Both the position numbers and the translations under genes were made by a program. The notes beneath the pieces were generated by a model that had not been told where the DNA came from, did no database searches, and saw only the letters and a program-made list of their open reading frames with translations. This document shows positions 1 through 64,000 of a stretch of DNA of 64,000 nt, piece after piece. Positions within the stretch are counted from its first letter, which is position 1. The number at the start of each line of letters is the position of its first letter. Source of the DNA: Acidobacteriota bacterium (GTDB lineage: Bacteria > Acidobacteriota > Terriglobia > Bryobacterales > Bryobacteraceae); the NCBI GenBank assembly GCA_016185425.1, contig JACPNQ010000035.1:64001-128000 (forward strand), given 5' to 3'.

Positions 1-1
1 C

Positions 2-1099
2 GCGATCGATTGGGCTGCTGCGGAAGCGCTGGCGTTCGGCAGCCTGGCGCTGGACGGCACACCGGTCCGGCTCTCCGGGCAGGATTGCGGACGCGGCACC
101 TTCAGCCAGCGGCACCTGGTGTTCCACGATTCCGAGACCGGTGAGCCATACATTCCGATGCAGCACCTGGCTCCGAACCAGGCGAAGTTCGAGGTTTGGG
201 ATTCCAGCCTGAGCGAATACGCGGTGATGGGTTTTGAATTCGGTTACTCAGTGGCCGATCCATTGTGCCTGGTGATGTGGGAAGGGCAGTTCGGCGACTT
301 CGCGAACGGCGCCCAGATCATGATTGACCAGTTCATCTCCTGCTCCTATTCGAAGTGGGGCCAGCCGAGCGGGCTGGTGCTGCTGCTGCCGCACGGGCAG
401 GAAGGCCAGGGGCCGGAGCACAGTTCGGCGCGCCTGGAGCGGTTCCTGACGCTGTGCGCGGAAAACAACATGCAGGTTGTGAATCCGACGACGGCCGCCC
501 AGTATTTTCACCTGCTTCGCAGGCAGATGCACGGCGGAGAAGACCGGCGCGGCACGCGGCGGCCCCTGATCGTGATGACGCCGAAAGGCCTGCTGCGGTC
601 GCCGAAAGCATCGTCGACTCTGAGCGAGCTGACCAGCGGCGGATTCCGTGAGATCATCGGCGACGCCAACTTGATGGCCGCTGACGAGATCCGGCGCGTG
701 CTGCTGACGAGCGGCAAGATTTACTACGAACTGGCGGATCAACGCGAAAAACTGGCGGCAAACAACGTTGCGATCGTGCGAGTTGAGCAGTATTATCCAT
801 TCCCGAAAGCGGAGTTGCAGGACGTGTTGATGCGGTATCCGGTGACAGCGGAAGTCTGCTGGGTGCAGGAAGAACCACGGAACATGGGCGCTTGGCGCTT
901 TGTGCAGGAGCAGATTCAACCGATCCTGGATTCGACGCGCCGTTCGGTACGCTATATCGGGCGTGCGGAATCTGCCAGCCCGGCTCCGGGTTCGCTGAAG
1001 CGGCACCAGGCCGAGCAGGCGGACATTCTGGAAGAGGCGCTGAGCAGCGACTCGACTCCGCGGGCAAAAACGCGGCTGGTGGTGCGGCGGAAAGGCTGA
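2..1099 (+). CDS. sucA: 2-oxoglutarate dehydrogenase E1 component, C-terminal part (5' end outside window)
   Basis: The reading frame is open from base 2 to a TGA at 1097-1099, giving about 365 residues of the C-terminal part of an E1 (~900+ residues) of the 2-oxoglutarate dehydrogenase complex, the ThDP-dependent decarboxylase of the TCA cycle. The first residues read VRLSGQDCGRGTFSQRH, the conserved transketolase pyrimidine-binding segment of SucA; SEYAVMGFEFGYS, WEGQFGDFANGAQ and HGQEGQGPEHSSAR follow in the family order. The end carries the usual transketolase C-terminal domain (WVQEEPRNMGAW). An ORF caller would start at a GTG at 119, but homology continues upstream to the window edge, so that is not the true start. 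The next gene is convergent. Confidence 0.95.
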   Translation, partial: AIDWAAAEALAFGSLALDGTPVRLSGQDCGRGTFSQRHLVFHDSETGEPYIPMQHLAPNQAKFEVWDSSLSEYAVMGFEFGYSVADPLCLVMWEGQFGDFANGAQIMIDQFISCSYSKWGQPSGLVLLLPHGQEGQGPEHSSARLERFLTLCAENNMQVVNPTTAAQYFHLLRRQMHGGEDRRGTRRPLIVMTPKGLLRSPKASSTLSELTSGGFREIIGDANLMAADEIRRVLLTSGKIYYELADQREKLAANNVAIVRVEQYYPFPKAELQDVLMRYPVTAEVCWVQEEPRNMGAWRFVQEQIQPILDSTRRSVRYIGRAESASPAPGSLKRHQAEQADILEEALSSDSTPRAKTRLVVRRKG

Positions 1100-1121
1100 G
1101 GCCCGGCCGGGTCCTCTGCAC

Positions 1122-1916
1122 TCACCACTTTCCGGTTGCGAGCTCGGCAACTTCTTTCGCCGTGAGCGGGCGCCGGAATGTGGAGAGGTCATCCATCAGG
1201 CCAACGTAGTTCACGCCCAGCCGGAAGGTGGTATTGGCCATGTCCCAATCGAAGATCTCCTTGATGGGGCTGGAGGATCCCTGGATCTGGCCGTTTAGAT
1301 AAAGGGACGCAGTGCCCGTGGCTGCGCCGAGACCAGAGTAAGTGATGGCGATGTGCGTCCAGCGGTCGCGCGTGAACGGTGGTTTGTTGACGACGGCAAG
1401 GCGTCCGCTGAAGGCGGGGTTTTTGTCGGACTCGAGATTATTTGGATTCCATGCCTTGAGCGCTCCGAAAACGCCGAGACGGAAGTGGCGGGGCTTGTCG
1501 TCCTTGGTGAAGTCGACCCAGATGGCGGAGTTGTTGTAGGCCTTGTCGGTGACTTGCAGCGGATCGCAGAAGCCCGGGGCGAGGTCCTGATCGGGATCGA
1601 GCTTGAGCCAGAAGCTGATGGTGCCTTCGGTGCTATTGAAGTTCTGGGCGGCTTTGAAATAGACGGCTTTGGTGTTCTTCACGGGGAAGCGCAGCGCATC
1701 GCCTTTGCGGCCGGCGCCTTTCGCGTGTTCGACGCCGGAACCTTCCAGCCCGGGCTTGCCGGGCTCTTTGTAGGTCGGGGCGGAATAGAGCGTTTTATCG
1801 CCGGCCGCGGTTTTGGCGTTCACCGATCCGTCGAACGTGGCGCGAAAAAGGACGTCATCCTTCCAGTTCGCGGCGAATAGAGCGGTGGTTAGCAAGGGGA
1901 GGAACCAGCGGCACAT
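1122..1916 (-). CDS. Secreted LamG/concanavalin-like domain protein
   Basis: A protein of about 264 residues with an N-terminal hydrophobic signal peptide (MCRWFLPLLTTALFAA) followed by one LamG-type jelly-roll domain. Supporting segments are TISFWLKLDP, RDRWTHIAITYSG, ASLYLNGQ and a C-terminal YVGLMDDLSTFRRPLTAKEV, the usual ending of this fold where a new strand starts after a 'D-x-v-x-i-y-r-r-L' turn. It is probably exported; the ligand is unknown. The start at 1916 gives a clean signal peptide. An ATG at 1937 in the same frame is also possible, and neither has a strong ribosome binding site. It is divergent from the small secreted protein at 1951, leaving about 35 bp for both promoters. 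Confidence 0.7.
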   Translation of the reverse strand: MCRWFLPLLTTALFAANWKDDVLFRATFDGSVNAKTAAGDKTLYSAPTYKEPGKPGLEGSGVEHAKGAGRKGDALRFPVKNTKAVYFKAAQNFNSTEGTISFWLKLDPDQDLAPGFCDPLQVTDKAYNNSAIWVDFTKDDKPRHFRLGVFGALKAWNPNNLESDKNPAFSGRLAVVNKPPFTRDRWTHIAITYSGLGAATGTASLYLNGQIQGSSSPIKEIFDWDMANTTFRLGVNYVGLMDDLSTFRRPLTAKEVAELATGKW

Positions 1917-1950
1917 AGGGCTACTATACTGCGTCATAATCACAAGCGGT

Positions 1951-2289
1951 ATGACTCGACGATTCCTGATCTTCGCTTTTTTGACCCTTCCGCTCATCGC
2001 CGCCGATATCACCGGCAAGTGGACGTTCCAGGTGGATCTGGGCGGGGCGAGTGGATCGCCCACATTTACCTTTCAGCAGAAGGGTGAGGAGTTGACGGGG
2101 ACGTATGCAGGCCAGTTGGGCGAGGCTAAATTGAAAGGCACTGTGAAGGGCGACAAGGTGGAGTTTCAGTTCGAGACTTCTGCAGGCACGGTGGTTTATA
2201 AGGGCACCGTGGCAAGCGCATCAACAATGAAGGGGACCGCCGACTACGGCGGGCAGGCGCAGGGGACTTGGACAGCCAAGAAGGATTAA
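1951..2289 (+). CDS. Small secreted beta-rich protein, unknown function
   Basis: A 112-residue protein starting MTRRFLIFAFLTLPLIAA, a clear signal peptide with a cleavage site after the Ala pair. The mature part is short, rich in Gly, Thr, Lys and alternating hydrophobic residues (ITGKWTFQVD, GELTGTYAG-like repeats, KGTVKGDKVEFQF, GTADYGGQAQGTW), as in small beta-barrel domains often found next to acidobacterial secreted enzymes. It has no catalytic motif I recognise. The ATG at 1951 is chosen because it begins the signal peptide; the open frame extends upstream to 1813 but that part overlaps the divergent LamG gene. Confidence 0.65.
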   Translation: MTRRFLIFAFLTLPLIAADITGKWTFQVDLGGASGSPTFTFQQKGEELTGTYAGQLGEAKLKGTVKGDKVEFQFETSAGTVVYKGTVASASTMKGTADYGGQAQGTWTAKKD

Positions 2290-2394
2290 ATTCCTCTGAC
2301 GGTCATCACTTTTTGACCTGATTTTCATAGTGTCATGACTTTGTAACTCATTCATAATTGGCCCGAAACGAGAGGTTGCTAGGGTCGAGGGTGA

Positions 2395-5300
2395 ATGAGA
2401 CTATTGTTTTTTGCACTCACTCTGGCTACGTTAGCTTTCGCGCAGGACCGAGGCCGTTTTACCGGACTCGTGGCCGACACGACTGGCGCGGTGGTTCCAG
2501 GCGCAACTGTAAAGGTCAAGAACGAGAAGACCGGTTCGGAGCGAGTCGTGACGACATCGGAGACCGGCATGTTTTTTGTCACGAACTTAAGCCCGGCAAC
2601 ATATACGATCACCGCCTCCAGCAATGGATTGAGCGACGCGGTCTATAAGGAAATCAATCTGGCGCTGGCCCAGGAACGCACTGTCAACATTGTAATGCAG
2701 CCGACTACGGTGAGCACGGAAGTGACGGTTTCCGGCGGCGAATTGGCCGTCGTCGACACGAGTTCGGCTTCAGTCGGGGCAAACGTGAATGCGCGCGAAG
2801 TGGCGCAGTTGCCGATCAACGGACGGCAGGTTTCCCAGTTGTATTTGCTGGCACCCGGCGCGCAAACAGCGGGCGGCGGCACCTATGACAACATCCGATT
2901 CTCCGGCCGCGCGAATCAGCAGAACGCCGTGCGGTTTGACGGCGTGGAAGCTTCGTCCATCATCGACGCCTCACCGGGCAATCTGAACGGGCAGACCTCC
3001 TCGAGCTTCCGCCTGCAGGCGAGCCTGGAGACCGTGCAGGAGTTCCGCGTGGAATCGAGCAATTACCCCGCTGAATACGGCACCGGCACCGGTGGGCAGA
3101 TCGGCATTATCACGAAGTCCGGCGGCAATCAGATGCACGGCGCGTTGTTTGAGTACCTGCGCAACAATGCTCTGGACGCGCGGAATTTCTTCGACGGATT
3201 GAACAAGTCGCCGCTGCGGCTGAACCAGTTCGGCGGTTCGCTGGGCGGGGCGATTATTAAGGACAAGCTGTTCTACTTTGGGCACTATGAAGGGCTGCGG
3301 CAGCGCGCGGGATTCCCGCTTGTCGGACAGACGCCAAGCCAGGTCATTCGCAATCTTCCCGTGTGTGGTACGGGTGTCTCAGGCCGCTGCGTTGACGCGG
3401 CGGTTAAGCCGCTGTTGGCAGCGTTTCCTATTGGCAACTACGGCACGACGACGAACCCCGACTTCGACGTTGCGCGCCTCGACGGGCGCGCGCTGGTGAA
3501 TGAGAACTCGGGCAGCGCGCGCTTCGATTATCGCCAGGGCGACAAGAACCAGTTCTATGTGCGGTGGTTCCGGGACGATGGGTATTCGACGGCTCCGTTC
3601 GACGTTTCCGGCAGCGCTTTCGTGCAGAGGGCTGTGGCGCAAAACGCCGTCCTGAACTGGCAGCGCATCATCTCGCCCACTGTGATCAACGAGGCGAAGT
3701 TTGGCTACAACGGGCCGAAAACGCGCACGAACGGCGAGGCGCCCGTCGTGCCGGGATTGGACCTTTCGGGTGTGACGCTGAACATCACCGGCGCGAACGT
3801 GCTGGTGGGCATCGGCGGCCAGGGCGCGAGCGCCGGCATCTCCATTCCCTCCGGCCAGGTACGCTCGAGTAGCGCGACCAACGGCCGCGGCCAGCCCTAC
3901 ACCAACTACTCGCTCAGCTACGTGGACAACCTGAGTTGGGTGAAGGGCAATCACAACATCAAGTTCGGCGGCGAGTTCCGCCAGGTGCGTCTGTATACGG
4001 ACCGATTGGGCGGCGTAACCTATGCGTTCAGCAACTTGAATGCGTTTCTGGCGAATACGCCGGCGATCTCCGTCAACGGCGACTTGAGCGCGCCTAGCCC
4101 GTTCAACAACGGCGCAACCGGCAACCGGTTTGGCAAGACGGAGATGTTCAGCGCCTATGCGCAGGACGAGTTCAAGCTACGCCCGAACCTGACGCTGACC
4201 TATGGCCTGCGGTACGAATACTACACGCCGATGCGCGAAGACCGCAATCTGGTGGTGCTCTACAACATCGTCACCGGCGGATTGGATGCGCCGGGCAGCC
4301 GCTCGTTCTATCAGAGTTCGAAGACGGCGTTCGGGCCGCGCCTCGGCCTGAGCTGGGCGCCTTCGATGCTTAACAACAAGACAACATTTCGCATTGGCGG
4401 CGGCTACTACTACGGCCCCGGCCAGGGCGAGGACTTGATTCAGCCGATCGAGAGCGACCGCGTCAGTACGACGGCGGCGGGCCGCTATCCGGTGGATGCC
4501 AATGCGATCGTGAGAAACTTCAACCTCAGCACCGCCACTGGCATCGGCGTCCGTGCGTATGCGCCGGGCTACACGGTCCCGGAGAAGATCCTTTCTTACA
4601 CCGCTTCGGTGCAGCAGCAGTTGTGGGGCGGCGCCGTTTTGCAGTTGGCATACGTTGGAAGCCAGGGACGCAACCTGTTCCTGCGCAGCATCGCCAATAA
4701 GGTTGTCGGCGTAACGATGAATCCGGTGACGGGCGCCGGCTCGGCGGTCCGTGAGTTTGGATCTAAATTCGGTGAGATCGACTACAAGACCACCGGCGGA
4801 ACTGACAACTACAACTCGCTGCAGACGACGTTGAATCGGCGCTTCAGCCGCGGCCTGACGCTCGGCGCGCAGTGGACGTACGGACACAGCATTGGCAACA
4901 CGGGCGGCTCAAACGAAGCCAACACCGCGTCGAACCCATACAACTTCCGCGCAGACCACGGCAACAATGCATTCGATGTGCGCCACAGCGCCAACGTCTC
5001 CGCGATGTATGAGCTGCCCTTCGGGAAAGGCCGCCAGTTCGGATCGAACGTTGGACGTACGGCCGGCTTGATCGCAGGCGGCTGGGCGCTGGGCGGCATT
5101 GTGAATGCGCGCACAGGCCTGCCGCTCGATATCCGCATCACGCGGCCGGATATCGTCTATCGCGACACGCGCAACAACGCTATTGTCAACTCGCCGATCG
5201 TGCTTGGCGATGGCACCGTGGCGACGGTCCCTGTGATCAACGTGCCGGGCGGCGGTAACTCACGCGATGTGCGGTTCCCGGACGTAGTCGCGGGCGTGAA

Positions 5301-5697
5301 CCCCTTCCTCGTGTCGAGCGACCGTCGCTTGATCGTAAACCCGGCTGCGTTCGCGACGCCCGCTCCGGGCACATTTGGCAACCTTGGCCGTGGCGCGCTG
5401 CACGGACCGGGGCTCTCCCAGTTCGACCTCACTCTGCACAAGAAGTTCTCGATCACCGAACGGATCGCATCCGAGTTCCGCTTTGAGGTCTACAACCTCT
5501 TCAACCGCGCGAATTTCGGTAATCCAGTGGTGCGCCTGAACAACGTACTCGGTACGGGTACGAACCAGTTGCAGCCGGGTCAGGCATACACCGCGGCAAC
5601 GGCAGGCTCGTTCGGGCAGGCGTTGCAGACGGTGGAATCCGCTGTCGGCCTGGGCGCGCAGCGGCAGATTCAGTTGTCGCTGCGGTTCAGCTTTTAA
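2395..5697 (+). CDS. TonB-dependent receptor with N-terminal carboxypeptidase-regulatory domain (Oar-like)
   Basis: An 1100-residue outer-membrane receptor. Residues 1-17 are a signal peptide. About residues 20-105 form a carboxypeptidase-regulatory-like beta-sandwich (GRFTGLVADTTGAVVPGATV...TITASSNG). A plug domain follows (~110-230; REVAQLPINGRQVSQLYLLAPG, EYGTGTGGQIGIITKSGGN), then a long beta-barrel with repeated DNLSW/ KFGGEFR / YGLRYEYYTP strand motifs, ending in QLSLRFSF with the terminal Phe expected for outer-membrane insertion. This architecture is expanded in Acidobacteria and is thought to import large nutrients such as oligosaccharides or peptides; the substrate cannot be told. 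A GAGGG Shine-Dalgarno-like run precedes the ATG. It ends 3 bp before the convergent cytochrome gene. Confidence 0.9.
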   Translation: MRLLFFALTLATLAFAQDRGRFTGLVADTTGAVVPGATVKVKNEKTGSERVVTTSETGMFFVTNLSPATYTITASSNGLSDAVYKEINLALAQERTVNIVMQPTTVSTEVTVSGGELAVVDTSSASVGANVNAREVAQLPINGRQVSQLYLLAPGAQTAGGGTYDNIRFSGRANQQNAVRFDGVEASSIIDASPGNLNGQTSSSFRLQASLETVQEFRVESSNYPAEYGTGTGGQIGIITKSGGNQMHGALFEYLRNNALDARNFFDGLNKSPLRLNQFGGSLGGAIIKDKLFYFGHYEGLRQRAGFPLVGQTPSQVIRNLPVCGTGVSGRCVDAAVKPLLAAFPIGNYGTTTNPDFDVARLDGRALVNENSGSARFDYRQGDKNQFYVRWFRDDGYSTAPFDVSGSAFVQRAVAQNAVLNWQRIISPTVINEAKFGYNGPKTRTNGEAPVVPGLDLSGVTLNITGANVLVGIGGQGASAGISIPSGQVRSSSATNGRGQPYTNYSLSYVDNLSWVKGNHNIKFGGEFRQVRLYTDRLGGVTYAFSNLNAFLANTPAISVNGDLSAPSPFNNGATGNRFGKTEMFSAYAQDEFKLRPNLTLTYGLRYEYYTPMREDRNLVVLYNIVTGGLDAPGSRSFYQSSKTAFGPRLGLSWAPSMLNNKTTFRIGGGYYYGPGQGEDLIQPIESDRVSTTAAGRYPVDANAIVRNFNLSTATGIGVRAYAPGYTVPEKILSYTASVQQQLWGGAVLQLAYVGSQGRNLFLRSIANKVVGVTMNPVTGAGSAVREFGSKFGEIDYKTTGGTDNYNSLQTTLNRRFSRGLTLGAQWTYGHSIGNTGGSNEANTASNPYNFRADHGNNAFDVRHSANVSAMYELPFGKGRQFGSNVGRTAGLIAGGWALGGIVNARTGLPLDIRITRPDIVYRDTRNNAIVNSPIVLGDGTVATVPVINVPGGGNSRDVRFPDVVAGVNPFLVSSDRRLIVNPAAFATPAPGTFGNLGRGALHGPGLSQFDLTLHKKFSITERIASEFRFEVYNLFNRANFGNPVVRLNNVLGTGTNQLQPGQAYTAATAGSFGQALQTVESAVGLGAQRQIQLSLRFSF

Positions 5698-5700
5698 CCG

Positions 5701-6111
5701 CTATTGACCCAACTCGTGGCAGGCGTTGCAGACAACTGTGGCGCGGTTCTCTTTGTGGCAGTCGACACAGGCCGCCATCTTCGTGGACCGGTACAGTTCG
5801 ATCTTCGCCTGCTTTTTAACGTTTCCGTGGCAGGAAGTACAGTCCACTTGGGCTGTGGCATGGCGGGCGTGACTGAAGAAGACAAAGTCGGGCAGTTTGT
5901 AGATGCGCTGGGAAGGGATGGGTTGCTCGGCCTTCCCGGTGTGACAGGTATGACAGGTCTTCCATGCGGGGAAGCCGGCGCGCTCCCTGGTCACCGCGCC
6001 GGTATGGCAGAACGTGCATTCCAGGTTCAGCGACGCATGACGCTTGTGGGAGAACGAGGGTTCTCCAAACACCGGCAGCAGCATTCCGGTGATGAATAGA
6101 AGCACTCTCAT
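5701..6111 (-). CDS. Secreted pentaheme c-type cytochrome (c7/class III-like)
   Basis: A 136-residue protein with a signal peptide (MRVLLFITGMLLPVFG) and five CxxCH haem-binding motifs: CTFCH, CHTCH, CTSCH, CVDCH and CNACH. Isolated His residues in FSHKRHA and FFSHARHA lie ahead of the haem sites and would act as distal ligands, as in cytochrome c7 / NrfH-like proteins. It is likely a periplasmic electron carrier. Its start ATG shares one base with the stop codon of the upstream bestrophin gene (TGATG), implying translational coupling in a three-gene unit with the tricorn-type protease. Confidence 0.85.
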   Translation of the reverse strand: MRVLLFITGMLLPVFGEPSFSHKRHASLNLECTFCHTGAVTRERAGFPAWKTCHTCHTGKAEQPIPSQRIYKLPDFVFFSHARHATAQVDCTSCHGNVKKQAKIELYRSTKMAACVDCHKENRATVVCNACHELGQ

Positions 6112-7010
6112 CAGAGCCCTTCCGGCAACGCGTCGCGATGCAATTTTTCAATATCCGCCAGGGCATACAGATTCTTGTGAATGGTTTCGCAGATGTCTTC
6201 GAGCGGCAGGTCGTTATCATCATGACCGAAGGGCCCTTCAATCTCCACACCGATTTCTTCAATGCCGAAAAACGTATAGGCGAGCAACAGCACGCCGGCT
6301 ACCGTAGTCCAGCCGAACGATTCCACCATCGCGAACGGCAGTGTGAAGCAATAGATAACAAGCGAGCGCCGCAGATGCACAGCATATGCGAACGGCATCG
6401 GCGTCTTGCGAATGCGTTCGCAGGCGCCGGCATAATCGACGAGTTGCTGTACGTTTTGATCGAGTGAAGTAAAAACGATGTCGGAAATCAGGCCCTTGTC
6501 GCGCGCCTCGCGCAGGCAGTGGGTGATATTGACGGCCACGGCAAGCGCCGGGTGCTGTGCGTCAAGTGCTTCCTGGGCTTCGTGGACCGGAAGTTCGCGG
6601 ATTTGCGGCCCGAGCCCGTCGGTGCCGCGCAATCCGTGCATGGCGGCCCATGGGAATGCAACCGTCCAGCGCGTCAAACGGGCGATCAGCTCCGGGTCGT
6701 CCTTCAGGTGCACGCAGGCGGAGCGGACCAGGTTGCGTGTCTCGTTGACGATACCGCCCCACAGCTTGCGGCCCTCCCAGAATCGCTCGTAACTGGAGCT
6801 GGTGCGGAACACCAGCAGCATGCCCATGGCCACGCCCATCAGCGTATGCAGCAGCGATGGCATGCCCACGTCGTGCACATGTTTATGGAAGGCCACGACC
6901 CCGGCGGACCAGGCGACGCAGACCGCCACCCGTCCGCCGATCTCACGCACCAATGAGCCGCGGACGTCGAAGAAATGGTCAAGCCACTTATGGGGGTCGT
7001 ATTGGATCAT
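6111..7010 (-). CDS. Bestrophin-family (UPF0187) membrane channel protein
   Basis: A 299-residue integral membrane protein matching bacterial bestrophins, which form pentameric ion channels in the inner membrane. Characteristic segments are an N-terminal membrane pair (IGGRVAVCVAWSAGVV, LMGVAMGMLLVFRTSSSYERFWEGRKLWG), the strongly conserved RTSSSYERFWEGR motif after the first helices, the LTRWTVAFPWAAMHGLRG region, and a C-terminal LLLAYTFFGIEEIGVEIEGPFG segment followed by DLPLEDICETIHKN. Ion selectivity cannot be inferred. It starts 3 bp after the protease gene stop and overlaps the cytochrome start by one base. Confidence 0.85.
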   Translation of the reverse strand: MIQYDPHKWLDHFFDVRGSLVREIGGRVAVCVAWSAGVVAFHKHVHDVGMPSLLHTLMGVAMGMLLVFRTSSSYERFWEGRKLWGGIVNETRNLVRSACVHLKDDPELIARLTRWTVAFPWAAMHGLRGTDGLGPQIRELPVHEAQEALDAQHPALAVAVNITHCLREARDKGLISDIVFTSLDQNVQQLVDYAGACERIRKTPMPFAYAVHLRRSLVIYCFTLPFAMVESFGWTTVAGVLLLAYTFFGIEEIGVEIEGPFGHDDNDLPLEDICETIHKNLYALADIEKLHRDALPEGL

Positions 7011-7013
7011 TCG

Positions 7014-10000
7014 CTATTTCGCGTGGTTCGGGTACGCAGGTTCCGCGGGCTTTCTCGACGGATTCCTCTTCATCTGCTCAAGGGCGATCGCGATCGCCTT
7101 TTCAAGCTGCGGATCATGGCCCTGGCGAACCGCGGCGGGATCGCTCCATGATTCCACATCCGGCGCCACACCCTTGTTCTCCACATCGAACGCGCCGCTC
7201 AAATTGCGGAAGGCAAAGTTTGGCGCGGTGAGCGTGCCGCCGTCCATCAACACCGGATAGCCAAGGATGCCCACCAGCCCGCCCCAGGTCCGCGTACCGA
7301 CCAGAGGGCCGAGCTTGTGGAAGCGGAAGTAGTAGGGCATTGCATCACCGCCCGAGCCAGCGAATTCGTTGATGATCATCACGCGCGGCCCGGTGATACC
7401 CATCACGGGCGTGGTCGTGTCGTTACCGTATCTCGTGCGCCAGTAGTTCATCGGCTCGCGGCGAAGCACGTCGATCACGTAGTCAGCCGCCTGTCCGCCG
7501 CCGTTGAAACGTTCGTCAATGATGACCCCTTCCCGCCCCGACTGCGCGAAGTAGTAGCGGACGAAGCTCCGATATCCGCTCTCGCCCGTGTCCGGCATAT
7601 ACACGTAGGCAAGCTTGCCGCCGGAGGCCTGATCGACTTTGCGGCGGTTGCTTTCCACCCAGTCGAAGTAGCGGAGTTCGGTATCGGTTGCGACCGGCAC
7701 CACAACAGCGTCGCGCGCGTTTGTACCGGAAGGATCGGCGCTTACGCGCAGCTTCACCTGTTTGCCGGCGCGGCCCTCAAGATACGAGTGGATTTCGATG
7801 CCGGGAGTTACATCGCGGCCGTCGATCGACAGGATATAGTCGCCCCGCCGGACGTCGACGCCCGGAGCTGTCAACGGCGCGCGCAGAGCCGGATTCCAAT
7901 TCTCGCCGTTATAGATCTTGGCGATCCGGTAGCGCCCGTTGGCCACTTCAAAATCGGCGCCGAGCAGCCCGCCCGCGACCTTCTTCCCGGCGGGCACTTC
8001 TCCGCCGCGCACGTACAAATGGCCGATGGTGAGATGGCCCAACATCTCCGCGAAGAGATAATTCAAATCCGCGCGCGAGCCGACGCCGCGCAGATACTTT
8101 TCGTAGCGTTCCGACATTGCGCGCGCGTCCACGCCGTGCAGATTCGGGTCATAGAAATACTCGGCCTGCATGCGCCAGGCCTCGCGATACATCTGCTTCC
8201 ACTCCTCGCGCGGATCCACCCACACCTCAATCGCACTCGTGTTAATCACGCCTTCGCCGGCCTTCGGCGGCACCCCCGACGGCACGATTGACCATTCCGA
8301 TCCCTTCTTTAACAGGATCTTGTCACCATCGGCGGAGAGCGTCCAACTGTTCACACCTTCAGCAAAGACAGCACTCTTTCGCGCCTTCATGTCGAATCGA
8401 TGCACCACGCCCGGCGCGGGATCGTGGCTCTCGTGCAGATAGAGAATGCCTGCTTTGCCGGCCTCCAGGCCGCCGTAGTCGCGAGGCGGCACGGGGAGCG
8501 CGAGAATGCGTTGGTTAAGGCCATCGGTGTCGATCCGCACCACGGGCTTCCCTTCTTTCTCCGAATCCTTCTTCTCTGTCTCCTCGTCGCTCTCCGCGGC
8601 AAGCGGTGATGGTGTATCTTTTCGCAACACCATCACGTAGGCGCTCCGGTTCACGGAGAACGGATCGGAAGTCATATCGATCCAGCCGAGCGTCGGCCCG
8701 GAATTCGTCGACGCCGCGAAGTACAGATACAGACCGCTCCGGTCGAAGACCGGCCAGCGTGCGTCGCTCATGCCGTCGGTAAGCTGAATCGTTTTGCCGT
8801 CCTTCACCGAGTACGCGAAGATAGCGTGAAAATGCGACGGCAGCTCCTTCGTATAGGCGATCCACTCCGAATCCGGCGACCACGACGGATTGAATGAGCG
8901 GACGGGATCATAGTAGTAGTCCTTCGCGATTTCAGTCACTCTGCCGGTGGCGAGCTCGACCAACAACAGGTTCAGCCGGTTGTTCTCGCATGCAATCCAT
9001 TTCGAGTCGGGAGACCACACCGGATCGAAATAGTATCCGGGCTTGTCCGCCATGCGAATCGTCCGCTTCTCGCCGTCGCCGGCCTGGTCGCGGATCACCA
9101 ACGCATATCCGCCGCCCTCATCGCTGAACCACGCCACCGACTTCCCATCCGGCGACCAGGCTGGACCGCGATCATGCGCGCCGGGCGATTTCGACAGGAC
9201 GCGCACGTCGCCCTTCTCCGCCGGAACTGTGACAATCTCGCCGCGCGCCTCGAACACAGCTCTCTTGCCGCTCGGCGAGAGCGCAAAGCCGCGCAGCGCG
9301 TCCGCGGCCTTCATCCATCGCGGGCGTACTTCGCCGATATCGGCATCCACCGTAACGGGCACATCCGTCAGCTTTTTCGACTTCAAATCGTACAATTGCA
9401 GGCCGCCGAACTTTTCGAGCACAATCGCGCCCGGACCCGCCGACGCGGACTTGTAATCGAGCGCCGAATTGTCGAGCACACGCCGTACCTTCTTTCCCGC
9501 CGTGTCATAAGCGAAGAGCTTCACGGCGCCTTCTCGGTCGGAAAGAAAATAGACCTCGTTGCCGATCCACATCGGATCGAAGTCCGCCGAGTTTTCGCGT
9601 GGAACCTCCGCAACCGACGAGTCGCTCATCTGCCCGATCCAAATCTTCGTCGTCATCCCGCCGCGATAGTGTTTCCAGGAGTCATAGCTATGCGGCGGGC
9701 GGAAAAAGCCGATCGGCATGTAGGCGATGTGCGCACCATCGCCGGAGAACGATGCGGCCACGGCAAAGTGGAAAGGCAGGGGCTCTTCTGCGCCGCCGGC
9801 CGCGGGTATGCGGAATAGCTGGCGATAACGGGTTGTCGTCGCCGCGCGGCTGGAACGAAACACAATGTACTTTCCGTCGTTTGTCCAGGCAGTAGGCTCG
9901 TCAACGCCCGGATGATAGGTAATTCGCCTCGGAACACCGCCGCTGACGGGCACCGTGTATACGTCGAAGTTACCGTCATATTCCCCCGCAAAAGCCACCG

Positions 10001-10211
10001 TTCTCCCATCGGGTGAGAACACCGGATATGTCTCCACGCCCTGCCCGCTGGTAAGTCGCGCGGCGGCGCCGCCGCCCTTGCCCACGCGCCACAGATCGCC
10101 GGCATAGGAAAAGACGATGTCCGTCCCGTTGAATGCCGGACGCTGGGGCAGAATCGAGTTCTCCTGCGCCAACAGAGGCACTGCGAGAAGCAGCGGCAGA
10201 ATGCGAATCAT
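7014..10211 (-). CDS. Tricorn-type S41 protease with N-terminal beta-propeller
   Basis: A 1065-residue exported protease of the tricorn/S41 family. A signal peptide (MIRILPLLLAVPLLAQ) is followed by two blocks of WD40-like/TolB-like propeller repeats (VFSPDGRTVAFAGEYDG, AWSPDGKSVAWFSDEGG, VWSPDSKWIACE), a linker rich in Glu/Lys, a core domain (HLTIGHLYVRGGEV, with the likely catalytic His), a PDZ domain (DYILSIDGRDV) and the S41 domain. The nucleophile is the Ser of EFAGSGGDAMPYYF, near residue 953. Tricorn-type enzymes degrade oligopeptides; this one should act in the periplasm. The ATG at 10211 is preferred because it begins the signal peptide, although the frame stays open to 10538. First gene of a unit with the bestrophin and cytochrome genes. 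Confidence 0.9.
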   Translation of the reverse strand: MIRILPLLLAVPLLAQENSILPQRPAFNGTDIVFSYAGDLWRVGKGGGAAARLTSGQGVETYPVFSPDGRTVAFAGEYDGNFDVYTVPVSGGVPRRITYHPGVDEPTAWTNDGKYIVFRSSRAATTTRYRQLFRIPAAGGAEEPLPFHFAVAASFSGDGAHIAYMPIGFFRPPHSYDSWKHYRGGMTTKIWIGQMSDSSVAEVPRENSADFDPMWIGNEVYFLSDREGAVKLFAYDTAGKKVRRVLDNSALDYKSASAGPGAIVLEKFGGLQLYDLKSKKLTDVPVTVDADIGEVRPRWMKAADALRGFALSPSGKRAVFEARGEIVTVPAEKGDVRVLSKSPGAHDRGPAWSPDGKSVAWFSDEGGGYALVIRDQAGDGEKRTIRMADKPGYYFDPVWSPDSKWIACENNRLNLLLVELATGRVTEIAKDYYYDPVRSFNPSWSPDSEWIAYTKELPSHFHAIFAYSVKDGKTIQLTDGMSDARWPVFDRSGLYLYFAASTNSGPTLGWIDMTSDPFSVNRSAYVMVLRKDTPSPLAAESDEETEKKDSEKEGKPVVRIDTDGLNQRILALPVPPRDYGGLEAGKAGILYLHESHDPAPGVVHRFDMKARKSAVFAEGVNSWTLSADGDKILLKKGSEWSIVPSGVPPKAGEGVINTSAIEVWVDPREEWKQMYREAWRMQAEYFYDPNLHGVDARAMSERYEKYLRGVGSRADLNYLFAEMLGHLTIGHLYVRGGEVPAGKKVAGGLLGADFEVANGRYRIAKIYNGENWNPALRAPLTAPGVDVRRGDYILSIDGRDVTPGIEIHSYLEGRAGKQVKLRVSADPSGTNARDAVVVPVATDTELRYFDWVESNRRKVDQASGGKLAYVYMPDTGESGYRSFVRYYFAQSGREGVIIDERFNGGGQAADYVIDVLRREPMNYWRTRYGNDTTTPVMGITGPRVMIINEFAGSGGDAMPYYFRFHKLGPLVGTRTWGGLVGILGYPVLMDGGTLTAPNFAFRNLSGAFDVENKGVAPDVESWSDPAAVRQGHDPQLEKAIAIALEQMKRNPSRKPAEPAYPNHAK

Positions 10212-10251
10212 GAGCGTATTATCGCAACGAAAGTTCCTGTAGATTGAGGAA

Positions 10252-10645
10252 ATGCATAGCAGGCGAGCGGTACTGACAGCGATGCTGCCGGTGTTGGCGG
10301 GATGCGGGTCGAAGCGGCAAACGACGGATGGGAATCGGGATCCGTGGAGCAGGCGGGCTTCGATGCGAATGCGCTGCGGCAGTTGTCGGCGGATTTGGGT
10401 GCCGGCAAGTTTCCGAAAACGCACTCCGTGATCGTGGAGAAGAGCGGCCGAATCGTCTATGAGCGGTACTTCGCGGGCGAAGATCAGCGATGGATTCAGC
10501 CGATGGGCCATCGAGTGATGGACGCCGATAGCTTGCACGATCTTCGCTCCGTTTCAAAGAGCGTAACCTCAGCCGTTTTAGGCATCGCGATCCGCAAAGA
10601 CTTCGGCACCATGCTGGCCAGGCCGATCCTGTCTTTCTTTCCCCG
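10252..10645 (+). pseudogene. Serine hydrolase (beta-lactamase/class C-like) lipoprotein, frameshifted and 3'-truncated
   Basis: From ATG 10252 the frame encodes a lipoprotein signal peptide, MHSRRAVLTAMLPVLAGCGS, with lipobox LAGC. Around 10300-10325 the homology moves to another frame, which reads DGWESGSVEQAGFDANALRQ and then LHDLRSVSKSVTSAVLGIAI, with the S-x-x-K catalytic motif of beta-lactamase-like serine hydrolases. Recognisable homology stops at PILSFFP, near 10641, after about 115 of the ~350-400 residues expected. Beyond this point the frame runs antisense to a lipase gene and is not protein-like. The Tyr and His/Lys-Thr-Gly motifs of the family are absent, so an active enzyme is unlikely. 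It is divergent from the protease at 10211. Confidence 0.75.
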
Positions 10646-11072
10646 GCTCCCCGCACGCCCCGGTCACGAATACTCCATGGTTCGGCGTACCGGCGAGAAT
10701 CGCATGAGAAACAACGCCCGCACCACCGCCGTTCTTAATGTAGTTCCGAATCGTATTCCCGCCGCGGCTGCTGCCGATAAGGGCCACTCTCTTCGATTTC
10801 GTCTCCAACAGCAATCGCGTGACCGCGGCACTCAGCTCGACGGCCTGGTCCGTCGTGGAAGAGCGGTACGTCTCGACCTTTGCGTCGTTCAGTCGCGCGC
10901 CCGGATTGGTGAACCGAACGGCGAACAACTTCTCCCGCGGATAGCCGTTCGAGTCGAAGAGCCAAATGATACCCATCCACTTGGCCGCATCGTCGCCGTT
11001 GCCGTGAACAAACACGATCGGCGGTTGGGCTGTGAGAGTCACGGCGGCGAGCAGGAAGAAGCGCATCGCCAT
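10578..11072 (-). pseudogene. Secreted alpha/beta-hydrolase (lipase-like), 3'-truncated
   Basis: The first ~135 residues are a secreted lipase-like alpha/beta hydrolase: signal peptide MAMRFFLLAAVTLTAQ, oxyanion-hole region PIVFVHGNGDDAAKW, nucleophile elbow VALIGSSRGGNTIRNYI (G-S-S-R-G) and HAILAGTPNHGVF. After NHGVF (near 10667) the sequence becomes arginine-rich, non-homologous and antisense to the serine hydrolase fragment, until a stop at 10578. The Asp and His of the catalytic triad, which should lie downstream, are missing. The ATG follows the glycosyltransferase stop directly (TAGATG), so this was the last gene of the six-gene operon from 15442. Confidence 0.7.
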
Positions 11073-11891
11073 CTAGAGTACCGAGAGAATAGCCGACACG
11101 GCCTGGTCCGTGCCATCGGCGGGCTCGCGGAAGAAATGTCGCATGCGCGCGTGCTGATCGTCGTAACGCCGCGCGAACGGAACAGCGGTGTGTCGATCGC
11201 GGTGGACGAGCAGGTCGGCCATTGAGTTGTACCCCGCTCCCGTAATGATGCGCCGTGCACGATGGTACAGGTTCGTGGCGGGATAGTATTCAACATGAGA
11301 CCACGGCGAGATCACCGCATATGGCGGTTCCGCCAACGCAATCAGCGCGGCCACCTCATCCTCCGGCCCGCTGTGCACCACTAGCGTCAAATCATTGCGG
11401 TCCAGTTCCGGCGGCGCGGGCACCGCGATCCGCGCCGGAGGCAATAGAATCGGGCCGTCCAGCACGACGGACGGATTCAACTGGTCCGCATGATCTTGCG
11501 CCAACGGCTCAGCCAACAGCGTCAGAGTGAAGTCCCCGGCGTAAATCGGGAAAGGCGTCAGCAATCGGCGCGCGACGTGTATCAGCGGCACGGAGAGCGG
11601 AACGCCGCGCCACTCCTCCCGCAGCCCATACGGAAACGTATCCGTCACCACGGCCCGTGGCTTCACATCCTCAACAAACTGCCGCGCGGCGGCGGCCCAC
11701 GCCTCCCCATCCAGCGCGACTATCGGGCAGCGCGCCAACAACGCCAGGCCGTGGGCAAACGGCGAATTCGTCACAATTCGCGCATCCATTCCCGCATCAC
11801 GCAGCCGCAGGCAGATAGCCAGCGCGCGATTCATATGGCCCAATCCGCCGCCCGGCGCGAAGTAGGCGACTATACCCCGATCAATCCGCAC
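11073..11891 (-). CDS. MurG-like / GT28-type glycosyltransferase
   Basis: About 272 residues when started at GTG 11891 (VRIDRGIVAYFAPGGGLGHMNRAL). The N-terminal G-G-G-L-G-H-x-x-R motif is that of MurG-like and other GT-B glycosyltransferases that survey a nucleotide-sugar donor, and the C-terminal half contains RIITGAGYNSMADLL, the GT28 'G-G-x-N/T-x-x-E' type donor-binding region in a variant form. The sugar and acceptor are unknown. It overlaps the 3' end of the upstream GT4 gene by 22 bp. The frame extends upstream to 12110, but that part is antisense-like shadow of the GT4 gene. The start is uncertain. Confidence 0.7.
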   Translation of the reverse strand: MRIDRGIVAYFAPGGGLGHMNRALAICLRLRDAGMDARIVTNSPFAHGLALLARCPIVALDGEAWAAAARQFVEDVKPRAVVTDTFPYGLREEWRGVPLSVPLIHVARRLLTPFPIYAGDFTLTLLAEPLAQDHADQLNPSVVLDGPILLPPARIAVPAPPELDRNDLTLVVHSGPEDEVAALIALAEPPYAVISPWSHVEYYPATNLYHRARRIITGAGYNSMADLLVHRDRHTAVPFARRYDDQHARMRHFFREPADGTDQAVSAILSVL

Positions 11892-13000
11892 AGCACATCC
11901 AACTCGCGCTCCGGCGAGAACTCCATCACCGCAAAGTCGCGGACCGCCGCCGACATCTTCCTGTACTCCGCTCCACCCATCGTTATCGCCCGCGCGGTTG
12001 CTGTGCCCGCCGCCGTGCGATCCTCGCTCGCAAACAGAAATCCATTCACCCCGTCCGTAATCAGTTCCCGCATCGCGCCCGCATCCGACACAATCGGCAC
12101 CACGCCGCACGCCATCGCCTCCAGCAGGACGTTCGGCATGCCTTCAAACATCGACGGGATGGCGACAAAGTCCGCCGCCGCGTAGAGTCCCGCCAATTGA
12201 TCGGGCGCGGAGAAGGAAATCCGCACACTGCGTGGCGCAATGGCCGGGTCATCCAGGATCGCAGCCGTCGGCGCGTCGAGCGTACCAACCACCAGCAACC
12301 GCAACCGCTCCATGAGTCCCAAGTCGCGTACTGCCTCCAGCCAAAACGGGATTCGCTTCTTCGCCTTTAACTCGCCAAACAATCCGATCACGCGCACGCC
12401 GTCCACGGCTCCCAATAGTCCGCGCACCTCGTCGCGCCGCGCGCGGTCCGCCGGTAGCAGTTCCCAGCGCGACACATCCACACCGTTTGGCGTCCACTCC
12501 ACGCGGGCTGACGGATAGAGCGCCCGGATCCGCTCTACCTTCTCCATCGTCACGGCGCCGATCGAGGTCGCTCGCGAAAGCGCCTCCCGTACCATGCCGC
12601 CCCGCTGCGGCCAGAACCAGTCGCGATCCAAATCGTTTCCACGCACCAGCACGGTGGACCGCGCGCCAAGCCAGGCCGCAAAAGTCACGGCGTGAAACCC
12701 GCCGGTCGACGCACCAAAACCCACCGCGTGCGAATAGGGCGAACGCGCGTGCAGCGTCTGTGTCAGTATCCACGCCTGGTTGGACGACATCGCCGGTTCC
12801 GTCTCCGCGGGAAGAAGAATATCGGCGCCGCCATCGCGCTCCTCGATACGCGCCTCAAAAACGTTCGCGGCGCCGAGTACCAACACGTCCACGGCAACGC
12901 CGCGGCGGCGCAACCCGCGCACCTGCCGCGCACAACTCACCGACATGCCGCCGCCCGCGGGCGGATAGCGGTCGGTGATCCAAAGAATACGGCCGCTCAT
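11870..13000 (-). CDS. GT4-family glycosyltransferase
   Basis: A 376-residue retaining glycosyltransferase of the GT-B fold. The N-terminus ILWITDRYPPAGGGMS is the usual acceptor-domain start, RVEWTPNGVDVSRWEL is the inter-domain 'PNGVD' motif, GLFGELKAKKRIPFWLEAV starts the second Rossmann domain, and FVAIPSMFEGMPNVLLEAMACG has the E-x7-E donor-binding motif. It probably adds a sugar to a surface glycan or glycoprotein; the specificity cannot be read. Its ATG overlaps the upstream zinc-finger gene stop (ATGA), so the genes are coupled. Confidence 0.85.
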   Translation of the reverse strand: MSGRILWITDRYPPAGGGMSVSCARQVRGLRRRGVAVDVLVLGAANVFEARIEERDGGADILLPAETEPAMSSNQAWILTQTLHARSPYSHAVGFGASTGGFHAVTFAAWLGARSTVLVRGNDLDRDWFWPQRGGMVREALSRATSIGAVTMEKVERIRALYPSARVEWTPNGVDVSRWELLPADRARRDEVRGLLGAVDGVRVIGLFGELKAKKRIPFWLEAVRDLGLMERLRLLVVGTLDAPTAAILDDPAIAPRSVRISFSAPDQLAGLYAAADFVAIPSMFEGMPNVLLEAMACGVVPIVSDAGAMRELITDGVNGFLFASEDRTAAGTATARAITMGGAEYRKMSAAVRDFAVMEFSPERELDVLCGLIGV

Positions 13001-13341
13001 GTCTCCTTCGGGTCGTAACGCTGCTGCTTCGCCGGCGGATTGGCGCCAAATGCCCGCTGCGACATCGCCGCCGAATCGGCGCTGGAGAAGAATCCGCGCT
13101 GCCCGAATTGCGCCGCGCCGCCATACTGCGTGAAGTACTGCCCGCGCGTCTCCGCGATGTCCGTGTCGTCGTTATCCTCGTAGCCCGCCGCTTGCGACGC
13201 GCACTGCGGACATGCAGGTCCGGCGTCGCCCATCATCGTGTGCATCGGGCAGATCTGGCGTCCGCACATGCCGCACGCTCCACTCGCCGGTGCGCCGCAC
13301 TCTCGCATCACCAGCATCCCCAACTGGTATTCGCAACTCAT
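12997..13341 (-). CDS. Small B-box-like zinc-finger protein, unknown function
   Basis: A 114-residue soluble protein. The first ~50 residues carry seven Cys and one His in the pattern C-x7-C-x2-C-x4-C-x2-H ... C-x2-C (segments CGAPASGACGMCG, ICPMH, CPQC), as in B-box-type zinc fingers found at the N-termini of bacterial membrane proteins. The remainder is low-complexity, rich in Gln, Gly, Ala and Asp, without a membrane helix. The start ATG overlaps the stop of the upstream membrane-protein gene (ATGA) and its stop overlaps the next glycosyltransferase start, so it is an internal member of the glycan operon. The longer open frame back to 13728 is antisense shadow and was not used. Confidence 0.7.
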   Translation of the reverse strand: MSCEYQLGMLVMRECGAPASGACGMCGRQICPMHTMMGDAGPACPQCASQAAGYEDNDDTDIAETRGQYFTQYGGAAQFGQRGFFSSADSAAMSQRAFGANPPAKQQRYDPKET

Positions 13342-14258
13342 TGCCCACCCCCCGCCGCCGTCGGCCGCATGCCCGTCAGGCGGATAAACAACCTGACGAT
13401 GTCGGCGGGCGGTAGCGTGTCTTGCGGTGGCTGCCCGGCCGATTTGAACTTGTAGTATCGATCCAGCCGCGCGACCATCACCCCGTTCTTCTCTGAAAAC
13501 GATAACTTTTCGCACGATTTCTCGATGAACTTCTGCATCCGTGCCGGCTCCCATTTCATCGGCGCCGCTGGGATCAAAATCGCCGTCGCTGTGGTCGCCT
13601 TCTTCCACTTCGTTTTCGACTTGTACTTCCCGCGCGGCGTTTTGTAGCTGCGCTCCAGTTTGTGGTACTCGTTGTCCACGCGCAGCACCGCTGTACTTCC
13701 ATCGGCCAACGGCATGCGCATATCGCACACAGCGGCTTCAAACACGCTCAGCTTCAGACTGCGATTCTTTCCTGGCGGTAGGTTCTTGCTGAATTTGCGC
13801 TGCTTTTCGTCCAGCATCGTCAAGTTCAAATCCACTCGAACCTTTTGGTCCGGATGAAAATCCTGGCTCAACTGCTTCAACATGGGCCGTATCGCGAGGC
13901 GCAATTCGTTCGGGATGTCCGCCTTCGTGAGCTCATTCAGCTTTCGCCTGAAATAGAAGATCGACGCCAAGGGCACGACGAATGGGATTGGCGCCATCCA
14001 AAGGGAATCGGTCACCGCGCCAACGAAGAACATCAGGAAGAATCCAAGCACCGTTGCCACGATGCTGCCGATCCAAATGCCGTTCGCCTTGGACTTGCGC
14101 TTCTCGATCGTCAAATCCCACCGTTCCAATTCCCCCAGCAGCTTCACCAGAGCCCGCGCATTCCAGGCTCCGGTAATCTTTCGCGTCTCTATGGCCTGGC
14201 GGGCGTCCGGAGAGAGGTCCGCTTCCTGGTTAATCGCTGCGCTGCTCGGTTTGCTCAT
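13338..14258 (-). CDS. Two-TM membrane protein, unknown function
   Basis: A 306-residue protein with an N-terminal soluble stretch of ~60 residues, two adjacent hydrophobic helices (about residues 62-82 and 88-106: GSIVATVLGFFLMFFVGAV, MAPIPFVVPLASIFYF), and a ~195-residue cytoplasmic or periplasmic C-terminal domain. That domain holds a hydrophilic beta-rich segment (KVRVDLNLTMLDEKQRKF, STAVLRVDNEYHKLERSYKT) and a Lys-rich loop. I do not recognise the family. It is bracketed by 4-bp overlaps with the upstream GT4 gene and the downstream zinc-finger gene, so co-expression with both is expected. Confidence 0.7.
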   Translation of the reverse strand: MSKPSSAAINQEADLSPDARQAIETRKITGAWNARALVKLLGELERWDLTIEKRKSKANGIWIGSIVATVLGFFLMFFVGAVTDSLWMAPIPFVVPLASIFYFRRKLNELTKADIPNELRLAIRPMLKQLSQDFHPDQKVRVDLNLTMLDEKQRKFSKNLPPGKNRSLKLSVFEAAVCDMRMPLADGSTAVLRVDNEYHKLERSYKTPRGKYKSKTKWKKATTATAILIPAAPMKWEPARMQKFIEKSCEKLSFSEKNGVMVARLDRYYKFKSAGQPPQDTLPPADIVRLFIRLTGMRPTAAGGGQ

Positions 14259-15442
14259 CCGGTCACCCCAGTTATTCGTGCCGCCGCTACACGGCGAAAC
14301 ACCGCCGTGAGTTGTTCATGCGCAATCGCTTGGGAAAAGTAATCACGCGCCGACTGTTTTGCCGTAGCCGACAGTGTATCTCGAAGCTCGTGGTCGCGAA
14401 ATAATCGCTCTATCGCCAGAGCCCAGGCCCGCCGGTCTCCCGGCGCTGCAAGCCATCCATTCTCGCCATGCCGGATCAGCTCGCGGCTCACCGCCAGGTC
14501 CGACGCAAGCACCGGTGTCCCGGCGGCCATTGACTCCACTATCTTCACGGGGCAGCAGCCCTGTCGCGTGTTCCGCGACGTCTCCGCCAACGGAGCCACC
14601 GTAAATCGCAATCGCGCCATCACCGCTGCCAACTCCTCCGGCGGCAGGGGCTCATGCAGCAAAACTCGCGAGCCCATTCCGAGCTTCGCGATCTTCCTTT
14701 CCAGTGCAGGCGCGTCTCGATTCCCGCTATGCACAATCAACAGCCGGCCGGCCTGCGTCAGCGCGAAGGCGTCGATTAGAAACTCCACGCCCTGCCACGC
14801 CTGCAAGCCGCCTATGTAGCCGCACCACTCGCCATCCGCCAATGCCGCCACCGGGCACGGCCACCCGCCGCCACGGAAAAACGTCTCGCTCGCGGCGTTG
14901 GGGATCACGCAAACGCGCTCGGCGCCCACACCTTCCTCAATCAGCGCTCGCCGCGTGACACGCGATACGCAAAGAACCTCCGTCGCGCTCCGCAGGCATG
15001 CCCGCTCCATATCGCCGATCTTCGCTTGCAGCGCGGCGCTCTCCGCAAATCCGGGACGCGAATATGCCAACTCCCAGGACGGCAGGGCATTCAGCTCGAA
15101 TATCGCCGGGCACTCCGGCGTCGCGCGCAGGCAAGGGATGCCTCCCCACGGATCGCGGAACACCGTCAACTCCAGAGTCCGCGAATGCTGCCGCGCGTGA
15201 AACTCCACAAATTCCGCGAACATCGTCGCGCGCTGCAAAACGTCGCGGTGCCCGCCCGGTAGCCGGTAAATCGTTATCTCATCCTGCCGCTCCACTGCGG
15301 GTAATTCCGTATCGCCCAGGCAGAGCACGCACACCGGTGCGAACTCCCTCGACAGCGCCGACACCATGGACGCGATGTGGCTCGACGATCCCTTCGGCCG
15401 CGGATAGACGTCGAAGGCCACATAGAGTGCCCGTGCGCGCAT
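14255..15442 (-). CDS. GT4-family glycosyltransferase, first gene of the operon
   Basis: A 395-residue GT-B glycosyltransferase. Supporting features are the N-terminal acceptor domain (ALYVAFDVYPRPKGSSSHI, where a Gly-Ser loop contacts the phosphate of the donor), VCVIPNAASETFF in place of the 'PNGVD' hinge, YIGGLQAWQGVEFLIDAF at the start of the donor domain, and CPVKIVESMAAGTPVLASD, the K-x2-E-x-M-A-A-G-x-P-V donor-binding motif. It heads the minus-strand operon of six overlapping genes ending at 10578. It starts 8 bp before the racemase-like gene's stop, also on the minus strand, so read-through from 16770 is possible. Confidence 0.85.
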   Translation of the reverse strand: MRARALYVAFDVYPRPKGSSSHIASMVSALSREFAPVCVLCLGDTELPAVERQDEITIYRLPGGHRDVLQRATMFAEFVEFHARQHSRTLELTVFRDPWGGIPCLRATPECPAIFELNALPSWELAYSRPGFAESAALQAKIGDMERACLRSATEVLCVSRVTRRALIEEGVGAERVCVIPNAASETFFRGGGWPCPVAALADGEWCGYIGGLQAWQGVEFLIDAFALTQAGRLLIVHSGNRDAPALERKIAKLGMGSRVLLHEPLPPEELAAVMARLRFTVAPLAETSRNTRQGCCPVKIVESMAAGTPVLASDLAVSRELIRHGENGWLAAPGDRRAWALAIERLFRDHELRDTLSATAKQSARDYFSQAIAHEQLTAVFRRVAAARITGVTG

Positions 15443-15450
15443 GGAGTCTA

Positions 15451-16770
15451 TTATGGCCGAACGATTGTTCCATCCAGCCTGCGGTCCGTCCCACGGTTCT
15501 GCCCTGGCGTTTTGTATGGAAACTTCGCCGCAGCCTTTTCGTCCACATCCACTCCGAGTCCGGGCTTGTCGTTCGCATACATATAGCCGCCCGTGATCTC
15601 CGGTGCGCCGGGAAACACCTCGCGCATTGCGGCGGAGAAGCGGTTCTCTTCCTGAATGCCGAAGTTATAGGAGGCCAAGTCCAGATGCATGTTCACCGCA
15701 TGGCCGATCGGCGATACGTTCCCCGGCCCATGCCACGCCGTCCGGACGCCGAACATCTCGCAGCAGCACTGAATCTTCCGCGCCAGGCTCAAGCCGCCAA
15801 TCGCGGAGATATGGATACGAATGAAATCGATCAATCGGTTCTGCACCAGCGGCAGCCACTCATTTCGATTCACGAACAACTCGCCCATCGCGAGCGGCGT
15901 CGTTGTCTGCTGCCGCAGCACGCTGAACCACTGCGCGTCCTCCGGCGCAAACGGATCCTCCATAAAGAACGGCCGGTACGGTTCCACAGCCTTGCATAAT
16001 TGCAGTGCCTGCGGTGGTGGCAGCCTTTCGTGCACATCGTGCAGCAGGTCCACGTCGAATCCAATCTTCGAGCGCAGATGCTCGAACATCTTCAGCGTGT
16101 TGTTCAAGTACGGAGTCGGCTCGAACACGGGTGAACCGGGCGTCCCTCGCGGCCGTGCGTTCTGCACCGTCTCCGAGGTCAGCGAGTTGGCGCCATACGT
16201 CGCGAATCCCGGCACGCCGAGCTGCACACGCACATGGCGGTAGCCTTCGGCCTGATACTGCCGTACCTTCGTCTCCAGCTCCTCCAGCGTGGTCGCGCTG
16301 GCGTGAGTATAGAGCGGCACCGCCGTCCGCACCTTGCCGCCCAGCAGCTTATAGACAGGCATGTTGGCACGCTTGCCAAGGATGTCCCACAACGCGCCGT
16401 CAATGCCCGAAAGCGCGTTGTTCAACGTCACGCCGCTGCGAAAGTACGACGCGACGTATTGCGTCTGCCAGATGTCCTCAATCGCCTCCGGATCCTTCCC
16501 AACAAGTGCCGGTTTCAAATACTGTTCAATTGCCGCCGCCACCGCCAGCGGCCGCTCCCGGTGCGTCGCGCAGCCAACACCATACAACCCCGGCTCGCTC
16601 GTCAGCACTTTCACCGCCACCAGATTGTCCGCGCCCGGTTGCGTCAGAATCACCTTGACATCGGTGATCTTCAACGCCGGCGTGCCGCGATTCGCCTGTG
16701 CCAGGGCTGCCTGCGGGGCGCCTGCCAATACGCTGATTCCGCCCAAGACGTTCCGCCGTGAAGTCTTCAT
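15451..16770 (-). CDS. Enolase-superfamily (mandelate racemase / ManD-like) sugar-acid dehydratase, exported
   Basis: A 439-residue member of the enolase superfamily. The N-terminus MKTSRRNVLGGISVLAG has a twin Arg and a hydrophobic stretch, typical of Tat export. Metal ligands of the barrel are seen in DVDLLHDVHERL, RPFFMEDPFAPED and GELF, and the C-terminal HGPGNVSPIGHAVNMHLDL resembles the D-mannonate dehydratase/RspA subgroup, in which the barrel acids bind Mg2+ and act on aldonic acids. Exact substrate is not inferable. It is divergent from the Gfo/Idh/MocA gene at 16807 (36 bp gap), and the two likely act in one carbohydrate pathway. Confidence 0.8.
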   Translation of the reverse strand: MKTSRRNVLGGISVLAGAPQAALAQANRGTPALKITDVKVILTQPGADNLVAVKVLTSEPGLYGVGCATHRERPLAVAAAIEQYLKPALVGKDPEAIEDIWQTQYVASYFRSGVTLNNALSGIDGALWDILGKRANMPVYKLLGGKVRTAVPLYTHASATTLEELETKVRQYQAEGYRHVRVQLGVPGFATYGANSLTSETVQNARPRGTPGSPVFEPTPYLNNTLKMFEHLRSKIGFDVDLLHDVHERLPPPQALQLCKAVEPYRPFFMEDPFAPEDAQWFSVLRQQTTTPLAMGELFVNRNEWLPLVQNRLIDFIRIHISAIGGLSLARKIQCCCEMFGVRTAWHGPGNVSPIGHAVNMHLDLASYNFGIQEENRFSAAMREVFPGAPEITGGYMYANDKPGLGVDVDEKAAAKFPYKTPGQNRGTDRRLDGTIVRP

Positions 16771-16806
16771 GGCTGTAGAGTCTATCAGTCGGATACCATC
16801 AAAAGC

Positions 16807-17967
16807 GTGAACCGGCGTACGTTTCTCGCCGCATCTCTTTTGCCTGTGGCCGCGGAGGACCGGCGTCTGCGTATGGGTGTCGTTGGCGGCCGTTTCGGAG
16901 CCTCATTCTTCTTCCACGAGCACCCCAACGCTATCGTCACCGCCGTCGCCGATCTGCGCTCCGATCGTCGCGCCACGCTCATGAAGACCTACCGCTGCGA
17001 GAAGGCGTATGAGTCGCTCGACGCACTACTGAAAGACGAGAGTGTCGAAGCCGTCGGCCTCTTCACGCCCGCGCCGGACCACGTTCGCCATGCGCTCCAA
17101 TGCCTCCGCGCCGGTAAACACGTCCTCTCCGCCGTTCCCGCGGCCATGTCGCTCGAAGAGTGCGATGAGCTGATCAACGCCGTCAAAGGCTCCGGACTTA
17201 CCTACATGATGGCCGAGACAAGTTACTACCAGCAGCTCACCATCTCCGCGCGCAAATTCTTCAACGAGGGTGCCTTCGGCCGCATCTACGCCTGCGAAAG
17301 CGAGTACCATCACGCCGGCCTTGATTCGCTTTTCGTCGAAGACGGCCGGCGCACATGGCGCTATGGTTTCCCGCCCATGCACTACCCCACGCACTGCACC
17401 GCCCATCTGCTCAGCGTCACCGGCGAGCGCATCGTCCGCGCCACCTGCATCGGCTGGGGCGATAACGATCCCATCCTGCAGGACAACGTCTATCGCAATC
17501 CGTTCTGGAACGAGACCGCCCTGTTCCAAACCAACCGCGGCACGTCCTTCCGCGTTGCCGTCTGGTGGAAAGGCGCACATCGGGGCACCGAGCGCGCCCA
17601 ATACTTCGGCGACAAGATGAGCTTTTTCTTCGCCCATCCCAACGGACTCGGCCCGGCTACGGTGAAATGGAGCACGCTGCGGGAAAAGGACAGCGGCGGC
17701 TTCGCACGCCAGGCGGCGGTGCTCGAAAAGTACGAGGAAAGGAAGTGGTGGGCAACGGAGATGCTGCCGGAGCCGCTGCGCCATAACAGCGGCCACGAAG
17801 GCTCGCATACCTTCCTCACGCACGAGTTCATCGATGCAGTTCTCAATCAGCGCAAGCCGGCCGTTGACGTCTACGCCGCCGTCAACTTCACCGCGCCCGG
17901 TATAGTCGCCCACGAGTCCGCGCTAAAAGGCGGGTTGCAAATGGACGTCCCCGTCTTCGGAGGCTGA
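16807..17967 (+). CDS. Gfo/Idh/MocA-family oxidoreductase
   Basis: A 386-residue NAD(P)-dependent oxidoreductase family protein. The GTG start gives a short twin-Arg N-terminus (NRRTFLAASLLPVAA). It is followed by a Rossmann domain beginning MGVVGGRFGASFFFHEHP, where the usual G-x-G-x-x-G is shortened or modified. AGKHVLSAVPAAMSLEECDEL matches the conserved 'GKHVxxEKPxA' segment, but Ala replaces the usual catalytic Lys (E-K-P becomes V-P), so true dehydrogenase activity is uncertain. The C-terminal alpha/beta domain (HYPTHCTAHLLSVTGERI) is intact. It is divergent from the enolase-superfamily gene and 3 bp upstream of the TfoX-like gene. Confidence 0.8.
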   Translation: MNRRTFLAASLLPVAAEDRRLRMGVVGGRFGASFFFHEHPNAIVTAVADLRSDRRATLMKTYRCEKAYESLDALLKDESVEAVGLFTPAPDHVRHALQCLRAGKHVLSAVPAAMSLEECDELINAVKGSGLTYMMAETSYYQQLTISARKFFNEGAFGRIYACESEYHHAGLDSLFVEDGRRTWRYGFPPMHYPTHCTAHLLSVTGERIVRATCIGWGDNDPILQDNVYRNPFWNETALFQTNRGTSFRVAVWWKGAHRGTERAQYFGDKMSFFFAHPNGLGPATVKWSTLREKDSGGFARQAAVLEKYEERKWWATEMLPEPLRHNSGHEGSHTFLTHEFIDAVLNQRKPAVDVYAAVNFTAPGIVAHESALKGGLQMDVPVFGG

Positions 17968-17970
17968 ACG

Positions 17971-18306
17971 ATGCCGCCCAAGGACCGCTTCGTCGAATTC
18001 TGCATCGAGCAGTTCTCGCCTTTGGGCCGAATCGACTCCCGCTATATGTTCGGCGGCTGGTGTCTCTACTGCAATGGCGCCGTATTCGCGCTTATCGCTG
18101 ATGGTGCCCTCTACCTGAAGGGCGACAGCCACAACATTCCGGAATTCAAATCTCGCGGCTTGCAGCCGTTCAAGCCGTTCCCGGATAAGCCGGACTCAAT
18201 GAAGTATTTCCAGGCGCCACCTGAAATATTTGAAGATCCCGGCGCGCTGCGCCACTGGTGCGGCGGCGCCATCGCGGCTAGTCTCCGAAAAAAGGGAAAG
18301 CGTTAA
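17971..18306 (+). CDS. TfoX/Sxy N-terminal-domain protein
   Basis: A 111-residue protein of the TfoX N-terminal family: RYMFGGWCLYCNGAVFALIADGALYLKGD is the diagnostic 'R.MFGG.g.y..g..fali..d.lYLK.d' region, and SMKYFQAPPEIFEDP near the C-terminus also fits. In gamma-proteobacteria TfoX regulates competence; short single-domain homologues like this one have no assigned role. It begins 3 bp after the oxidoreductase stop and is probably co-transcribed. Its stop overlaps the convergent HD-GYP gene by 4 bp. Confidence 0.8.
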   Translation: MPPKDRFVEFCIEQFSPLGRIDSRYMFGGWCLYCNGAVFALIADGALYLKGDSHNIPEFKSRGLQPFKPFPDKPDSMKYFQAPPEIFEDPGALRHWCGGAIAASLRKKGKR

Positions 18307-19142
18307 CGCTGGCTCTCGTCTTTGTACTGCTCGAAGACGGCATCGAACTCCTTGTGCGAAGCGGCGAAAATCTCCAGCAGTTTGGGATCGAAATGCGATG
18401 GTAGTGTGCGGCCGTCTCCCTCCAGGATGATACGGTAAGTCGCCTCATGATCGATGCCTCGCTTATAGCTCCGTCTGCTCCGCAGCGCGTCGTAGTGGTC
18501 GCTCATCATCACAATCCGCCCCGCAATCGGAATCTGATCGCCAATCAACTTGTGCGGATACCCGGACCCATCCCAGTGCTCATGATGTGTCAGCGCGATC
18601 TCCCGCGCCATGTCCAGCAGTCGTGAGTTCGACCCCTCCAGCAAGCTCGCCCCAATCAAAGTGTGCGACTCCATCACCAGCCGGTCGCCGCCGTCTAACG
18701 ACCCTCTTTTGCGAATCAGATCGTCGGGAATTGCGATCTTGCCGACATCGTGCATCGGCGCCGCGCGAGAAATGAGCTCCTGCTCCTCGTCCGCCCATCC
18801 CAGGTGCCGCGCAAGCACCTTCGCATAATGGCTCACACGTTGGATATGCGCGCCTGTCTCCTGGTCTTTGTATGCCGACGCCCGCGTCAGCCGAAGCACT
18901 GTATCGTAGTAGGCTTCTTCCAGTTCCAATGAGCGCCGCCGCTCCAGTTCGAGTGCAAAGCTCGTGTCCAGTTGCGCTGCGCGGCTCGCCCGCCTTGCCT
19001 CGCGCAACTGCCTCCGCAGCGACTTCTGGCGCCGTTCGAGTTCGTCGATCCGCGCGATCGCGGCGGCCAGCGACTGCGGCGGGCCGTCATCTTGATTCAC
19101 TCTCTGAGGGCCAATCGTTTTTTTTACGGATTTTCGAACCAT
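18303..19142 (-). CDS. HD-GYP domain phosphodiesterase with N-terminal coiled coil
   Basis: A 279-residue protein. Residues ~25-80 are an Arg/Glu-rich coiled coil (IARIDELERRQKSLRRQLREARR). The rest is an HD-GYP domain: ETGAHIQRVSHYAKVLARHLG, the HD pair at 131-132 in MHDVGKIAIPDD, HHEHWDGSGYPHKL with the GYP motif at 194-196, and IVMMSDHYDALRSRRSYK. HD-GYP domains hydrolyse cyclic di-GMP. No receiver or sensor domain is present, so the coiled coil may mediate dimerisation or partner binding. The ATG at 19142 is chosen over a TTG at 19154. It lies 50 bp downstream of lptB on the same strand. Confidence 0.85.
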   Translation of the reverse strand: MVRKSVKKTIGPQRVNQDDGPPQSLAAAIARIDELERRQKSLRRQLREARRASRAAQLDTSFALELERRRSLELEEAYYDTVLRLTRASAYKDQETGAHIQRVSHYAKVLARHLGWADEEQELISRAAPMHDVGKIAIPDDLIRKRGSLDGGDRLVMESHTLIGASLLEGSNSRLLDMAREIALTHHEHWDGSGYPHKLIGDQIPIAGRIVMMSDHYDALRSRRSYKRGIDHEATYRIILEGDGRTLPSHFDPKLLEIFAASHKEFDAVFEQYKDESQR

Positions 19143-19192
19143 CCCCGCGCCCAAGTCTCCATCAATTTGAGATCGTGCACAGCCGGATTCAA

Positions 19193-19921
19193 CTAATTCC
19201 CGAGCCGGAAATTGTCTCCTAGGTAGATCCGCTTTACTTCCGGATCCTGGCCCAACTCATTCGGGGAGCCAGTGCGAAAAATCTTACCACTATTAATGAT
19301 GTAGGCGCGATCTGTCACCGCCAGCGTCTCGCGCACATTGTGGTCCGTGATCAATATGCCGATGCCGCTTCGCTTCAGCTCGGAGATGATCCGCTGCAGT
19401 TCAATCACCTGAATCGGATCGATGCCGGAGAACGGCTCGTCCAGCAGAAGGAACGCCGGCTCGATCACCAGCGAACGCGCGATCTCCGTGCGCCTCCGTT
19501 CGCCGCCCGAAAGCATGTATCCCTTGGATCCGCGCACCGTCTCCAACCCGAGTTGTTCGATCAACCGGTTCATCCGTTCCCGGCGCTGCCGGGCATCCAG
19601 CGGCAGTGTCTCCAGAATCGCCATCAGGTTCTCTTCCACGGTCAGCTTCCGGAACACACTCGCCTCTTGCGGCAGGTACGATATGCCGCGCCGCGCGCGC
19701 CGGTACATCGGCAGTCCCGTGATGTCATCCGTATCTACGGTCACCTGCCCCGAGTCCGGGCTGATCAGCCCAACGATCATGTAAAAACTCGTCGTCTTTC
19801 CCGCGCCGTTCGGGCCCAGCAAACCGACTACTTCGCCCTGCGTCACGCTCACGGAAACGTTGTCCACCACTTTCCGGCCGCGGTAGGACTTGGATATCTC
19901 CTTCGTCTCCAGAACCCGCAT
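19193..19921 (-). CDS. lptB: LPS export ABC transporter ATPase LptB
   Basis: A 242-residue ABC ATPase matching LptB, which powers lipopolysaccharide extraction from the inner membrane with LptFG. Walker A is [12 protein letters not shown], the Q-loop region is [21 protein letters not shown], the signature is [16 protein letters not shown], Walker B is [15 protein letters not shown], and the H-loop is [12 protein letters not shown]. The insertion of YRRARRGI and the short C-terminus (IYLGDNFRL) are typical of LptB. The start ATG overlaps the stop of the LptC/LptA-like gene by one base (19921). Confidence 0.93.
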
Positions 19922-22182
19922 TATTTCCCGCTCTTCTTTTGATTCCGCTTCAATCGGCTCTCCGTCGGCTTCGCATCCGCGCCGTCCACCATCAACCTGT
20001 CATTGTCGGAGAACCAGGTGATCGTTTGGCCGCGCGTCGTTCCTTGCAGCGAATCGGTGAACACAGGCGCTCCACCGGTCAGTACTACTTTGCTCTCCGC
20101 GATCTCATACACTGCATGGTCGCCCTTTCCCGTTCGCGTCCGGTCCGCCGCGCTTTGCAGGATATCCACACTCCCATCCGCGTTCGCCCGCTGCAGGGAG
20201 TTCCCTTCATCCACCGGCGTCTTCGGATCGTCCTTCGAGAACCACGCCCGCAACTCCTGCGAATTCACCTTCAGATCGCCGCGCACCAGGTTCACACCGC
20301 CCTTGTAATAGGCGAGTTTTTCCGACTCGCGATACTCCAGCTCCGGTGCCCGCACCAGAGTGAACAACTGTGCCTGCGGCTGTTTCGCATTCGCCTTCGG
20401 ACGTTCCCGCGTCTGCGTGAAGACTTTCCCATTCGCCGTCAGCAACTGCGCTTTACGGTCAATCGTGATCGTCTCCGCCTCCAGCTTGTCCGCGCCCTGC
20501 CACATCGTCGCGCCACCCTCATAGCGGATCCACGTGTTCTGCTTCTGCGTCGTCATCTTCGCCGCGCGCGCTTGAATCGTCTCACTCGAATCAATCAGGG
20601 ATGACTTCGGTTTCGCCGTCTTCTTGTCCGGCAGGCGCGTCGAGACGACTTTTTCCGTCGCCACCATATCGCCCGTCTTCTGGTCAAGCTCAATCGTTGA
20701 CGCATCGGTCGATCCCGACGGATCCCAAATGCGCGCCGTACCCGTCAGCGTGATGTGTTCCGTCGCCTGCTCCAGCTTGGCGTGATCGGCCTTCGCTCGC
20801 CGCTCGCCTTCCTCATATTGGAAATTCGTCCATTGCTCCAATCGGCTCATGTCACCAGTTTTCGGATCGAACGTCGCCAGCAGGTCTTCGGACGATGTCT
20901 TCGAATCCGGATTCTCCGGCTTTCCCTTCGGCGCGGGCTTGCCTTTCGTGAACGTAGTCACCTTCGACGCGCGAAACTTCTCTAGCTGATTCTTCGGCCC
21001 ATAATTGATCCAGATCCGCTCGCCGTTCATCTTCCGGTAGCGTTCCGCGGGCGCCTTCGGCAGAAACTCAACCTCGCCCGGTGTGTGCGTGACGATCGTG
21101 TCGATCTCTTCCCCGCCGGCGCGCATCGCCAGCTCCACTACTTCGGATCGCATGATTCGCGTCGCCGTCTTCGGCGGAACGTTTTCCACGGTCGTACCGC
21201 CACGCGCCAACGCCTTCTTCAACACGCTCTCGCCGTCCGGGGTTTCGAAATCCATGTCTACGTGCTGCGCCGTCACGGTCGTACGCCCGGTGTCGGATGT
21301 GGTCACCAGCTTGGCGTTTCGCTCACCCTCAATCCGGTTGATCGCGTTCTTATCCGCGAATCGCATGACCAACTGGTCGGCCGCATACTCCAGCACGCGT
21401 TTCGGCTGCTTGTCCTCGCCGTTCGCGTTCTCCGCTTCCACCAAGCCGATTTCGCCCTCGTTCAACGTTACAACGGCCGCGCCGGCGTTCAGCGTTAACG
21501 ACTCGCGAGTCAAGCGCGACCACGGTTTTAGATAGATCTTCGACTCCTGCTCCTTATACGCCAGCTCCCCCGACTCCACGCGCATCTTCTTCTTGCCCTT
21601 GGTCCAATGGAGGTCAACGTCCTTTTGCATTTGCAGTTCTCGCAGAGCGGGATCATAAATCGCGCCCGTCGCCGAACCTGTCGAATTCTCAAACGCAAAC
21701 TCCGCCTTCCGGTCCGTGCTCACTTTTCCGGTCATCGTGCTGTAGGTCACGCCGGACGTCTTGATGCGGACCAGCCGGTTCTTCATGGCAGGATCGGCCT
21801 TGAACCCCATCGTCATGTTCACGTCGCCATCCGCGAACATAACGCCATCTTCCGTGCGAAGTTCAGCTTTTGCGGACCGGATCAAGTCGTATGTCGTATC
21901 GTCTTTGTGAAAGACCTTCAATTCCACGTCCTGCAGAAACACGCGCGGCGGGTCCGTTTGCTGGGTGAACTCCTTTGCCCGGACCTCGGCGATTGTCTTC
22001 TCTCCGTCGGTCTTCGTCCACACCCATCCTTCGCCGGCGCGAGACTGAAATCCCGCCGGCAAACTCGCCGGTTTCTTCGGAGCGGCTTTGCTCTGCTCGG
22101 CTACCTGCTGTTGGTACACCCAGCCAACGGCGCCGGCCAAAGCCAGGCAGCACACCAGCAGGAGCCACCCGGTGCGTCGCAT
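19921..22182 (-). CDS. Fused LptC/LptA-like LPS transport protein (OstA-like)
   Basis: A 753-residue protein with an N-terminal membrane anchor ([23 protein letters not shown]). About residues 60-250 form an LptC-like beta-jellyroll ([46 protein letters not shown]). The remainder contains repeated OstA/LptA-type strands ([52 protein letters not shown]) in which the 'L-x-G-x-V-x-x' pattern recurs. LptC and LptA are normally separate, of ~190 and ~185 residues; here they appear as one long bridge. It is joined to lptB by a one-base overlap. Starts at 22182 or at 22200 (MVPWSF) are both possible; I chose the first before the hydrophobic anchor. Confidence 0.8.
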
Positions 22183-22209
22183 AAAACTCCAGGGTACCAT
22201 CGGGAAAAT

Positions 22210-22710
22210 ATGTACCGTACTATCGCGGATTTTACACACGATTGGGACTTCGAGCGCGGCACGACCCGCAAAGTGATGGATCATCTGACCGGCGCCTCGC
22301 TCGCGCAAGCCGTCACTCCCACCGGCCGGACTATCGCCCGCCTCGGCTGGCACCTTGTGCTCACTATCGTCGAAATGCCCGGCGAAGCCGGCATTAAAAT
22401 AGACGGCCCGCGCCACGGCGACCCCGCCCCAACGTCCGCCACAGCGCTCGCCGAAGCCTACTCCGCCGCCGCTGAACGGTTGCGCGAAGCCGTAATCGCC
22501 CAATGGTCTGACTCCGCCTTGGCGGAAGACGTGCCGATGTACGGCGAGACGTGGAAGAAGGGCGGTGTCCTCCGCTCGCTGATCAACCACGAGGCCCACC
22601 ACCGCGGCCAGATGATGGTGTTGATGCGTCAAGCCGGGCTCCGCGTCCCCGGAGTCTATGGGCCTGCGGAGGAGGATTGGGCGTCGATGGGCATGCCGGC
22701 GCAGGAGTAA
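22210..22710 (+). CDS. DinB-family protein
   Basis: A 166-residue four-helix-bundle protein of the DinB/YfiT family. The metal-binding His triad is represented by RLGWHLVLTIVEMPG (first His) and NHEAHHRGQMMVLMRQAGLRVPGVYGP (last two), the most conserved family segment. Members bind divalent metal; several are thiol S-transferases, but the function of this one is unassigned. It is divergent from the LptC/A-like gene, with 27 bp between start codons. Confidence 0.85.
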   Translation: MYRTIADFTHDWDFERGTTRKVMDHLTGASLAQAVTPTGRTIARLGWHLVLTIVEMPGEAGIKIDGPRHGDPAPTSATALAEAYSAAAERLREAVIAQWSDSALAEDVPMYGETWKKGGVLRSLINHEAHHRGQMMVLMRQAGLRVPGVYGPAEEDWASMGMPAQE

Positions 22711-22719
22711 ACTGGCCCC

Positions 22720-23937
22720 TCACCCCACCAAATCCCTCAACGATCGGCTCATCACAATAATCCCCCGCTCGCGCTCGTCTGCCTCCTCCGGCGGAAGAAA
22801 CTGGTCGACTTCGAACGCAATAACCAACTCCTCCCGCCCCGCCAGCACCTGCGGCACGTCCGCCGAAAACACAAACACTCCCTCCTCCGCAAGCACCATA
22901 CTGCCGGCCTCCGTCCCATTCACCGAGCACCGTAGCATCACCGCCCCCACCCGCTTGTTCAGCAGGGCTGGCACCACCACCTGCAGCGCCACCTTCCGCG
23001 CATGGCCGCCCGCCTCCATCTCCACCCTCACTACAAACCGCCGCTCCGTCCACCGCCAGGCCCCGTTCTCCTCCCCATGCCATCCGGCAAGCAGCGTCAC
23101 CTTCCGCCCGGCATACAAATCACCCTCGGCCAGCAACTTACTCTCCAGCAGATAGAACGCCCGCTCATCCCCCTCCAGGGAGACTGGATCCGACGCGCTC
23201 GTCTCTCCTGCAAAAACAGCACTACAGATCCGCCAGTGCGCCCGGTCCAACAGCACTCGCAACCCCTCCCGCGAAAAGATCCAGTAGTTGGTGTCGTCGC
23301 TGTTCGATTCACTGGCGGCCAGCAGGTACGCCACCGGTAGATGCTGCAGATCCGTCTTTCCGTCCGCCGAAAACCGTGCGATCCGCGTCGACAGAAAACA
23401 ATACCGGCACTGCCGCGCCACAGTCTCCAACACGAAAAACGGATTCTTCAAGTGGTACAGTCCGCCGAAGAAGAACGCCGCCTGGTATTGTGCGCCGGGC
23501 AGCGAAAACTGCTGGTCCAGATCCGTCTCCGCGATGGATACCTTCGCTCCCGTCAACCGTTTCATCTCCCGCACGCCGCGCATCCCGTTGTAATTGGTCT
23601 CCGGCCAATCCACCGCCTGCACGGCGTACCCGAGACTGTCCAAATAGAACGATAGATCCCCATCCCCGCAGCAAAGATCCAGCACTGGCCCGTTCGCCAG
23701 CACCTCACCCATCGGAATGGGCATCCCTTCTTCGTCCACCAGCAGTTGCTCCAACATCCGCACATTCCCGAACGAGTCGTACGGATACCAGGCGATCTCC
23801 GGGTTCGTCCGCTTCAACTCCGCACTCCGTTTATACGCCGCGCTCGACCCCGCCACGAACTCCGCCGCGCTCATCGGCACAGCAACCCCGCTCCGCAGCC
23901 CGAGCACTCCCTTCACCCACTTTCGCCAACTCGCCAT
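22720..23937 (-). CDS. SAM-dependent methyltransferase (CmoB/DUF1698-like)
   Basis: A 405-residue protein with a class I methyltransferase domain in the first ~230 residues: VLDLCCGDGDLSFYLDSLGY is SAM-binding motif I, VQAVDWPETNYNGMRG provides the acidic residue for ribose, and AAFFFGGLYHLKNPFFVLET is a CmoB-like motif IV region. The last ~170 residues form a separate beta-rich domain (RKVTLLAGWHGEENGAWRWTERRF, KVALQVVVPALLN). CmoB acts on tRNA uridine-34, but this C-terminal domain and the surface-glycan neighbours suggest another substrate; the target is unknown. Confidence 0.7.
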   Translation of the reverse strand: MASWRKWVKGVLGLRSGVAVPMSAAEFVAGSSAAYKRSAELKRTNPEIAWYPYDSFGNVRMLEQLLVDEEGMPIPMGEVLANGPVLDLCCGDGDLSFYLDSLGYAVQAVDWPETNYNGMRGVREMKRLTGAKVSIAETDLDQQFSLPGAQYQAAFFFGGLYHLKNPFFVLETVARQCRYCFLSTRIARFSADGKTDLQHLPVAYLLAASESNSDDTNYWIFSREGLRVLLDRAHWRICSAVFAGETSASDPVSLEGDERAFYLLESKLLAEGDLYAGRKVTLLAGWHGEENGAWRWTERRFVVRVEMEAGGHARKVALQVVVPALLNKRVGAVMLRCSVNGTEAGSMVLAEEGVFVFSADVPQVLAGREELVIAFEVDQFLPPEEADERERGIIVMSRSLRDLVG

Positions 23938-24043
23938 CAGACTATCTACTACACCACGCTCTACACTGAATCATGCCGTGCATCTCTATCATTGGCATCG
24001 ACTGCGTTCCCCGCGCCGAATAGATGGCCGAACTCCTCCGTTA

Positions 24044-24940
24044 CTAAGTTTCAAAGAGTGAACGCGGATATCCCACAGCAGGTGGACGTCCACCTTTCCG
24101 TGCCGCCGCGAAGTAAAGTTCTCCCCTCATTCCCAACGGCAGACCCCACGTAGCCAGCATCGAACGTATCGCAAAGTGTTCCCTTTGCGAGTCCCCAACA
24201 GGAAGCGTGAACTCCTCGGTGACATCGAGCCCGGCGTGTTGCAGAAGAAGCCGCATTTCGGCCGGCACATACTCGCGGACATGCCCCGCCACGGCGCTTC
24301 CCGGCGGCGGGTACTGGCTATAAACGTAGGGATTGCTCACTTGATACAGAATGTTGGCCAAGCTCGTCAGGCTACTGCAGTTGGGAGTCGTTAGAACCAA
24401 TACTCCGCCCATTCGAAGCACACGATGGATCTCTCGGAGCATCCGCAGCGGGTCATTCCGCAAATGCTCGATCAATTCGCAAGCCAGCACCAGGTCCACG
24501 GAGCCATCCGGATACGGAAACGCGTCCCCCTCAACATCAAAGAGATCGACCTCCTTCGTATAGGTGTCCTCCTTGTCCCAACAAAGGCTCTTCGTGACGC
24601 TAGTGCCCGGTGGGCCGAAACCGGCACAGTGCACCTCCCGATACCCCAATACCTTCTCCAGGAGCCACGCCATATGTAGATAGGAGCCGAGTTCGATCGC
24701 CTCTCCACGTTCTGCCACTCGTTCAACCAATGCGAGAGTGTGTGCGATTCGCGTCCCGTGCTGCCGCAAATAGACGCGTTCTCCGTTCGTGGCAGCCTGC
24801 AGTTGTTCAAATTTGGCATGGATCTCAGCGGCCCTGCCCGCAGAAGGATCTACCCGTTCCGGCCCTCCCCGCTCAAACTTATCGAGCAACCGCATCGAAC
24901 CAACAAACGCACGCCGAATCAAACGCCGTGTGACATTCAT
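24044..24940 (-). CDS. SAM-dependent methyltransferase, class I
   Basis: A 298-residue protein whose central part is a class I methyltransferase: EAIELGSYLHMAWLL (degenerate motif I, without the G-x-G loop), VDLFDVEGDAFPYPDGSVDLVLACELIEHL and MLREIHRVLRMGGVLVLTTPN, the last being the usual motif after the SAM pocket of 'methyltransferase type 11/12' proteins. The N-terminal ~70 residues are helical. The changed motif I makes SAM affinity uncertain. About 100 bp of unassigned sequence separates it from the preceding methyltransferase; both are minus-strand and may be co-expressed. Confidence 0.7.
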   Translation of the reverse strand: MNVTRRLIRRAFVGSMRLLDKFERGGPERVDPSAGRAAEIHAKFEQLQAATNGERVYLRQHGTRIAHTLALVERVAERGEAIELGSYLHMAWLLEKVLGYREVHCAGFGPPGTSVTKSLCWDKEDTYTKEVDLFDVEGDAFPYPDGSVDLVLACELIEHLRNDPLRMLREIHRVLRMGGVLVLTTPNCSSLTSLANILYQVSNPYVYSQYPPPGSAVAGHVREYVPAEMRLLLQHAGLDVTEEFTLPVGDSQREHFAIRSMLATWGLPLGMRGELYFAAARKGGRPPAVGYPRSLFET

Positions 24941-24956
24941 ACGGAGGCGCCGCTAA

Positions 24957-25640
24957 CTACCGCCGCAACGAAGGTGCCTTCCGCACCGGGCGCTGCAAGG
25001 CCGTCCGCACCGCGTCTCGCACTACCGCATACTCATCGGACCCGGTGCTCTCCCGCGCCACCGGCCCCGCGGTCCGTATCCGCTCCCTATACTGCCTCAA
25101 CCCCGCCGATCCAAACCCAGCTTTCTCCGCCAACGCAGCCCCAAACTCGTCCGCCTCAATCTCGAACCCGCCAATCTTCTTCTGAAATCCCATCGGGATC
25201 AGAGACTCCCGCCCACGCGGATCCGCATGTACCCCATCCCATCCCCCCATAAAAATCGGCGGGATCGAAGCGCTATCCGGCTTCATAACTCCGTGTCGCA
25301 ACACTACATGGCCCATCGCATGGGCCAGCATTCCGGCAAACTCTCCCTCATTCTCCGCCAACAGAAAGAAGGCCGCCGGCACAAATACCGTTCCTCCGAG
25401 TAAACCAATCGGCTCCACGGCATCCATCTGCACCACCTCAAACGCAACCTCTGTTTCCTGCGCCAACGCTGCGAGCCGTTCCCCAATCCGTTGGACATAG
25501 GCCTCAACATCGGGCAGCTCCAATAGTCGCGTGGACTTCCGCACCTCCGCCGCTATGCCCCGCCCAAGAGCCTCCTCCTTCTCCACGCTCAACGACTGCC
25601 CACTCAGCACTACCGCCAACAATCCAAAAAGCCGCTTCAT
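24957..25640 (-). CDS. M48-like secreted metalloprotease with altered active site
   Basis: A 227-residue protein with a signal peptide (MKRLFGLLAVVLSGQSLS) and the fold of M48 (Ste24/BepA-like) peptidases: VEAYVQRIGERLAALAQ, GLLGGTVFVPAAFFLLAENEGEFAGMLAHAMGHVVLRHG and the downstream GGFEIEADEFGAAL metal-ligand region. In M48 enzymes the zinc motif is H-E-x-x-H. Here it reads H107-A-M-G-H111, so both zinc ligands remain but the catalytic Glu is replaced by Ala. The third ligand Glu (EIEAD) is present. It may bind zinc and act as a chaperone or be a non-catalytic paralogue. The ATG at 25640 has a GGGG run 5 nt upstream. Confidence 0.75.
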   Translation of the reverse strand: MKRLFGLLAVVLSGQSLSVEKEEALGRGIAAEVRKSTRLLELPDVEAYVQRIGERLAALAQETEVAFEVVQMDAVEPIGLLGGTVFVPAAFFLLAENEGEFAGMLAHAMGHVVLRHGVMKPDSASIPPIFMGGWDGVHADPRGRESLIPMGFQKKIGGFEIEADEFGAALAEKAGFGSAGLRQYRERIRTAGPVARESTGSDEYAVVRDAVRTALQRPVRKAPSLRR

Positions 25641-25692
25641 GACCCCAAGCATACTCGCGCCGTCGTAGAATCGAAAGGTCCTAGGAGGATGT

Positions 25693-26142
25693 ATGGTGCA
25701 ACTCAAAGTAAACGGAGTTACCCGTAAATTTGAAGGTGATCCGGAGATGCCTTTGCTTTGGTATCTCCGCGACATGCTCGAAATGACGGGTACGAAATAC
25801 GGCTGCGGCATGGGTCTCTGCGGCGCATGCACAGTCCACGTCGACGGCAAAGCCGTCCGAAGCTGCCAAACGTCAATGGCCAGCGCCGCCGGAAAAAGCG
25901 TCGTGACCATCGAAGGATTAAAGGGCCAGCACCCCGTCCAAAAAGCCTGGATGGCCGCCAGCGTGCCGCAATGCGGCTACTGCCAGAGCGGTCAGATCAT
26001 GCAGGCCGTCGCCCTGCTCAAGGACAGGCCGAAGCCCACCGACAAGGAAATCGACGAACACATGCAGGGCAACATCTGCCGATGTGGAACCTACAACCGC
26101 ATCCGCAGCGCCATCAAATCCGCAGCGGGGGTGAAGGCATGA
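25693..26142 (+). CDS. [2Fe-2S] small subunit of an isoquinoline 1-oxidoreductase-type molybdenum hydroxylase
   Basis: A 149-residue protein with two [2Fe-2S] domains. The N-terminal plant-ferredoxin motif is [20 protein letters not shown]...SC, and the C-terminal helical domain has [15 protein letters not shown] and [16 protein letters not shown], the typical cysteines of the xanthine dehydrogenase small-subunit family. It passes electrons from the molybdenum cofactor in the large subunit to an external acceptor. AGGAGG lies just upstream of the ATG, and the stop overlaps the next start (ATGA), so the two subunits are co-translated. Confidence 0.9.
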
Positions 26143-28376
26143 GCACCGTAAAAATCATGGAACGCCGCGCGTTCCTCAAATACACATTCGGCGCAGGCGC
26201 GCTGATTCTCGGCACACACGTCGAATCCTGGGCGTCCGGCGCCGACAAAGCCTCGTTCCATCCCAGCGTCTTCCTCGGCATCCAACCCAACGGCGATGTC
26301 ATCATCGTGGCCCATCGTTCGGAAATGGGCACCGGTTCCAAGTCCACTCTGCCCATGGTCGTCGCCGACGAACTCGATGCCGATTGGAAACGTGTCCGCG
26401 TCGAACAAGCCATCGGTGACGAAAAATACGGCTCGCAAAATACCGACGGCTCCTGCTCCATCCGTGACTTCGTCGCCATCATGAAGGTCGCCGGCGCCAC
26501 CGCGCGAACGATGCTTGAGCAGGCCGCCGCGCAGAAGTGGAATGTTCCAGCCGCCGAGTGCAAAGCGCAGCTCGGCCAGATCGTCCACACCAAATCCAAT
26601 AAGAAAGCAGGCTTTGGTGAGCTCGCCGCTGCTGCCGCCAAGCTCCCCGTTCCCGACAAATCGACCCTCAAGTTCAAGGCCGAATCGGAATACCGCTACA
26701 TCAACAAAAATGTTCCCGTTGTCGACCAGCAGGACATCTGCGAAGGTAAAGGCACCTTCGGCATGGACGCAAAGATGCCTGGCATGTTGGTCGCCTCCGT
26801 CGAGCACTCTCCCGTCTTCGGCGGCAAACTCGCCTCCTTCGACGCGGCCGAGACCAAGAAAGTCGCCGGCGTTCGCGACGTGCTCATCATCGACCCTTAC
26901 AAGCCGCCCCACAACTTCCAGGCACTCGGCGGTGTCGCCGTCCTGGCGGACCATACGTGGGCTGCCCTCCAGGGCCGCAAAAAGCTGAAGGTCGAATGGG
27001 ATCTCGGCCCCAACGCATCCTACGATAGCGACCGCTACCGCGAACAACTGCTCGCCGCCGCAAAGCAGCCCGGCAAGGTTGTCCGCAACGAGGGCGATGT
27101 CGACTCGGGCTTTGCCAGCGCCGCGAAAATCCACGAAGCATCGTACTCCACTCCGTTGCTCAGCCACGCACCGATGGAGACGCCCGCCGCCGTCGCCGAA
27201 TTCAAGGACGGCAAGGTTGTCTGCCACGCAGCTACGCAGAACCCGCAGGCCGTGCAGGAGACCGTCGCCGCGGCGGTTGGTATCGACAAGAAGGACGTCA
27301 CCTGCCACGTCACCCTGCTCGGCGGCGGCTTCGGCCGCAAGTCGAAGCCGGACTATGTCGCCGAAGCGGCCATTCTCTCCAAGAAGACCGGCAAGCCCGT
27401 CAAAGTGGTTTGGAGCCGCGAAGACGATATCCGCAACGACTTCTACCACTCCACCGCCGGCATGTACCTGAAGGCCGGTCTCGACGGAAACGGCAAACCT
27501 ACCTCGTGGCTCCACCGCAGCGTCTTCCCTTCCATCGGCACGACGTTCGATGACAAGGCCGAATACGCCATGGAGCTCGAAATGGGCATGGGCTGGAATG
27601 ACCTTCCTTACGACATTCCCAACCACCGCGCCGAAAACGGCCCCGCTAAGAATCACGTCCGTATCGGCTGGCTCCGCGCCGTGGCGAATGTCTATCACGC
27701 CTTTGCGCTCCACTCCTTCACCGACGAGCTCGCCCACCTCGCAGGCAAGGATCCAATCGACTACACGCTCGCGCTCCTCGGCCCAGGCCGCAAGATCGAG
27801 ATGAACCCGGTTGGCATGAAGTATTGGAATCACAATCAGAGCCAGAAGGATTTCCCCGTCGATACCGCGCGTCTCCGCAACGTCATCGAAACCGTGGCGC
27901 AGAAATCCGGTTGGGCCAACCGCAAGTCGGGTAGCGGCCGCGGCTGGGGTTTCGCCGCCCACCGCAGCTTCCTGACGTACGTGGCCGTCGTTACCGAGGT
28001 GAATGTCGACGATCGCGGCCGTGTCACGATCCCCAACATGCACATCGCCGTCGACGCGGGCCAGACCTACAACCGCGACCGGGTTCTCGCGCAGTTCGAA
28101 GGCGCGGCCGTGTTTGGCACGTCCATCGCCATGATGAGCGAGATCTCGGTGAAGGATGGCAAGGTACAGCAGTCGAACTTCCACAATTACCAAGTGGCGC
28201 GTCTGCCCGAAGCGCCGATGAACACGCACGTTCATCTCATCGACAGTAAGGAGCTCGCGGCAGGCGTCGGTGAACCCGGCGTCCCGCCCGTGCCGCCATC
28301 CATCGCCAACGCCATCTTCGCCGCCACCGGCAAACGCGTCCGCGATCTGCCGATCCGCAAAACGAAACTCGTCTAA
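26139..28376 (+). CDS. Molybdopterin-binding large subunit of an IorB-type aldehyde/isoquinoline hydroxylase
   Basis: A 745-residue molybdopterin-dependent subunit. The N-terminus [18 protein letters not shown] is a Tat-type signal, so the mature protein and its small subunit are likely periplasmic. The xanthine-dehydrogenase-family Mo-binding segments are intact: [64 protein letters not shown] and [20 protein letters not shown]. IorB-type enzymes hydroxylate N-heterocycles or oxidise aldehydes; substrate is not inferable. No separate FAD subunit is encoded nearby, as usual for IorAB. A hairpin terminator follows. Confidence 0.87.
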
Positions 28377-28378
28377 CC

Positions 28379-28411
28379 AAAAGGGGCGGGCCCTAATCCG
28401 GCTCGCCCTTA
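28379..28411. terminator. Candidate bidirectional hairpin terminator between convergent genes
   Basis: Right after the molybdenum hydroxylase stop, an AAGGGGCGGGCC arm pairs, with one bulge and one G-T pair, with a GGCTCGCCCTT arm across a short loop. It lies between the convergent asparaginase and hydroxylase genes and could end both transcripts. A-rich bases flank the left side, but the T-run is poor, so efficiency is uncertain. Confidence 0.5.
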
Positions 28412-29443
28412 ATACTCCCCAAACATCCGCCGAATCTCCGCCGGATCGCTCGTCTTCGTCAACGCTAGCATCAACAATATCCGCGCCTTCTGCGGATTCA
28501 AATTATCCGCCGGAATCATCCCTAAACTGTCGTGCGGCTCATTCGGCGGCACACGCCCATTCCCCACGCGGCTCGACCGCACCATCACTGGCCGCCGCTC
28601 CGCCTTCTGAATCGCCTTTTTCTCCACATTCGACAACAGCCCCGCCCCAGTCCCCGCAAACACAATGCCCTTTGGCCCGCTCGCAAGCAGCGCCTCCAAC
28701 ATCACTGCGCTCGGCTCCACGTACGAGTACACAATCTCCACCTGCGGCAACTCCTTCAAACCGCTCACATCGAACTCACTGTTCACCGTGTGCCGCTTCA
28801 CAGGCGCGCGGTAGTAGGACACGCGGTCCCCATCCACATATCCCAGTACCCCAAGCTCCGGCGAACGAAACGTCTGCACACGCAGCGTATTGGTCTTCGT
28901 CACGTCCCGCGCGGCGTTGATCTCGTCGTTCAACACCACCAGCACGCCCTTCCCACGTGACTCCGGAGCCAGCACCGTCCTCACCGCATTCAACAAATTC
29001 AACGGACCGTCCGCCGAAATCGCCGTCGACGGCCGCATCGACCCCACCAGCGCCACCGGCCTGTCATGTCGCACCGTCAGATTCAAGAAGTATGCTGTCT
29101 CCTCCATCGTGTTAGTGCCGTGCGTGATGACAACGCCCGCCGTTCGCGGCTCCGCGGTGAAAATCTTGTCAATCCGCTTCGCCAGCGTCAGCCAGATAGC
29201 GATCGTCAATTCGGCACTTCCGACATTCGCAATCTGCTCCACACGCACGTCCGCAATCTGCGCAATCTCCGGCACAGCCTTCACCAGCGCCTCGCCACGC
29301 AGCGCGCCCGCCTTGTAATTCGTCAAGCTCGTCGACGACGCCCCTTGCCCTGCAATCGTCCCACCCGTCGACAACACCCACACCACCGGCAGCTCTGCCC
29401 CGATCAGCGCGGTCCCCGCGGCCAACAGCAGTACGATATTCAT
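28409..29443 (-). CDS. Type II (periplasmic) L-asparaginase
   Basis: A 344-residue asparaginase. The signal peptide is MNIVLLLAAGTALIGAE. The first catalytic Thr is in VVWVLSTGGTIAGQGAS, the second motif in VVITHGTNTMEETAYFLNLTV, and GSMRPSTAISADGPLNLLNAV is also family-typical. Type II enzymes hydrolyse Asn, and often Gln, in the periplasm. It is divergent from the CHAT-TPR gene; the two start codons are about 20 bp apart and each start region overlaps the other's expected promoter. Confidence 0.88.
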   Translation of the reverse strand: MNIVLLLAAGTALIGAELPVVWVLSTGGTIAGQGASSTSLTNYKAGALRGEALVKAVPEIAQIADVRVEQIANVGSAELTIAIWLTLAKRIDKIFTAEPRTAGVVITHGTNTMEETAYFLNLTVRHDRPVALVGSMRPSTAISADGPLNLLNAVRTVLAPESRGKGVLVVLNDEINAARDVTKTNTLRVQTFRSPELGVLGYVDGDRVSYYRAPVKRHTVNSEFDVSGLKELPQVEIVYSYVEPSAVMLEALLASGPKGIVFAGTGAGLLSNVEKKAIQKAERRPVMVRSSRVGNGRVPPNEPHDSLGMIPADNLNPQKARILLMLALTKTSDPAEIRRMFGEY

Positions 29444-29462
29444 GTTCGGAATCGTACCGCAT

Positions 29463-32400
29463 ATGCTCCTCCTCCTCGCCGCCCAACTCCTTCAACCAGG
29501 CACGATCATCGACCGCGATATCAAAACCGGTGATTCTCACAAATACGAGCTCGCTCTCCAGCAAGGCCAATACCTCCACTGCACCGCCTTCCAACAAAAC
29601 ATCGATCTCGCCCTCCTTCTCGATAACCCAAAGAACGAAACCGTCACCGCACTGAACCGCCTCTGGTGGGAAGGCGCTGAAGATCTCCCCTGGCTCGCCG
29701 AATCCACCGGCACGTACACCATCAGCGTCGACGGCAAACAATCGAACGGCCCCGCCTCCTACAAACTGGCGTGCCAGGTCCGCCAACCCGCCGAGCTCGA
29801 CAAAACCCGCGCCCGCGCCTACCACTCCGCCTGGCGCGAAGGCCTTCATTGGAACGGCCGCCAGGACGCCGAATCCCGCAAAAAAGCCCTGGCCGCCTAC
29901 GAAACCGCCCTCCCTCTTTGGCGCCAGCTCAATGACGCAAGCTGGGAGGCCTGGACCCTCAGCCAGGCCGCGCTCATCTACGACGATATCGGCGACATCG
30001 CCAAGGCCATCGATTTTTGGTCCCAAGCAGTCACCCTCCGCCGCAAAATCCCTATCGAGCGCTACGGCCTCGCCATCTCGCTCAACAGCCTCGGCACCAC
30101 GCTCAACGACATCGGCGAAAACGAGCGCGCCCTCCCCCTCCTCGAAGAAGCCATAGAAATCCGTAAAGCCATCGGTGATCGACGCGGCGAGGGCATCGTG
30201 CGCGGCAATCTCGGCCTCGTCTATTTCCGCCTCAACGAATACGACAAGGCTCTCGAACTCTACCAGTCAGCCCTCGAAATCCGGCGCGCCGTCAAGGACC
30301 GCCTCGGTGAATCGACCAGTCTCATCACAACAGGCAACGTCTACCTCGCCAGAGGAGAAATCCAGCGCGCCCTCGACACGCACATCCAAGCGTTAAAGAT
30401 CCGCGAAGAGCTCAAGAACCTTAATGGCCAGGCCGATGCCCACGGCGCCATCGGCACCGTCTACCTCACGTCGGGCGACTATCTCCGCGCCGCCGGACAT
30501 TGGCAGCGCGCCGCCGCGCTCTACACCCAAACCGGCGCCAAACTCGCCATCGCTTCCGCCAATCACAATCTCGGCCGCATCGCTCTGGCAAACGGCGATA
30601 ACACCCGCGCCAAATCCCTATTCGAGGACGCGCTCACCGTTCGACGCGCCGGAGGCAACCGTCTCGGCGCATCTGCCACGCTCGCCGCGCTCTGCGAGAC
30701 CGCGCTCGCGAGGAGCGATGTTCCCAACGCAATCGGACACGCTCGCGAGGGCCTTGCTATCGCCCGTGAGATCAAGTCCCGCGCCGGCATCGGGTCGAAT
30801 CTCCAGTGTTTGGCCCAGGCCGAGCTTCGCGCCAGCAATACCGGTACCGCTCGTCAACTCCTGAACGAAGCGCTCGACACCTTCCGTACCATCGGCGCCC
30901 CTGACGAACAATCCCGCGTACTCGCCCTCCTCGCCGCATCCACGAACAACCTCGCGGACGCCCTAACACTCATCGAACAGTCCGCTAAGATCGCCGGCGC
31001 GATGCGCGGCGCCGTTGCGAGCTCCAACCTCCGCGCCGCATTCCGCGCCGCTCGCGCCGATCGCATTGATCTTCACACGGAAATCCTCATGCGCCTTCAC
31101 GCGCAATACCCGAAGCAGGACTATGCGGCCCGCGCATTCAATCTCACTGAGCGTTGGCGTGCCCGCAGCCTCGTCGAAATGATGGGCGAAGCCCGCGCCG
31201 AGCTCCGTCAGGACCTCACGCCCGAGCAAAGCGATCGCGAAGAGAAACTCATTGGAGCTATCGCCAGCGCGCAACGCGTCCTCTTTCGTCCCAACCTCCC
31301 CGAAGCCCGCCGCAAGCAAATCGAGCAGCAACTCACCGCCGCCGAACACGAATTCGAACTCTTTCAAATCGAGCTGCGCCGTGCCGGCAACCGCTACGCC
31401 GCGGGTCAATACACTCCCGCCAGTGACGTCCGGACCATTCAGGAACAGCTCTCCGCAAACACCGCCCTAATCGAATTCGCAGTCGCCGAAAAACAGTCCT
31501 ACGCCTGGGTTGTAACACCGGCCGGCATCAAAAGCGCCGAGTTGCCTGGCCGTGCCGCCATCGAGTCCCGAATCGACGCGTTCCGCAAGCTCGCCGCCCG
31601 TCCCGGCAACACCCTCACCGCCTCTGCCGCATTAACGCGCATCGACGCCGAGGCTTCCGCGATCTACCGCGACCTCCTGGCCCCGCTCGAACCCGCGCTC
31701 AAATCGGTTACACAACTCACCATTGTCCCCGATGGCATCCTCGCCTATCTCCCCTTCGAAGCTCTTCCCACGCCGAAGGGCCGCCTTGTCGAACGCTTTC
31801 GCGTCGCCTATGCCCCCTCCGCCTCTGCCCTCAACGCGCTCAAACAACGGAACCGCAAGCCGCCGCCCCGGTCGCTCCTCGCCTTTGCCGACCCCGCTTA
31901 CGGCAATCCTCCAGCCCTCGTCGCCGAACGCGGTTTCGACTTCACCCGCCTCCCGCAAACCCGCGCCGAAGTCGCGGCCATTCGCACTCTCTTCCCGGTG
32001 AGTAAAGTTTTCGTAGGCGCAGAGGCCGATGAACATGCCCTCAAGTCCGCGGATCTCGAAAACTTCCAATACCTCCACATCGCCGCCCACGGCTACTTCG
32101 ATGAGCAACATCCCGCCCGCTCCGGCGTCGTCCTCACTCCCGGCCAGGATGACGACGGTGTTCTGCAAGCCCACGAAGTCATGCGCCTGCGCCTGAATGC
32201 AGATCTCGTCACGCTCTCCGCCTGCCAGACTGGCCTCGGCAAACTCCTCGCCGGCGAAGGCGTGCTCAGCCTCTCCCGCGCGTTCTTTTACGCCGGAGCG
32301 CAGAGTACCGTCGTAAGTCTCTGGAACGTCAACGACGCCGCCACGGCCCAGCTCATGAAGTCGTTCTACACGAATCTCACCCGCGGCCTCCCGCGCGACG

Positions 32401-32498
32401 AGGCCCTCCGCCAAGCCAAACTCGCTATGCTCAAGTCCACCGCTTGGCGCCACCCGTATTTCTGGGCGCCATTCATTTTCACTGGCAATCCCTATTGA
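29463..32498 (+). CDS. CHAT-domain (caspase-like) protein with TPR repeats, exported
   Basis: A 1011-residue protein. A short hydrophobic N-terminus (MLLLLAAQLLQPG) looks like a signal peptide. A ~100-residue beta domain follows (SLQQGQYLHCTAF), then about 12 tetratricopeptide repeats (~residues 130-560; ALETY-like and LGTTLNDIGENERALPLLEEAI units), a helical region, and a CHAT domain of the caspase-like fold. The probable catalytic dyad is His876 in LHIAAHGYFDEQHP and Cys921 in VTLSACQTGLGKLLAGEGVLSL. CHAT proteins can be proteases in defence or cell-death systems; no partner effector is adjacent. ATG 29463 is chosen over 29442 because it begins the signal peptide. Confidence 0.85.
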   Translation: MLLLLAAQLLQPGTIIDRDIKTGDSHKYELALQQGQYLHCTAFQQNIDLALLLDNPKNETVTALNRLWWEGAEDLPWLAESTGTYTISVDGKQSNGPASYKLACQVRQPAELDKTRARAYHSAWREGLHWNGRQDAESRKKALAAYETALPLWRQLNDASWEAWTLSQAALIYDDIGDIAKAIDFWSQAVTLRRKIPIERYGLAISLNSLGTTLNDIGENERALPLLEEAIEIRKAIGDRRGEGIVRGNLGLVYFRLNEYDKALELYQSALEIRRAVKDRLGESTSLITTGNVYLARGEIQRALDTHIQALKIREELKNLNGQADAHGAIGTVYLTSGDYLRAAGHWQRAAALYTQTGAKLAIASANHNLGRIALANGDNTRAKSLFEDALTVRRAGGNRLGASATLAALCETALARSDVPNAIGHAREGLAIAREIKSRAGIGSNLQCLAQAELRASNTGTARQLLNEALDTFRTIGAPDEQSRVLALLAASTNNLADALTLIEQSAKIAGAMRGAVASSNLRAAFRAARADRIDLHTEILMRLHAQYPKQDYAARAFNLTERWRARSLVEMMGEARAELRQDLTPEQSDREEKLIGAIASAQRVLFRPNLPEARRKQIEQQLTAAEHEFELFQIELRRAGNRYAAGQYTPASDVRTIQEQLSANTALIEFAVAEKQSYAWVVTPAGIKSAELPGRAAIESRIDAFRKLAARPGNTLTASAALTRIDAEASAIYRDLLAPLEPALKSVTQLTIVPDGILAYLPFEALPTPKGRLVERFRVAYAPSASALNALKQRNRKPPPRSLLAFADPAYGNPPALVAERGFDFTRLPQTRAEVAAIRTLFPVSKVFVGAEADEHALKSADLENFQYLHIAAHGYFDEQHPARSGVVLTPGQDDDGVLQAHEVMRLRLNADLVTLSACQTGLGKLLAGEGVLSLSRAFFYAGAQSTVVSLWNVNDAATAQLMKSFYTNLTRGLPRDEALRQAKLAMLKSTAWRHPYFWAPFIFTGNPY

Positions 32499-32515
32499 CA
32501 ACAAAAGTTGTCAAT
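32494..32515. promoter_or_regulatory. Candidate ArsR-type operator: perfect 9-bp inverted repeat with AAAA loop
   Basis: ATTGACAAC-AAAA-GTTGTCAAT is a perfect palindrome 14 bp upstream of the ArsR-like gene, overlapping the stop codon of the CHAT gene. Its position and 22-bp size fit an autoregulatory operator, and TTGACA on the plus strand can double as a -35 element. A hairpin acting on mRNA is less likely, as no T-run follows. Confidence 0.55.
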
Positions 32516-32529
32516 GCTTCAATCGAACC

Positions 32530-33093
32530 ATGCAATCCCTGGAGGTCATCGACAATCCGGCCGCCGCGATCATCGCCCTTGACCCCATCCGTTCCTGCCT
32601 CCTCGGTCGCTCTCGCCGTTCACCTCGAAACGCCGCGTCAAAACTCAATTACCACCTCAAAGCCCTCGAGCACCAACAGCCTATCCAGGTGGCCGAAACT
32701 CGCAAATGGAGCGGCCTCACCGGACAGAAATTTGTCGCCAGTGCCGGGAGCTACCTCATCTCCCCAACCGTCCTGGGCGGGCTCGCGCCGGATCGAGCCA
32801 AAACCGCCGGTCGCCTCTCCGCCGGCTATCTCATCGCCCTCGCCGTCCGCATCGTCCGCGAGGTTCGCCAACTCCTCGGCCACGCCAGGCAAACCGGCAA
32901 ACGTCTCCCCACACTGTCCATCGATACCGGCATCGCCTTCCAATCCCCTGAAGACCGCGCCAACTTTACCCGCGACCTCACGCAAGCTGTCGTCGGCCTC
33001 GCCGCGCATTACCACCGGCCATCCGCGGCTGGGGCGCGTCCTCACCGCTTTGTCGTCATCGCCTATCCACGACCACACGAGGAACAAAAATGA
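32530..33093 (+). CDS. Degenerate ArsR-family transcriptional regulator
   Basis: A 187-residue frame with ArsR-type flanks: DNPAAAIIALDPIRSCLL at the N-terminus and SKLNYHLKALEHQQ, the recognition-helix part of an ArsR winged-helix domain that usually regulates an SRPBCC/AHSA1 partner. Between them, where a helix-turn-helix of ~22 residues is expected, the frame has 12 unlike residues (GRSRRSPRNAAS). The missing segment is found in the +1 frame as ASSVALAVHLETPRQ at 32598-32640. A one-base loss in the A-run before KLNYHL would restore the frame. The body downstream is family-like. Overlaps the SRPBCC gene (ATGA). DNA binding is probably impaired unless this is a sequencing error. Confidence 0.65.
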   Translation: MQSLEVIDNPAAAIIALDPIRSCLLGRSRRSPRNAASKLNYHLKALEHQQPIQVAETRKWSGLTGQKFVASAGSYLISPTVLGGLAPDRAKTAGRLSAGYLIALAVRIVREVRQLLGHARQTGKRLPTLSIDTGIAFQSPEDRANFTRDLTQAVVGLAAHYHRPSAAGARPHRFVVIAYPRPHEEQK

Positions 33094-33800
33094 GCGTAAA
33101 GAAAGATCTTTCGGGCCGCCGCTACGTCGAAGCCCAAGCCGAAATCCCCGGCATGCCCGAGCAGGTGTGGGACGCCATCGCCACCGGCCCCGGCGTCTCA
33201 TCGTGGTTCGTACCCACAGAAAAGAATGAGGATGGCACCGTGGTCTCCCACTTCGGCCCCGGCATGGACGCCGTCGCCCGCGAGACGGCATGGGATCCGC
33301 CCCGGCGTTTCGCGGCCGAAGGCGAAGGCTTCGGCCCGGGCTGCCCCCCGCTTGCCACCGAATGGATCGTCGAAGCCAAGGACGGGGAGCACTGCATCGT
33401 CCGCGTCGTCCACAGTCTCTTTACCGATAAAGACGATTGGGACAACCAGCTCGAACAGATCGAATCCGGCTGGCCTGACTACTTCCGTATTCTGTATCTC
33501 TACCGCCAACACTTCTCCGGCCAGTATGCGCAACTCCATCAATTCCTCGAAATCACTCCAAAGCCGGCTGCCGAATTCTGGGACAAGCTCGCTCTGCCCA
33601 TTCCCGCCACGGTCCAACAGGGTTCTTCATCGGGCCACCCCAATCAGCAAATCTTCCTGACAAACGATCCTCCCGGCCTCGCCCACCTCTTCGCCATGAA
33701 ATGCGGTCCGCAAACCATGGTATCCCTCCGCCTCTATCAATTCGGCGGCGAACCTATCGACGAAACGGAGTGGCGGCAATGGCTACACACCCGAGTCTGA
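33090..33800 (+). CDS. SRPBCC/AHSA1-domain protein
   Basis: A 236-residue protein of the START/Bet v1-like SRPBCC fold. Typical features are RYVEAQAEIPGMPEQVWDAIATGPGVSSWFVPTE near the N-terminus, where ligand-pocket residues line the helix-strand junction, and WDPPRRFAAEGEGFGPG, REVVHSLFTD-like strands and the long C-terminal helix. Such proteins are commonly paired with an ArsR-like regulator, as here (4-bp overlap), and may bind a small hydrophobic ligand or activate a target. The last ~60 residues form an extra C-terminal extension. Ligand unknown. Confidence 0.8.
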   Translation: MSVKKDLSGRRYVEAQAEIPGMPEQVWDAIATGPGVSSWFVPTEKNEDGTVVSHFGPGMDAVARETAWDPPRRFAAEGEGFGPGCPPLATEWIVEAKDGEHCIVRVVHSLFTDKDDWDNQLEQIESGWPDYFRILYLYRQHFSGQYAQLHQFLEITPKPAAEFWDKLALPIPATVQQGSSSGHPNQQIFLTNDPPGLAHLFAMKCGPQTMVSLRLYQFGGEPIDETEWRQWLHTRV

Positions 33801-34327
33801 CGAAGCTCCATTCGAACGACAAGAACCTGCAGAATGAAGCCTTCCAGGATCTGATGACGCAAACCACGGAACCAATTGGTTGGGCCTACGACATCTGGGA
33901 CGACATCGTCAAAACCCTGACGGACAAAGACAATCGCCGCCGCTCCATTGCCGCCCAGGTCTTATCCAACCTCGCCAAAAGCGACCCCGAGAACCGGATG
34001 AAGAAGGATTTCCCCAAGCTCCTGAACGTCACGCGCGACGACCGCTTCGTCACCGCCCGTCATTGCCTGGAATCGCTCTGGAAAGTCGCCATCGTCAACC
34101 CTGAAAACCGCAAGATGGTCGTTGGCGGACTAACTCGCCGCTTCAACGAGTGCGAATCAGACAAGAATTGCACACTCATCCGCTACGACATTACGGTAGT
34201 CCTGCGCAAAATCGCCGACGCCACCAACGACCCCTCGATCCGCCTCCTCTCCGAAAAACTGATCGCTACGGAAGCGGACGCCAAGTATGCCAGGAAGTAC
34301 ACGGCTGTCTGGAAAGCAAAAGGTTAA
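33779..34327 (+). CDS. HEAT-repeat-like helical protein
   Basis: A 182-residue all-alpha protein overlapping the SRPBCC gene by 22 bp. It contains repeated helix pairs in HEAT style (DIVKTLTDKDNRRRSIAAQVLSNLAKSDP, FPKLLNVTRDDRFVTARHCLESLWKVAI), implying a scaffold for protein binding. No enzyme motif is seen. It probably follows the SRPBCC protein in one transcript; the longer frame starting at 33701 is shadow. Confidence 0.65.
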   Translation: MATHPSLTKLHSNDKNLQNEAFQDLMTQTTEPIGWAYDIWDDIVKTLTDKDNRRRSIAAQVLSNLAKSDPENRMKKDFPKLLNVTRDDRFVTARHCLESLWKVAIVNPENRKMVVGGLTRRFNECESDKNCTLIRYDITVVLRKIADATNDPSIRLLSEKLIATEADAKYARKYTAVWKAKG

Positions 34328-34770
34328 ACGGCGCCCAGCGGCACCCGCGCCGCCCGCACCATGTCCTCATCCGGACGATAATTCCGCGTCACCACCTGCG
34401 GACATCGTAAACACGCCGCCCGCCCCTCCTGCAAGTACCAACGGCACTCCGCTCGGATCAGGCAAGCAGGCAGCGCCTCCACCACCGCCGGAAGAATCTG
34501 CACAATCCGCGTGGCTAGATTGCAATTCTTCCCATCGTAGTGGCAACACTTCGACTCCTCACACCGCGCCGCAAAGCGCATCACATCCGCCGGGTGCCGG
34601 GCCCCATCGGCCAGTGCCAGTACCTCCTCCGAAGCTGCCACCGGCTCATTCAAATACGCCACCATCGGCGCATCCGCCGTTCCCCCGATCACGCCGAGCA
34701 CCCGCGCATCCCGCATCTCCGGCTGCGCGCTCGGACACATCTGTCCGCGAATCTGCACCAACTTATCCAT
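34324..34770 (-). CDS. Cysteine-rich protein, unknown function
   Basis: A 148-residue soluble protein with nine Cys at 12, 70, 75, 76, 83, 103, 109, 120 and 123, in the groups CEESKCCHYDGKNC, CLIRAEC and CLRC. The spacing suggests an iron-sulfur cluster or structural zinc. I do not recognise the family. The ATG has a GAGGGGG ribosome-binding site. It is convergent with the HEAT-like gene (4-bp overlap) and 60 bp downstream of another minus-strand unknown gene, with which it may form an operon. Confidence 0.6.
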   Translation of the reverse strand: MDKLVQIRGQMCPSAQPEMRDARVLGVIGGTADAPMVAYLNEPVAASEEVLALADGARHPADVMRFAARCEESKCCHYDGKNCNLATRIVQILPAVVEALPACLIRAECRWYLQEGRAACLRCPQVVTRNYRPDEDMVRAARVPLGAV

Positions 34771-34830
34771 GACGCCCCCTCGAAATAATCCGCGCGCGCC
34801 GCTATGCGCAACGCGCGCGGAGCGATGAGT

Positions 34831-35151
34831 TTAGAACTCGATCATCGGCGGCTCACTCGGGAAGAACCCGGCCAGAATCCCGCCTTTGGTTACCAGCAAC
34901 CCGGGCTCGGAAATCTTCATACCCTTCAGTGCATCATTCCCGCGAGCCGCCGCGCTGACGCCCTTAGCCACGGCTGTCGCCGCATCCAGAGCCTGCTTCA
35001 ACTCCAACTGCTCCCGCAAAATGATCCCGATAATCTCAGGCCGGATCACCAGTTTTGGTCCGGCCACCAGCTCTTTCGGCATAGTCTTAAGCGCTGCGGC
35101 CACCGCCGCGCTCAAGTCCTTTGCCCCAACGCTTGGTGCTTTAAATGGCAT
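34831..35151 (-). CDS. Small Ala-rich protein, unknown function
   Basis: A 106-residue protein with no membrane helix and no recognised motif. An N-terminal Ala/Val-rich amphipathic segment (LSAAVAAALKTMPKEL) precedes IRPEIIGIILREQLELKQALDAATAVAKG and a Gly-rich tail (GLLVTKGGILAGFF). A strong AGAGGAACT ribosome-binding site lies before ATG 35151. It shares strand with the Cys-rich gene at 34324. Confidence 0.55.
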   Translation of the reverse strand: MPFKAPSVGAKDLSAAVAAALKTMPKELVAGPKLVIRPEIIGIILREQLELKQALDAATAVAKGVSAAARGNDALKGMKISEPGLLVTKGGILAGFFPSEPPMIEF

Positions 35152-35228
35152 AGTTCCTCTTCCGTCCGGAGCGGCGTATAGAATTCGCCCCGGCTATCGA
35201 GAGTAGTGCCCGCTCCCCGCCTGCCGTT

Positions 35229-35408
35229 TCAAATCCCCAGCACTCGAACCGCCGAAGGTTCTTCTTCCTCAAACTCCACATCATCCGCCGCCAGCCACCT
35301 CGGATCTTCTAACGCAATCACCTCAAATTCCGCCGCCTTCGTAACCACCGGCCAGCGGCTACACCAATCCAAACTCGCTCTACCTCGCCCCTTCCTGGCA
35401 AAGCCTCT
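35229..35408 (-). pseudogene. Possible 3' remnant of an unidentified gene
   Basis: On the minus strand the frame is open from 35408 to a TGA at 35229-35231 with coding-like codon use and an acidic, ordered tail (VVTKAAEFEVIALEDP, LAADDVEFEEEEPSAVR). There is no ATG, only internal TTG/CTG codons, and an in-frame stop just upstream, so it is either a short gene with an unusual start or the 3' end of a deleted gene. No homology is recognised. The region opposite holds only a Ser-rich shadow frame. Confidence is low. Confidence 0.3.
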
Positions 35409-35444
35409 TCAGCCGCCCCAGAGCGTATGATAGAAGGTAAGCGT

Positions 35445-36047
35445 ATGCCTGCCGTTGTCGAAAGCCTTCCTTCGCAATTGCCGCCCGAAGCCCGGCGACG
35501 GCTGACACGAAGCGATTGTCAGGCCCTCGAGGCTGCGGGACTCCTCGAGCGGGAGCGATACGAACTCATTGACGGAGAGCTGATTCGGAGGATGGGAAAG
35601 TCTCGCTTACATTCGGTCACGTTACTTCTTTTGGTGGAATGGCTGCGTGGAGTTTTCGGACCGCGCAACGTTGAGCAGGAAGTACCTATCGATCTGAACG
35701 CGCTGCTGAATCCAACGAACGAGCCAGAACCCGACGCGATCGTCCTTCGCCAACGCTCCGAAACTTATCAGAGTGCTAATCCTTTGCCTGAGGATATATT
35801 GCTGGTAGCCGAGGTCGCAGCTACAACCCGCGAGTACGACCTTGGCGCGAAGGCTGCTCTCTATGCCCTCGCAGGGATCACCGAATACTGGGTACTCGAT
35901 CTTCGTGACATGCGCATCGTAGTCCACCGCGATCCAAGTAATGATCGTTACGCCTCTATCGTCGCCTACCAAGCTCACGAGCCGGTCTCACCACAGGCGT
36001 CGCCACAGAGCGGCATCCAACTGCAGGACTTGCTGAAACCGCGCTAA
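35445..36047 (+). CDS. Uma2/DUF820-family putative restriction-endonuclease-fold protein
   Basis: A 200-residue protein of the Uma2 family, a PD-(D/E)xK nuclease-like fold common in Cyanobacteria and Acidobacteria. Typical segments are ERYELIDGELIRRMGKSRLHS (N-terminal acidic residue), NEPEPDAIVLRQRSE (the P-D of the active site), LVAEVAATTREYDLGAKAALYALAGITEYWVLDL (E-V-x and K/Y of the catalytic triad region). Exact function is unknown. ATG 35445 is preferred to 35427 because AGAAGG lies 8 nt upstream. Confidence 0.8.
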   Translation: MPAVVESLPSQLPPEARRRLTRSDCQALEAAGLLERERYELIDGELIRRMGKSRLHSVTLLLLVEWLRGVFGPRNVEQEVPIDLNALLNPTNEPEPDAIVLRQRSETYQSANPLPEDILLVAEVAATTREYDLGAKAALYALAGITEYWVLDLRDMRIVVHRDPSNDRYASIVAYQAHEPVSPQASPQSGIQLQDLLKPR

Positions 36048-36546
36048 GGCGCGCCGTCCTCGCAGTGGAAATATCGCTCTCCGCTGGAAAACTGGCGGAT
36101 GGAATCCGGTCCAGTGGAATCAAAGGCACGGCCAAATCCTCAAGCTGAGGTTCTACCCTCCGCAGCCAGCAGTCGTCAAATGCGGATCGCCGTTCACAGC
36201 ACTTCTCACTCAATCAAATCAATCAGTTAACCCAAAAACTACCCGGATTCCCTTGACACCGCGATATAATGAAAGAGTAAGGGCTTGATAAGCGTAAATC
36301 GCGCGAATCAGGCCTTTTGTGCGTTAACACCGCACCCCGCATCCCGGCATCCGCCACCATCCCAGCCAACAATTCGCCAAAACCCCGCGCGCCCTCCGGC
36401 GCGCACACTAACAGGTGCCGCCGCGCGCTGTCCGCTCCCGTCCGCCTGGCAATCGGGCGGGACCAGGGCCAGGGTCCCAGCCCGCATTCAAAATAAACCA
36501 CTTACAAGTTAAAAACCACGCGAAAGGTCCCACTCTGCCAAACTGA
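36048..36546. other. Intergenic region without a gene; hairpin-bearing, promoter-like fragments
   Basis: About 500 bp with no convincing gene. It contains TTGACA (36253-36258) and TATAAT (36265-36270), only 6 bp apart, so not a standard promoter pair, and a hairpin GGGACC-(8 nt)-GGTCCC at 36459-36478. A minus-strand frame at 36223-36501 has no coding signal. The region may contain a dispersed repeat or the true MFS promoter, which I cannot locate from sequence alone. Confidence 0.45.
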
Positions 36547-37746
36547 ATGGAGATGTCTGCGCCCCGCGAACGGCGAACGCTTGTCTTCGTCTTCCTCACC
36601 GTCTTCCTGGACCTCCTCGGAGCCGGTATCCTAATTCCGATCATGCCCTACCTGGTGCGGCAGTTCCGCACCGACGCCTTCACGGTTGGCATGCTCTCCG
36701 TCGCCTTCTCGGTGGCTCAGTTTATCGCCGCACCCCTCCTCGGAGCCTGGAGCGACCGCATCGGCCGCCGCCCCGTCCTCCTCTTCTCCATCGTCGGCAG
36801 CGCCTTCGGTTACTTCCTCTTCGGCTGGGCTGGCTCACTCACCGTGATGTTCCTCGCCCGCATCCTCGATGGCGCCACCGGCGGCAATATCTCCACCGCC
36901 ATGGCTGCCATCGCCGACACTAGCGCTCCTCAGGATCGCGCCAAAAACTTCGGCCTCATCGGCATGGCCTTCGGTCTCGGCTTCATCATCGGCCCCGCCC
37001 TCGGCGGATTGCTCAGCAAGATCTCGATCCAGGCGCCCGCCTACGCGGCAGGCTGCATAGGTCTTGTCACCGCCACATTCGGCTACTTCAAGTTCCCCGA
37101 AACCCTTCCCGCCGAACGCCGCAAATCCGGTCTCGTTTCCGCCTCCGAAGCCAACCCGCTCCAATCGGTCGCTGCCGCCCTCGCCCGGCCTGAAATCCGG
37201 ATGTTCCTCTTCGCCCTCTTCTTTCTCAATTTCGCCTTCGCCGGCCTCCAGACCAACTTCGCCAACTATACGCTCGACCGCTTCCATTTCGGTCCGGACG
37301 ACAACGCCTGGGTCTTCGCCTTCATCGGCTTCCTCGCGGCCCTCATGCAGGGCGTCGTCGTCCGCAAACTCATGCCCGTCCTCGGCGAGCGCAACATGGC
37401 TATTCAAGGCTTCCTCCTCTTCGTCGTCGGTTTTATCATCGTCGCCGGTGCCCCAACTTCCGTCTGGCTCTTCCCCGGCGTCGCCCTTATCGCCGTCGGC
37501 AGCTCATTCACCAACCCGACTCTCAATGCCCTCATCTCCCAACGCTCCGCCGCCACCGAACAGGGCAGTATCCTTGGCACCACACAGAGCGTTCTTAGCC
37601 TCACTCGCGTCGCCGGACCCGCTTGGGCCGGCATCGTCTTCGATCGCTACGGCCCCGCGTCGCCCTATTGGACCGGCGCCGCCTTCATCGCCTTCGCGAT
37701 GCTCCTCGCCCTCCCTGACCTCCGCTCCTCGCAAGGCGCCAAATGA
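36547..37746 (+). CDS. MFS transporter (TetA/multidrug-type)
   Basis: A 399-residue major-facilitator protein with 12 hydrophobic segments. The motif A loop is GAWSDRIGRRPVLLFSIVG between TM2 and TM3, and the TM4-5 LARILDGATGGNISTAMAAIAD signature matches the drug/tetracycline efflux (DHA1) branch. The likely role is drug or metabolite efflux in the inner membrane; the substrate is unknown. A possible earlier ATG choice was 36547 only; the phosphodiesterase starts inside its last codon (ATGA). Confidence 0.85.
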   Translation: MEMSAPRERRTLVFVFLTVFLDLLGAGILIPIMPYLVRQFRTDAFTVGMLSVAFSVAQFIAAPLLGAWSDRIGRRPVLLFSIVGSAFGYFLFGWAGSLTVMFLARILDGATGGNISTAMAAIADTSAPQDRAKNFGLIGMAFGLGFIIGPALGGLLSKISIQAPAYAAGCIGLVTATFGYFKFPETLPAERRKSGLVSASEANPLQSVAAALARPEIRMFLFALFFLNFAFAGLQTNFANYTLDRFHFGPDDNAWVFAFIGFLAALMQGVVVRKLMPVLGERNMAIQGFLLFVVGFIIVAGAPTSVWLFPGVALIAVGSSFTNPTLNALISQRSAATEQGSILGTTQSVLSLTRVAGPAWAGIVFDRYGPASPYWTGAAFIAFAMLLALPDLRSSQGAK

Positions 37747-38648
37747 CCCCCCTCCTCGCCGCCGCTCTCCTCGTCGTTTCGGTTGATGGGCTCGATCAGC
37801 GCTGCCTCGACAACGCGGCCCTCAAGATCCCCAACCTCCGCAGGGTTCTCCGTGAAGGAGATTCCGCCCGAGGCGTCACTGGCATCCTCTCCAAAACCGC
37901 CGTCATCACTTGGCCTGTCACGGTCGATGCGCCAGTCGCCTTCAACCTCCCGGAATACATCAAGCCGCCCGCTTCCCATCGTTTCCGCAAGAGTGGATGG
38001 ATGATCGCACACGCACTCTCGCCGCTCGCTACTTCCTCCGGAATGCCCGGGGCCGGCGCTGTCTTTGTCCACCTGGTCGATCTCGATTCCCAAGCCCACG
38101 ACAATGGCCCCTTCACACCCGAAGCCAACGCCGTCGTCGAGCGCACCGATGAGTTGATCGGCGAGATGCTCTCCGCTCTTCCAAAGGATGGCCGCCTTGT
38201 CCTCGTCAGTGATCACGGATTCGAAAGAGCCGGGAAAAACGTCAACCTTCTCTTCACCGCCGCCCGCGACAAAATTACCGGCATCGAACCGAAAGGGGGC
38301 TTCGTCATTGCCGCCAGCCAACCGGCCGCGGACTGGCTTCGCAATCTCTCGCCCGAACATAGCATCGGCGGCGAAATTCCCACGGAAGAAATCGCCCGCT
38401 TCGCTCCGCCCTGGAAAGGGAAGTTTCTTTTCGAACCGGCTCCCGGTGTATGGTTCGGGCCCGGCAACGATGTCCTCATCGCCAAGCCCCACGAGACCGG
38501 GAATCATGGCCACTGGCCCACCCGTTACCAATCCGTCTACGCCGCCTGGGGGAATGGCATTAAACATGCTCGCCTCCCCGTGATGCAGATCACAGAAATC
38601 GTAGGCCGTCTCGCAACTCTTCTTGGCGTTAAAATGGAGGGGCGATGA
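37743..38648 (+). CDS. Damaged alkaline-phosphatase-fold phosphodiesterase (NPP-like)
   Basis: A 301-residue frame, shorter than the ~400 residues typical of secreted nucleotide pyrophosphatase/phosphodiesterases. Metal-site segments are present: [33 protein letters not shown] and GNHGHW. The nucleophile loop expected after VTGI (P-T-x-T-W-P-S-H-T) is absent, as if deleted, and the frame jumps to [16 protein letters not shown] second block, [18 protein letters not shown] at 37973-38050, exists only in the +2 frame; the main frame reads unrelated residues there and recovers at [11 protein letters not shown]. The enzyme is probably inactive. It overlaps the MFS and rpoN genes by 4 bp each (ATGA). 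Confidence 0.6.
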
Positions 38649-40210
38649 GCATGCTTTCTCAGCGGCTTCAAGTAGGGGTCGCGCAGAAGCAGATTCTGAC
38701 ACCAGGCCTCGTCCAATTAGTGTCGGTACTGCAACTAAACCGGCTGGAGCTGCGCGAGAAGATCGTTCAGGAAATCGCCGAAAACCCAGTACTTGAAGAA
38801 TCCCTCGACCCGGCCGAAGAAATCACGGCCGAAGAATTGCAGAATTATCTCGAACGCGAACGCGTCGCCGATCCCTCCGATCAAGGCGTCCTTGATGTTG
38901 CCGCTTCTCCCGCGCAATACGAAGCCGAAGCCGATCGCGCCGAGATGGCCTCCGAAAACTCCGGCACCGTCGAAGTCGTCGACGGCGCTCCAGCCGACCC
39001 CGTTACCTCCACAGCCGCCGATCCATTCGACGAAATCGACTTCGATAACTATTTCCAGGAGTACCTCGAACCCGGCTTCAAAAGCCCCGCCTCGGAGTCC
39101 CCCGACAAGCCAAGCTGGGAAACCTTCGTTAGCTCCCCCGTTACGCTCCCGGATCTCCTCCGCCAGCAGCTTAGCCTCCTCGTTATGCCTGAGGAGGTCC
39201 GCGACGCCGCCGACACCGTCATCGGCAACCTCGATGACAATGGCTACCTCGTCGCCGCCCTCGACGAAATCGCCACTTACGGCAACCACACGCTCGATGA
39301 CACCGAAAAGGCTCTCGAAGAGATCCAGGCCCTCGAGCCCTCCGGCGTTGGCGCGCGCGACGTTCGTGAATGCTTGATGCTCCAGCTCGAAAGCCGTGGA
39401 GGCAGCGGCGGAGTTGCCTGGCAAATCCTCGACAAGCACATGAAGCTCCTCGAGATGAAACAATTCAAGGAGCTTGCCCGTGTTCTCGGCCGTCCGCCCG
39501 GACACATCGAAATCGCGATTGATGTCATTCGCCATCTCGATCCCAAGCCGGGCCTTCGTTACTCCGGCGCCGGCGCCCGCGTCGTCGAGCCCGATGTCTA
39601 CATCATCAAGGACAGCGACAGCTACATCATCGAGCTCAATGACGATGACCTGCCACAGCTCCGCCTGAACCGCGAGTACCTCAAAATGCTCGACCGGGAA
39701 AAAGAGCCCGACAAAGACGTGCGCAACTACGTCAAGGAACGGTTCAGCTCCGCCGCCATGCTCATCAAGAACATCGAGCAGCGGAAACACACGATTTTGC
39801 GCGTATGCCAGTGTGTTGTCGACCGCCAGCGCGAATTCCTCGATTTCGGAATTCAGCACCTGCGGCCGATGATGATCAAGGAGGTCGCCGAAGAGATCGG
39901 CGTCCATGCCTCCACCGTGAGCCGGGCCGTTGCCGGAAAATACGTGCATACGCCGCAAGGCGTCTTCGAACTGCGTTTCTTCTTCTCGGAGGCCGTCCAG
40001 GGTCCTTCGGGTAGCAGCACCCCTCTCTTGGTTCTCAAGCAGAAGGTGAAGAGGATCATCGACGAAGAGGACCCCAAAAAGCCGCTGACCGACGAGCAAA
40101 TTACCGCCCGTCTTCAGCAGGAGGGGTTCGAGGTGACTCGGCGGACCGTCGCAAAATATCGCGAGGATCTCAAGATACCGTCGACCCACCAGCGGCGCGT
40201 CAAGAACTAA
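38645..40210 (+). CDS. rpoN: RNA polymerase sigma-54 factor RpoN
   Basis: A 521-residue sigma-54. Region I is Gln/Leu-rich (SQRLQVGVAQKQILTPGLVQLVSVLQLNRLELREK), the core-binding and helix-turn-helix domain include HLRPMMIKEVAEEIGVHASTVSRAVAGKYVHTPQGVF, and the RpoN box TRRTVAKYRE at ~498-507 near the C-terminus recognises the -24 promoter element. It overlaps the damaged phosphodiesterase by 4 bp and heads rpoN-hpf-rapZ, a conserved stress/carbon-control arrangement. A sigma-54 activator, rtcR, is present only as a remnant 4 kb downstream. Confidence 0.95.
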   Translation: MSMLSQRLQVGVAQKQILTPGLVQLVSVLQLNRLELREKIVQEIAENPVLEESLDPAEEITAEELQNYLERERVADPSDQGVLDVAASPAQYEAEADRAEMASENSGTVEVVDGAPADPVTSTAADPFDEIDFDNYFQEYLEPGFKSPASESPDKPSWETFVSSPVTLPDLLRQQLSLLVMPEEVRDAADTVIGNLDDNGYLVAALDEIATYGNHTLDDTEKALEEIQALEPSGVGARDVRECLMLQLESRGGSGGVAWQILDKHMKLLEMKQFKELARVLGRPPGHIEIAIDVIRHLDPKPGLRYSGAGARVVEPDVYIIKDSDSYIIELNDDDLPQLRLNREYLKMLDREKEPDKDVRNYVKERFSSAAMLIKNIEQRKHTILRVCQCVVDRQREFLDFGIQHLRPMMIKEVAEEIGVHASTVSRAVAGKYVHTPQGVFELRFFFSEAVQGPSGSSTPLLVLKQKVKRIIDEEDPKKPLTDEQITARLQQEGFEVTRRTVAKYREDLKIPSTHQRRVKN

Positions 40211-40232
40211 ACCCAACACGCGCGAGGAGACC

Positions 40233-40769
40233 ATGATGAAAGTGACCTATACCGGCGGCAACGGCGAATTTAGCGCCGCCGACCAGACTCGCCTCGAGGC
40301 AAAACTTGCCAAGCTCGGCAAGATGATCGACAAGAAAGGGGAGAAGGACGGACACGTAATCTTCATGTCCGAACGGCGCGGCAAGAAAGCCGAAATCACG
40401 CTGAACCACATGCAGCACAGCTTCGTTGCCGCCGGCGCCGGCCCGGCATTCCTGCCGGCAGTCGCCGCGGCGGTGGCCAAGCTCGAAAAGCAGATCGGCA
40501 AAGTCGCCGCGAAACGCCGCGATGGTAAACGCAATGGCCTCAAACCCGCCGTTGTCGCCGCTGCCGCCGCCGTTCGGCCCACGCCCGTGCCCTCCGGTCC
40601 CCGGCTCTATGAAGCCAAGGTGAGCAAGAAACCGATGAACGTAGACGAGGCCGTCCTCGTCTCGATCCGCAAGAAGGTCACCTACGTGGCCTTCCGCGAC
40701 GCCGATACAGGCGGTATCAGCATCGTCATCCAGCGCGGAGACGGCAACTTCGACGTGGTCCGCGGCTGA
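40233..40769 (+). CDS. hpf: Ribosome hibernation promoting factor (long HPF)
   Basis: A 178-residue protein with an N-terminal RaiA/HPF beta-alpha domain (MKVTYTGGNGEFSAADQTRLEAKLAKLGK) that binds the 30S decoding channel, a Pro/Ala-rich linker, and the C-terminal dimerisation domain of long HPFs, SKKPMNVDEAVLVSIRKKVTYVAFRDADTGG. It drives 70S dimerisation in stationary phase. The position between rpoN and rapZ, 22 bp after rpoN, is the conserved one. Confidence 0.9.
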   Translation: MMKVTYTGGNGEFSAADQTRLEAKLAKLGKMIDKKGEKDGHVIFMSERRGKKAEITLNHMQHSFVAAGAGPAFLPAVAAAVAKLEKQIGKVAAKRRDGKRNGLKPAVVAAAAAVRPTPVPSGPRLYEAKVSKKPMNVDEAVLVSIRKKVTYVAFRDADTGGISIVIQRGDGNFDVVRG

Positions 40770-41653
40770 TGTCCTCGCCGCGGCCAAAGAGTGGTGGCCC
40801 TGAGCTCGTAATCATCACCGGCTTGAGCGGTTCCGGTAAAGGAACTGTTCTCAAAAGCCTGGAGGACCTTGGGTATTACTCGGTGGATAACCTGCCGTTG
40901 GATCTCATCCCAAAGTTCGCCGAACTCACAGCCTCCAGCCCCCAGATCTCTAACGCCGCCCTGGTCGTCGACATTCGGGAAGGGGGAGCGCTTCGCCGCT
41001 TCCCCGCCATCTACAAACAAGTGCAGCGGCAGGTCCGCACCCGGCTCATCTACCTCGAAGCCGACGACGCCACGCTCGTTCGCCGGTTCAGCGAAACCCG
41101 CCGCCCCCATCCGCTCAAGGGCGCTGAACGGCCGGTCGCTTCCAGCGTCAAGGAAGAACGCCAGCTCATCGAGCCCATCAAACGCCTGGCGGATCTGGTG
41201 ATCAACACTTCCCGCTTCAACGTCCACGAGCTCCGCGAGTTCATCGGCGAGCGTTTCGGCGCTAGCCGCGACCAGTCGGGAATTTTGGTTTACGTGACGA
41301 GCTTCGGCTTCCGCCACGGCGTCCCGACGGATTCGGACCTGGTGTTCGACGTGCGCTTCCTGCCTAATCCCAACTACGTCCCCGAGTACAAGAAGCTCAC
41401 CGGCAAAAACGCCAAAGTCGCCGAATACATCCGCTCGTTCCCGCAGACGCAGGAGTTCATGAGTAAGATTACCGAGTTACTCACCTACTTACTCCCGCAT
41501 TACATCGAAGAGGGCAAGAGTTACTTAACCATCTCCTTCGGCTGCACCGGCGGCCATCACCGCAGCGTGATGATGGCGGAAGAGATGAGAAAACGCCTGC
41601 AAAAGGCCGGCTATAACGTCAAAGGTCTGCACCGCGACATTCAAAAGCCCTAA
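40769..41653 (+). CDS. rapZ: RNase adapter protein RapZ
   Basis: A 294-residue P-loop protein. The Walker A motif is IITGLSGSGKGTVLKSLEDLGYYSVDNLP, and the C-terminal SFGCTGGHHRSVMMAEEM segment is the RapZ signature. It links glucosamine-6-phosphate levels to small RNA decay in enterics; in other phyla it acts as a nucleotide-binding regulator. Its ATG shares a base with the hpf stop (TGATG). The 3' end overlaps the convergent beta-propeller gene by 4 bp. Confidence 0.93.
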   Translation: MSSPRPKSGGPELVIITGLSGSGKGTVLKSLEDLGYYSVDNLPLDLIPKFAELTASSPQISNAALVVDIREGGALRRFPAIYKQVQRQVRTRLIYLEADDATLVRRFSETRRPHPLKGAERPVASSVKEERQLIEPIKRLADLVINTSRFNVHELREFIGERFGASRDQSGILVYVTSFGFRHGVPTDSDLVFDVRFLPNPNYVPEYKKLTGKNAKVAEYIRSFPQTQEFMSKITELLTYLLPHYIEEGKSYLTISFGCTGGHHRSVMMAEEMRKRLQKAGYNVKGLHRDIQKP

Positions 41654-42954
41654 CGGCCAATCGCGAACAGAGTCCCATCGCCGCGCAGAAAAATGCGTCC
41701 ACCCGCGATCGCCGGCGATGCGAGAAACCGTTCGCCGAGTTCGTTCTTTGCGAGCACCTCCGCCTTCCGGCCGGCCTTCAACACGAAGGTCTCCCCGGTC
41801 TCGCTCAACATGTAGATCTTCCCATCGGCCGCAACCGGCGATGCGAAGAAGATTCCTCCCAGCCGCTCCTTCCACACCACCGTCCCGGTCTCCGCCTCCG
41901 CGCACGTCACCACGCCAACCTCATTCGTCATATACAGCAGCCCTTCGTACTGCAATATCGACGGCACGTACGATCCGCCGTTCGGCATCCGCCATCGCAT
42001 GTGACTCGCGGTTACATCGCCGCTGCCGCCCGGCTTCAATGCCCAAATATCGCTATTCCGGTAGCCCCGGCTTAGATAGATCGTCCCGCCATGAAAGACC
42101 GCCGATGGAATCGGCGTCTGCCGCTCGCTCCCCGCATGCCACAACGGCTCGCCCGTCAATGGCGCGTAGGCATCGATGCGCTGATCCGAGTTCACGATCA
42201 GCTCATCGCCCTTTGGGCCGGCCACGACAACCGGTGTCGAGTGCGACGCTCGCCCCCGGCCCCGGTCCACTTTCCACTTCACTTCGCCCGTGGCCGCATC
42301 GAGCGCCACCAGATATGCCGCCGGCCGGTGGTCGCACAACAGCAGCACGAGTCCCTTATAGAACGCCGGTGAGCTACCGTGTCCCCACAGATTCATGAAC
42401 GATCCGTGGTCCTCAGCAAGGTGCTTCTTCCAGATCTGCTTTCCGTTCAGATCGAGCGCGAACAACTGTCCGTTCCCGAACCACGCATAGATCCGCTTCC
42501 CATCGGACACCGGCGTCGGCGTTGCCAGATTGTGCTTCTCGTGCATCTCGGGACGATCGCCCGTCGCCTCCGCACGAAACTCCCACGCCCGCTTACCGCT
42601 GGTTCTGTCGAAGGCTTCCACGACGAGGTACAGCTTCCCGTCTGTCGCGGGCTTAGCGCCGATCGCCCGCTCCTTGCCCGACATCGTGCGGTCGTCCCGC
42701 GCCAGCCGAGGGTCGGAGCCGCCGCCCGTCTCATAGCTACCTGCCTGGGAGGTCACAATGACGAGGTCGCCCGCGACAATCGGGGACGACGTTCCCGTCC
42801 CTTGCAGCGCCGCCTTCCACGCCATGTTTTTCGTCGCGTTCCACTCCGCCGGAAGCGCGGTTTCATTGGAGATTCCCTGACTCCCCGGCCCTCGCCATTG
42901 AGGCCAATCGGCCGCCGCGGCGATACAGAAACAAAGAAACCAGTGCCATTTCAC
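41650..42954 (-). CDS. Secreted PQQ-type beta-propeller protein
   Basis: A 434-residue exported protein (signal-like VKWHWFLCFCIAAAADWPQWRG), with seven-bladed PQQ/quinoprotein-like repeats: GKLYLVVEAFDRTSGKRAWEF, ALDAATGEVKWKVDRGRG, AEAETGTVVWKERLGG and the 'DWPQWRGPGSQGIS' entry common in acidobacterial outer-surface propellers. It lacks the disulfide/PQQ-binding Cys pair of true dehydrogenases, so it is likely a structural or binding protein. GTG 42954 is chosen over TTG 42975. The rtcR remnant ends in its start region. Confidence 0.75.
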   Translation of the reverse strand: MKWHWFLCFCIAAAADWPQWRGPGSQGISNETALPAEWNATKNMAWKAALQGTGTSSPIVAGDLVIVTSQAGSYETGGGSDPRLARDDRTMSGKERAIGAKPATDGKLYLVVEAFDRTSGKRAWEFRAEATGDRPEMHEKHNLATPTPVSDGKRIYAWFGNGQLFALDLNGKQIWKKHLAEDHGSFMNLWGHGSSPAFYKGLVLLLCDHRPAAYLVALDAATGEVKWKVDRGRGRASHSTPVVVAGPKGDELIVNSDQRIDAYAPLTGEPLWHAGSERQTPIPSAVFHGGTIYLSRGYRNSDIWALKPGGSGDVTASHMRWRMPNGGSYVPSILQYEGLLYMTNEVGVVTCAEAETGTVVWKERLGGIFFASPVAADGKIYMLSETGETFVLKAGRKAEVLAKNELGERFLASPAIAGGRIFLRGDGTLFAIGR

Positions 42955-43235
42955 ACGGACAGTATAGCGGCCCAATCCACCCCGAACCTCGCGAGATACT
43001 TCCGTAGACGGCCGGCGTCATTCGTCGATGTCTTCCGCCCCCGCGAAGCACCGAACAACACTCGGCCCGCTTCAGACATCGACCGGCAGCGGCGGCAAAC
43101 CTTTAACACCTCGCTCAACTGCGCCCGGTCGAACAGGTCCATCTCCGCCAGCCGTTCCGCATCAACCAGCCTGCTCAGCGCGTCCGAGACAGGCTCCTCC
43201 CACGCCAGTCGCAACCGGCCGGGCGCCGGAGCGTT
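42951..43235 (-). pseudogene. rtcR: RtcR C-terminal remnant (sigma-54 activator of RNA repair)
   Basis: The minus-strand frame 43235-42951 contains LRLAWEEPVSDALSRLVDAE and the distinctive RtcR ending AQLSEVLKVCRRCRSMSEAGRVLF then STNDAGRLRKYLARFGVDW. RtcR is a ~530-residue AAA+ activator of rtcBA RNA-ligase genes; only ~90 residues remain. An in-frame stop lies at 43236-43238 and the 5' side is replaced by the padR promoter region. The CARF and AAA+ domains are missing and no rtcB or rtcA is present in the window, so it cannot function. Confidence 0.8.
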
Positions 43236-43271
43236 TCATCGTCTCCGTGCTTCCGAGCTACGCCCGGAGTA

Positions 43272-43311
43272 TCCATATTGCTATTCGATATCGATATTCG
43301 ATATTGTATTT
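43272..43311. promoter_or_regulatory. Candidate PadR operator with direct and inverted repeats
   Basis: An AT-rich segment just before padR holds the perfect palindrome ATATCGATAT (43288-43297) and two direct copies of TTCGATAT (43284-43291 and 43297-43304), 13 bp apart. AT-rich palindromes of this kind are usual binding sites of PadR-family repressors, and the position 10-30 bp before the start suggests autoregulation of padR and the ADOP permease. Confidence 0.55.
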
Positions 43312-43313
43312 CC

Positions 43314-43649
43314 ATGGCGAAGCCGGCTGACCTGTTACAAGGAACACTTGACCTATTGATTCTGCGCACGCTGGAGCTTCAACCGCTGCACGGCGTTGGG
43401 ATTGCCGATCGAATCCAACAGGTGACCAATGGCGTCTTTCAGGTGGGGCCGGGATCGCTGTTTCCTGCGCTGCACCGGCTGGCCGGGCGGGGATGGATTG
43501 CGGGCGAGTGGGGCGAGCAGGCCGGCAGCGGGCGGCGCGTGAAATCGTATTCGCTGACCGCCGCGGGGAAGAAGCAGTTGGCGGCCGAGAAGCAGAATTG
43601 GCGGACGGTGCTGCGGGCGATTAACCAGGTTCTGGCGGAGGAGAACTAG
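43314..43649 (+). CDS. PadR-family transcriptional regulator
   Basis: A 111-residue winged-helix protein starting MAKPADLLQGTLDLLILRTLEL, the standard PadR opening, then LHGVGIADRIQQVTNGVFQVGPGSLFPALHRLAGRGWI (recognition helix and wing) and SLTAAGKKQLAAEK. It lies 2 bp before the ADOP permease gene, the common acidobacterial pairing in which PadR controls the permease. ATG 43314 is chosen; an in-frame ATG at 43278 lies in the operator-like region. Confidence 0.9.
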   Translation: MAKPADLLQGTLDLLILRTLELQPLHGVGIADRIQQVTNGVFQVGPGSLFPALHRLAGRGWIAGEWGEQAGSGRRVKSYSLTAAGKKQLAAEKQNWRTVLRAINQVLAEEN

Positions 43650-43651
43650 CG

Positions 43652-46333
43652 ATGCTCCGGTTCTTTCGACGGTTGCGTCATCGCGCGGAAGTGGAGCGGG
43701 ATCTCGACGAAGAGGTGCAGAGTTACTTCGACACGATGGTGGAGCGGCGGATGGAACAGGGACTATCACGCGAGGAGGCGGTGCGGCTGACTCGGCTGGA
43801 GTTTGACGGGCCGGGCCAAACGAAGGAGAAAGTTCGCGAGGCCTGGGCCTGGGCGGCCGTGGAAACAGCTATACGGGACGCCGCGTACGGTCTGCGTGTG
43901 TTGCGGAAGAACCCTGGATTCGCGCTTGTAGCGATTCTTTCGCTCGCGCTCGGATTGGGAGCCAATACCGCGATCTTCACTCTGATTGATACAGTGATGC
44001 TGCGGTCGCTGCCGGTTACAAAGCCAGACCGGTTGTTCTTCATCGACAACTCGGGCGGCAAGTCCGGCGGGAGTAGCGGACCGCCGTATCCCTGCTATGA
44101 GCTGCTGCGCGATAGCAACCACTACTTCACAGGGATGTCGGCATTCAGTGGAGACCGTTTCAAAGTAACTGTGGATGGTTCGGCGGAGCGCATGCGCGGA
44201 CAGTATGCGTCCGGCTCCTATTTTGGGCTATTGGGAGTGCGTCCCGCGCTGGGGCGGCTGCTGACGCCCGCGGACGACGCCGTGATTGGCCGCGGCGGCG
44301 CGGAAGGCGGCGCGGCCGTGATCAGCTATGGACTCTGGGAGCGCCGCTTCGGGGGAAGTCCGGACGTGTTGGGCAAGGCCATGCAAGTCGGCACGAGCTG
44401 GGTGACGATTGTTGGCGTGACGGAGCCCGGGTTTCTGGGACTGGACCCGGGGTCGCCTGTCGATATCACAATCCCGATGGTGCTGACGACCAACAATCTG
44501 CGGGGTCGTTCGAACTGGTGGTTCAGCGTGGTGGGGCGATTGAAGGACGATGCTATGCCGGAGCAGGCGCGGGCGGAGTTGGACCGGTATTTCCACGGAT
44601 ACATGGAGGAAATTGGCCTGAAGGGCGAATCGAAGAGGTATTTCAGCGGCATTACCCTTGTGCCCGCGGCGAAAGGCCTGGAAGGCTTGCGGCGGAAGTT
44701 TTCGCGGCCGCTGCTGATTGTGATGACGATCGTGGGTTTGGTGCTGCTCATTGGATGCGCGAACGTGGCGAATCTACTGCTTGCCAGAGCGAGTGCGCGG
44801 CGCGGCGAGATTGCGATGCGGCTGGCCCTGGGCGCGAGCCGCGGCCGCCTATTCCGGCAACTGTTGACGGAGGGTTTGTTGATCGTGACGGCATCGGCCG
44901 TTTTGGGTGTGCTGTTGGCCAAGTGGGGCGTGGCGGGTTTGGTCAGCCTGTTCGCGGGCGTACGGGGACGCATCATCCTGGAGCCGCACTTTGACTGGAG
45001 GATCATCGGGTTCACGGCCGGAGCCGCACTGGCCGCGTGCCTGCTGTTTAGCGTGGCGCCCGCATGGCACGCGGTGCGGGACAACGGGCGGAGCAGCGCA
45101 AGCCGGACGCAGTCCCGCATGGGTAATCTGCTAGTAGTGATCCAAATCATGTTGTCCGCTGTACTGCTCTGCGGCGCGGCGTTCTTCATTCGGAGCCTGC
45201 GCAATCTGAATGAGCTGGATGCGGGTTTCCATCGCGATGGCGTGATGACAATGAACGTGGAGGGCGTCTTTCCGAGGACGGGGCCGCCGACCGGCGACAA
45301 GGCGGCCGACGACAAGGCGATGCAGGAGCTGATGGCGCGGCGGGGCCGCCAATGGGAGGAGTTGCTGGAACCGTTGCGTTCCATGCCCCTGGTGAAAGCG
45401 GCGGCCGTTTCCACGTTGAGCCCACTGAGCGGGAGAGACCGCGGTGTGCTCATGCAGACAGGCTTGGACGATACCGGCGCCAACCGGGGAATTCACATCA
45501 ACCAGGTAAGCGATGGGTATTTTGACGCATTCGGCATGCAGGTCACAGCGGGACGGTTGATCACAGGGTCAGACGGCGCCGGCGCGCCGCGCGTCGCCGT
45601 ATTAAATGAGAGTGCGGCCAAGGCGAGGTTCCCGGATGGAAACGCGGTTGGACGGCGCGTCCATTTTCCCGGGCAACGAGCAACATCCGAGTACGAGATC
45701 ATCGGCGTGGTACGGGATGTCCGCTATGAGAGTCTTCGCCGGCCGGCCGAGCCGATGGTATACATACCAATCCAGCAGGCCATCGATCCGATCGGCAGTG
45801 TGATGGTGGCAGTGCGGGAGAGGGGCGACGGCGCCGGTACGCTGGCGCTGCTCCGGCAGCGCGCCGCCGGCGTCATTCCGGGCGGGTTCGTTGCGAATGC
45901 GGTGACGATTCAGCAGTATGTGGAGGAGTCGCTGATTGAGGAGCGGTTGTTGTCGATCCTCGCGGGGCTGTTCGGCGGGCTGGCGCTGGTGCTGGCGCTG
46001 ATCGGGCTGTATGGAATCATGTCGTTCACCGTAATCCGGAGGACGCGGGAGATCGGGATTCGTATTGCAGTGGGTGCGGGGAAAGGTGCAATTCTTTGGC
46101 TGGTGCTCCGCGATTCGCTGCGGCTGATTGGAGCCGGATTGGCGCTCGGCATTCCCGCGGTTTGGATGGGGAGCAAATATGTCGAGAGTGAATTGTACGG
46201 GCTGAAGGCCGGCGATCCAGTCACGGTAAGCGGTACTGGATTGCTTCTGTTAGGAGTTGCGCTCGCGGCGGGCGCGTGGCCCGCGTGGCGGGCCAGCCGG
46301 GTTGACCCGCTGGTTTCGCTGCGGCACGAATAG
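43652..46333 (+). CDS. ADOP-family MacB/FtsX-like permease
   Basis: An 893-residue 'acidobacterial duplicated orphan permease'. The N-terminal ~70 residues are the ADOP-specific helical domain (RHRAEVERDLDEEVQSYFDTMVERRMEQGLSREEA), then two MacB-like core/FtsX units, each with a large periplasmic loop (e.g. AAYGLRVLRKNPGFALVAILSLALGLGANTAIFTLIDTVML and GIMSFTVIRRTREIGIRIAVGAGKGAILWLVLRDSL). The ATPase partner is not encoded nearby, which is normal for ADOPs. Role: probable mechanotransmission-type export or envelope function, unproven. Confidence 0.88.
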   Translation: MLRFFRRLRHRAEVERDLDEEVQSYFDTMVERRMEQGLSREEAVRLTRLEFDGPGQTKEKVREAWAWAAVETAIRDAAYGLRVLRKNPGFALVAILSLALGLGANTAIFTLIDTVMLRSLPVTKPDRLFFIDNSGGKSGGSSGPPYPCYELLRDSNHYFTGMSAFSGDRFKVTVDGSAERMRGQYASGSYFGLLGVRPALGRLLTPADDAVIGRGGAEGGAAVISYGLWERRFGGSPDVLGKAMQVGTSWVTIVGVTEPGFLGLDPGSPVDITIPMVLTTNNLRGRSNWWFSVVGRLKDDAMPEQARAELDRYFHGYMEEIGLKGESKRYFSGITLVPAAKGLEGLRRKFSRPLLIVMTIVGLVLLIGCANVANLLLARASARRGEIAMRLALGASRGRLFRQLLTEGLLIVTASAVLGVLLAKWGVAGLVSLFAGVRGRIILEPHFDWRIIGFTAGAALAACLLFSVAPAWHAVRDNGRSSASRTQSRMGNLLVVIQIMLSAVLLCGAAFFIRSLRNLNELDAGFHRDGVMTMNVEGVFPRTGPPTGDKAADDKAMQELMARRGRQWEELLEPLRSMPLVKAAAVSTLSPLSGRDRGVLMQTGLDDTGANRGIHINQVSDGYFDAFGMQVTAGRLITGSDGAGAPRVAVLNESAAKARFPDGNAVGRRVHFPGQRATSEYEIIGVVRDVRYESLRRPAEPMVYIPIQQAIDPIGSVMVAVRERGDGAGTLALLRQRAAGVIPGGFVANAVTIQQYVEESLIEERLLSILAGLFGGLALVLALIGLYGIMSFTVIRRTREIGIRIAVGAGKGAILWLVLRDSLRLIGAGLALGIPAVWMGSKYVESELYGLKAGDPVTVSGTGLLLLGVALAAGAWPAWRASRVDPLVSLRHE

Positions 46334-46354
46334 GGCATGGCGTAAGATCGTTCC

Positions 46355-47545
46355 TTGCCGCAAGCATTGGATGGATTCCGGGTTCTTGATTTTTCACACG
46401 CCCTGGCCGGGCCCTACTGCACGATGCTGCTGGCCGACGCGGGGGCGGCAATTTATAAGCTGGAACCGAAGCATCTTGGAGATATGGGACGCGGGTGGGG
46501 ACCGCCCTTTGCCGGAGACCAGGCGAGTTTCTTTTTGGGGTTGAATCGCGGGAAGTTTGGGATTTCCGTGGACTTGAAACAGGCCGGGGGTGTGGAGATC
46601 TGCAGGCAGCTGGCAGGTTGTGTGGATGCCGTCGTGGAGAACCTTCGGCCGGGGACGATGGATCGTTTGGGGTTGGGGTATGAGGCGCTGCGGGCAGTGA
46701 ATCCGGCGCTCATCTATTGTTCGATTTCCGGCTACGGCCAGGATGGGCCTTCGCGCGATGAGGCGGCGATGGACCTTGTTGTGCAGGCTTCGAGCGGGTT
46801 GTTGAGCATTACGGGGACAGAGGACGGGGAATCGACGCGATGCGGGTATGGAGTGTCCGATATCACTGCCGGTTTGTTTGCGGTGATCGGGATACTCACT
46901 GCGCTTCATGCACGGCGGGCGTCGGGGGTGGGGCAGTTCGTGGACGTTTCGATGTTCGACAGTATGATTTCGGCGATGAGCTCGAACTATGCGAGTTTTC
47001 TGGGCGACCGGCGAGTGCCTGGGATGATGGGGACGCGCTATCCGACTGTGGTGCCGTATGGAGTTTATGACGCCGCGGACCGGGGCGTAGCGATTGCGGT
47101 GGGGAGTGAGAAGCTCTGGGCGGCGTTTCGCGAGGCATTGGGGTTGGCGGAGGACGCGCGCTTCGCCTCGAATGCCCTGCGGATTGCGAACCGGGTGGCG
47201 CTGGACGAGGTTTTAAACACGGCGTTTCGGCAGAGGCCGGCTGCAGAGTGGATTGCGGTACTGCGGGAGTGCGGGATTCCTTGTTCGCTAGTGCTGAATT
47301 TCGAAGAGGTTTATACGCACCCACAAAGCCGGTTCCGGGGGATGTTTCCGGCGCTGCCGCATCCGACGGCGGGGACACACACAGTGACCGGGCCGCCGAT
47401 TAAGCCGGCCGTCGCACCAACGATGCCGGCGCCGTTATTGGGGCAGCATACACGGTTGGTGTTGGGAGAGCTGTTGGGGATGGGCGAAGGAGAGCTGGAT
47501 GTATTGGAGGAGCGGGCAGTGATTTTCAATACGCCGCAGTCGTAA
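46355..47545 (+). CDS. CaiB/BaiF-family CoA transferase
   Basis: A 396-residue class III CoA-transferase, likely converting an acyl-CoA and an acid by CoA exchange. Family-typical parts are GFRVLDFSHALAGPYCTMLLADAGAAIYKLEP at the N-terminus, SISGYGQDGPSRDEAAMDLVVQASSGLLSITG, including the catalytic Asp in DLVVQA, and GQFVDVSMFDSMISAMSSN. The substrate is unknown. The start TTG (46355) gives MPQALDGF and is the only start near the family N-terminus. Its end overlaps the convergent secreted protein by 20 bp. Confidence 0.88.
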   Translation: MPQALDGFRVLDFSHALAGPYCTMLLADAGAAIYKLEPKHLGDMGRGWGPPFAGDQASFFLGLNRGKFGISVDLKQAGGVEICRQLAGCVDAVVENLRPGTMDRLGLGYEALRAVNPALIYCSISGYGQDGPSRDEAAMDLVVQASSGLLSITGTEDGESTRCGYGVSDITAGLFAVIGILTALHARRASGVGQFVDVSMFDSMISAMSSNYASFLGDRRVPGMMGTRYPTVVPYGVYDAADRGVAIAVGSEKLWAAFREALGLAEDARFASNALRIANRVALDEVLNTAFRQRPAAEWIAVLRECGIPCSLVLNFEEVYTHPQSRFRGMFPALPHPTAGTHTVTGPPIKPAVAPTMPAPLLGQHTRLVLGELLGMGEGELDVLEERAVIFNTPQS

Positions 47546-49826
47546 GCCTGGGCTCCGCTTCCCCGCGCAGCCAGATTCGCAGCGGCGCATGAGGGGCGGG
47601 CGCGGGCCATGGCATGATGATTTCCATCTTCTGGCCTTGGCCATCCGGCGCTGGAAGGGCGCTCACCTCGCGGGCCGCGTCATTAGACCAACCGGTCTTG
47701 GCAATCGCCTCTAATCCCACGCCGGTCAATTCGCCCTTGTACGAGTTCGCCTCGACTCCCGGTTCGTTGGTCAGCTTGAATCCGGTGATTGCCGGCAGCG
47801 ACACCGTCTTGCCAAGGCTGGCCGGGTTGGAACCGGCCACCGTCGCCGACATCGTGCACGGCACGGGGCTGTTCGCCGGGACGGTGACGTAGAGAGTGCC
47901 CGAACCGATCGGCTTCGCCTCAGCGGCGGGTGGCGTGGCGCCGGGCTCCTTGCAGGTGAGATGGACTGTCGCGGCAGGCGGAAGATTCTTGACCTTGAGC
48001 GAGAAAGCGGCAGGCATGGCCGCGTCGATCTCGCCGTCGAGCCGCTCGACTGTTCCGGCCTGCTGCGGGGCGCGGGTTAGGGCGGTTATGACCGGTTTCG
48101 GGCCGGCGGCGCGAAGCGCGTTCGCGATCAGCAGGGGCCGATGGCGTCCCTCGACATGGGCTTCTATGTCGATCTCGGGCGGGGTCTTCTCCGCCAGGGT
48201 TACGCGGGCTTGGCGGCTCGCCGCATCCCAATCGATCTTGGCGTGAGGGGAGGTCAGCTTTTCAATGCGGTCGAGACCCTTACCGGAAATCGTTATCGTT
48301 TCGGGCGAACCTTCGTGGACCGGAATGGGAAGATTGTCGATGGCCGGAGCGGGTGGCTGAATGGCAAGGGCGAGCTCGGCTTTGCCGCCGCCCTGTTGGG
48401 CGATGGTGAGCGTGTACGGGCCGGCCGGAAGGCTGGAGGTGTTGACTTCGAATTCCACCCAGTCGCCTTCGGGAGATGCGGCGTAGGGGATGGGCGCGGG
48501 TTTCGCCAGGGGGTCGCCGAGGCGGAGGAGTTGCAGGCTGTTGATGAAATACGCCGGTGCCCCGGCCAGGCGGGCACGGATGGGGCCGGTGTTGGTGATA
48601 AGGTGATCGGCGGTATCGGGAGTGAGCCGGAGCGTGTTGAGATCGGGCAGTGGGTGCAGCACAATGTCGCCGCCTACCGGCACGGTGGTCCAGTCCCAAT
48701 CGGCGAGGAGTCGATATGTGCCTGGTTTGGCGCCAGGTGGGATCTGCGCGGCACGGAGAGACTTTTCGTTGACGGGGACGGAGATGGGGATATTGACGGC
48801 CGCCCCTTTTGCATCAACGAGTTTCCAACGGAAGGCGCGGCCGGCGTTCAAAAGGTCAACGTCGGGCGCATCGATGGGGATCATCGCGGGCTGGCCGATA
48901 GCCAGATGGACCGGTTTGTTCAGAGCGAGGCGGGGCGGCGCACCTTGCGGCATTCGGCGGGCCCACAGATAGGCGACCTTGGTGCGCGTACTCGCAGTCT
49001 TTGCGGCACAGAGCGCGGGTTCGGGGGCTTCTCGGAGGAGGGCGGAGCGAAGCTCCGTCTTCGGGAACATGAGGGATCGCATGTTCAGGAAGAGCGCGGC
49101 GCCGCCACCGGCCAAGCCGACGGTATTGCCAAAGAAAAGCCCGGCGACGGACGATGCTAGCGTTGCCGATTGCTGCCAGCGCTGTTGCGCTTCGGGCGCC
49201 AGGGGGTCGTAGGAACCGATGGCGGGGTTGAGCGTGCGGAAGAGGGAAAGAGTTTGCTGATCGAGGGAGGCGGTACGATCCAGTTTGGATGCGCCGCCGG
49301 TGGAGGCAAGGCCCTGGAGAGCGGCATCGACAGCGCGGTCGTCGTTCTGCCTCCGGCCGGTGAGGGCGGAGAGAACGATTTCGGTCTGAGCCGTTTTTTC
49401 GGAGTACTCGGCAAGCTGGGCGATAAGCTCAGGGTCCTTGGTGGCGGCGTTCTTCATACGGTCCTCGTCGAATCCGCGCGGACCATACGCAACGGCGATG
49501 GCGGCAGCGTCTTCTGGGAGGACCCACTCCTGGCGGGCGTTGCCTTTTTTGGTTTCGAGGAGGCGGAATTCGTTGGTGTTTGTGGTGTGGAGCAGGAGAG
49601 CAACGCGAGCGCCGGAGGTATCGGTGGGAACGGGTGGGTCGGAAGGGAAGAAGACGACGGAATCGCCTTTTTGGAGGTGATTGACGCGGTCAATGGGGAT
49701 GCCGTAGGAAGTAGTGGGCCTGCGGGCTTCCAGGCGAAAATAGGCCACCGCGGTACCGGCCGGGCAGACCGGCGCCGCAGTGGAAATGGTTGTTAAAAGG
49801 AGTAGGAGGAGGACAGAATTCCGCAC
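47526..49826 (-). CDS. Large secreted multi-domain protein, unknown function
   Basis: About 766 residues from GTG 49826, whose N-terminus VRNSVLLLLLLTTISTAAP is a signal peptide. The body contains caseless beta-sandwich/Ig-like segments (e.g. TITISGKGLDRIEKLTSPHAKIDWD, VHLTCKEPGATPPAAEA) and an Ala-rich spacer. No catalytic motif is seen. The GTG lies directly behind an AGAGGA run with almost no spacing, so the start may be elsewhere. The frame extends upstream to 50012 but overlaps the divergent gene at 49884. It is next to a surface-glycan cluster, which hints at a cell-surface role. Confidence 0.6.
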   Translation of the reverse strand: MRNSVLLLLLLTTISTAAPVCPAGTAVAYFRLEARRPTTSYGIPIDRVNHLQKGDSVVFFPSDPPVPTDTSGARVALLLHTTNTNEFRLLETKKGNARQEWVLPEDAAAIAVAYGPRGFDEDRMKNAATKDPELIAQLAEYSEKTAQTEIVLSALTGRRQNDDRAVDAALQGLASTGGASKLDRTASLDQQTLSLFRTLNPAIGSYDPLAPEAQQRWQQSATLASSVAGLFFGNTVGLAGGGAALFLNMRSLMFPKTELRSALLREAPEPALCAAKTASTRTKVAYLWARRMPQGAPPRLALNKPVHLAIGQPAMIPIDAPDVDLLNAGRAFRWKLVDAKGAAVNIPISVPVNEKSLRAAQIPPGAKPGTYRLLADWDWTTVPVGGDIVLHPLPDLNTLRLTPDTADHLITNTGPIRARLAGAPAYFINSLQLLRLGDPLAKPAPIPYAASPEGDWVEFEVNTSSLPAGPYTLTIAQQGGGKAELALAIQPPAPAIDNLPIPVHEGSPETITISGKGLDRIEKLTSPHAKIDWDAASRQARVTLAEKTPPEIDIEAHVEGRHRPLLIANALRAAGPKPVITALTRAPQQAGTVERLDGEIDAAMPAAFSLKVKNLPPAATVHLTCKEPGATPPAAEAKPIGSGTLYVTVPANSPVPCTMSATVAGSNPASLGKTVSLPAITGFKLTNEPGVEANSYKGELTGVGLEAIAKTGWSNDAAREVSALPAPDGQGQKMEIIMPWPAPAPHAPLRIWLRGEAEPRLTTAAY

Positions 49827-49883
49827 TCCTCTTATTTGACGCGGCCAGGGCGGAAAAAGTCGCTTTGCGGTTACGATGGCAGG

Positions 49884-50540
49884 ATGGCGCTGGCAGCGGC
49901 GATTGCGGGGGCGGCGGGTTTGACCGGCCAGCAGGTACTGAACCGGTTGCTGGACGATGGCGGGTTTGATCCGGTAGTGGCCGTTTTGCGGCGGCCGCTG
50001 CACCGCGCCCATCCGCGGCTGCGGGAACGGGTGGTGGAGTTTAGTTCATTGGAATCAGTGACTCCGGTGAGGCTGGACGCAGCGTTTTGCACGCTCGGCA
50101 CGACGATTCGGAAGGCGGGATCGAAGGAGGCTTTCCGCGCGGTTGATCGGGGTTACGTGGCGGCATTCGCCCGGTGGGCGCGGGCGAATGGAGCGCGGCA
50201 TTTTCTATATGTATCGTCGGTCGCGGCGGAGTTGAACTCAGCAAACTTTTATTTGCGGGTGAAGGCGGAGACAGAGCGGGAGCTGGAGGGCGTGGGGTTT
50301 GAATGGCTGGATATTTTTCAGCCAAGTTTTCTGCTGGGGAGCCGGGAGGAACGGCGGCCCTTGGAGAGGATTGCACAGACGATGATTCAGGGAATTCAGT
50401 TCGCGCTGACCGGGCCGCTGGAACGATATCGCGGGATTGCGGCGGGTGCGGTGGCGCGGGCGATGGTGGCGCGAGCCAAGGCGCCAGGCGGAGAGGGCGT
50501 GCGGCGGTTTCTGTGGCGGGACATGATGGAGCTCAGTTAA
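49884..50540 (+). CDS. NAD(P)-binding oxidoreductase (TIP30/NmrA-like short-chain dehydrogenase)
   Basis: A 218-residue atypical SDR. The nucleotide-binding motif is AAAIAGAAGLTGQQVLNRLL (G-x-x-G-x-x-G), and CTLGTTIRKAGSKEAFRAVDRGYV with RHFLYVSSVAAELNSANFYLRVKAETERELEG has the catalytic-like Y-x-x-x-K (YLRVK). TIP30-type proteins are small, mostly of unknown substrate. It is divergent from the secreted gene and convergent with the GT fusion (4-bp overlap). Confidence 0.75.
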   Translation: MALAAAIAGAAGLTGQQVLNRLLDDGGFDPVVAVLRRPLHRAHPRLRERVVEFSSLESVTPVRLDAAFCTLGTTIRKAGSKEAFRAVDRGYVAAFARWARANGARHFLYVSSVAAELNSANFYLRVKAETERELEGVGFEWLDIFQPSFLLGSREERRPLERIAQTMIQGIQFALTGPLERYRGIAAGAVARAMVARAKAPGGEGVRRFLWRDMMELS

Positions 50541-52867
50541 GTCCGGCGCTTTTCCGCGATGACTTCACGATAGCTTTCGGCGAGTTCGGCAGTGATGGCA
50601 GCCATGTCCCATTCAGCTTCGACATGCTGGCGCGCTTTGCGAGCGAGGGATGCGGCGTAATCGGGATCGGCGAGGAGCGCCAGCGTCTTGGCGGCGAAGT
50701 CATCGGGATCATCGGCCAAGGCGCAGGTATCGCCGTCGTGCCGCGATAGGCCTTCGGCCCCGATATCCGTGGAAACAACGGGAATGCCGGCGGCAAACGC
50801 TTCGAGGAGTTTCACGCGAACGCCGCTGCCGGTGAGAATCGGACAGATGAAAACCGCATAACGCGACAGAGCATCCCGTACATCATCGACAAATCCGATC
50901 AGTTCGACATGACCGATGTCCGGCAGAGAGTGGCGCGGAGGCGGGTCGCTGCCGATGATCACCAGGCGCGTCTGGGACCGCTCGGCGACAACCCGCGGCC
51001 AAACGCGATGGATAAACCAGTCGAGCGCCTCGCGGTTGGGCGTGTGGCGGAAGCTGCCGAGAAACAGCAGCGTGTCCGGTTCGCGATCATCCGGATTGAA
51101 GGCATAGCGCGAAGTGTCGACGCCTGCGCGCAGGCCGGTCTGCATCTTCGGTTTGAGTTCGGGGACAAACTCCAGGAGGTAATCCTCGTTCGCGCGGCTG
51201 CACATCTGGATGCGGTCCATGGCGGGCAAAAGCTTCAGTTCGTAGCGCAGGGCGCGGAGGTACTCGTAAGCGGCTGAAGGACGATGCAGCCATGCGGCGT
51301 TCTTTGCGAGGGAGCGGCCGATCGACTGGAAGTAAACGTCATGTTCAAAGAGGACGTTGGCGATGCGCTTGTAGTCTTCCGCGTACTGCCCCATGTTGGT
51401 GTAGTCGAGCTGGACGACATCGACGCCGTGCAGAAGGATGGTGCGGTGAATGGCCCAGCGCAGATCGTCGTTCGAGAACTCGCGCACCGCGAACGGCGTC
51501 AGCGAGCCGAAGCCTTTCGGACGCCCTTCCAGGCGAACGATATATTCGGCAGTCTTGCACTTCCGCGTCAGCTCGTCATGCGCTTCCCGCTGTCCGTCTT
51601 CGTCGAGGAGAACGATCAGGTGAACGTCGGCGTGCTTCACCAGTTCGAGCAGCGTCTGGTAGATGAACACGCCGCCGCCATGTGTGGGCGGGCAGACGGG
51701 ATAGGGCGAGAGGAATAAAACACTGGGGCGCTCTTTTGTTTTGGGCAGATCGACGAAGCGGTCAAGGAAGTACCCGGGCATCGGACGCCGGAAGGTCTCA
51801 GTGTCGGTGACGGCGGCGAGTTGCTGTGCGCGGGCGCGGCTGCGGAGCGCCCGGGGGAGCTGAAGAAACGCGCGCCACAGCGCCAGCGGATTCGGCCGTT
51901 CGAAAGAGTCACCGAAGAGGACGCTGAGCCATGCTCCGGCGTAGGCGAAGAAAAAGTGGGAGAGCAGCCGCGGCCATTCATGGATGTTTTTCCAGCAGAA
52001 GAGGAGGAAGTTTTTCTTCAGGATCGACTGAATGTAGGCCTGCGAAAACTTCTTGCCGATGGTGCCGCGGTGCTCGTGCCACACAATGCTGCGGGGCTCG
52101 TAGAATACCTTCCAGCCGCGTTTCCACGCAAGATAACCAAGGTCGGTGTCCTCCAGGTAGAACGGCTTCAACAACTCGTCGAAGCCGCCGAGTTCGGCGA
52201 ATTTGCGCCGGTCAAACGCGCAAGAGCCGCCGCCCCCGTAGAAGCAGGGGAAGGCGCCGGTGACCTTGTTGTCGATGCGGTGACGGACGCGAAGGCCGCC
52301 ATTTTCCCACCAGGCTTGCGTGAGCCCGGTTTCCTCGCGGAGCTTGTTGGGATCGGAGAAGAAGATCTGGCAGGAGACGGCGAAGACGTTTTCGCCGGAG
52401 AACCCTTCGAGGAGCGGCGCGAGGAAATCGTGCGCCACACGCATATCGCTGTTGAGCAGGACGACGATATCGTTCTTCGCGGCCGCGAAGCCTCGATTGG
52501 ATCCGCCGCCAAAGCCGTAGTTGCGGTCGAGCTCGAGGACGCGGACGGTGGGGAACCGCTGTTTCAGGAAAGCGGCACTGCCGTCAGAGCTGGCGTTGTC
52601 GACGACGAGGATTTCGTTGGCGGGGTTGCTCTTGGTGGCTTCAATGATTGACGGGATGTATTTTTCGAGGAGGTCGCGGCCGTTCCAGTTGGGGATAACA
52701 ATACTGGCGGCACTTGTGTTTGGATGGGTGCTTTTCGGGAGCGGCCTGGCGGGAGCAAGTTTGCGGAGCAGGTCCGCGACTGCGATGACGAGGAGCGGAA
52801 CTCCCAGCAGCAAGGGAGACAGAATCAAAAGGGGAAGGTTGCGCAAAAAACGCGAAAGCAAAGCCAT
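50537..52867 (-). CDS. Bifunctional GT2-GT4 glycosyltransferase fusion
   Basis: A 776-residue protein with an N-terminal membrane helix (LLILSPLLLGVPLLVIAVA), a GT2 domain at ~55-330 (ASIVIPNWNGRDLLEKYIPS, ILVVDNASSDGSAAFLKQRF, VVLLNSDMR as the D-x-D-like metal site, and a GGFDELLKPFYLEDTDLGYLAWKRG acceptor motif), and a GT4 domain at ~390-776 (SVLFLSPYPVCPPTHGGGVFIYQTL, ICPILTGSGVRVKLLEAFAAGIPVVSTDIGAEG). It probably adds two successive sugars to a surface glycan. It starts 3 bp after the coiled-coil methyltransferase stop in the same operon. Confidence 0.87.
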   Translation of the reverse strand: MALLSRFLRNLPLLILSPLLLGVPLLVIAVADLLRKLAPARPLPKSTHPNTSAASIVIPNWNGRDLLEKYIPSIIEATKSNPANEILVVDNASSDGSAAFLKQRFPTVRVLELDRNYGFGGGSNRGFAAAKNDIVVLLNSDMRVAHDFLAPLLEGFSGENVFAVSCQIFFSDPNKLREETGLTQAWWENGGLRVRHRIDNKVTGAFPCFYGGGGSCAFDRRKFAELGGFDELLKPFYLEDTDLGYLAWKRGWKVFYEPRSIVWHEHRGTIGKKFSQAYIQSILKKNFLLFCWKNIHEWPRLLSHFFFAYAGAWLSVLFGDSFERPNPLALWRAFLQLPRALRSRARAQQLAAVTDTETFRRPMPGYFLDRFVDLPKTKERPSVLFLSPYPVCPPTHGGGVFIYQTLLELVKHADVHLIVLLDEDGQREAHDELTRKCKTAEYIVRLEGRPKGFGSLTPFAVREFSNDDLRWAIHRTILLHGVDVVQLDYTNMGQYAEDYKRIANVLFEHDVYFQSIGRSLAKNAAWLHRPSAAYEYLRALRYELKLLPAMDRIQMCSRANEDYLLEFVPELKPKMQTGLRAGVDTSRYAFNPDDREPDTLLFLGSFRHTPNREALDWFIHRVWPRVVAERSQTRLVIIGSDPPPRHSLPDIGHVELIGFVDDVRDALSRYAVFICPILTGSGVRVKLLEAFAAGIPVVSTDIGAEGLSRHDGDTCALADDPDDFAAKTLALLADPDYAASLARKARQHVEAEWDMAAITAELAESYREVIAEKRRT

Positions 52868-52870
52868 TGG

Positions 52871-54112
52871 CTACTGGACCTTCGGACCGACTCCGATGCT
52901 TCGGCCAAGCCGCATCCATCGCGATCCGCGCACGGCGTCAAGCTGCTGGCGGAGGGCAACGATTTCGGCATCAAGCGATTGCGCCCACAGAGTGCGTTCC
53001 TCAACCGTCTTCTCGGCTTTGTCGAGAAGCTCTACGCATGTAGCAAGCTCGGCTTGCGTTCGTAGGAGCTCCGTCTCCTTCGTCTTACCCCAAGCGAGTG
53101 CCGCATCCTGTTCGGCATTCACTCGTTTGATTTCTTTCTCATAGGCTGCAACTGTTTCCGTTGCGGCCGCTTGTTCGGTTTCCAACTCGGCTTGCAGGGC
53201 GGTGATACGGTTGCCCGCTTCCTGCAACTGTTGATTGAGATCCATGGCCCAGGCGTTCCGGTCCTTCAGTTCGGCCGTTTGTTGATCATGGAGTTCGACT
53301 AATGTAGCGTGCTTTTCCTGGGACTCGCGGAGCCAGCCGTCCTTCGTGGCAAGCTCGCCTTCCAGCCTCTGGATGTGCCGTTCGCGCTCGCGAAGGACGT
53401 TGGCCGCGGAGGGTACGTACAGGAAGGCCGGGGCGCCGGTCATGAGTTGGCCGGCGCAAACGGCGATGAAAAAATGGGCTTCATCGACCTGCGCCGGTTC
53501 GCCCTCAAGACGAACATCGGCTGCCGGCGTGCCGCCATTCGCGACTGGCCGGAAGACGATGCTGTCCGAGTGATTCTCCGTAAACAGGAGAGTGTGGGGG
53601 AAGTGTTCTTCGAGGGCCAGGCGGAACTCGTCGAATTCGAACTCGTGCTCGTGAAAGGGGTTGGGACCGGAGAGTCGCCGGGATTCGGCGTAGTAGGCTT
53701 TGTTGGGTGTGGAGACGACGAATTGGCCGCCCGGGGATAGGACGCGTCGTGCCTCCTTGATGAGCTTGGGCCAGTCGGTGAGATGCTCGATGACTTCGAA
53801 GGCGACGACGAGATCGAAAGACCCGTCGGGGAAGGGAAGCTCTGCGGCGCCGGCGTGCTGGAATTGCAGGTTCGGGCGAACGTAGTGCTGGGCGGCGTAG
53901 GCGACGGCGTCTTCGCTGATGTCGATACCGGTAACAGTAGAGGCGGTGTTTGCGAGTTCGGCCGAGCCGTAGCCGGCGCCGCAGCCGACATCGAGCACGC
54001 GCTTGCGGCGCGAGAGACGCGCGGCGAAAGCGTAGCGCGAGAGGTGTTCGTTCCAGAGATCGACGTCGACCTGGCCTGGGATGACTCTCTCCCCGGTGAA
54101 CTCAGCGCTCAT
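52871..54112 (-). CDS. Methyltransferase with long C-terminal coiled coil
   Basis: A 413-residue protein. Residues ~35-200 form a class I SAM methyltransferase (RKRVLDVGCGAGYGSAELAN, TVTGIDISEDAVAYA, DLVVAFEVIEHLTD). Residues ~243-395 are a long coiled coil with heptad-like Leu/Ala/Glu spacing (ERHIQRLEGELATKDGWL, ITALQAELETEQAAATETVA). This plan is like the O-antigen chain-terminator WbdD, in which a coiled coil sets chain length, but no kinase domain is present here. It overlaps the ABC ATPase gene by 11 bp and precedes the GT fusion. Confidence 0.75.
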   Translation of the reverse strand: MSAEFTGERVIPGQVDVDLWNEHLSRYAFAARLSRRKRVLDVGCGAGYGSAELANTASTVTGIDISEDAVAYAAQHYVRPNLQFQHAGAAELPFPDGSFDLVVAFEVIEHLTDWPKLIKEARRVLSPGGQFVVSTPNKAYYAESRRLSGPNPFHEHEFEFDEFRLALEEHFPHTLLFTENHSDSIVFRPVANGGTPAADVRLEGEPAQVDEAHFFIAVCAGQLMTGAPAFLYVPSAANVLRERERHIQRLEGELATKDGWLRESQEKHATLVELHDQQTAELKDRNAWAMDLNQQLQEAGNRITALQAELETEQAAATETVAAYEKEIKRVNAEQDAALAWGKTKETELLRTQAELATCVELLDKAEKTVEERTLWAQSLDAEIVALRQQLDAVRGSRWMRLGRSIGVGPKVQ

Positions 54113-55421
54113 GCGCGGCCTCCGGTTGGGCGAGCAGCCGGCTGTTGACTTCGACGCGGCAGGGCAAATGCAGGTAGCCGTAGATTTGCCCTTCGCCGTG
54201 GCCCATTTGCAGTGTCAGCGCGTTATCGATCCAATCGCACATTTTATACTCTGTGAGGTTGCCGTCGGCGATGGCGGGTGAGAACGAGAACGACGCGGGG
54301 TACAGCTCGGGCAGCGTAATGTGGAAGTCGACCGTGACGGTGTCGCCGGGCCACATCTCGGCGAGCTGATGGCCTTCGCGCAATGTATTGGTGCCGGCGA
54401 AATCGACGCCGAGGTGATTGCGCAACATAAAGCCGACGTTCGGGCTGAGGACCGGCTGCTTGGCGCGGGCGCTGATGCGGAGCACGATCTTGCTTCCTGG
54501 TTCGAGCAGGTGCAACGGGCGGCCGCCGGTATTCGTGACAACGATGCCGATGATTTCAGCGCGTTCGTCGCCGTAGCGGTGATCGATGTTGGGGATGCCG
54601 GTGACGAGCTCGGGGGCCTGTGTGGCGGGGCCAGGTGTGTGGTCCTTGCGCGCAAGATCGAGGAATTGGGAGTCCTTCTCCACCATGTGCGCCAGGTACT
54701 TTGCGACGACCAGCTCGGTATCACCGATTTCGCGAATACGGCCGTTATGGAGCCACATCGTACGATCGCCGATAGCTTTGACGTCGCCGATGGCGTGGGA
54801 GACGAAGAGGATGGTGACGCCCTTGGCGCGCAGTTCATGCACCTTGCGCATGCAGCGCTGGCGAAAGTAGATATCGCCAACGGCGAGGGCTTCGTCCACG
54901 AGCAGCACATCGGGATCCACGTGGATGGCGACGGAGAAGGCCAAGCGGACGGACATGCCGCTGGAATACATCTTCACCGGCTGGTTGATGAAGTCGCCGA
55001 TTTCGGCGAAGGCTTCGATTTCGGCGTAGCGTTTGTCGATCTCTACCGTTGAGAGGCCGAGGATGGCTGCATTGAGATAGACGTTGTCACGCCCCGTGAA
55101 TTCAGGATTGAAGCCGGATCCGAGCTCGAGTAGTGCGGCGACGCGGCCGTTGGTTTGAGCCTTGCCTGTGGTGGGCTGCAGAATGCCGGCGACGATTTGG
55201 AGGAGCGTGCTTTTGCCCGAGCCGTTTTCGCCGATGATGCAGAACGTCTCACCGCGGCGCACTTCAAAGGACACTTCGCGGAGCGCCCAGAAGTCGCGAT
55301 GGTAAGAGATGCGGTTGAGAGTGAGCAGTTCCTTGAGGCGATGGCTTGGGGCTTCGTAGATGGGATAGCTCTTCGAAACGTCGGAGAATTGGATAAGCGG
55401 GGATGGCGTGGAGGTCTGCAA
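54102..55421 (-). CDS. Wzt-like polysaccharide-export ABC ATPase with C-terminal glycan-binding domain
   Basis: About 439 residues. Walker A is FCIIGENGSGKSTLLQI (~62-74), the signature is VKMYSSGMSVRLAFSVAI, and VLLVDEALAVGDIYF is Walker B. The C-terminal ~170 residues (e.g. IIGIVVTNTGGRPLHLLEPGSKIVL, VTVDFHITLPELYPASFSF) resemble the Wzt carbohydrate-binding domain that checks the glycan end before export. No Wzm permease is encoded next to it. TTG 55421 is chosen; a TTG at 55460 is also possible. Co-transcribed with the coiled-coil methyltransferase and GT fusion. Confidence 0.83.
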   Translation of the reverse strand: MQTSTPSPLIQFSDVSKSYPIYEAPSHRLKELLTLNRISYHRDFWALREVSFEVRRGETFCIIGENGSGKSTLLQIVAGILQPTTGKAQTNGRVAALLELGSGFNPEFTGRDNVYLNAAILGLSTVEIDKRYAEIEAFAEIGDFINQPVKMYSSGMSVRLAFSVAIHVDPDVLLVDEALAVGDIYFRQRCMRKVHELRAKGVTILFVSHAIGDVKAIGDRTMWLHNGRIREIGDTELVVAKYLAHMVEKDSQFLDLARKDHTPGPATQAPELVTGIPNIDHRYGDERAEIIGIVVTNTGGRPLHLLEPGSKIVLRISARAKQPVLSPNVGFMLRNHLGVDFAGTNTLREGHQLAEMWPGDTVTVDFHITLPELYPASFSFSPAIADGNLTEYKMCDWIDNALTLQMGHGEGQIYGYLHLPCRVEVNSRLLAQPEAAHER

Positions 55422-55445
55422 GGGAGTGCTATATAGCGGACGGCG

Positions 55446-55475
55446 TTGACAGGGCTGCAAGTTGTTGTTTATTCT
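55446..55475 (+). promoter_or_regulatory. Promoter of the tRNA-Met gene
   Basis: TTGACA at 55446-55451, an 18-bp spacer, and TATTCT (4/6 match to TATAAT) at 55470-55475 form a good sigma-70-type promoter ending about 10 bp before the mature tRNA at 55486. Confidence 0.6.
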
Positions 55476-55485
55476 GGACTTTGTT

Positions 55486-55562
55486 GCCGGTGTAGCTCAG
55501 GTGGTTAGAGCGGCGGTCTCATAATCCGCAGGTCGTAGGTTCGAGTCCTACCGCCGGCACCA
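55486..55562 (+). tRNA. tRNA-Met (anticodon CAT)
   Basis: A 77-nt cloverleaf with encoded CCA. The acceptor arm GCCGGTG pairs with CGCCGGC (one T-G pair); the anticodon loop is CTCATAA with anticodon CAT; the T-loop is TTCGAGT; the discriminator is A. It may be elongator Met or, if C34 is modified to lysidine, Ile; the sequence alone does not decide. A promoter lies upstream. Confidence 0.9.
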
Positions 55563-55571
55563 AAATAGATG

Positions 55572-56468
55572 CTAGGGCGCTTCGCCCACGATGACTGAAT
55601 AGATGCGATCCAGGTCATCATTCGAATAGTACTCGACTTCAATCCTCCCTTTGCCTGGAGCGCGTTCGATGATTCGCACCTTTGTACCGAGGGCATTTTC
55701 GAGTTCGCGAATCGCCGCTTTGACGTTGGGGTCGAGTTCGGGTTCGGCAGGTTTCTTCTGTTCGCGCGGCTGAGTGATTTTCTGAACCAACTGCTCGACC
55801 TGACGGACGTTGAGGCCCTGCGCGACGGCTTTTTCCGCCACTTCCATCTGGAGATCTTCGTCTTCGATGCCGAGGATGGCACGCGCGTGACCCATCGACA
55901 AACGTCTCTCGGCGACCATGATCTGGATGGGACCGGGAAGGCGGAGGAGACGAAGAAGGTTGGAGATAGTGGAGCGGTCCTTCCCCGTTCTTTGACCAAT
56001 CTCTTCATGACTCAGTCCGACCTCGACGGCGAGCTTTTGGAGGGCGATGGCGATTTCAAGAGGATTGAGATCTTCGCGCTGGATGTTTTCAATGAGCGCA
56101 ACTTCGAGCACGCGGAGATCCGAGAGCTCCTGCACGACTACAGGAACTTCGGCGAGACCGGCAAGTTTTGCGGCGCGCCAGCGGCGCTCTCCGGCAACGA
56201 TGTGAAATTGGTTGCCGAGTTTGCGGACGATAAGGGGCTGGATGACACCGTTCGCGCGGATGGATTGAGCTAATTCCTCAAGGCGCGTTGCATCAAAGAC
56301 ACTTCGAGGCTGAAGCGGATTCGGCTCGATCTGGTGGATCGGGAGTTTGTTTATCTGCACTTCCCCTGTGGGCGCAGGAGCCGGCGGAGCGCTGGCGGGA
56401 CGGCTGGGGAGGAGGGAGGAGAGGCCCTTACCGAGCGCTTTGCGCTGATTCTCGGGAGCGTTGCTCAT
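55572..56468 (-). CDS. parB: Chromosome-partitioning protein ParB
   Basis: A 298-residue Par[63 protein letters not shown] is the ParB/Spo0J N-terminal CTPase region with the GERR box, [19 protein letters not shown] is the middle part, and [23 protein letters not shown] is the helix-turn-helix for parS. The C-terminus ([27 protein letters not shown]) is the dimerisation domain. ATG 56468 is inside the end of parA; the coding regions overlap by 41 bp. Two parS sites are 0.8 kb away. Confidence 0.95.
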
Positions 56469-57222
56469 TCGCGATGATCTCCTTGGCGAGTTGCAGGTAG
56501 CATTCCGCACCCTTGGACTTCACATCGTATAAAAGAACGGGTTTGCCATGGCTGGGGGCTTCAGCGAGACGTACATTGCGGGGAATGACGGTTTTGAAAA
56601 CCTCATCCTGGAAAAATTCCTTCAGGTCTTGCGCGACCTGTCGCGTCAGGTTCGTCCTATCGTCGAACATCGTGAGCAGGATACCTTCCGTTTGGATATC
56701 GTGCTGGAACGACTCCTTGATGCGTTCGATTGTGTCCATCAACTGCGAGATACCTTCGAGCGCGAAGAATTCGCACTGGATGGGGATGAGGACAGAATCG
56801 GCGGCAACAAGGGCGTTGAGGGTTAGAAGGTCGAGTGCGGGCGGGCAATCAATAATGATGTAGCCGTAGTGGTTGCGAATCGGGGCGAGAATCGTGCGCA
56901 GCGCGGTTTCACGGTGATCCATCTGGATAAGTTCAACGTTAATACCGACGAGAGCACGATCAGCGGGGAGGAGTTCCAGGCCTTCGCAATCCGTATTCAC
57001 AATTGCATCGGCGGCGAGCTTTTCACCTGTCAGAACATGATAGAGGCTAATGTTTTCCGGGTCCTTAGCGATTCCGAGGCCAGTAGTGGAGTTCCCTTGC
57101 GGGTCCGCGTCGACCAGAAGCACTTTGAATTCGCTCGCTGCTAGCGAGGCCGCTAGATTTATGGCGGTTGTGGTCTTCCCAACGCCGCCTTTTTGGTTTG
57201 CAATGGCGATAATCTTGGCCAA
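56428..57222 (-). CDS. parA: Chromosome-partitioning ATPase ParA (Soj)
   Basis: A 264-residue ParA/Soj-type ATPase. It has the deviant Walker [20 protein letters not shown], the Walker A' [17 protein letters not shown], and [17 protein letters not shown] as Walker B/switch. The N-terminus lacks a DNA-binding domain, so it is the chromosomal type Ia-short form. It lies just left of the two parS sites and drives origin segregation with ParB. Confidence 0.95.
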
Positions 57223-57253
57223 GCGTTCAATTTTCCTTTCACGATGCTATCAC

Positions 57254-57267
57254 GTTCCACGTGGAAC
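57254..57267. promoter_or_regulatory. parS site 1 (ParB-binding palindrome)
   Basis: GTTCCACGTGGAAC is a perfect 14-bp palindrome matching the parS core (GTTTCACGTGAAAC with two symmetric C/G substitutions), placed between parA and mnmG. It would load ParB for spreading. Confidence 0.85.
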
Positions 57268-57282
57268 CTCGCCCCGCAACCC

Positions 57283-57296
57283 GTTCCACGTGGAAC
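57283..57296. promoter_or_regulatory. parS site 2 (ParB-binding palindrome)
   Basis: A second copy of GTTCCACGTGGAAC, 29 bp downstream of the first and with the same extended A on the right, ends 2 bp before the mnmG stop. The paired spacing could help co-operative ParB loading. Confidence 0.85.
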
Positions 57297-57298
57297 AC

Positions 57299-59164
57299 TT
57301 ACCCCTTCGAGAGGTAAATGTCGAGGACCGCGATAGCCGCGGGAGTGATTCCGGGAATACGGGCGGCCTGCCCTAGTGTAGAAGGGCGAACGCGCTCCAA
57401 CTTCTCTGCTACTTCACGCGAGAGGCCAGGTATTCGGGCGTAGGTCACCGAATGAGGAACCGCACGGCGCTCCGACTCCTTCAGTCGAGAAATCTGCCGC
57501 TCTTGCTGATCCAGATAGCCGCTGTACTTGATCCCCGTTTCCACGGTTTCAAGCAGGCCCTGCTCGGGAGTGCCGCCGACTACCTCTTCAATACGCGGCT
57601 GCAGGAGAGCAAGCCTCGCCTCCGGACGGCGGAGCCACACTGAAAACAACGGCCGATCCTCCGCGGACAAACCGAGATTCGGGAATGAGGAAGGAGCGAT
57701 GCGCGTTTCCGACAGCCACTTCATAAGCACCGATTTCTGCTGCTGCTTGCGCTCGTAGCGGGTCCAACGCTCACCGCTGACCAAGCCGAGCCGCTTTCCA
57801 AGAGGAGTGAGCCGCTCGTCCGCGTTGTCGATGCGAAGGTTGAGCCGATATTCCGCTCGAGAAGTGAACATGCGATACGGCTCATCGGCACCCTTCGTGA
57901 TTAGGTCGTCGATGAGTATGCCGGTGTATCCCTCGGAACGCGGGATCTCAAAAGAAGGCGACCCACTGACCTTGCACGCAGCGTTCAGGCCCGCAATCAA
58001 TCCTTGGCAGCCAGCCTCTTCATACCCGGAAGTACCGTTGATTTGTCCGGCGAGGAATAGACCTTCCACCCTCTTCACCTCCAACGAGTGGTCCAGCTCG
58101 CGGGGGTCGATAGCGTCGTACTCGATCGCGTAGCCGGGGCGGATCATCTCGGCATCCTCGAGTCCGGGGATGGAGGCGATCATCGCCGTCTGCACATCCA
58201 CAGGCATGCTTGTCGACATCCCATTGACATAGACTTCGTACGTGTCGAGACCTTCCGGTTCCAGGAAAATCTGATGGCGCGTCTTGTCCGGAAACTTAAC
58301 CACTTTGTCTTCAATGGACGGGCAGTAGCGCGGACCGATACCCTCAATGACTCCGCTATACAACGGAGAGCGGGCTATGTTCTCGCGCAGAACCGCGTGG
58401 GTGCGCTCGGACGTATATGCTATATAGCATTTGATCTGTTCACGCTCAATCTTGCCCGTGAGAAAGGAGAAAGGCGTCGGGTTTTCGTCGCCGGGCTGAG
58501 GTTCAAAGCGCGACCAGTCGAGTGACCTGCCATCGAGCCGCGGCGGGGTGCCGGTTTTCAGGCGAGTCCATTTCAGATCGAGCTGCCGTAGTTGATCGCC
58601 GAGGAGGTTGGCGGGTGCTTCTCCATTACGGCCGCAGTTGTATTTGCTTTCGCCAACGTGTGCCAGGCCGTTCAGGAACGTGCCCGTTGTGACGACGACG
58701 GCACCAGTATCGATGCGGCGACCATCGCGGAGCACGACACCGCGAATGCGGCGGCGCCCGGCCTCGCCGGGCTGAATGACGAGCTCGGCGACTTCCGCCT
58801 GCAGGATGCGAAGATTCGGCTCCTGCTCCAGCACCTCGCGCATTCGGATGCGATATTGCTTCTTGTCGCATTGAGCGCGGGGCGACCAGACGGCCGGCCC
58901 GCGACTGGTGTTCAACAAACGGAACTGGATACCGACTGCGTCGGCTACTTCTCCCATCACGCCGCCCAGCGCGTCGATCTCACGCACCAAGTGGCCCTTC
59001 GCGATGCCGCCGATCGCGGGGTTGCACGACATCTGCGCGATGAGGTCGATATTCATCGTGATCATCGCCGTTTTCAGTCCGAGGCGCGCACATGCCCGCG
59101 CCGCTTCGCAGCCGGCGTGGCCTGCCCCGATTACAACGACGTCATACTGCAATGCCCGGATCAC
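57299..59164 (-). CDS. mnmG: tRNA uridine-34 modification enzyme MnmG (GidA)
   Basis: A 621-residue FAD enzyme, which with MnmE adds carboxymethylaminomethyl to wobble U34. The FAD motif is [21 protein letters not shown], followed by [47 protein letters not shown], the catalytic Cys in [15 protein letters not shown], and [19 protein letters not shown]. The start GTG 59164 gives the family N-terminus. It is normally followed by rsmG before parA; here parA follows directly, separated by only the two parS sites. Confidence 0.95.
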
Positions 59165-59206
59165 GAAAATATCCCTTGTTTTATTCTAACTGGAGGAGAT
59201 TTTTCG

Positions 59207-60466
59207 TTGAACGTACTTATTATCGGATCGGGCGGACGCGAGCATGCCCTGGCATGGCGGCTTGCGGAAAGTCCATCTGTAAAAAGGGTTTTTGCGGCCC
59301 CGGGTAATCCCGGGATAGCGCAGTCCGCTACATGCCTCGCAGGGTGCAACTACCTGCAGCTTGCGGCTGATAACGGCATCGACCTCACGATCGTGGGGCC
59401 CGAGGCGCCGCTCATTGAGGGCGTGGTGGATCAGTTCCGTCAGGCGGGACGGACAATTTTCGGGCCGGTACAAGCGGCAGCGCAATTAGAAGGCAGCAAG
59501 ATTTTCTCCAAAAACTTCTTCGCCCGGCACGCCATTCCGACGGCGCGGTTTCACACCGCGTTGAGTGAAGTCGACGCGCTGAAGGCTCTCGACGACTTCA
59601 TTGCTCCCGTGGTGCTGAAGGCGGATGGATTAGCGGCAGGCAAGGGTGTCGTGATCGCTCACACGATGGAAGAAGCGCGCGCGACAGTAAAGCAGTTTAT
59701 GGCAGGCGAGCTGGCCGGGACGGCGGGTCAGCGGCTCGTCATCGAAGAGTTTCTGATCGGCGAAGAGGTCAGTTTCATCGCGCTCTCCGACGGCACGACG
59801 ATACTGCCACTGCTGCCGTCGCAGGACCACAAGAACATTTTCGATAACGATCAAGGCCCGAATACTGGAGGCATGGGCGCCTACGTGGACGAACGCATTC
59901 TAACCTCAGCACAGACGCAGACGGTGATGGAAACGGTGATGCGGCCTGCTATCGACGGCATGAGGAAAGAGGGCTCGCCGTTCACCGGCTTTCTTTATGC
60001 GGGGCTCATGATGACGGCGGGCGGACCGAAGACGCTGGAATTCAATGTCCGTCTGGGTGACCCGGAGACGCAACCGATTCTCTATCGCATGCGATCCGAT
60101 TTCGCGAAGGTCTTGCATGCGGGCGCCACAGGCAAACTTCATAACGAGACGCTGGAGTGGTCCCAAAAACCGGCTGTGGGAATCGTGCTGGCCGCGGAGG
60201 GTTATCCCGGAAAGCCGGTGACGGGCGACGGGATCTCGGGAATCGAAGCGGCGGAAAGCCTTGGCGGTAAGGTATTTCATGCCGGCACGAAGCGAAATGA
60301 GCGAGGTGAGATTGTCACCAGCGGGGGCCGCGTCCTGACGATCACCGCCGACGGTCCGACGCTGCTCGAAGCTATGGAAAACGCCTACAGGGCGGCTGCT
60401 CCGATCCGCTTCCGCGGCATGCAATTCCGAAAAGATATCGGCAAAAAGGGTCTGAAGCGTTGGTAG
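59207..60466 (+). CDS. purD: Phosphoribosylamine-glycine ligase PurD
   Basis: A 419-residue ATP-grasp enzyme that joins glycine to phosphoribosylamine in purine synthesis. LNVLIIGSGGREHALAWRLAESPSV is the N-terminal substrate domain, VVLKADGLAAGKGVVIAHTMEEA and LVIEEFLIGEEVSF belong to the ATP-grasp, and QDHKNIFDNDQGPNTGGMGAY is the PurD signature. TTG 59207 is the start, since GGAGGAG lies 9 nt upstream and the longer frame back to 58592 is antisense to mnmG. Divergent from mnmG (42 bp gap). Confidence 0.95.
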   Translation: MNVLIIGSGGREHALAWRLAESPSVKRVFAAPGNPGIAQSATCLAGCNYLQLAADNGIDLTIVGPEAPLIEGVVDQFRQAGRTIFGPVQAAAQLEGSKIFSKNFFARHAIPTARFHTALSEVDALKALDDFIAPVVLKADGLAAGKGVVIAHTMEEARATVKQFMAGELAGTAGQRLVIEEFLIGEEVSFIALSDGTTILPLLPSQDHKNIFDNDQGPNTGGMGAYVDERILTSAQTQTVMETVMRPAIDGMRKEGSPFTGFLYAGLMMTAGGPKTLEFNVRLGDPETQPILYRMRSDFAKVLHAGATGKLHNETLEWSQKPAVGIVLAAEGYPGKPVTGDGISGIEAAESLGGKVFHAGTKRNERGEIVTSGGRVLTITADGPTLLEAMENAYRAAAPIRFRGMQFRKDIGKKGLKRW

Positions 60467-60481
60467 AATGAGGAAGGTTTC

Positions 60482-60559
60482 GGGGACGTAGCTCAGTATG
60501 GATAGAGCGGTCGCCTCCTAAGCGACAGGTCGGCAGTTCGACTCTGCCCGTCCCTACCA
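60482..60559 (+). tRNA. tRNA-Arg (anticodon CCT)
   Basis: A 78-nt cloverleaf with encoded CCA. The acceptor GGGGACG pairs with CGTCCCT (one G-T pair); the anticodon stem is GTCGC/GCGAC with loop CTCCTAA and anticodon CCT; the T-loop is TTCGACT. It begins 15 bp after purD and reads AGG codons. Confidence 0.9.
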
Positions 60560-60580
60560 CCTCTTCCCGGACATAAACTC

Positions 60581-61165
60581 GTGACCCCACAACCCAGCGG
60601 CGAAGTCACCCAACTCCTTTCCGATGCCAGACAGGGGACACCGGGCGCGCACGATCAACTCTTCTCGATCGTGTACTCTGAGCTAAGGCGGATTGCCGCG
60701 AACTATATGCGGCGGGAGCGCGCCGATCACACGCTGCAGGCAACGGCGCTTGTGCACGAAGCCTACATGCAGCTTGTCGATCAGACGCGAGTGAACTGGC
60801 AGAGCCGTGCCCATTTCTTCGGCGTCGCGGCGCAGTTGATGCGCCGCATTCTTGTGGACCATGCGCGAAACCAGGGCGCGCAGAAGCGCGGCGGGAATAT
60901 GCAGGTCTTGTCGATTGAGGACAACGTCGGAATCGCGTCGATCCCGGAAGTGGCGTTCGATGAATTGGACGAAGCGTTGAACCGGCTCCAACAGCTTGAC
61001 GCCGACCAGGCCAAACTGGTGGAGTTGCGGTTCTTCGGCGGACTGACGGTAGAAGAAGCCGCGGAGGTAATGGGTATCTCCACCGCGACCGTCGAACGCG
61101 AATGGCGCATGGCGCGCGCATGGCTGCACCATCAGCTCACCGCAACGCGGCCAAAAAATCCCTGA
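60581..61165 (+). CDS. Acidobacteria-type ECF sigma factor
   Basis: A 194-residue sigma-70 ECF of the group widespread in Acidobacteria. Region 2 is LFSIVYSELRRIAANYMRRERADHTLQATALVHEAYMQL and region 4 is KLVELRFFGGLTVEEAAEVMGISTATVEREWRMARAWLHHQL. The middle has the ARNQGAQKRGG linker. It typically pairs with a following Ser/Thr kinase that controls its activity; such a kinase follows at 61559. The start GTG gives the family N-terminus. A hairpin terminator lies 75 bp after its stop. Confidence 0.9.
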   Translation: MTPQPSGEVTQLLSDARQGTPGAHDQLFSIVYSELRRIAANYMRRERADHTLQATALVHEAYMQLVDQTRVNWQSRAHFFGVAAQLMRRILVDHARNQGAQKRGGNMQVLSIEDNVGIASIPEVAFDELDEALNRLQQLDADQAKLVELRFFGGLTVEEAAEVMGISTATVEREWRMARAWLHHQLTATRPKNP

Positions 61166-61240
61166 TGCCGTTTCCGCCACGTTCGCGCGCTTAATAGTGG
61201 ACGCGGAACTGCCCGATGGTTCCCGGCCATCGTCGGAGGT

Positions 61241-61276
61241 TGCGAGGCTGGCTCCAACTAGCCTCGCATTTCTTTT
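61241..61276 (+). terminator. Rho-independent terminator of the ECF sigma gene
   Basis: TGCGAGGCT-(10 nt)-AGCCTCGCA is a perfect 9-bp stem, directly followed by TTTCTTTT at 61269-61276. It implies that the ECF gene and the kinase have separate transcripts. Confidence 0.75.
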
Positions 61277-61290
61277 CGGACATGTAGCCA

Positions 61291-61530
61291 GTGACTCCAG
61301 AACGTTATCAGCAGGTCAAGTCCGCCTTCCGCCTCGCCCTGGAGTTTCCGCCCGGGCAGCGAGATACACTGCTGCACCAACTTTGCGGGGGCGACGACGA
61401 ACTTCGCATCGAAGTGCAGGATCTTCTCGATAACGACGCCCTACCGTCCACGCCGCTCGACCGTCCGGCAGTCGGCACGCAATTCCGGCTGCGAGCGATG
61501 TCGCTCTCCCATACCGCCACGCGTCAGTAA
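61291..61530 (+). CDS. Orphan kinase N-terminal module (79 residues)
   Basis: A GTG-started 79-residue frame whose first ~60 residues (MTPERYQQVKSAFRLALEF, ELRIEVQDLLDNDA) closely resemble the start of the next gene's kinase (VTPERYSQVKSLFQLVLEQ, QLYDQVRELLRSDS). It then ends in an unrelated Arg/Ser tail without a kinase domain. It is a stand-alone copy of the small helical domain, either a remnant of a tandem duplicate or a short regulatory peptide. Confidence 0.5.
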   Translation: MTPERYQQVKSAFRLALEFPPGQRDTLLHQLCGGDDELRIEVQDLLDNDALPSTPLDRPAVGTQFRLRAMSLSHTATRQ

Positions 61531-61558
61531 TGCGGGATACTATTTTCGCGGACTCGCT

Positions 61559-64000
61559 GTGACGCCGGAAAGATATAGCCAGGTCAAGAGCCTGTTCCAA
61601 CTGGTGCTGGAACAGCAGCCGGCGCAGCGTCCGGACTTTCTCGAACGGGCGTGCGGAGCCGACCGCCAGCTCTACGACCAGGTACGAGAGTTGCTGCGCT
61701 CGGATTCGACTTCAGAGAGTTTTCTTGAGAAGCCCGCGATTACGCCGATCTCCAAGGTCCTTGCCGACATGCAGGAGACGATGCCGTCGCGCATCGGCCC
61801 ATATGCCGTGCATAAGCTACTGGGGAGCGGCGGCATGGGCGCCGTCTATCTGGCGTCGCGAGCCGACAAGACGTACGACAAGCAGGTCGCGATCAAGGTC
61901 ATTCACAAAGGAATGGAGTCCGATCGGATCCTGCAGCGCTTCCGGCGGGAAAGGCAGATCGTCGCGTCGCTCGACCATCCAAACATCGCGCGCCTGCTCG
62001 ATGGAGGCGCAACCGAGGATGGCCGGCCGTATATCGTCATGGAATACGTCGAGGGCATGTCGATCGACACATGGTGCGATCAACGGCGGCTCAACACGGA
62101 GAAGCGCCTGCGCTTGTTCCTGCAGGTTTGCGAGGCGATTCAATATGCGCATCAGAACCTGATCATTCACCGCGACATCAAGCCGGGCAACATCCTGGTG
62201 AGGCCCGACAATACCGTGAAACTGCTCGACTTCGGAATCGCCAAGCTGATGAATCCGGACGTTTCTTCCGCGGTTCCGGAAAAGACGGCCACATCAATGC
62301 GCCTGATGACGCCGCAGTATGCGAGTCCGGAGCAAGTGAAGGGCGAGGCGGTGACTACCGCGAGCGATGTCTACCTGCTGGGCATCGTACTCTACGAACT
62401 ACTGACCGGCCACCGGCCCTACCAGGTGAAGGACGACGCCACGCTGGAGGCGGTTCGCGCGTTTTCTCAAAGCGAGCCGCAGAAGCCGAGCGAGGCGATT
62501 TTCCGCGTCGCCGACCGGCTCATGCCAAACGGGCAGCGGCAGGTGACGAAGAACGCGCTGACCGTGAGTTCTGTCCGCGACGGCACGCCGGCTGCCTTGG
62601 TGAAGAAGTTACGGGGCGACATCGACGCGATTCTCTTACGATCACTGCGGCGCAATCCCGCCCATCGTTACCAGTCGACGGCGCAGCTCGCCGAAGACAT
62701 CCGAAACCATTTGAACCAGCTACCCGTTTCCGCGCTGCCGGACAATCCCGCATACAAGATGAAACTTTTTTTGCGGCGCAATATGGGGGCGGCCATCGCG
62801 GCCGCGGGTGCGTTGCTGCTGCTGGTGCTGGTGGCCATATTCGCGCTGTGGCAGGCTTACCGGGCACATACCGAACATCTTCGCGCGGAGGCGCGGTTTG
62901 CCGAAGTGCGGAAGATGTCGAACGCCATCCTGTTCGACGTGCAAGAGTCGCTGGCGCCACTGCCCGGGACGACACCGGCGCGGCGCCTTCTGGTGAACAA
63001 GGCGCTGGAGTATCTGGGGAACCTGACCAAAGAATCGTCGCACGATCCGGCATTACAGCGGGAACTCGCGGCAGGATATCTGCGCGTTGGCCATTTGCAG
63101 GGGAATCCGAACTTCGCCAACCTGGGCGATGCATCGGGCGCGTTTCGGAGCTACCGGCAGGCACAGGAGTTACTGGAGCAGTTGCACAGGAACGATCCGC
63201 AGAACGAGCAAGTCGCTAACGACTTGGCGGGGGCGCAGGAAGCCGTGGCCGACATGCTGACGCTGAACGGCGACTCGGCGGGCGCGCTGCTAGCGTTGCG
63301 GCGCGCGGTGGAGCTGCGCGATACGGCGAATGCCGCTCCACAGTCGAAGGCGGCGAGTTATCAAAACCTGGCAATTGCGCTGGCCGCGGCCGGCTCAGCG
63401 GACGAGGCGATGGCGCTCTCGAAGAAGGCGCAGGAACTGGCACGCGGGTTCGCAGGGCCGGATGCACCGCGGCAGCAGGCGCTGGGTGACAGCCGCTATG
63501 CGTCGGTGCTGCAGAGAGCGGGCGATCTGAGCGGGGCGCGCGACTACCACCAGAAGGCCCTTGCGATTTATGAGCAGCTCGCCGCGGCGAATCCGATTGC
63601 GGCGCGGCCAAAACGAGAGTTGTCGTTCGCACTGGAGGATCTGGGGGATTTGGAATCGAGGGCGGGAAACGCGGCTGCCGCGAAGCCGTACTACCGGCGA
63701 TCGTTCGAGCTTCGCCGCGAGCTGGCTGTGTCCGATCCACAGAATCTGCAGGCGCGGAGAGACTTGGCGTATGCGCTGTTGAAGCAGGGATCATTAGATG
63801 ACGCGCTCGAATCATTCCGGCAGCTTGCCGTGCTGGATCCGGCGAATATTCTGGCGCGGCGGGATCTGGCGTTGGCGTGGGAACGGCAGGGCAACGGGCA
63901 GCTCGCGGCGGGAAATAACAGCGCGGCGCTGGCGAGTTACCGCCAGCTTCTGCAGGCGGCAAGAGACTGGATTCAGCGTGATCCGGCCAATCCATATGCA
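61559..64000 (+). CDS. Ser/Thr protein kinase with TM helix and TPR repeats (3' end outside window)
   Basis: An open frame of 814 codons from GTG 61559 to the window end. After a ~75-residue N-terminal helical domain comes a PknB-like kinase domain: glycine loop LLGSGGMGAVYLASR (first Gly 89), VAIKVI (Lys113), IHRDIKPGNILV (catalytic Asp206), LLDFGIAKL (Asp224) and TPQYASPEQVKGE. A single TM segment lies at ~410-432 (AAIAAAGALLLLVLVAIFALW), then a periplasmic TPR region (repeated LGDLSGARDYHQKALAIYEQLA units). The kinase is next to an ECF sigma factor that it may control. All residues for activity are present. Confidence 0.92.
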   Translation, partial: MTPERYSQVKSLFQLVLEQQPAQRPDFLERACGADRQLYDQVRELLRSDSTSESFLEKPAITPISKVLADMQETMPSRIGPYAVHKLLGSGGMGAVYLASRADKTYDKQVAIKVIHKGMESDRILQRFRRERQIVASLDHPNIARLLDGGATEDGRPYIVMEYVEGMSIDTWCDQRRLNTEKRLRLFLQVCEAIQYAHQNLIIHRDIKPGNILVRPDNTVKLLDFGIAKLMNPDVSSAVPEKTATSMRLMTPQYASPEQVKGEAVTTASDVYLLGIVLYELLTGHRPYQVKDDATLEAVRAFSQSEPQKPSEAIFRVADRLMPNGQRQVTKNALTVSSVRDGTPAALVKKLRGDIDAILLRSLRRNPAHRYQSTAQLAEDIRNHLNQLPVSALPDNPAYKMKLFLRRNMGAAIAAAGALLLLVLVAIFALWQAYRAHTEHLRAEARFAEVRKMSNAILFDVQESLAPLPGTTPARRLLVNKALEYLGNLTKESSHDPALQRELAAGYLRVGHLQGNPNFANLGDASGAFRSYRQAQELLEQLHRNDPQNEQVANDLAGAQEAVADMLTLNGDSAGALLALRRAVELRDTANAAPQSKAASYQNLAIALAAAGSADEAMALSKKAQELARGFAGPDAPRQQALGDSRYASVLQRAGDLSGARDYHQKALAIYEQLAAANPIAARPKRELSFALEDLGDLESRAGNAAAAKPYYRRSFELRRELAVSDPQNLQARRDLAYALLKQGSLDDALESFRQLAVLDPANILARRDLALAWERQGNGQLAAGNNSAALASYRQLLQAARDWIQRDPANPYA

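Follow-up and report, generated by a model that had tools for sequence, protein, structure and literature searches.

The 64,000-nucleotide stretch of acidobacterial DNA analysed here (the window) contains a scar that joins the 5′ remnants of two genes, one for an S12 serine hydrolase and one for a class 2 lipase, and that probably dates from a deletion which this lineage underwent recently. The hydrolase homology on the plus strand and the lipase homology on the minus strand met within approximately 10650–10668 in tblastn, blastn and codon alignments, with no leftover sequence between them (Table 1).

Open frames of 307 and 164 amino acids cross this point. In the hydrolase frame, GC content by codon position changed from 0.60/0.45/0.73 before the junction to 0.76/0.46/0.62 after it; similarly, the lipase frame changed from 0.57/0.47/0.76 to 0.82/0.52/0.56. 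As both frames pass from third-position to first-position GC richness, the open frames past the junction are antisense to the opposite gene, and these portions of the 307- and 164-residue ORFs are antisense read-through. The original prediction of two convergent hydrolase genes ending at one junction, each followed by an antisense shadow, was thereby borne out. It had placed the homology ends at PILSFFP near 10641 for the hydrolase and NHGVF near 10667 for the lipase; here the hydrolase homology reaches FFPRL at 10649 and the lipase homology stops at 10668–10669. A repeat search at the junction found no long or inverted repeat, and a search there for an RNA element found none. Repeat-mediated deletion was rejected, as only two short direct-repeat families were present and neither links the hydrolase and lipase ends.

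Table 1. Coordinates of the junction, the gene remnants and their flanks in the window.
Feature	Position	Strand	Evidence
Intact tricorn-like S41 protease gene, left flank	7014..10211	-	Pfam PD40, PDZ_Tricorn, Tricorn_C1, Peptidase_S41; colinear with G003
5′ remnant of S12 (beta-lactamase-type) serine hydrolase gene, probably lipoprotein	10253..10660	+	45–52% amino acid identity to orthologues; right edge 10650–10661
Probable frameshift between lipobox and mature hydrolase domain	10305..10325	+	Lipobox and NDGW in successive frames
Antisense read-through of lipase frame, non-coding	10578..10658	-	Codon-position GC 0.82/0.52/0.56
Junction	10650..10668		Hydrolase homology stops from left, lipase from right; codon-position GC switch
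5′ remnant of class 2 lipase gene	10659..11072	-	Retains signal peptide and GSSRGG nucleophile elbow; 80% identity to G003 orthologue
Antisense read-through of hydrolase frame, non-coding	10662..11225	+	Codon-position GC; no family match above cut-off
Glycosyltransferase-like genes, right flank	11073..13000	-	Colinear with G003; blastn 11097–15427 to L116 at 71%

The minus-strand ORF starting at 11072 matched the lipase family PF01674. With the closest orthologue its homology continued down to 10668/10669, stopping after NHGVF; with other relatives it reached 10661. The remnant retains approximately the first third of the protein (136 of 405 residues) and is 80% identical to the 405-residue orthologue in the relative G003 (L002) and 65–68% identical to those of seven further genus members; the genus lipases whose matches span most of the query lie in open frames of at least 407 residues. 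The GxSxG nucleophile elbow is present as GSSRGG, which is invariant among the orthologues, but the remnant lacks both the LDHREVAF region, the likely site of the histidine or remaining triad, and the Lipase_C domain, which are present in G003. The surviving part of the lipase shows no acceleration relative to the intact orthologue: dN/dS between the two was approximately 0.09, and residues unique against outgroups numbered, for example, six in the remnant and eight in the intact copy. The lack of acceleration dates the truncation as recent relative to the split from G003, although the lack of decay fits an assembly error equally well.

The hydrolase remnant partially matched Pfam PF00144 (profile positions 18–67 of 329) and was 45–52% identical to intact orthologues in G416 (L201, frame of 393 residues) and G601 (L202, 383 residues) and to a decayed copy in G007. 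It also retains approximately the first third of the protein, some 120 of 350–380 residues. Its homology, in the frame opening at 10302, reaches 10649, or at most 10661 against the G007 copy. The SxxK box is present in this frame as SVSK, aligned with SISK of the intact orthologues, but the catalytic tyrosine motif (YYSGG region) and the C-terminal region are missing, and nothing corresponding to the downstream motifs was found 3′ of 10649–10661 within the window. The natural start codon, ATG at 10253, lies in another frame and encodes MHSRRAVLTAMLPVLAGC with the lipobox VLAGC; the mature part, from NDGW onward, lies in frame 10302, whereas orthologues carry signal peptide and mature domain in a single frame. 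The use of two frames points to a probable frameshift, placed at about 10305–10325.

Catalytic residues are missing from both remnants, which are pseudogenes; judged by the known features of the two families, neither should be able to work as an enzyme of its family. Each gene was predicted to have lost its 3′ half, but comparison with intact relatives puts the loss at approximately two thirds in each case. Full genes do exist in relatives, as a 405-residue lipase in G003 and in other genus members and as hydrolases in G416 and G601; the short forms seen in the window were sought in relatives and were not found.

The nearest syntenic relative, G003, is colinear with the window on both sides of the junction (3562–10228 and 10669–17960), in the same order and orientation, barring small insertions and losses. 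Its gene order is glycosyltransferases, lipase, enolase-superfamily dehydratase, DHDPS-family aldolase and tricorn protease. This order spans two contigs that share an exact overlap of 147 bases: the lipase-bearing contig, C159, breaks off within the beginning of the tricorn gene, and C98 opens with the overlap. A second relative, G010, covers the region in part (tricorn, aldolase, dehydratase), with aldolase and dehydratase 94–95% identical to those of G003. In G003, and as far as covered in G010, these two genes separate the tricorn gene from the lipase, and no such serine hydrolase is present. On the tricorn side, blastn homology to L117 and L116 stops at 10228. Correspondingly, window positions 10229–10668 had no blastn counterpart in G003, and G003 positions 10007–13153 (3.15 kb) had none in the window.

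Insertions and losses between the window genome and G003 look frequent. Within the glycosyltransferase stretch, the window has approximately 1.2 kb extra (15428–16866), which holds a distant enolase-superfamily, dehydratase-like gene (15550–16545, minus strand; 29% identity to the lost dehydratase). Left of the tricorn gene, at 6064–6114, G003 has approximately 1.3 kb more than the window.

The missing pieces were sought throughout the window genome, which is 94% complete. The lipase 3′ part gave no match, and the best matches for the hydrolase 3′ part, the aldolase and the dehydratase were 32%, 35% and 46%, respectively. Relocation was rejected on the grounds that no match in this 94%-complete genome reached orthologue-level identity; within the limits of that completeness, the pieces appear to have been lost rather than moved. 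As in pseudogenes formed by deletion, the missing pieces are absent from the genome, and an intact orthologue is syntenic for the lipase; for the hydrolase, intact orthologues occur only elsewhere.

A deletion would account for the arrangement as follows. In the ancestral stretch, the tricorn protease gene would have stood on the left and a full lipase gene on the right. An S12 hydrolase gene would then have been acquired beside the tricorn gene, with its transcription directed away from the latter; the aldolase and dehydratase still seen in relatives probably also stood between hydrolase and lipase. One illegitimate deletion, with its ends inside hydrolase and lipase, would have taken out both 3′ parts together with all that lay between them. 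Its size would be approximately 3.9 kb if the aldolase and dehydratase were still in place (the 3.15 kb found only in G003 plus approximately 0.7 kb of missing hydrolase), or approximately 1.5 kb if they had gone earlier (the hydrolase and lipase 3′ parts alone); the larger figure is the probable one. The proposal of a single deletion joining convergent genes holds as the best reading with regard to a deletion at one point, but its picture of simple neighbours over some 1.5 kb probably does not, as aldolase and dehydratase lie between tricorn gene and lipase in the relatives that cover the region. That a single event cut both genes, and the exact length removed, are matters that we infer.

The hydrolase itself has a patchy distribution. 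An order-wide search recovered close relatives only in G007 and G021, both of them broken: the G007 copy (L122, 5171–5860) has a frameshift and an internal loss, and the G021 copy (L085, 982–1230) is reduced to 58 residues and runs into an apparent kinase gene on the opposite strand. Intact relatives, at 45–50% identity, come from other families of the phylum. This patchiness suggests that the hydrolase arrived specifically in this lineage. G013 has a complete S12 enzyme from a different subfamily (L119, 579–1472), divergent to the tricorn gene and overlapping its start. It was rejected as an orthologue of the fragment, as the two share only approximately 29% identity over 76 residues. None of the relatives examined was found to have a whole hydrolase next to the tricorn gene; that the window lineage once had the gene in full is likewise something that we infer.

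Two or more steps may instead have led to the junction, a possibility held tentatively but seriously. The hydrolase would first have replaced the aldolase and dehydratase, or these two genes would have disappeared in separate losses; hydrolase and lipase would then have been joined by a later deletion of approximately 1.5 kb. The starts of the hydrolase and tricorn genes are 42 bases apart, which puts the hydrolase start at the site where the aldolase begins in G003 and G010; in G013 this place is taken by a different S12 enzyme. The hydrolase also bears an independent frameshift, which suggests more than one event. A stepwise course requires more events, however, and no intermediate genome was found among the relatives examined. 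Both courses imply the same kind of junction and differ only in the length lost and in how many steps were needed.

It is doubtful that the hydrolase fragment, of approximately 430 bases, was never whole here and represents filler captured during end-joining repair of a tricorn–lipase break, from a donor outside the present genome. The one stretch without a place in the G003 order, 10229–10668, is a fragment, and the copies of this hydrolase in G007 and G021 are both broken, all of which would suit such a capture. Nevertheless, the fragment opens with a ribosome-binding-like sequence, a start codon and a lipobox, as expected of a whole inserted gene, and no donor copy was found in the window genome.

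An assembly error, by which contigs or reads were misjoined at about 10655, is improbable. The original prediction had allowed for a chimeric join, and the undecayed lipase remnant suits one as well as it suits recent loss. The flanks on both sides are, however, colinear with one continuous stretch of a single relative, which makes a join of unrelated loci unlikely and led to the rejection of a random chimeric contig. Furthermore, the missing 3′ parts were not found on other contigs, and no shared repeat is present that could have collapsed. That both short genes encode complete, working proteins, shortened or fused, can hardly be entertained: both frames do stay open past the junction, but their codon-position GC there is antisense-like, catalytic motifs are missing and no other genus member has this form.

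A deletion remains the best explanation, and the junction is a case of ordinary bacterial gene loss; the meeting of hydrolase and lipase opens no new mechanism. It documents a recent acidobacterial loss, which left two dead gene remnants and in which two further genes, for a sugar-acid-type dehydratase and an aldolase-family protein, disappeared. In annotation, both ORFs should be marked as pseudogenes and not as proteins of 307 or 164 residues.

Compared with S12 or beta-lactamase-fold serine hydrolases (PF00144), the first remnant corresponds to the N-terminal third with its SxxK box, but differs in its 5′ frameshift and in having neither tyrosine motif nor C-terminal region. Compared with class 2 lipases that carry a Lipase_C domain (PF01674, PF18067), the second has the signal peptide and nucleophile elbow, but not the likely histidine region or the Lipase_C domain that its intact orthologue has. 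The wider comparison is with bacterial pseudogenes that arose by deletion and with the deletional bias of bacterial genomes (compare PMC2916853 and PMC5447742). The junction resembles such pseudogenes in its truncated genes with intact orthologues, in the absence of the missing DNA from the genome and in its apparent recency; it differs in that one junction truncates two genes in convergent orientation.
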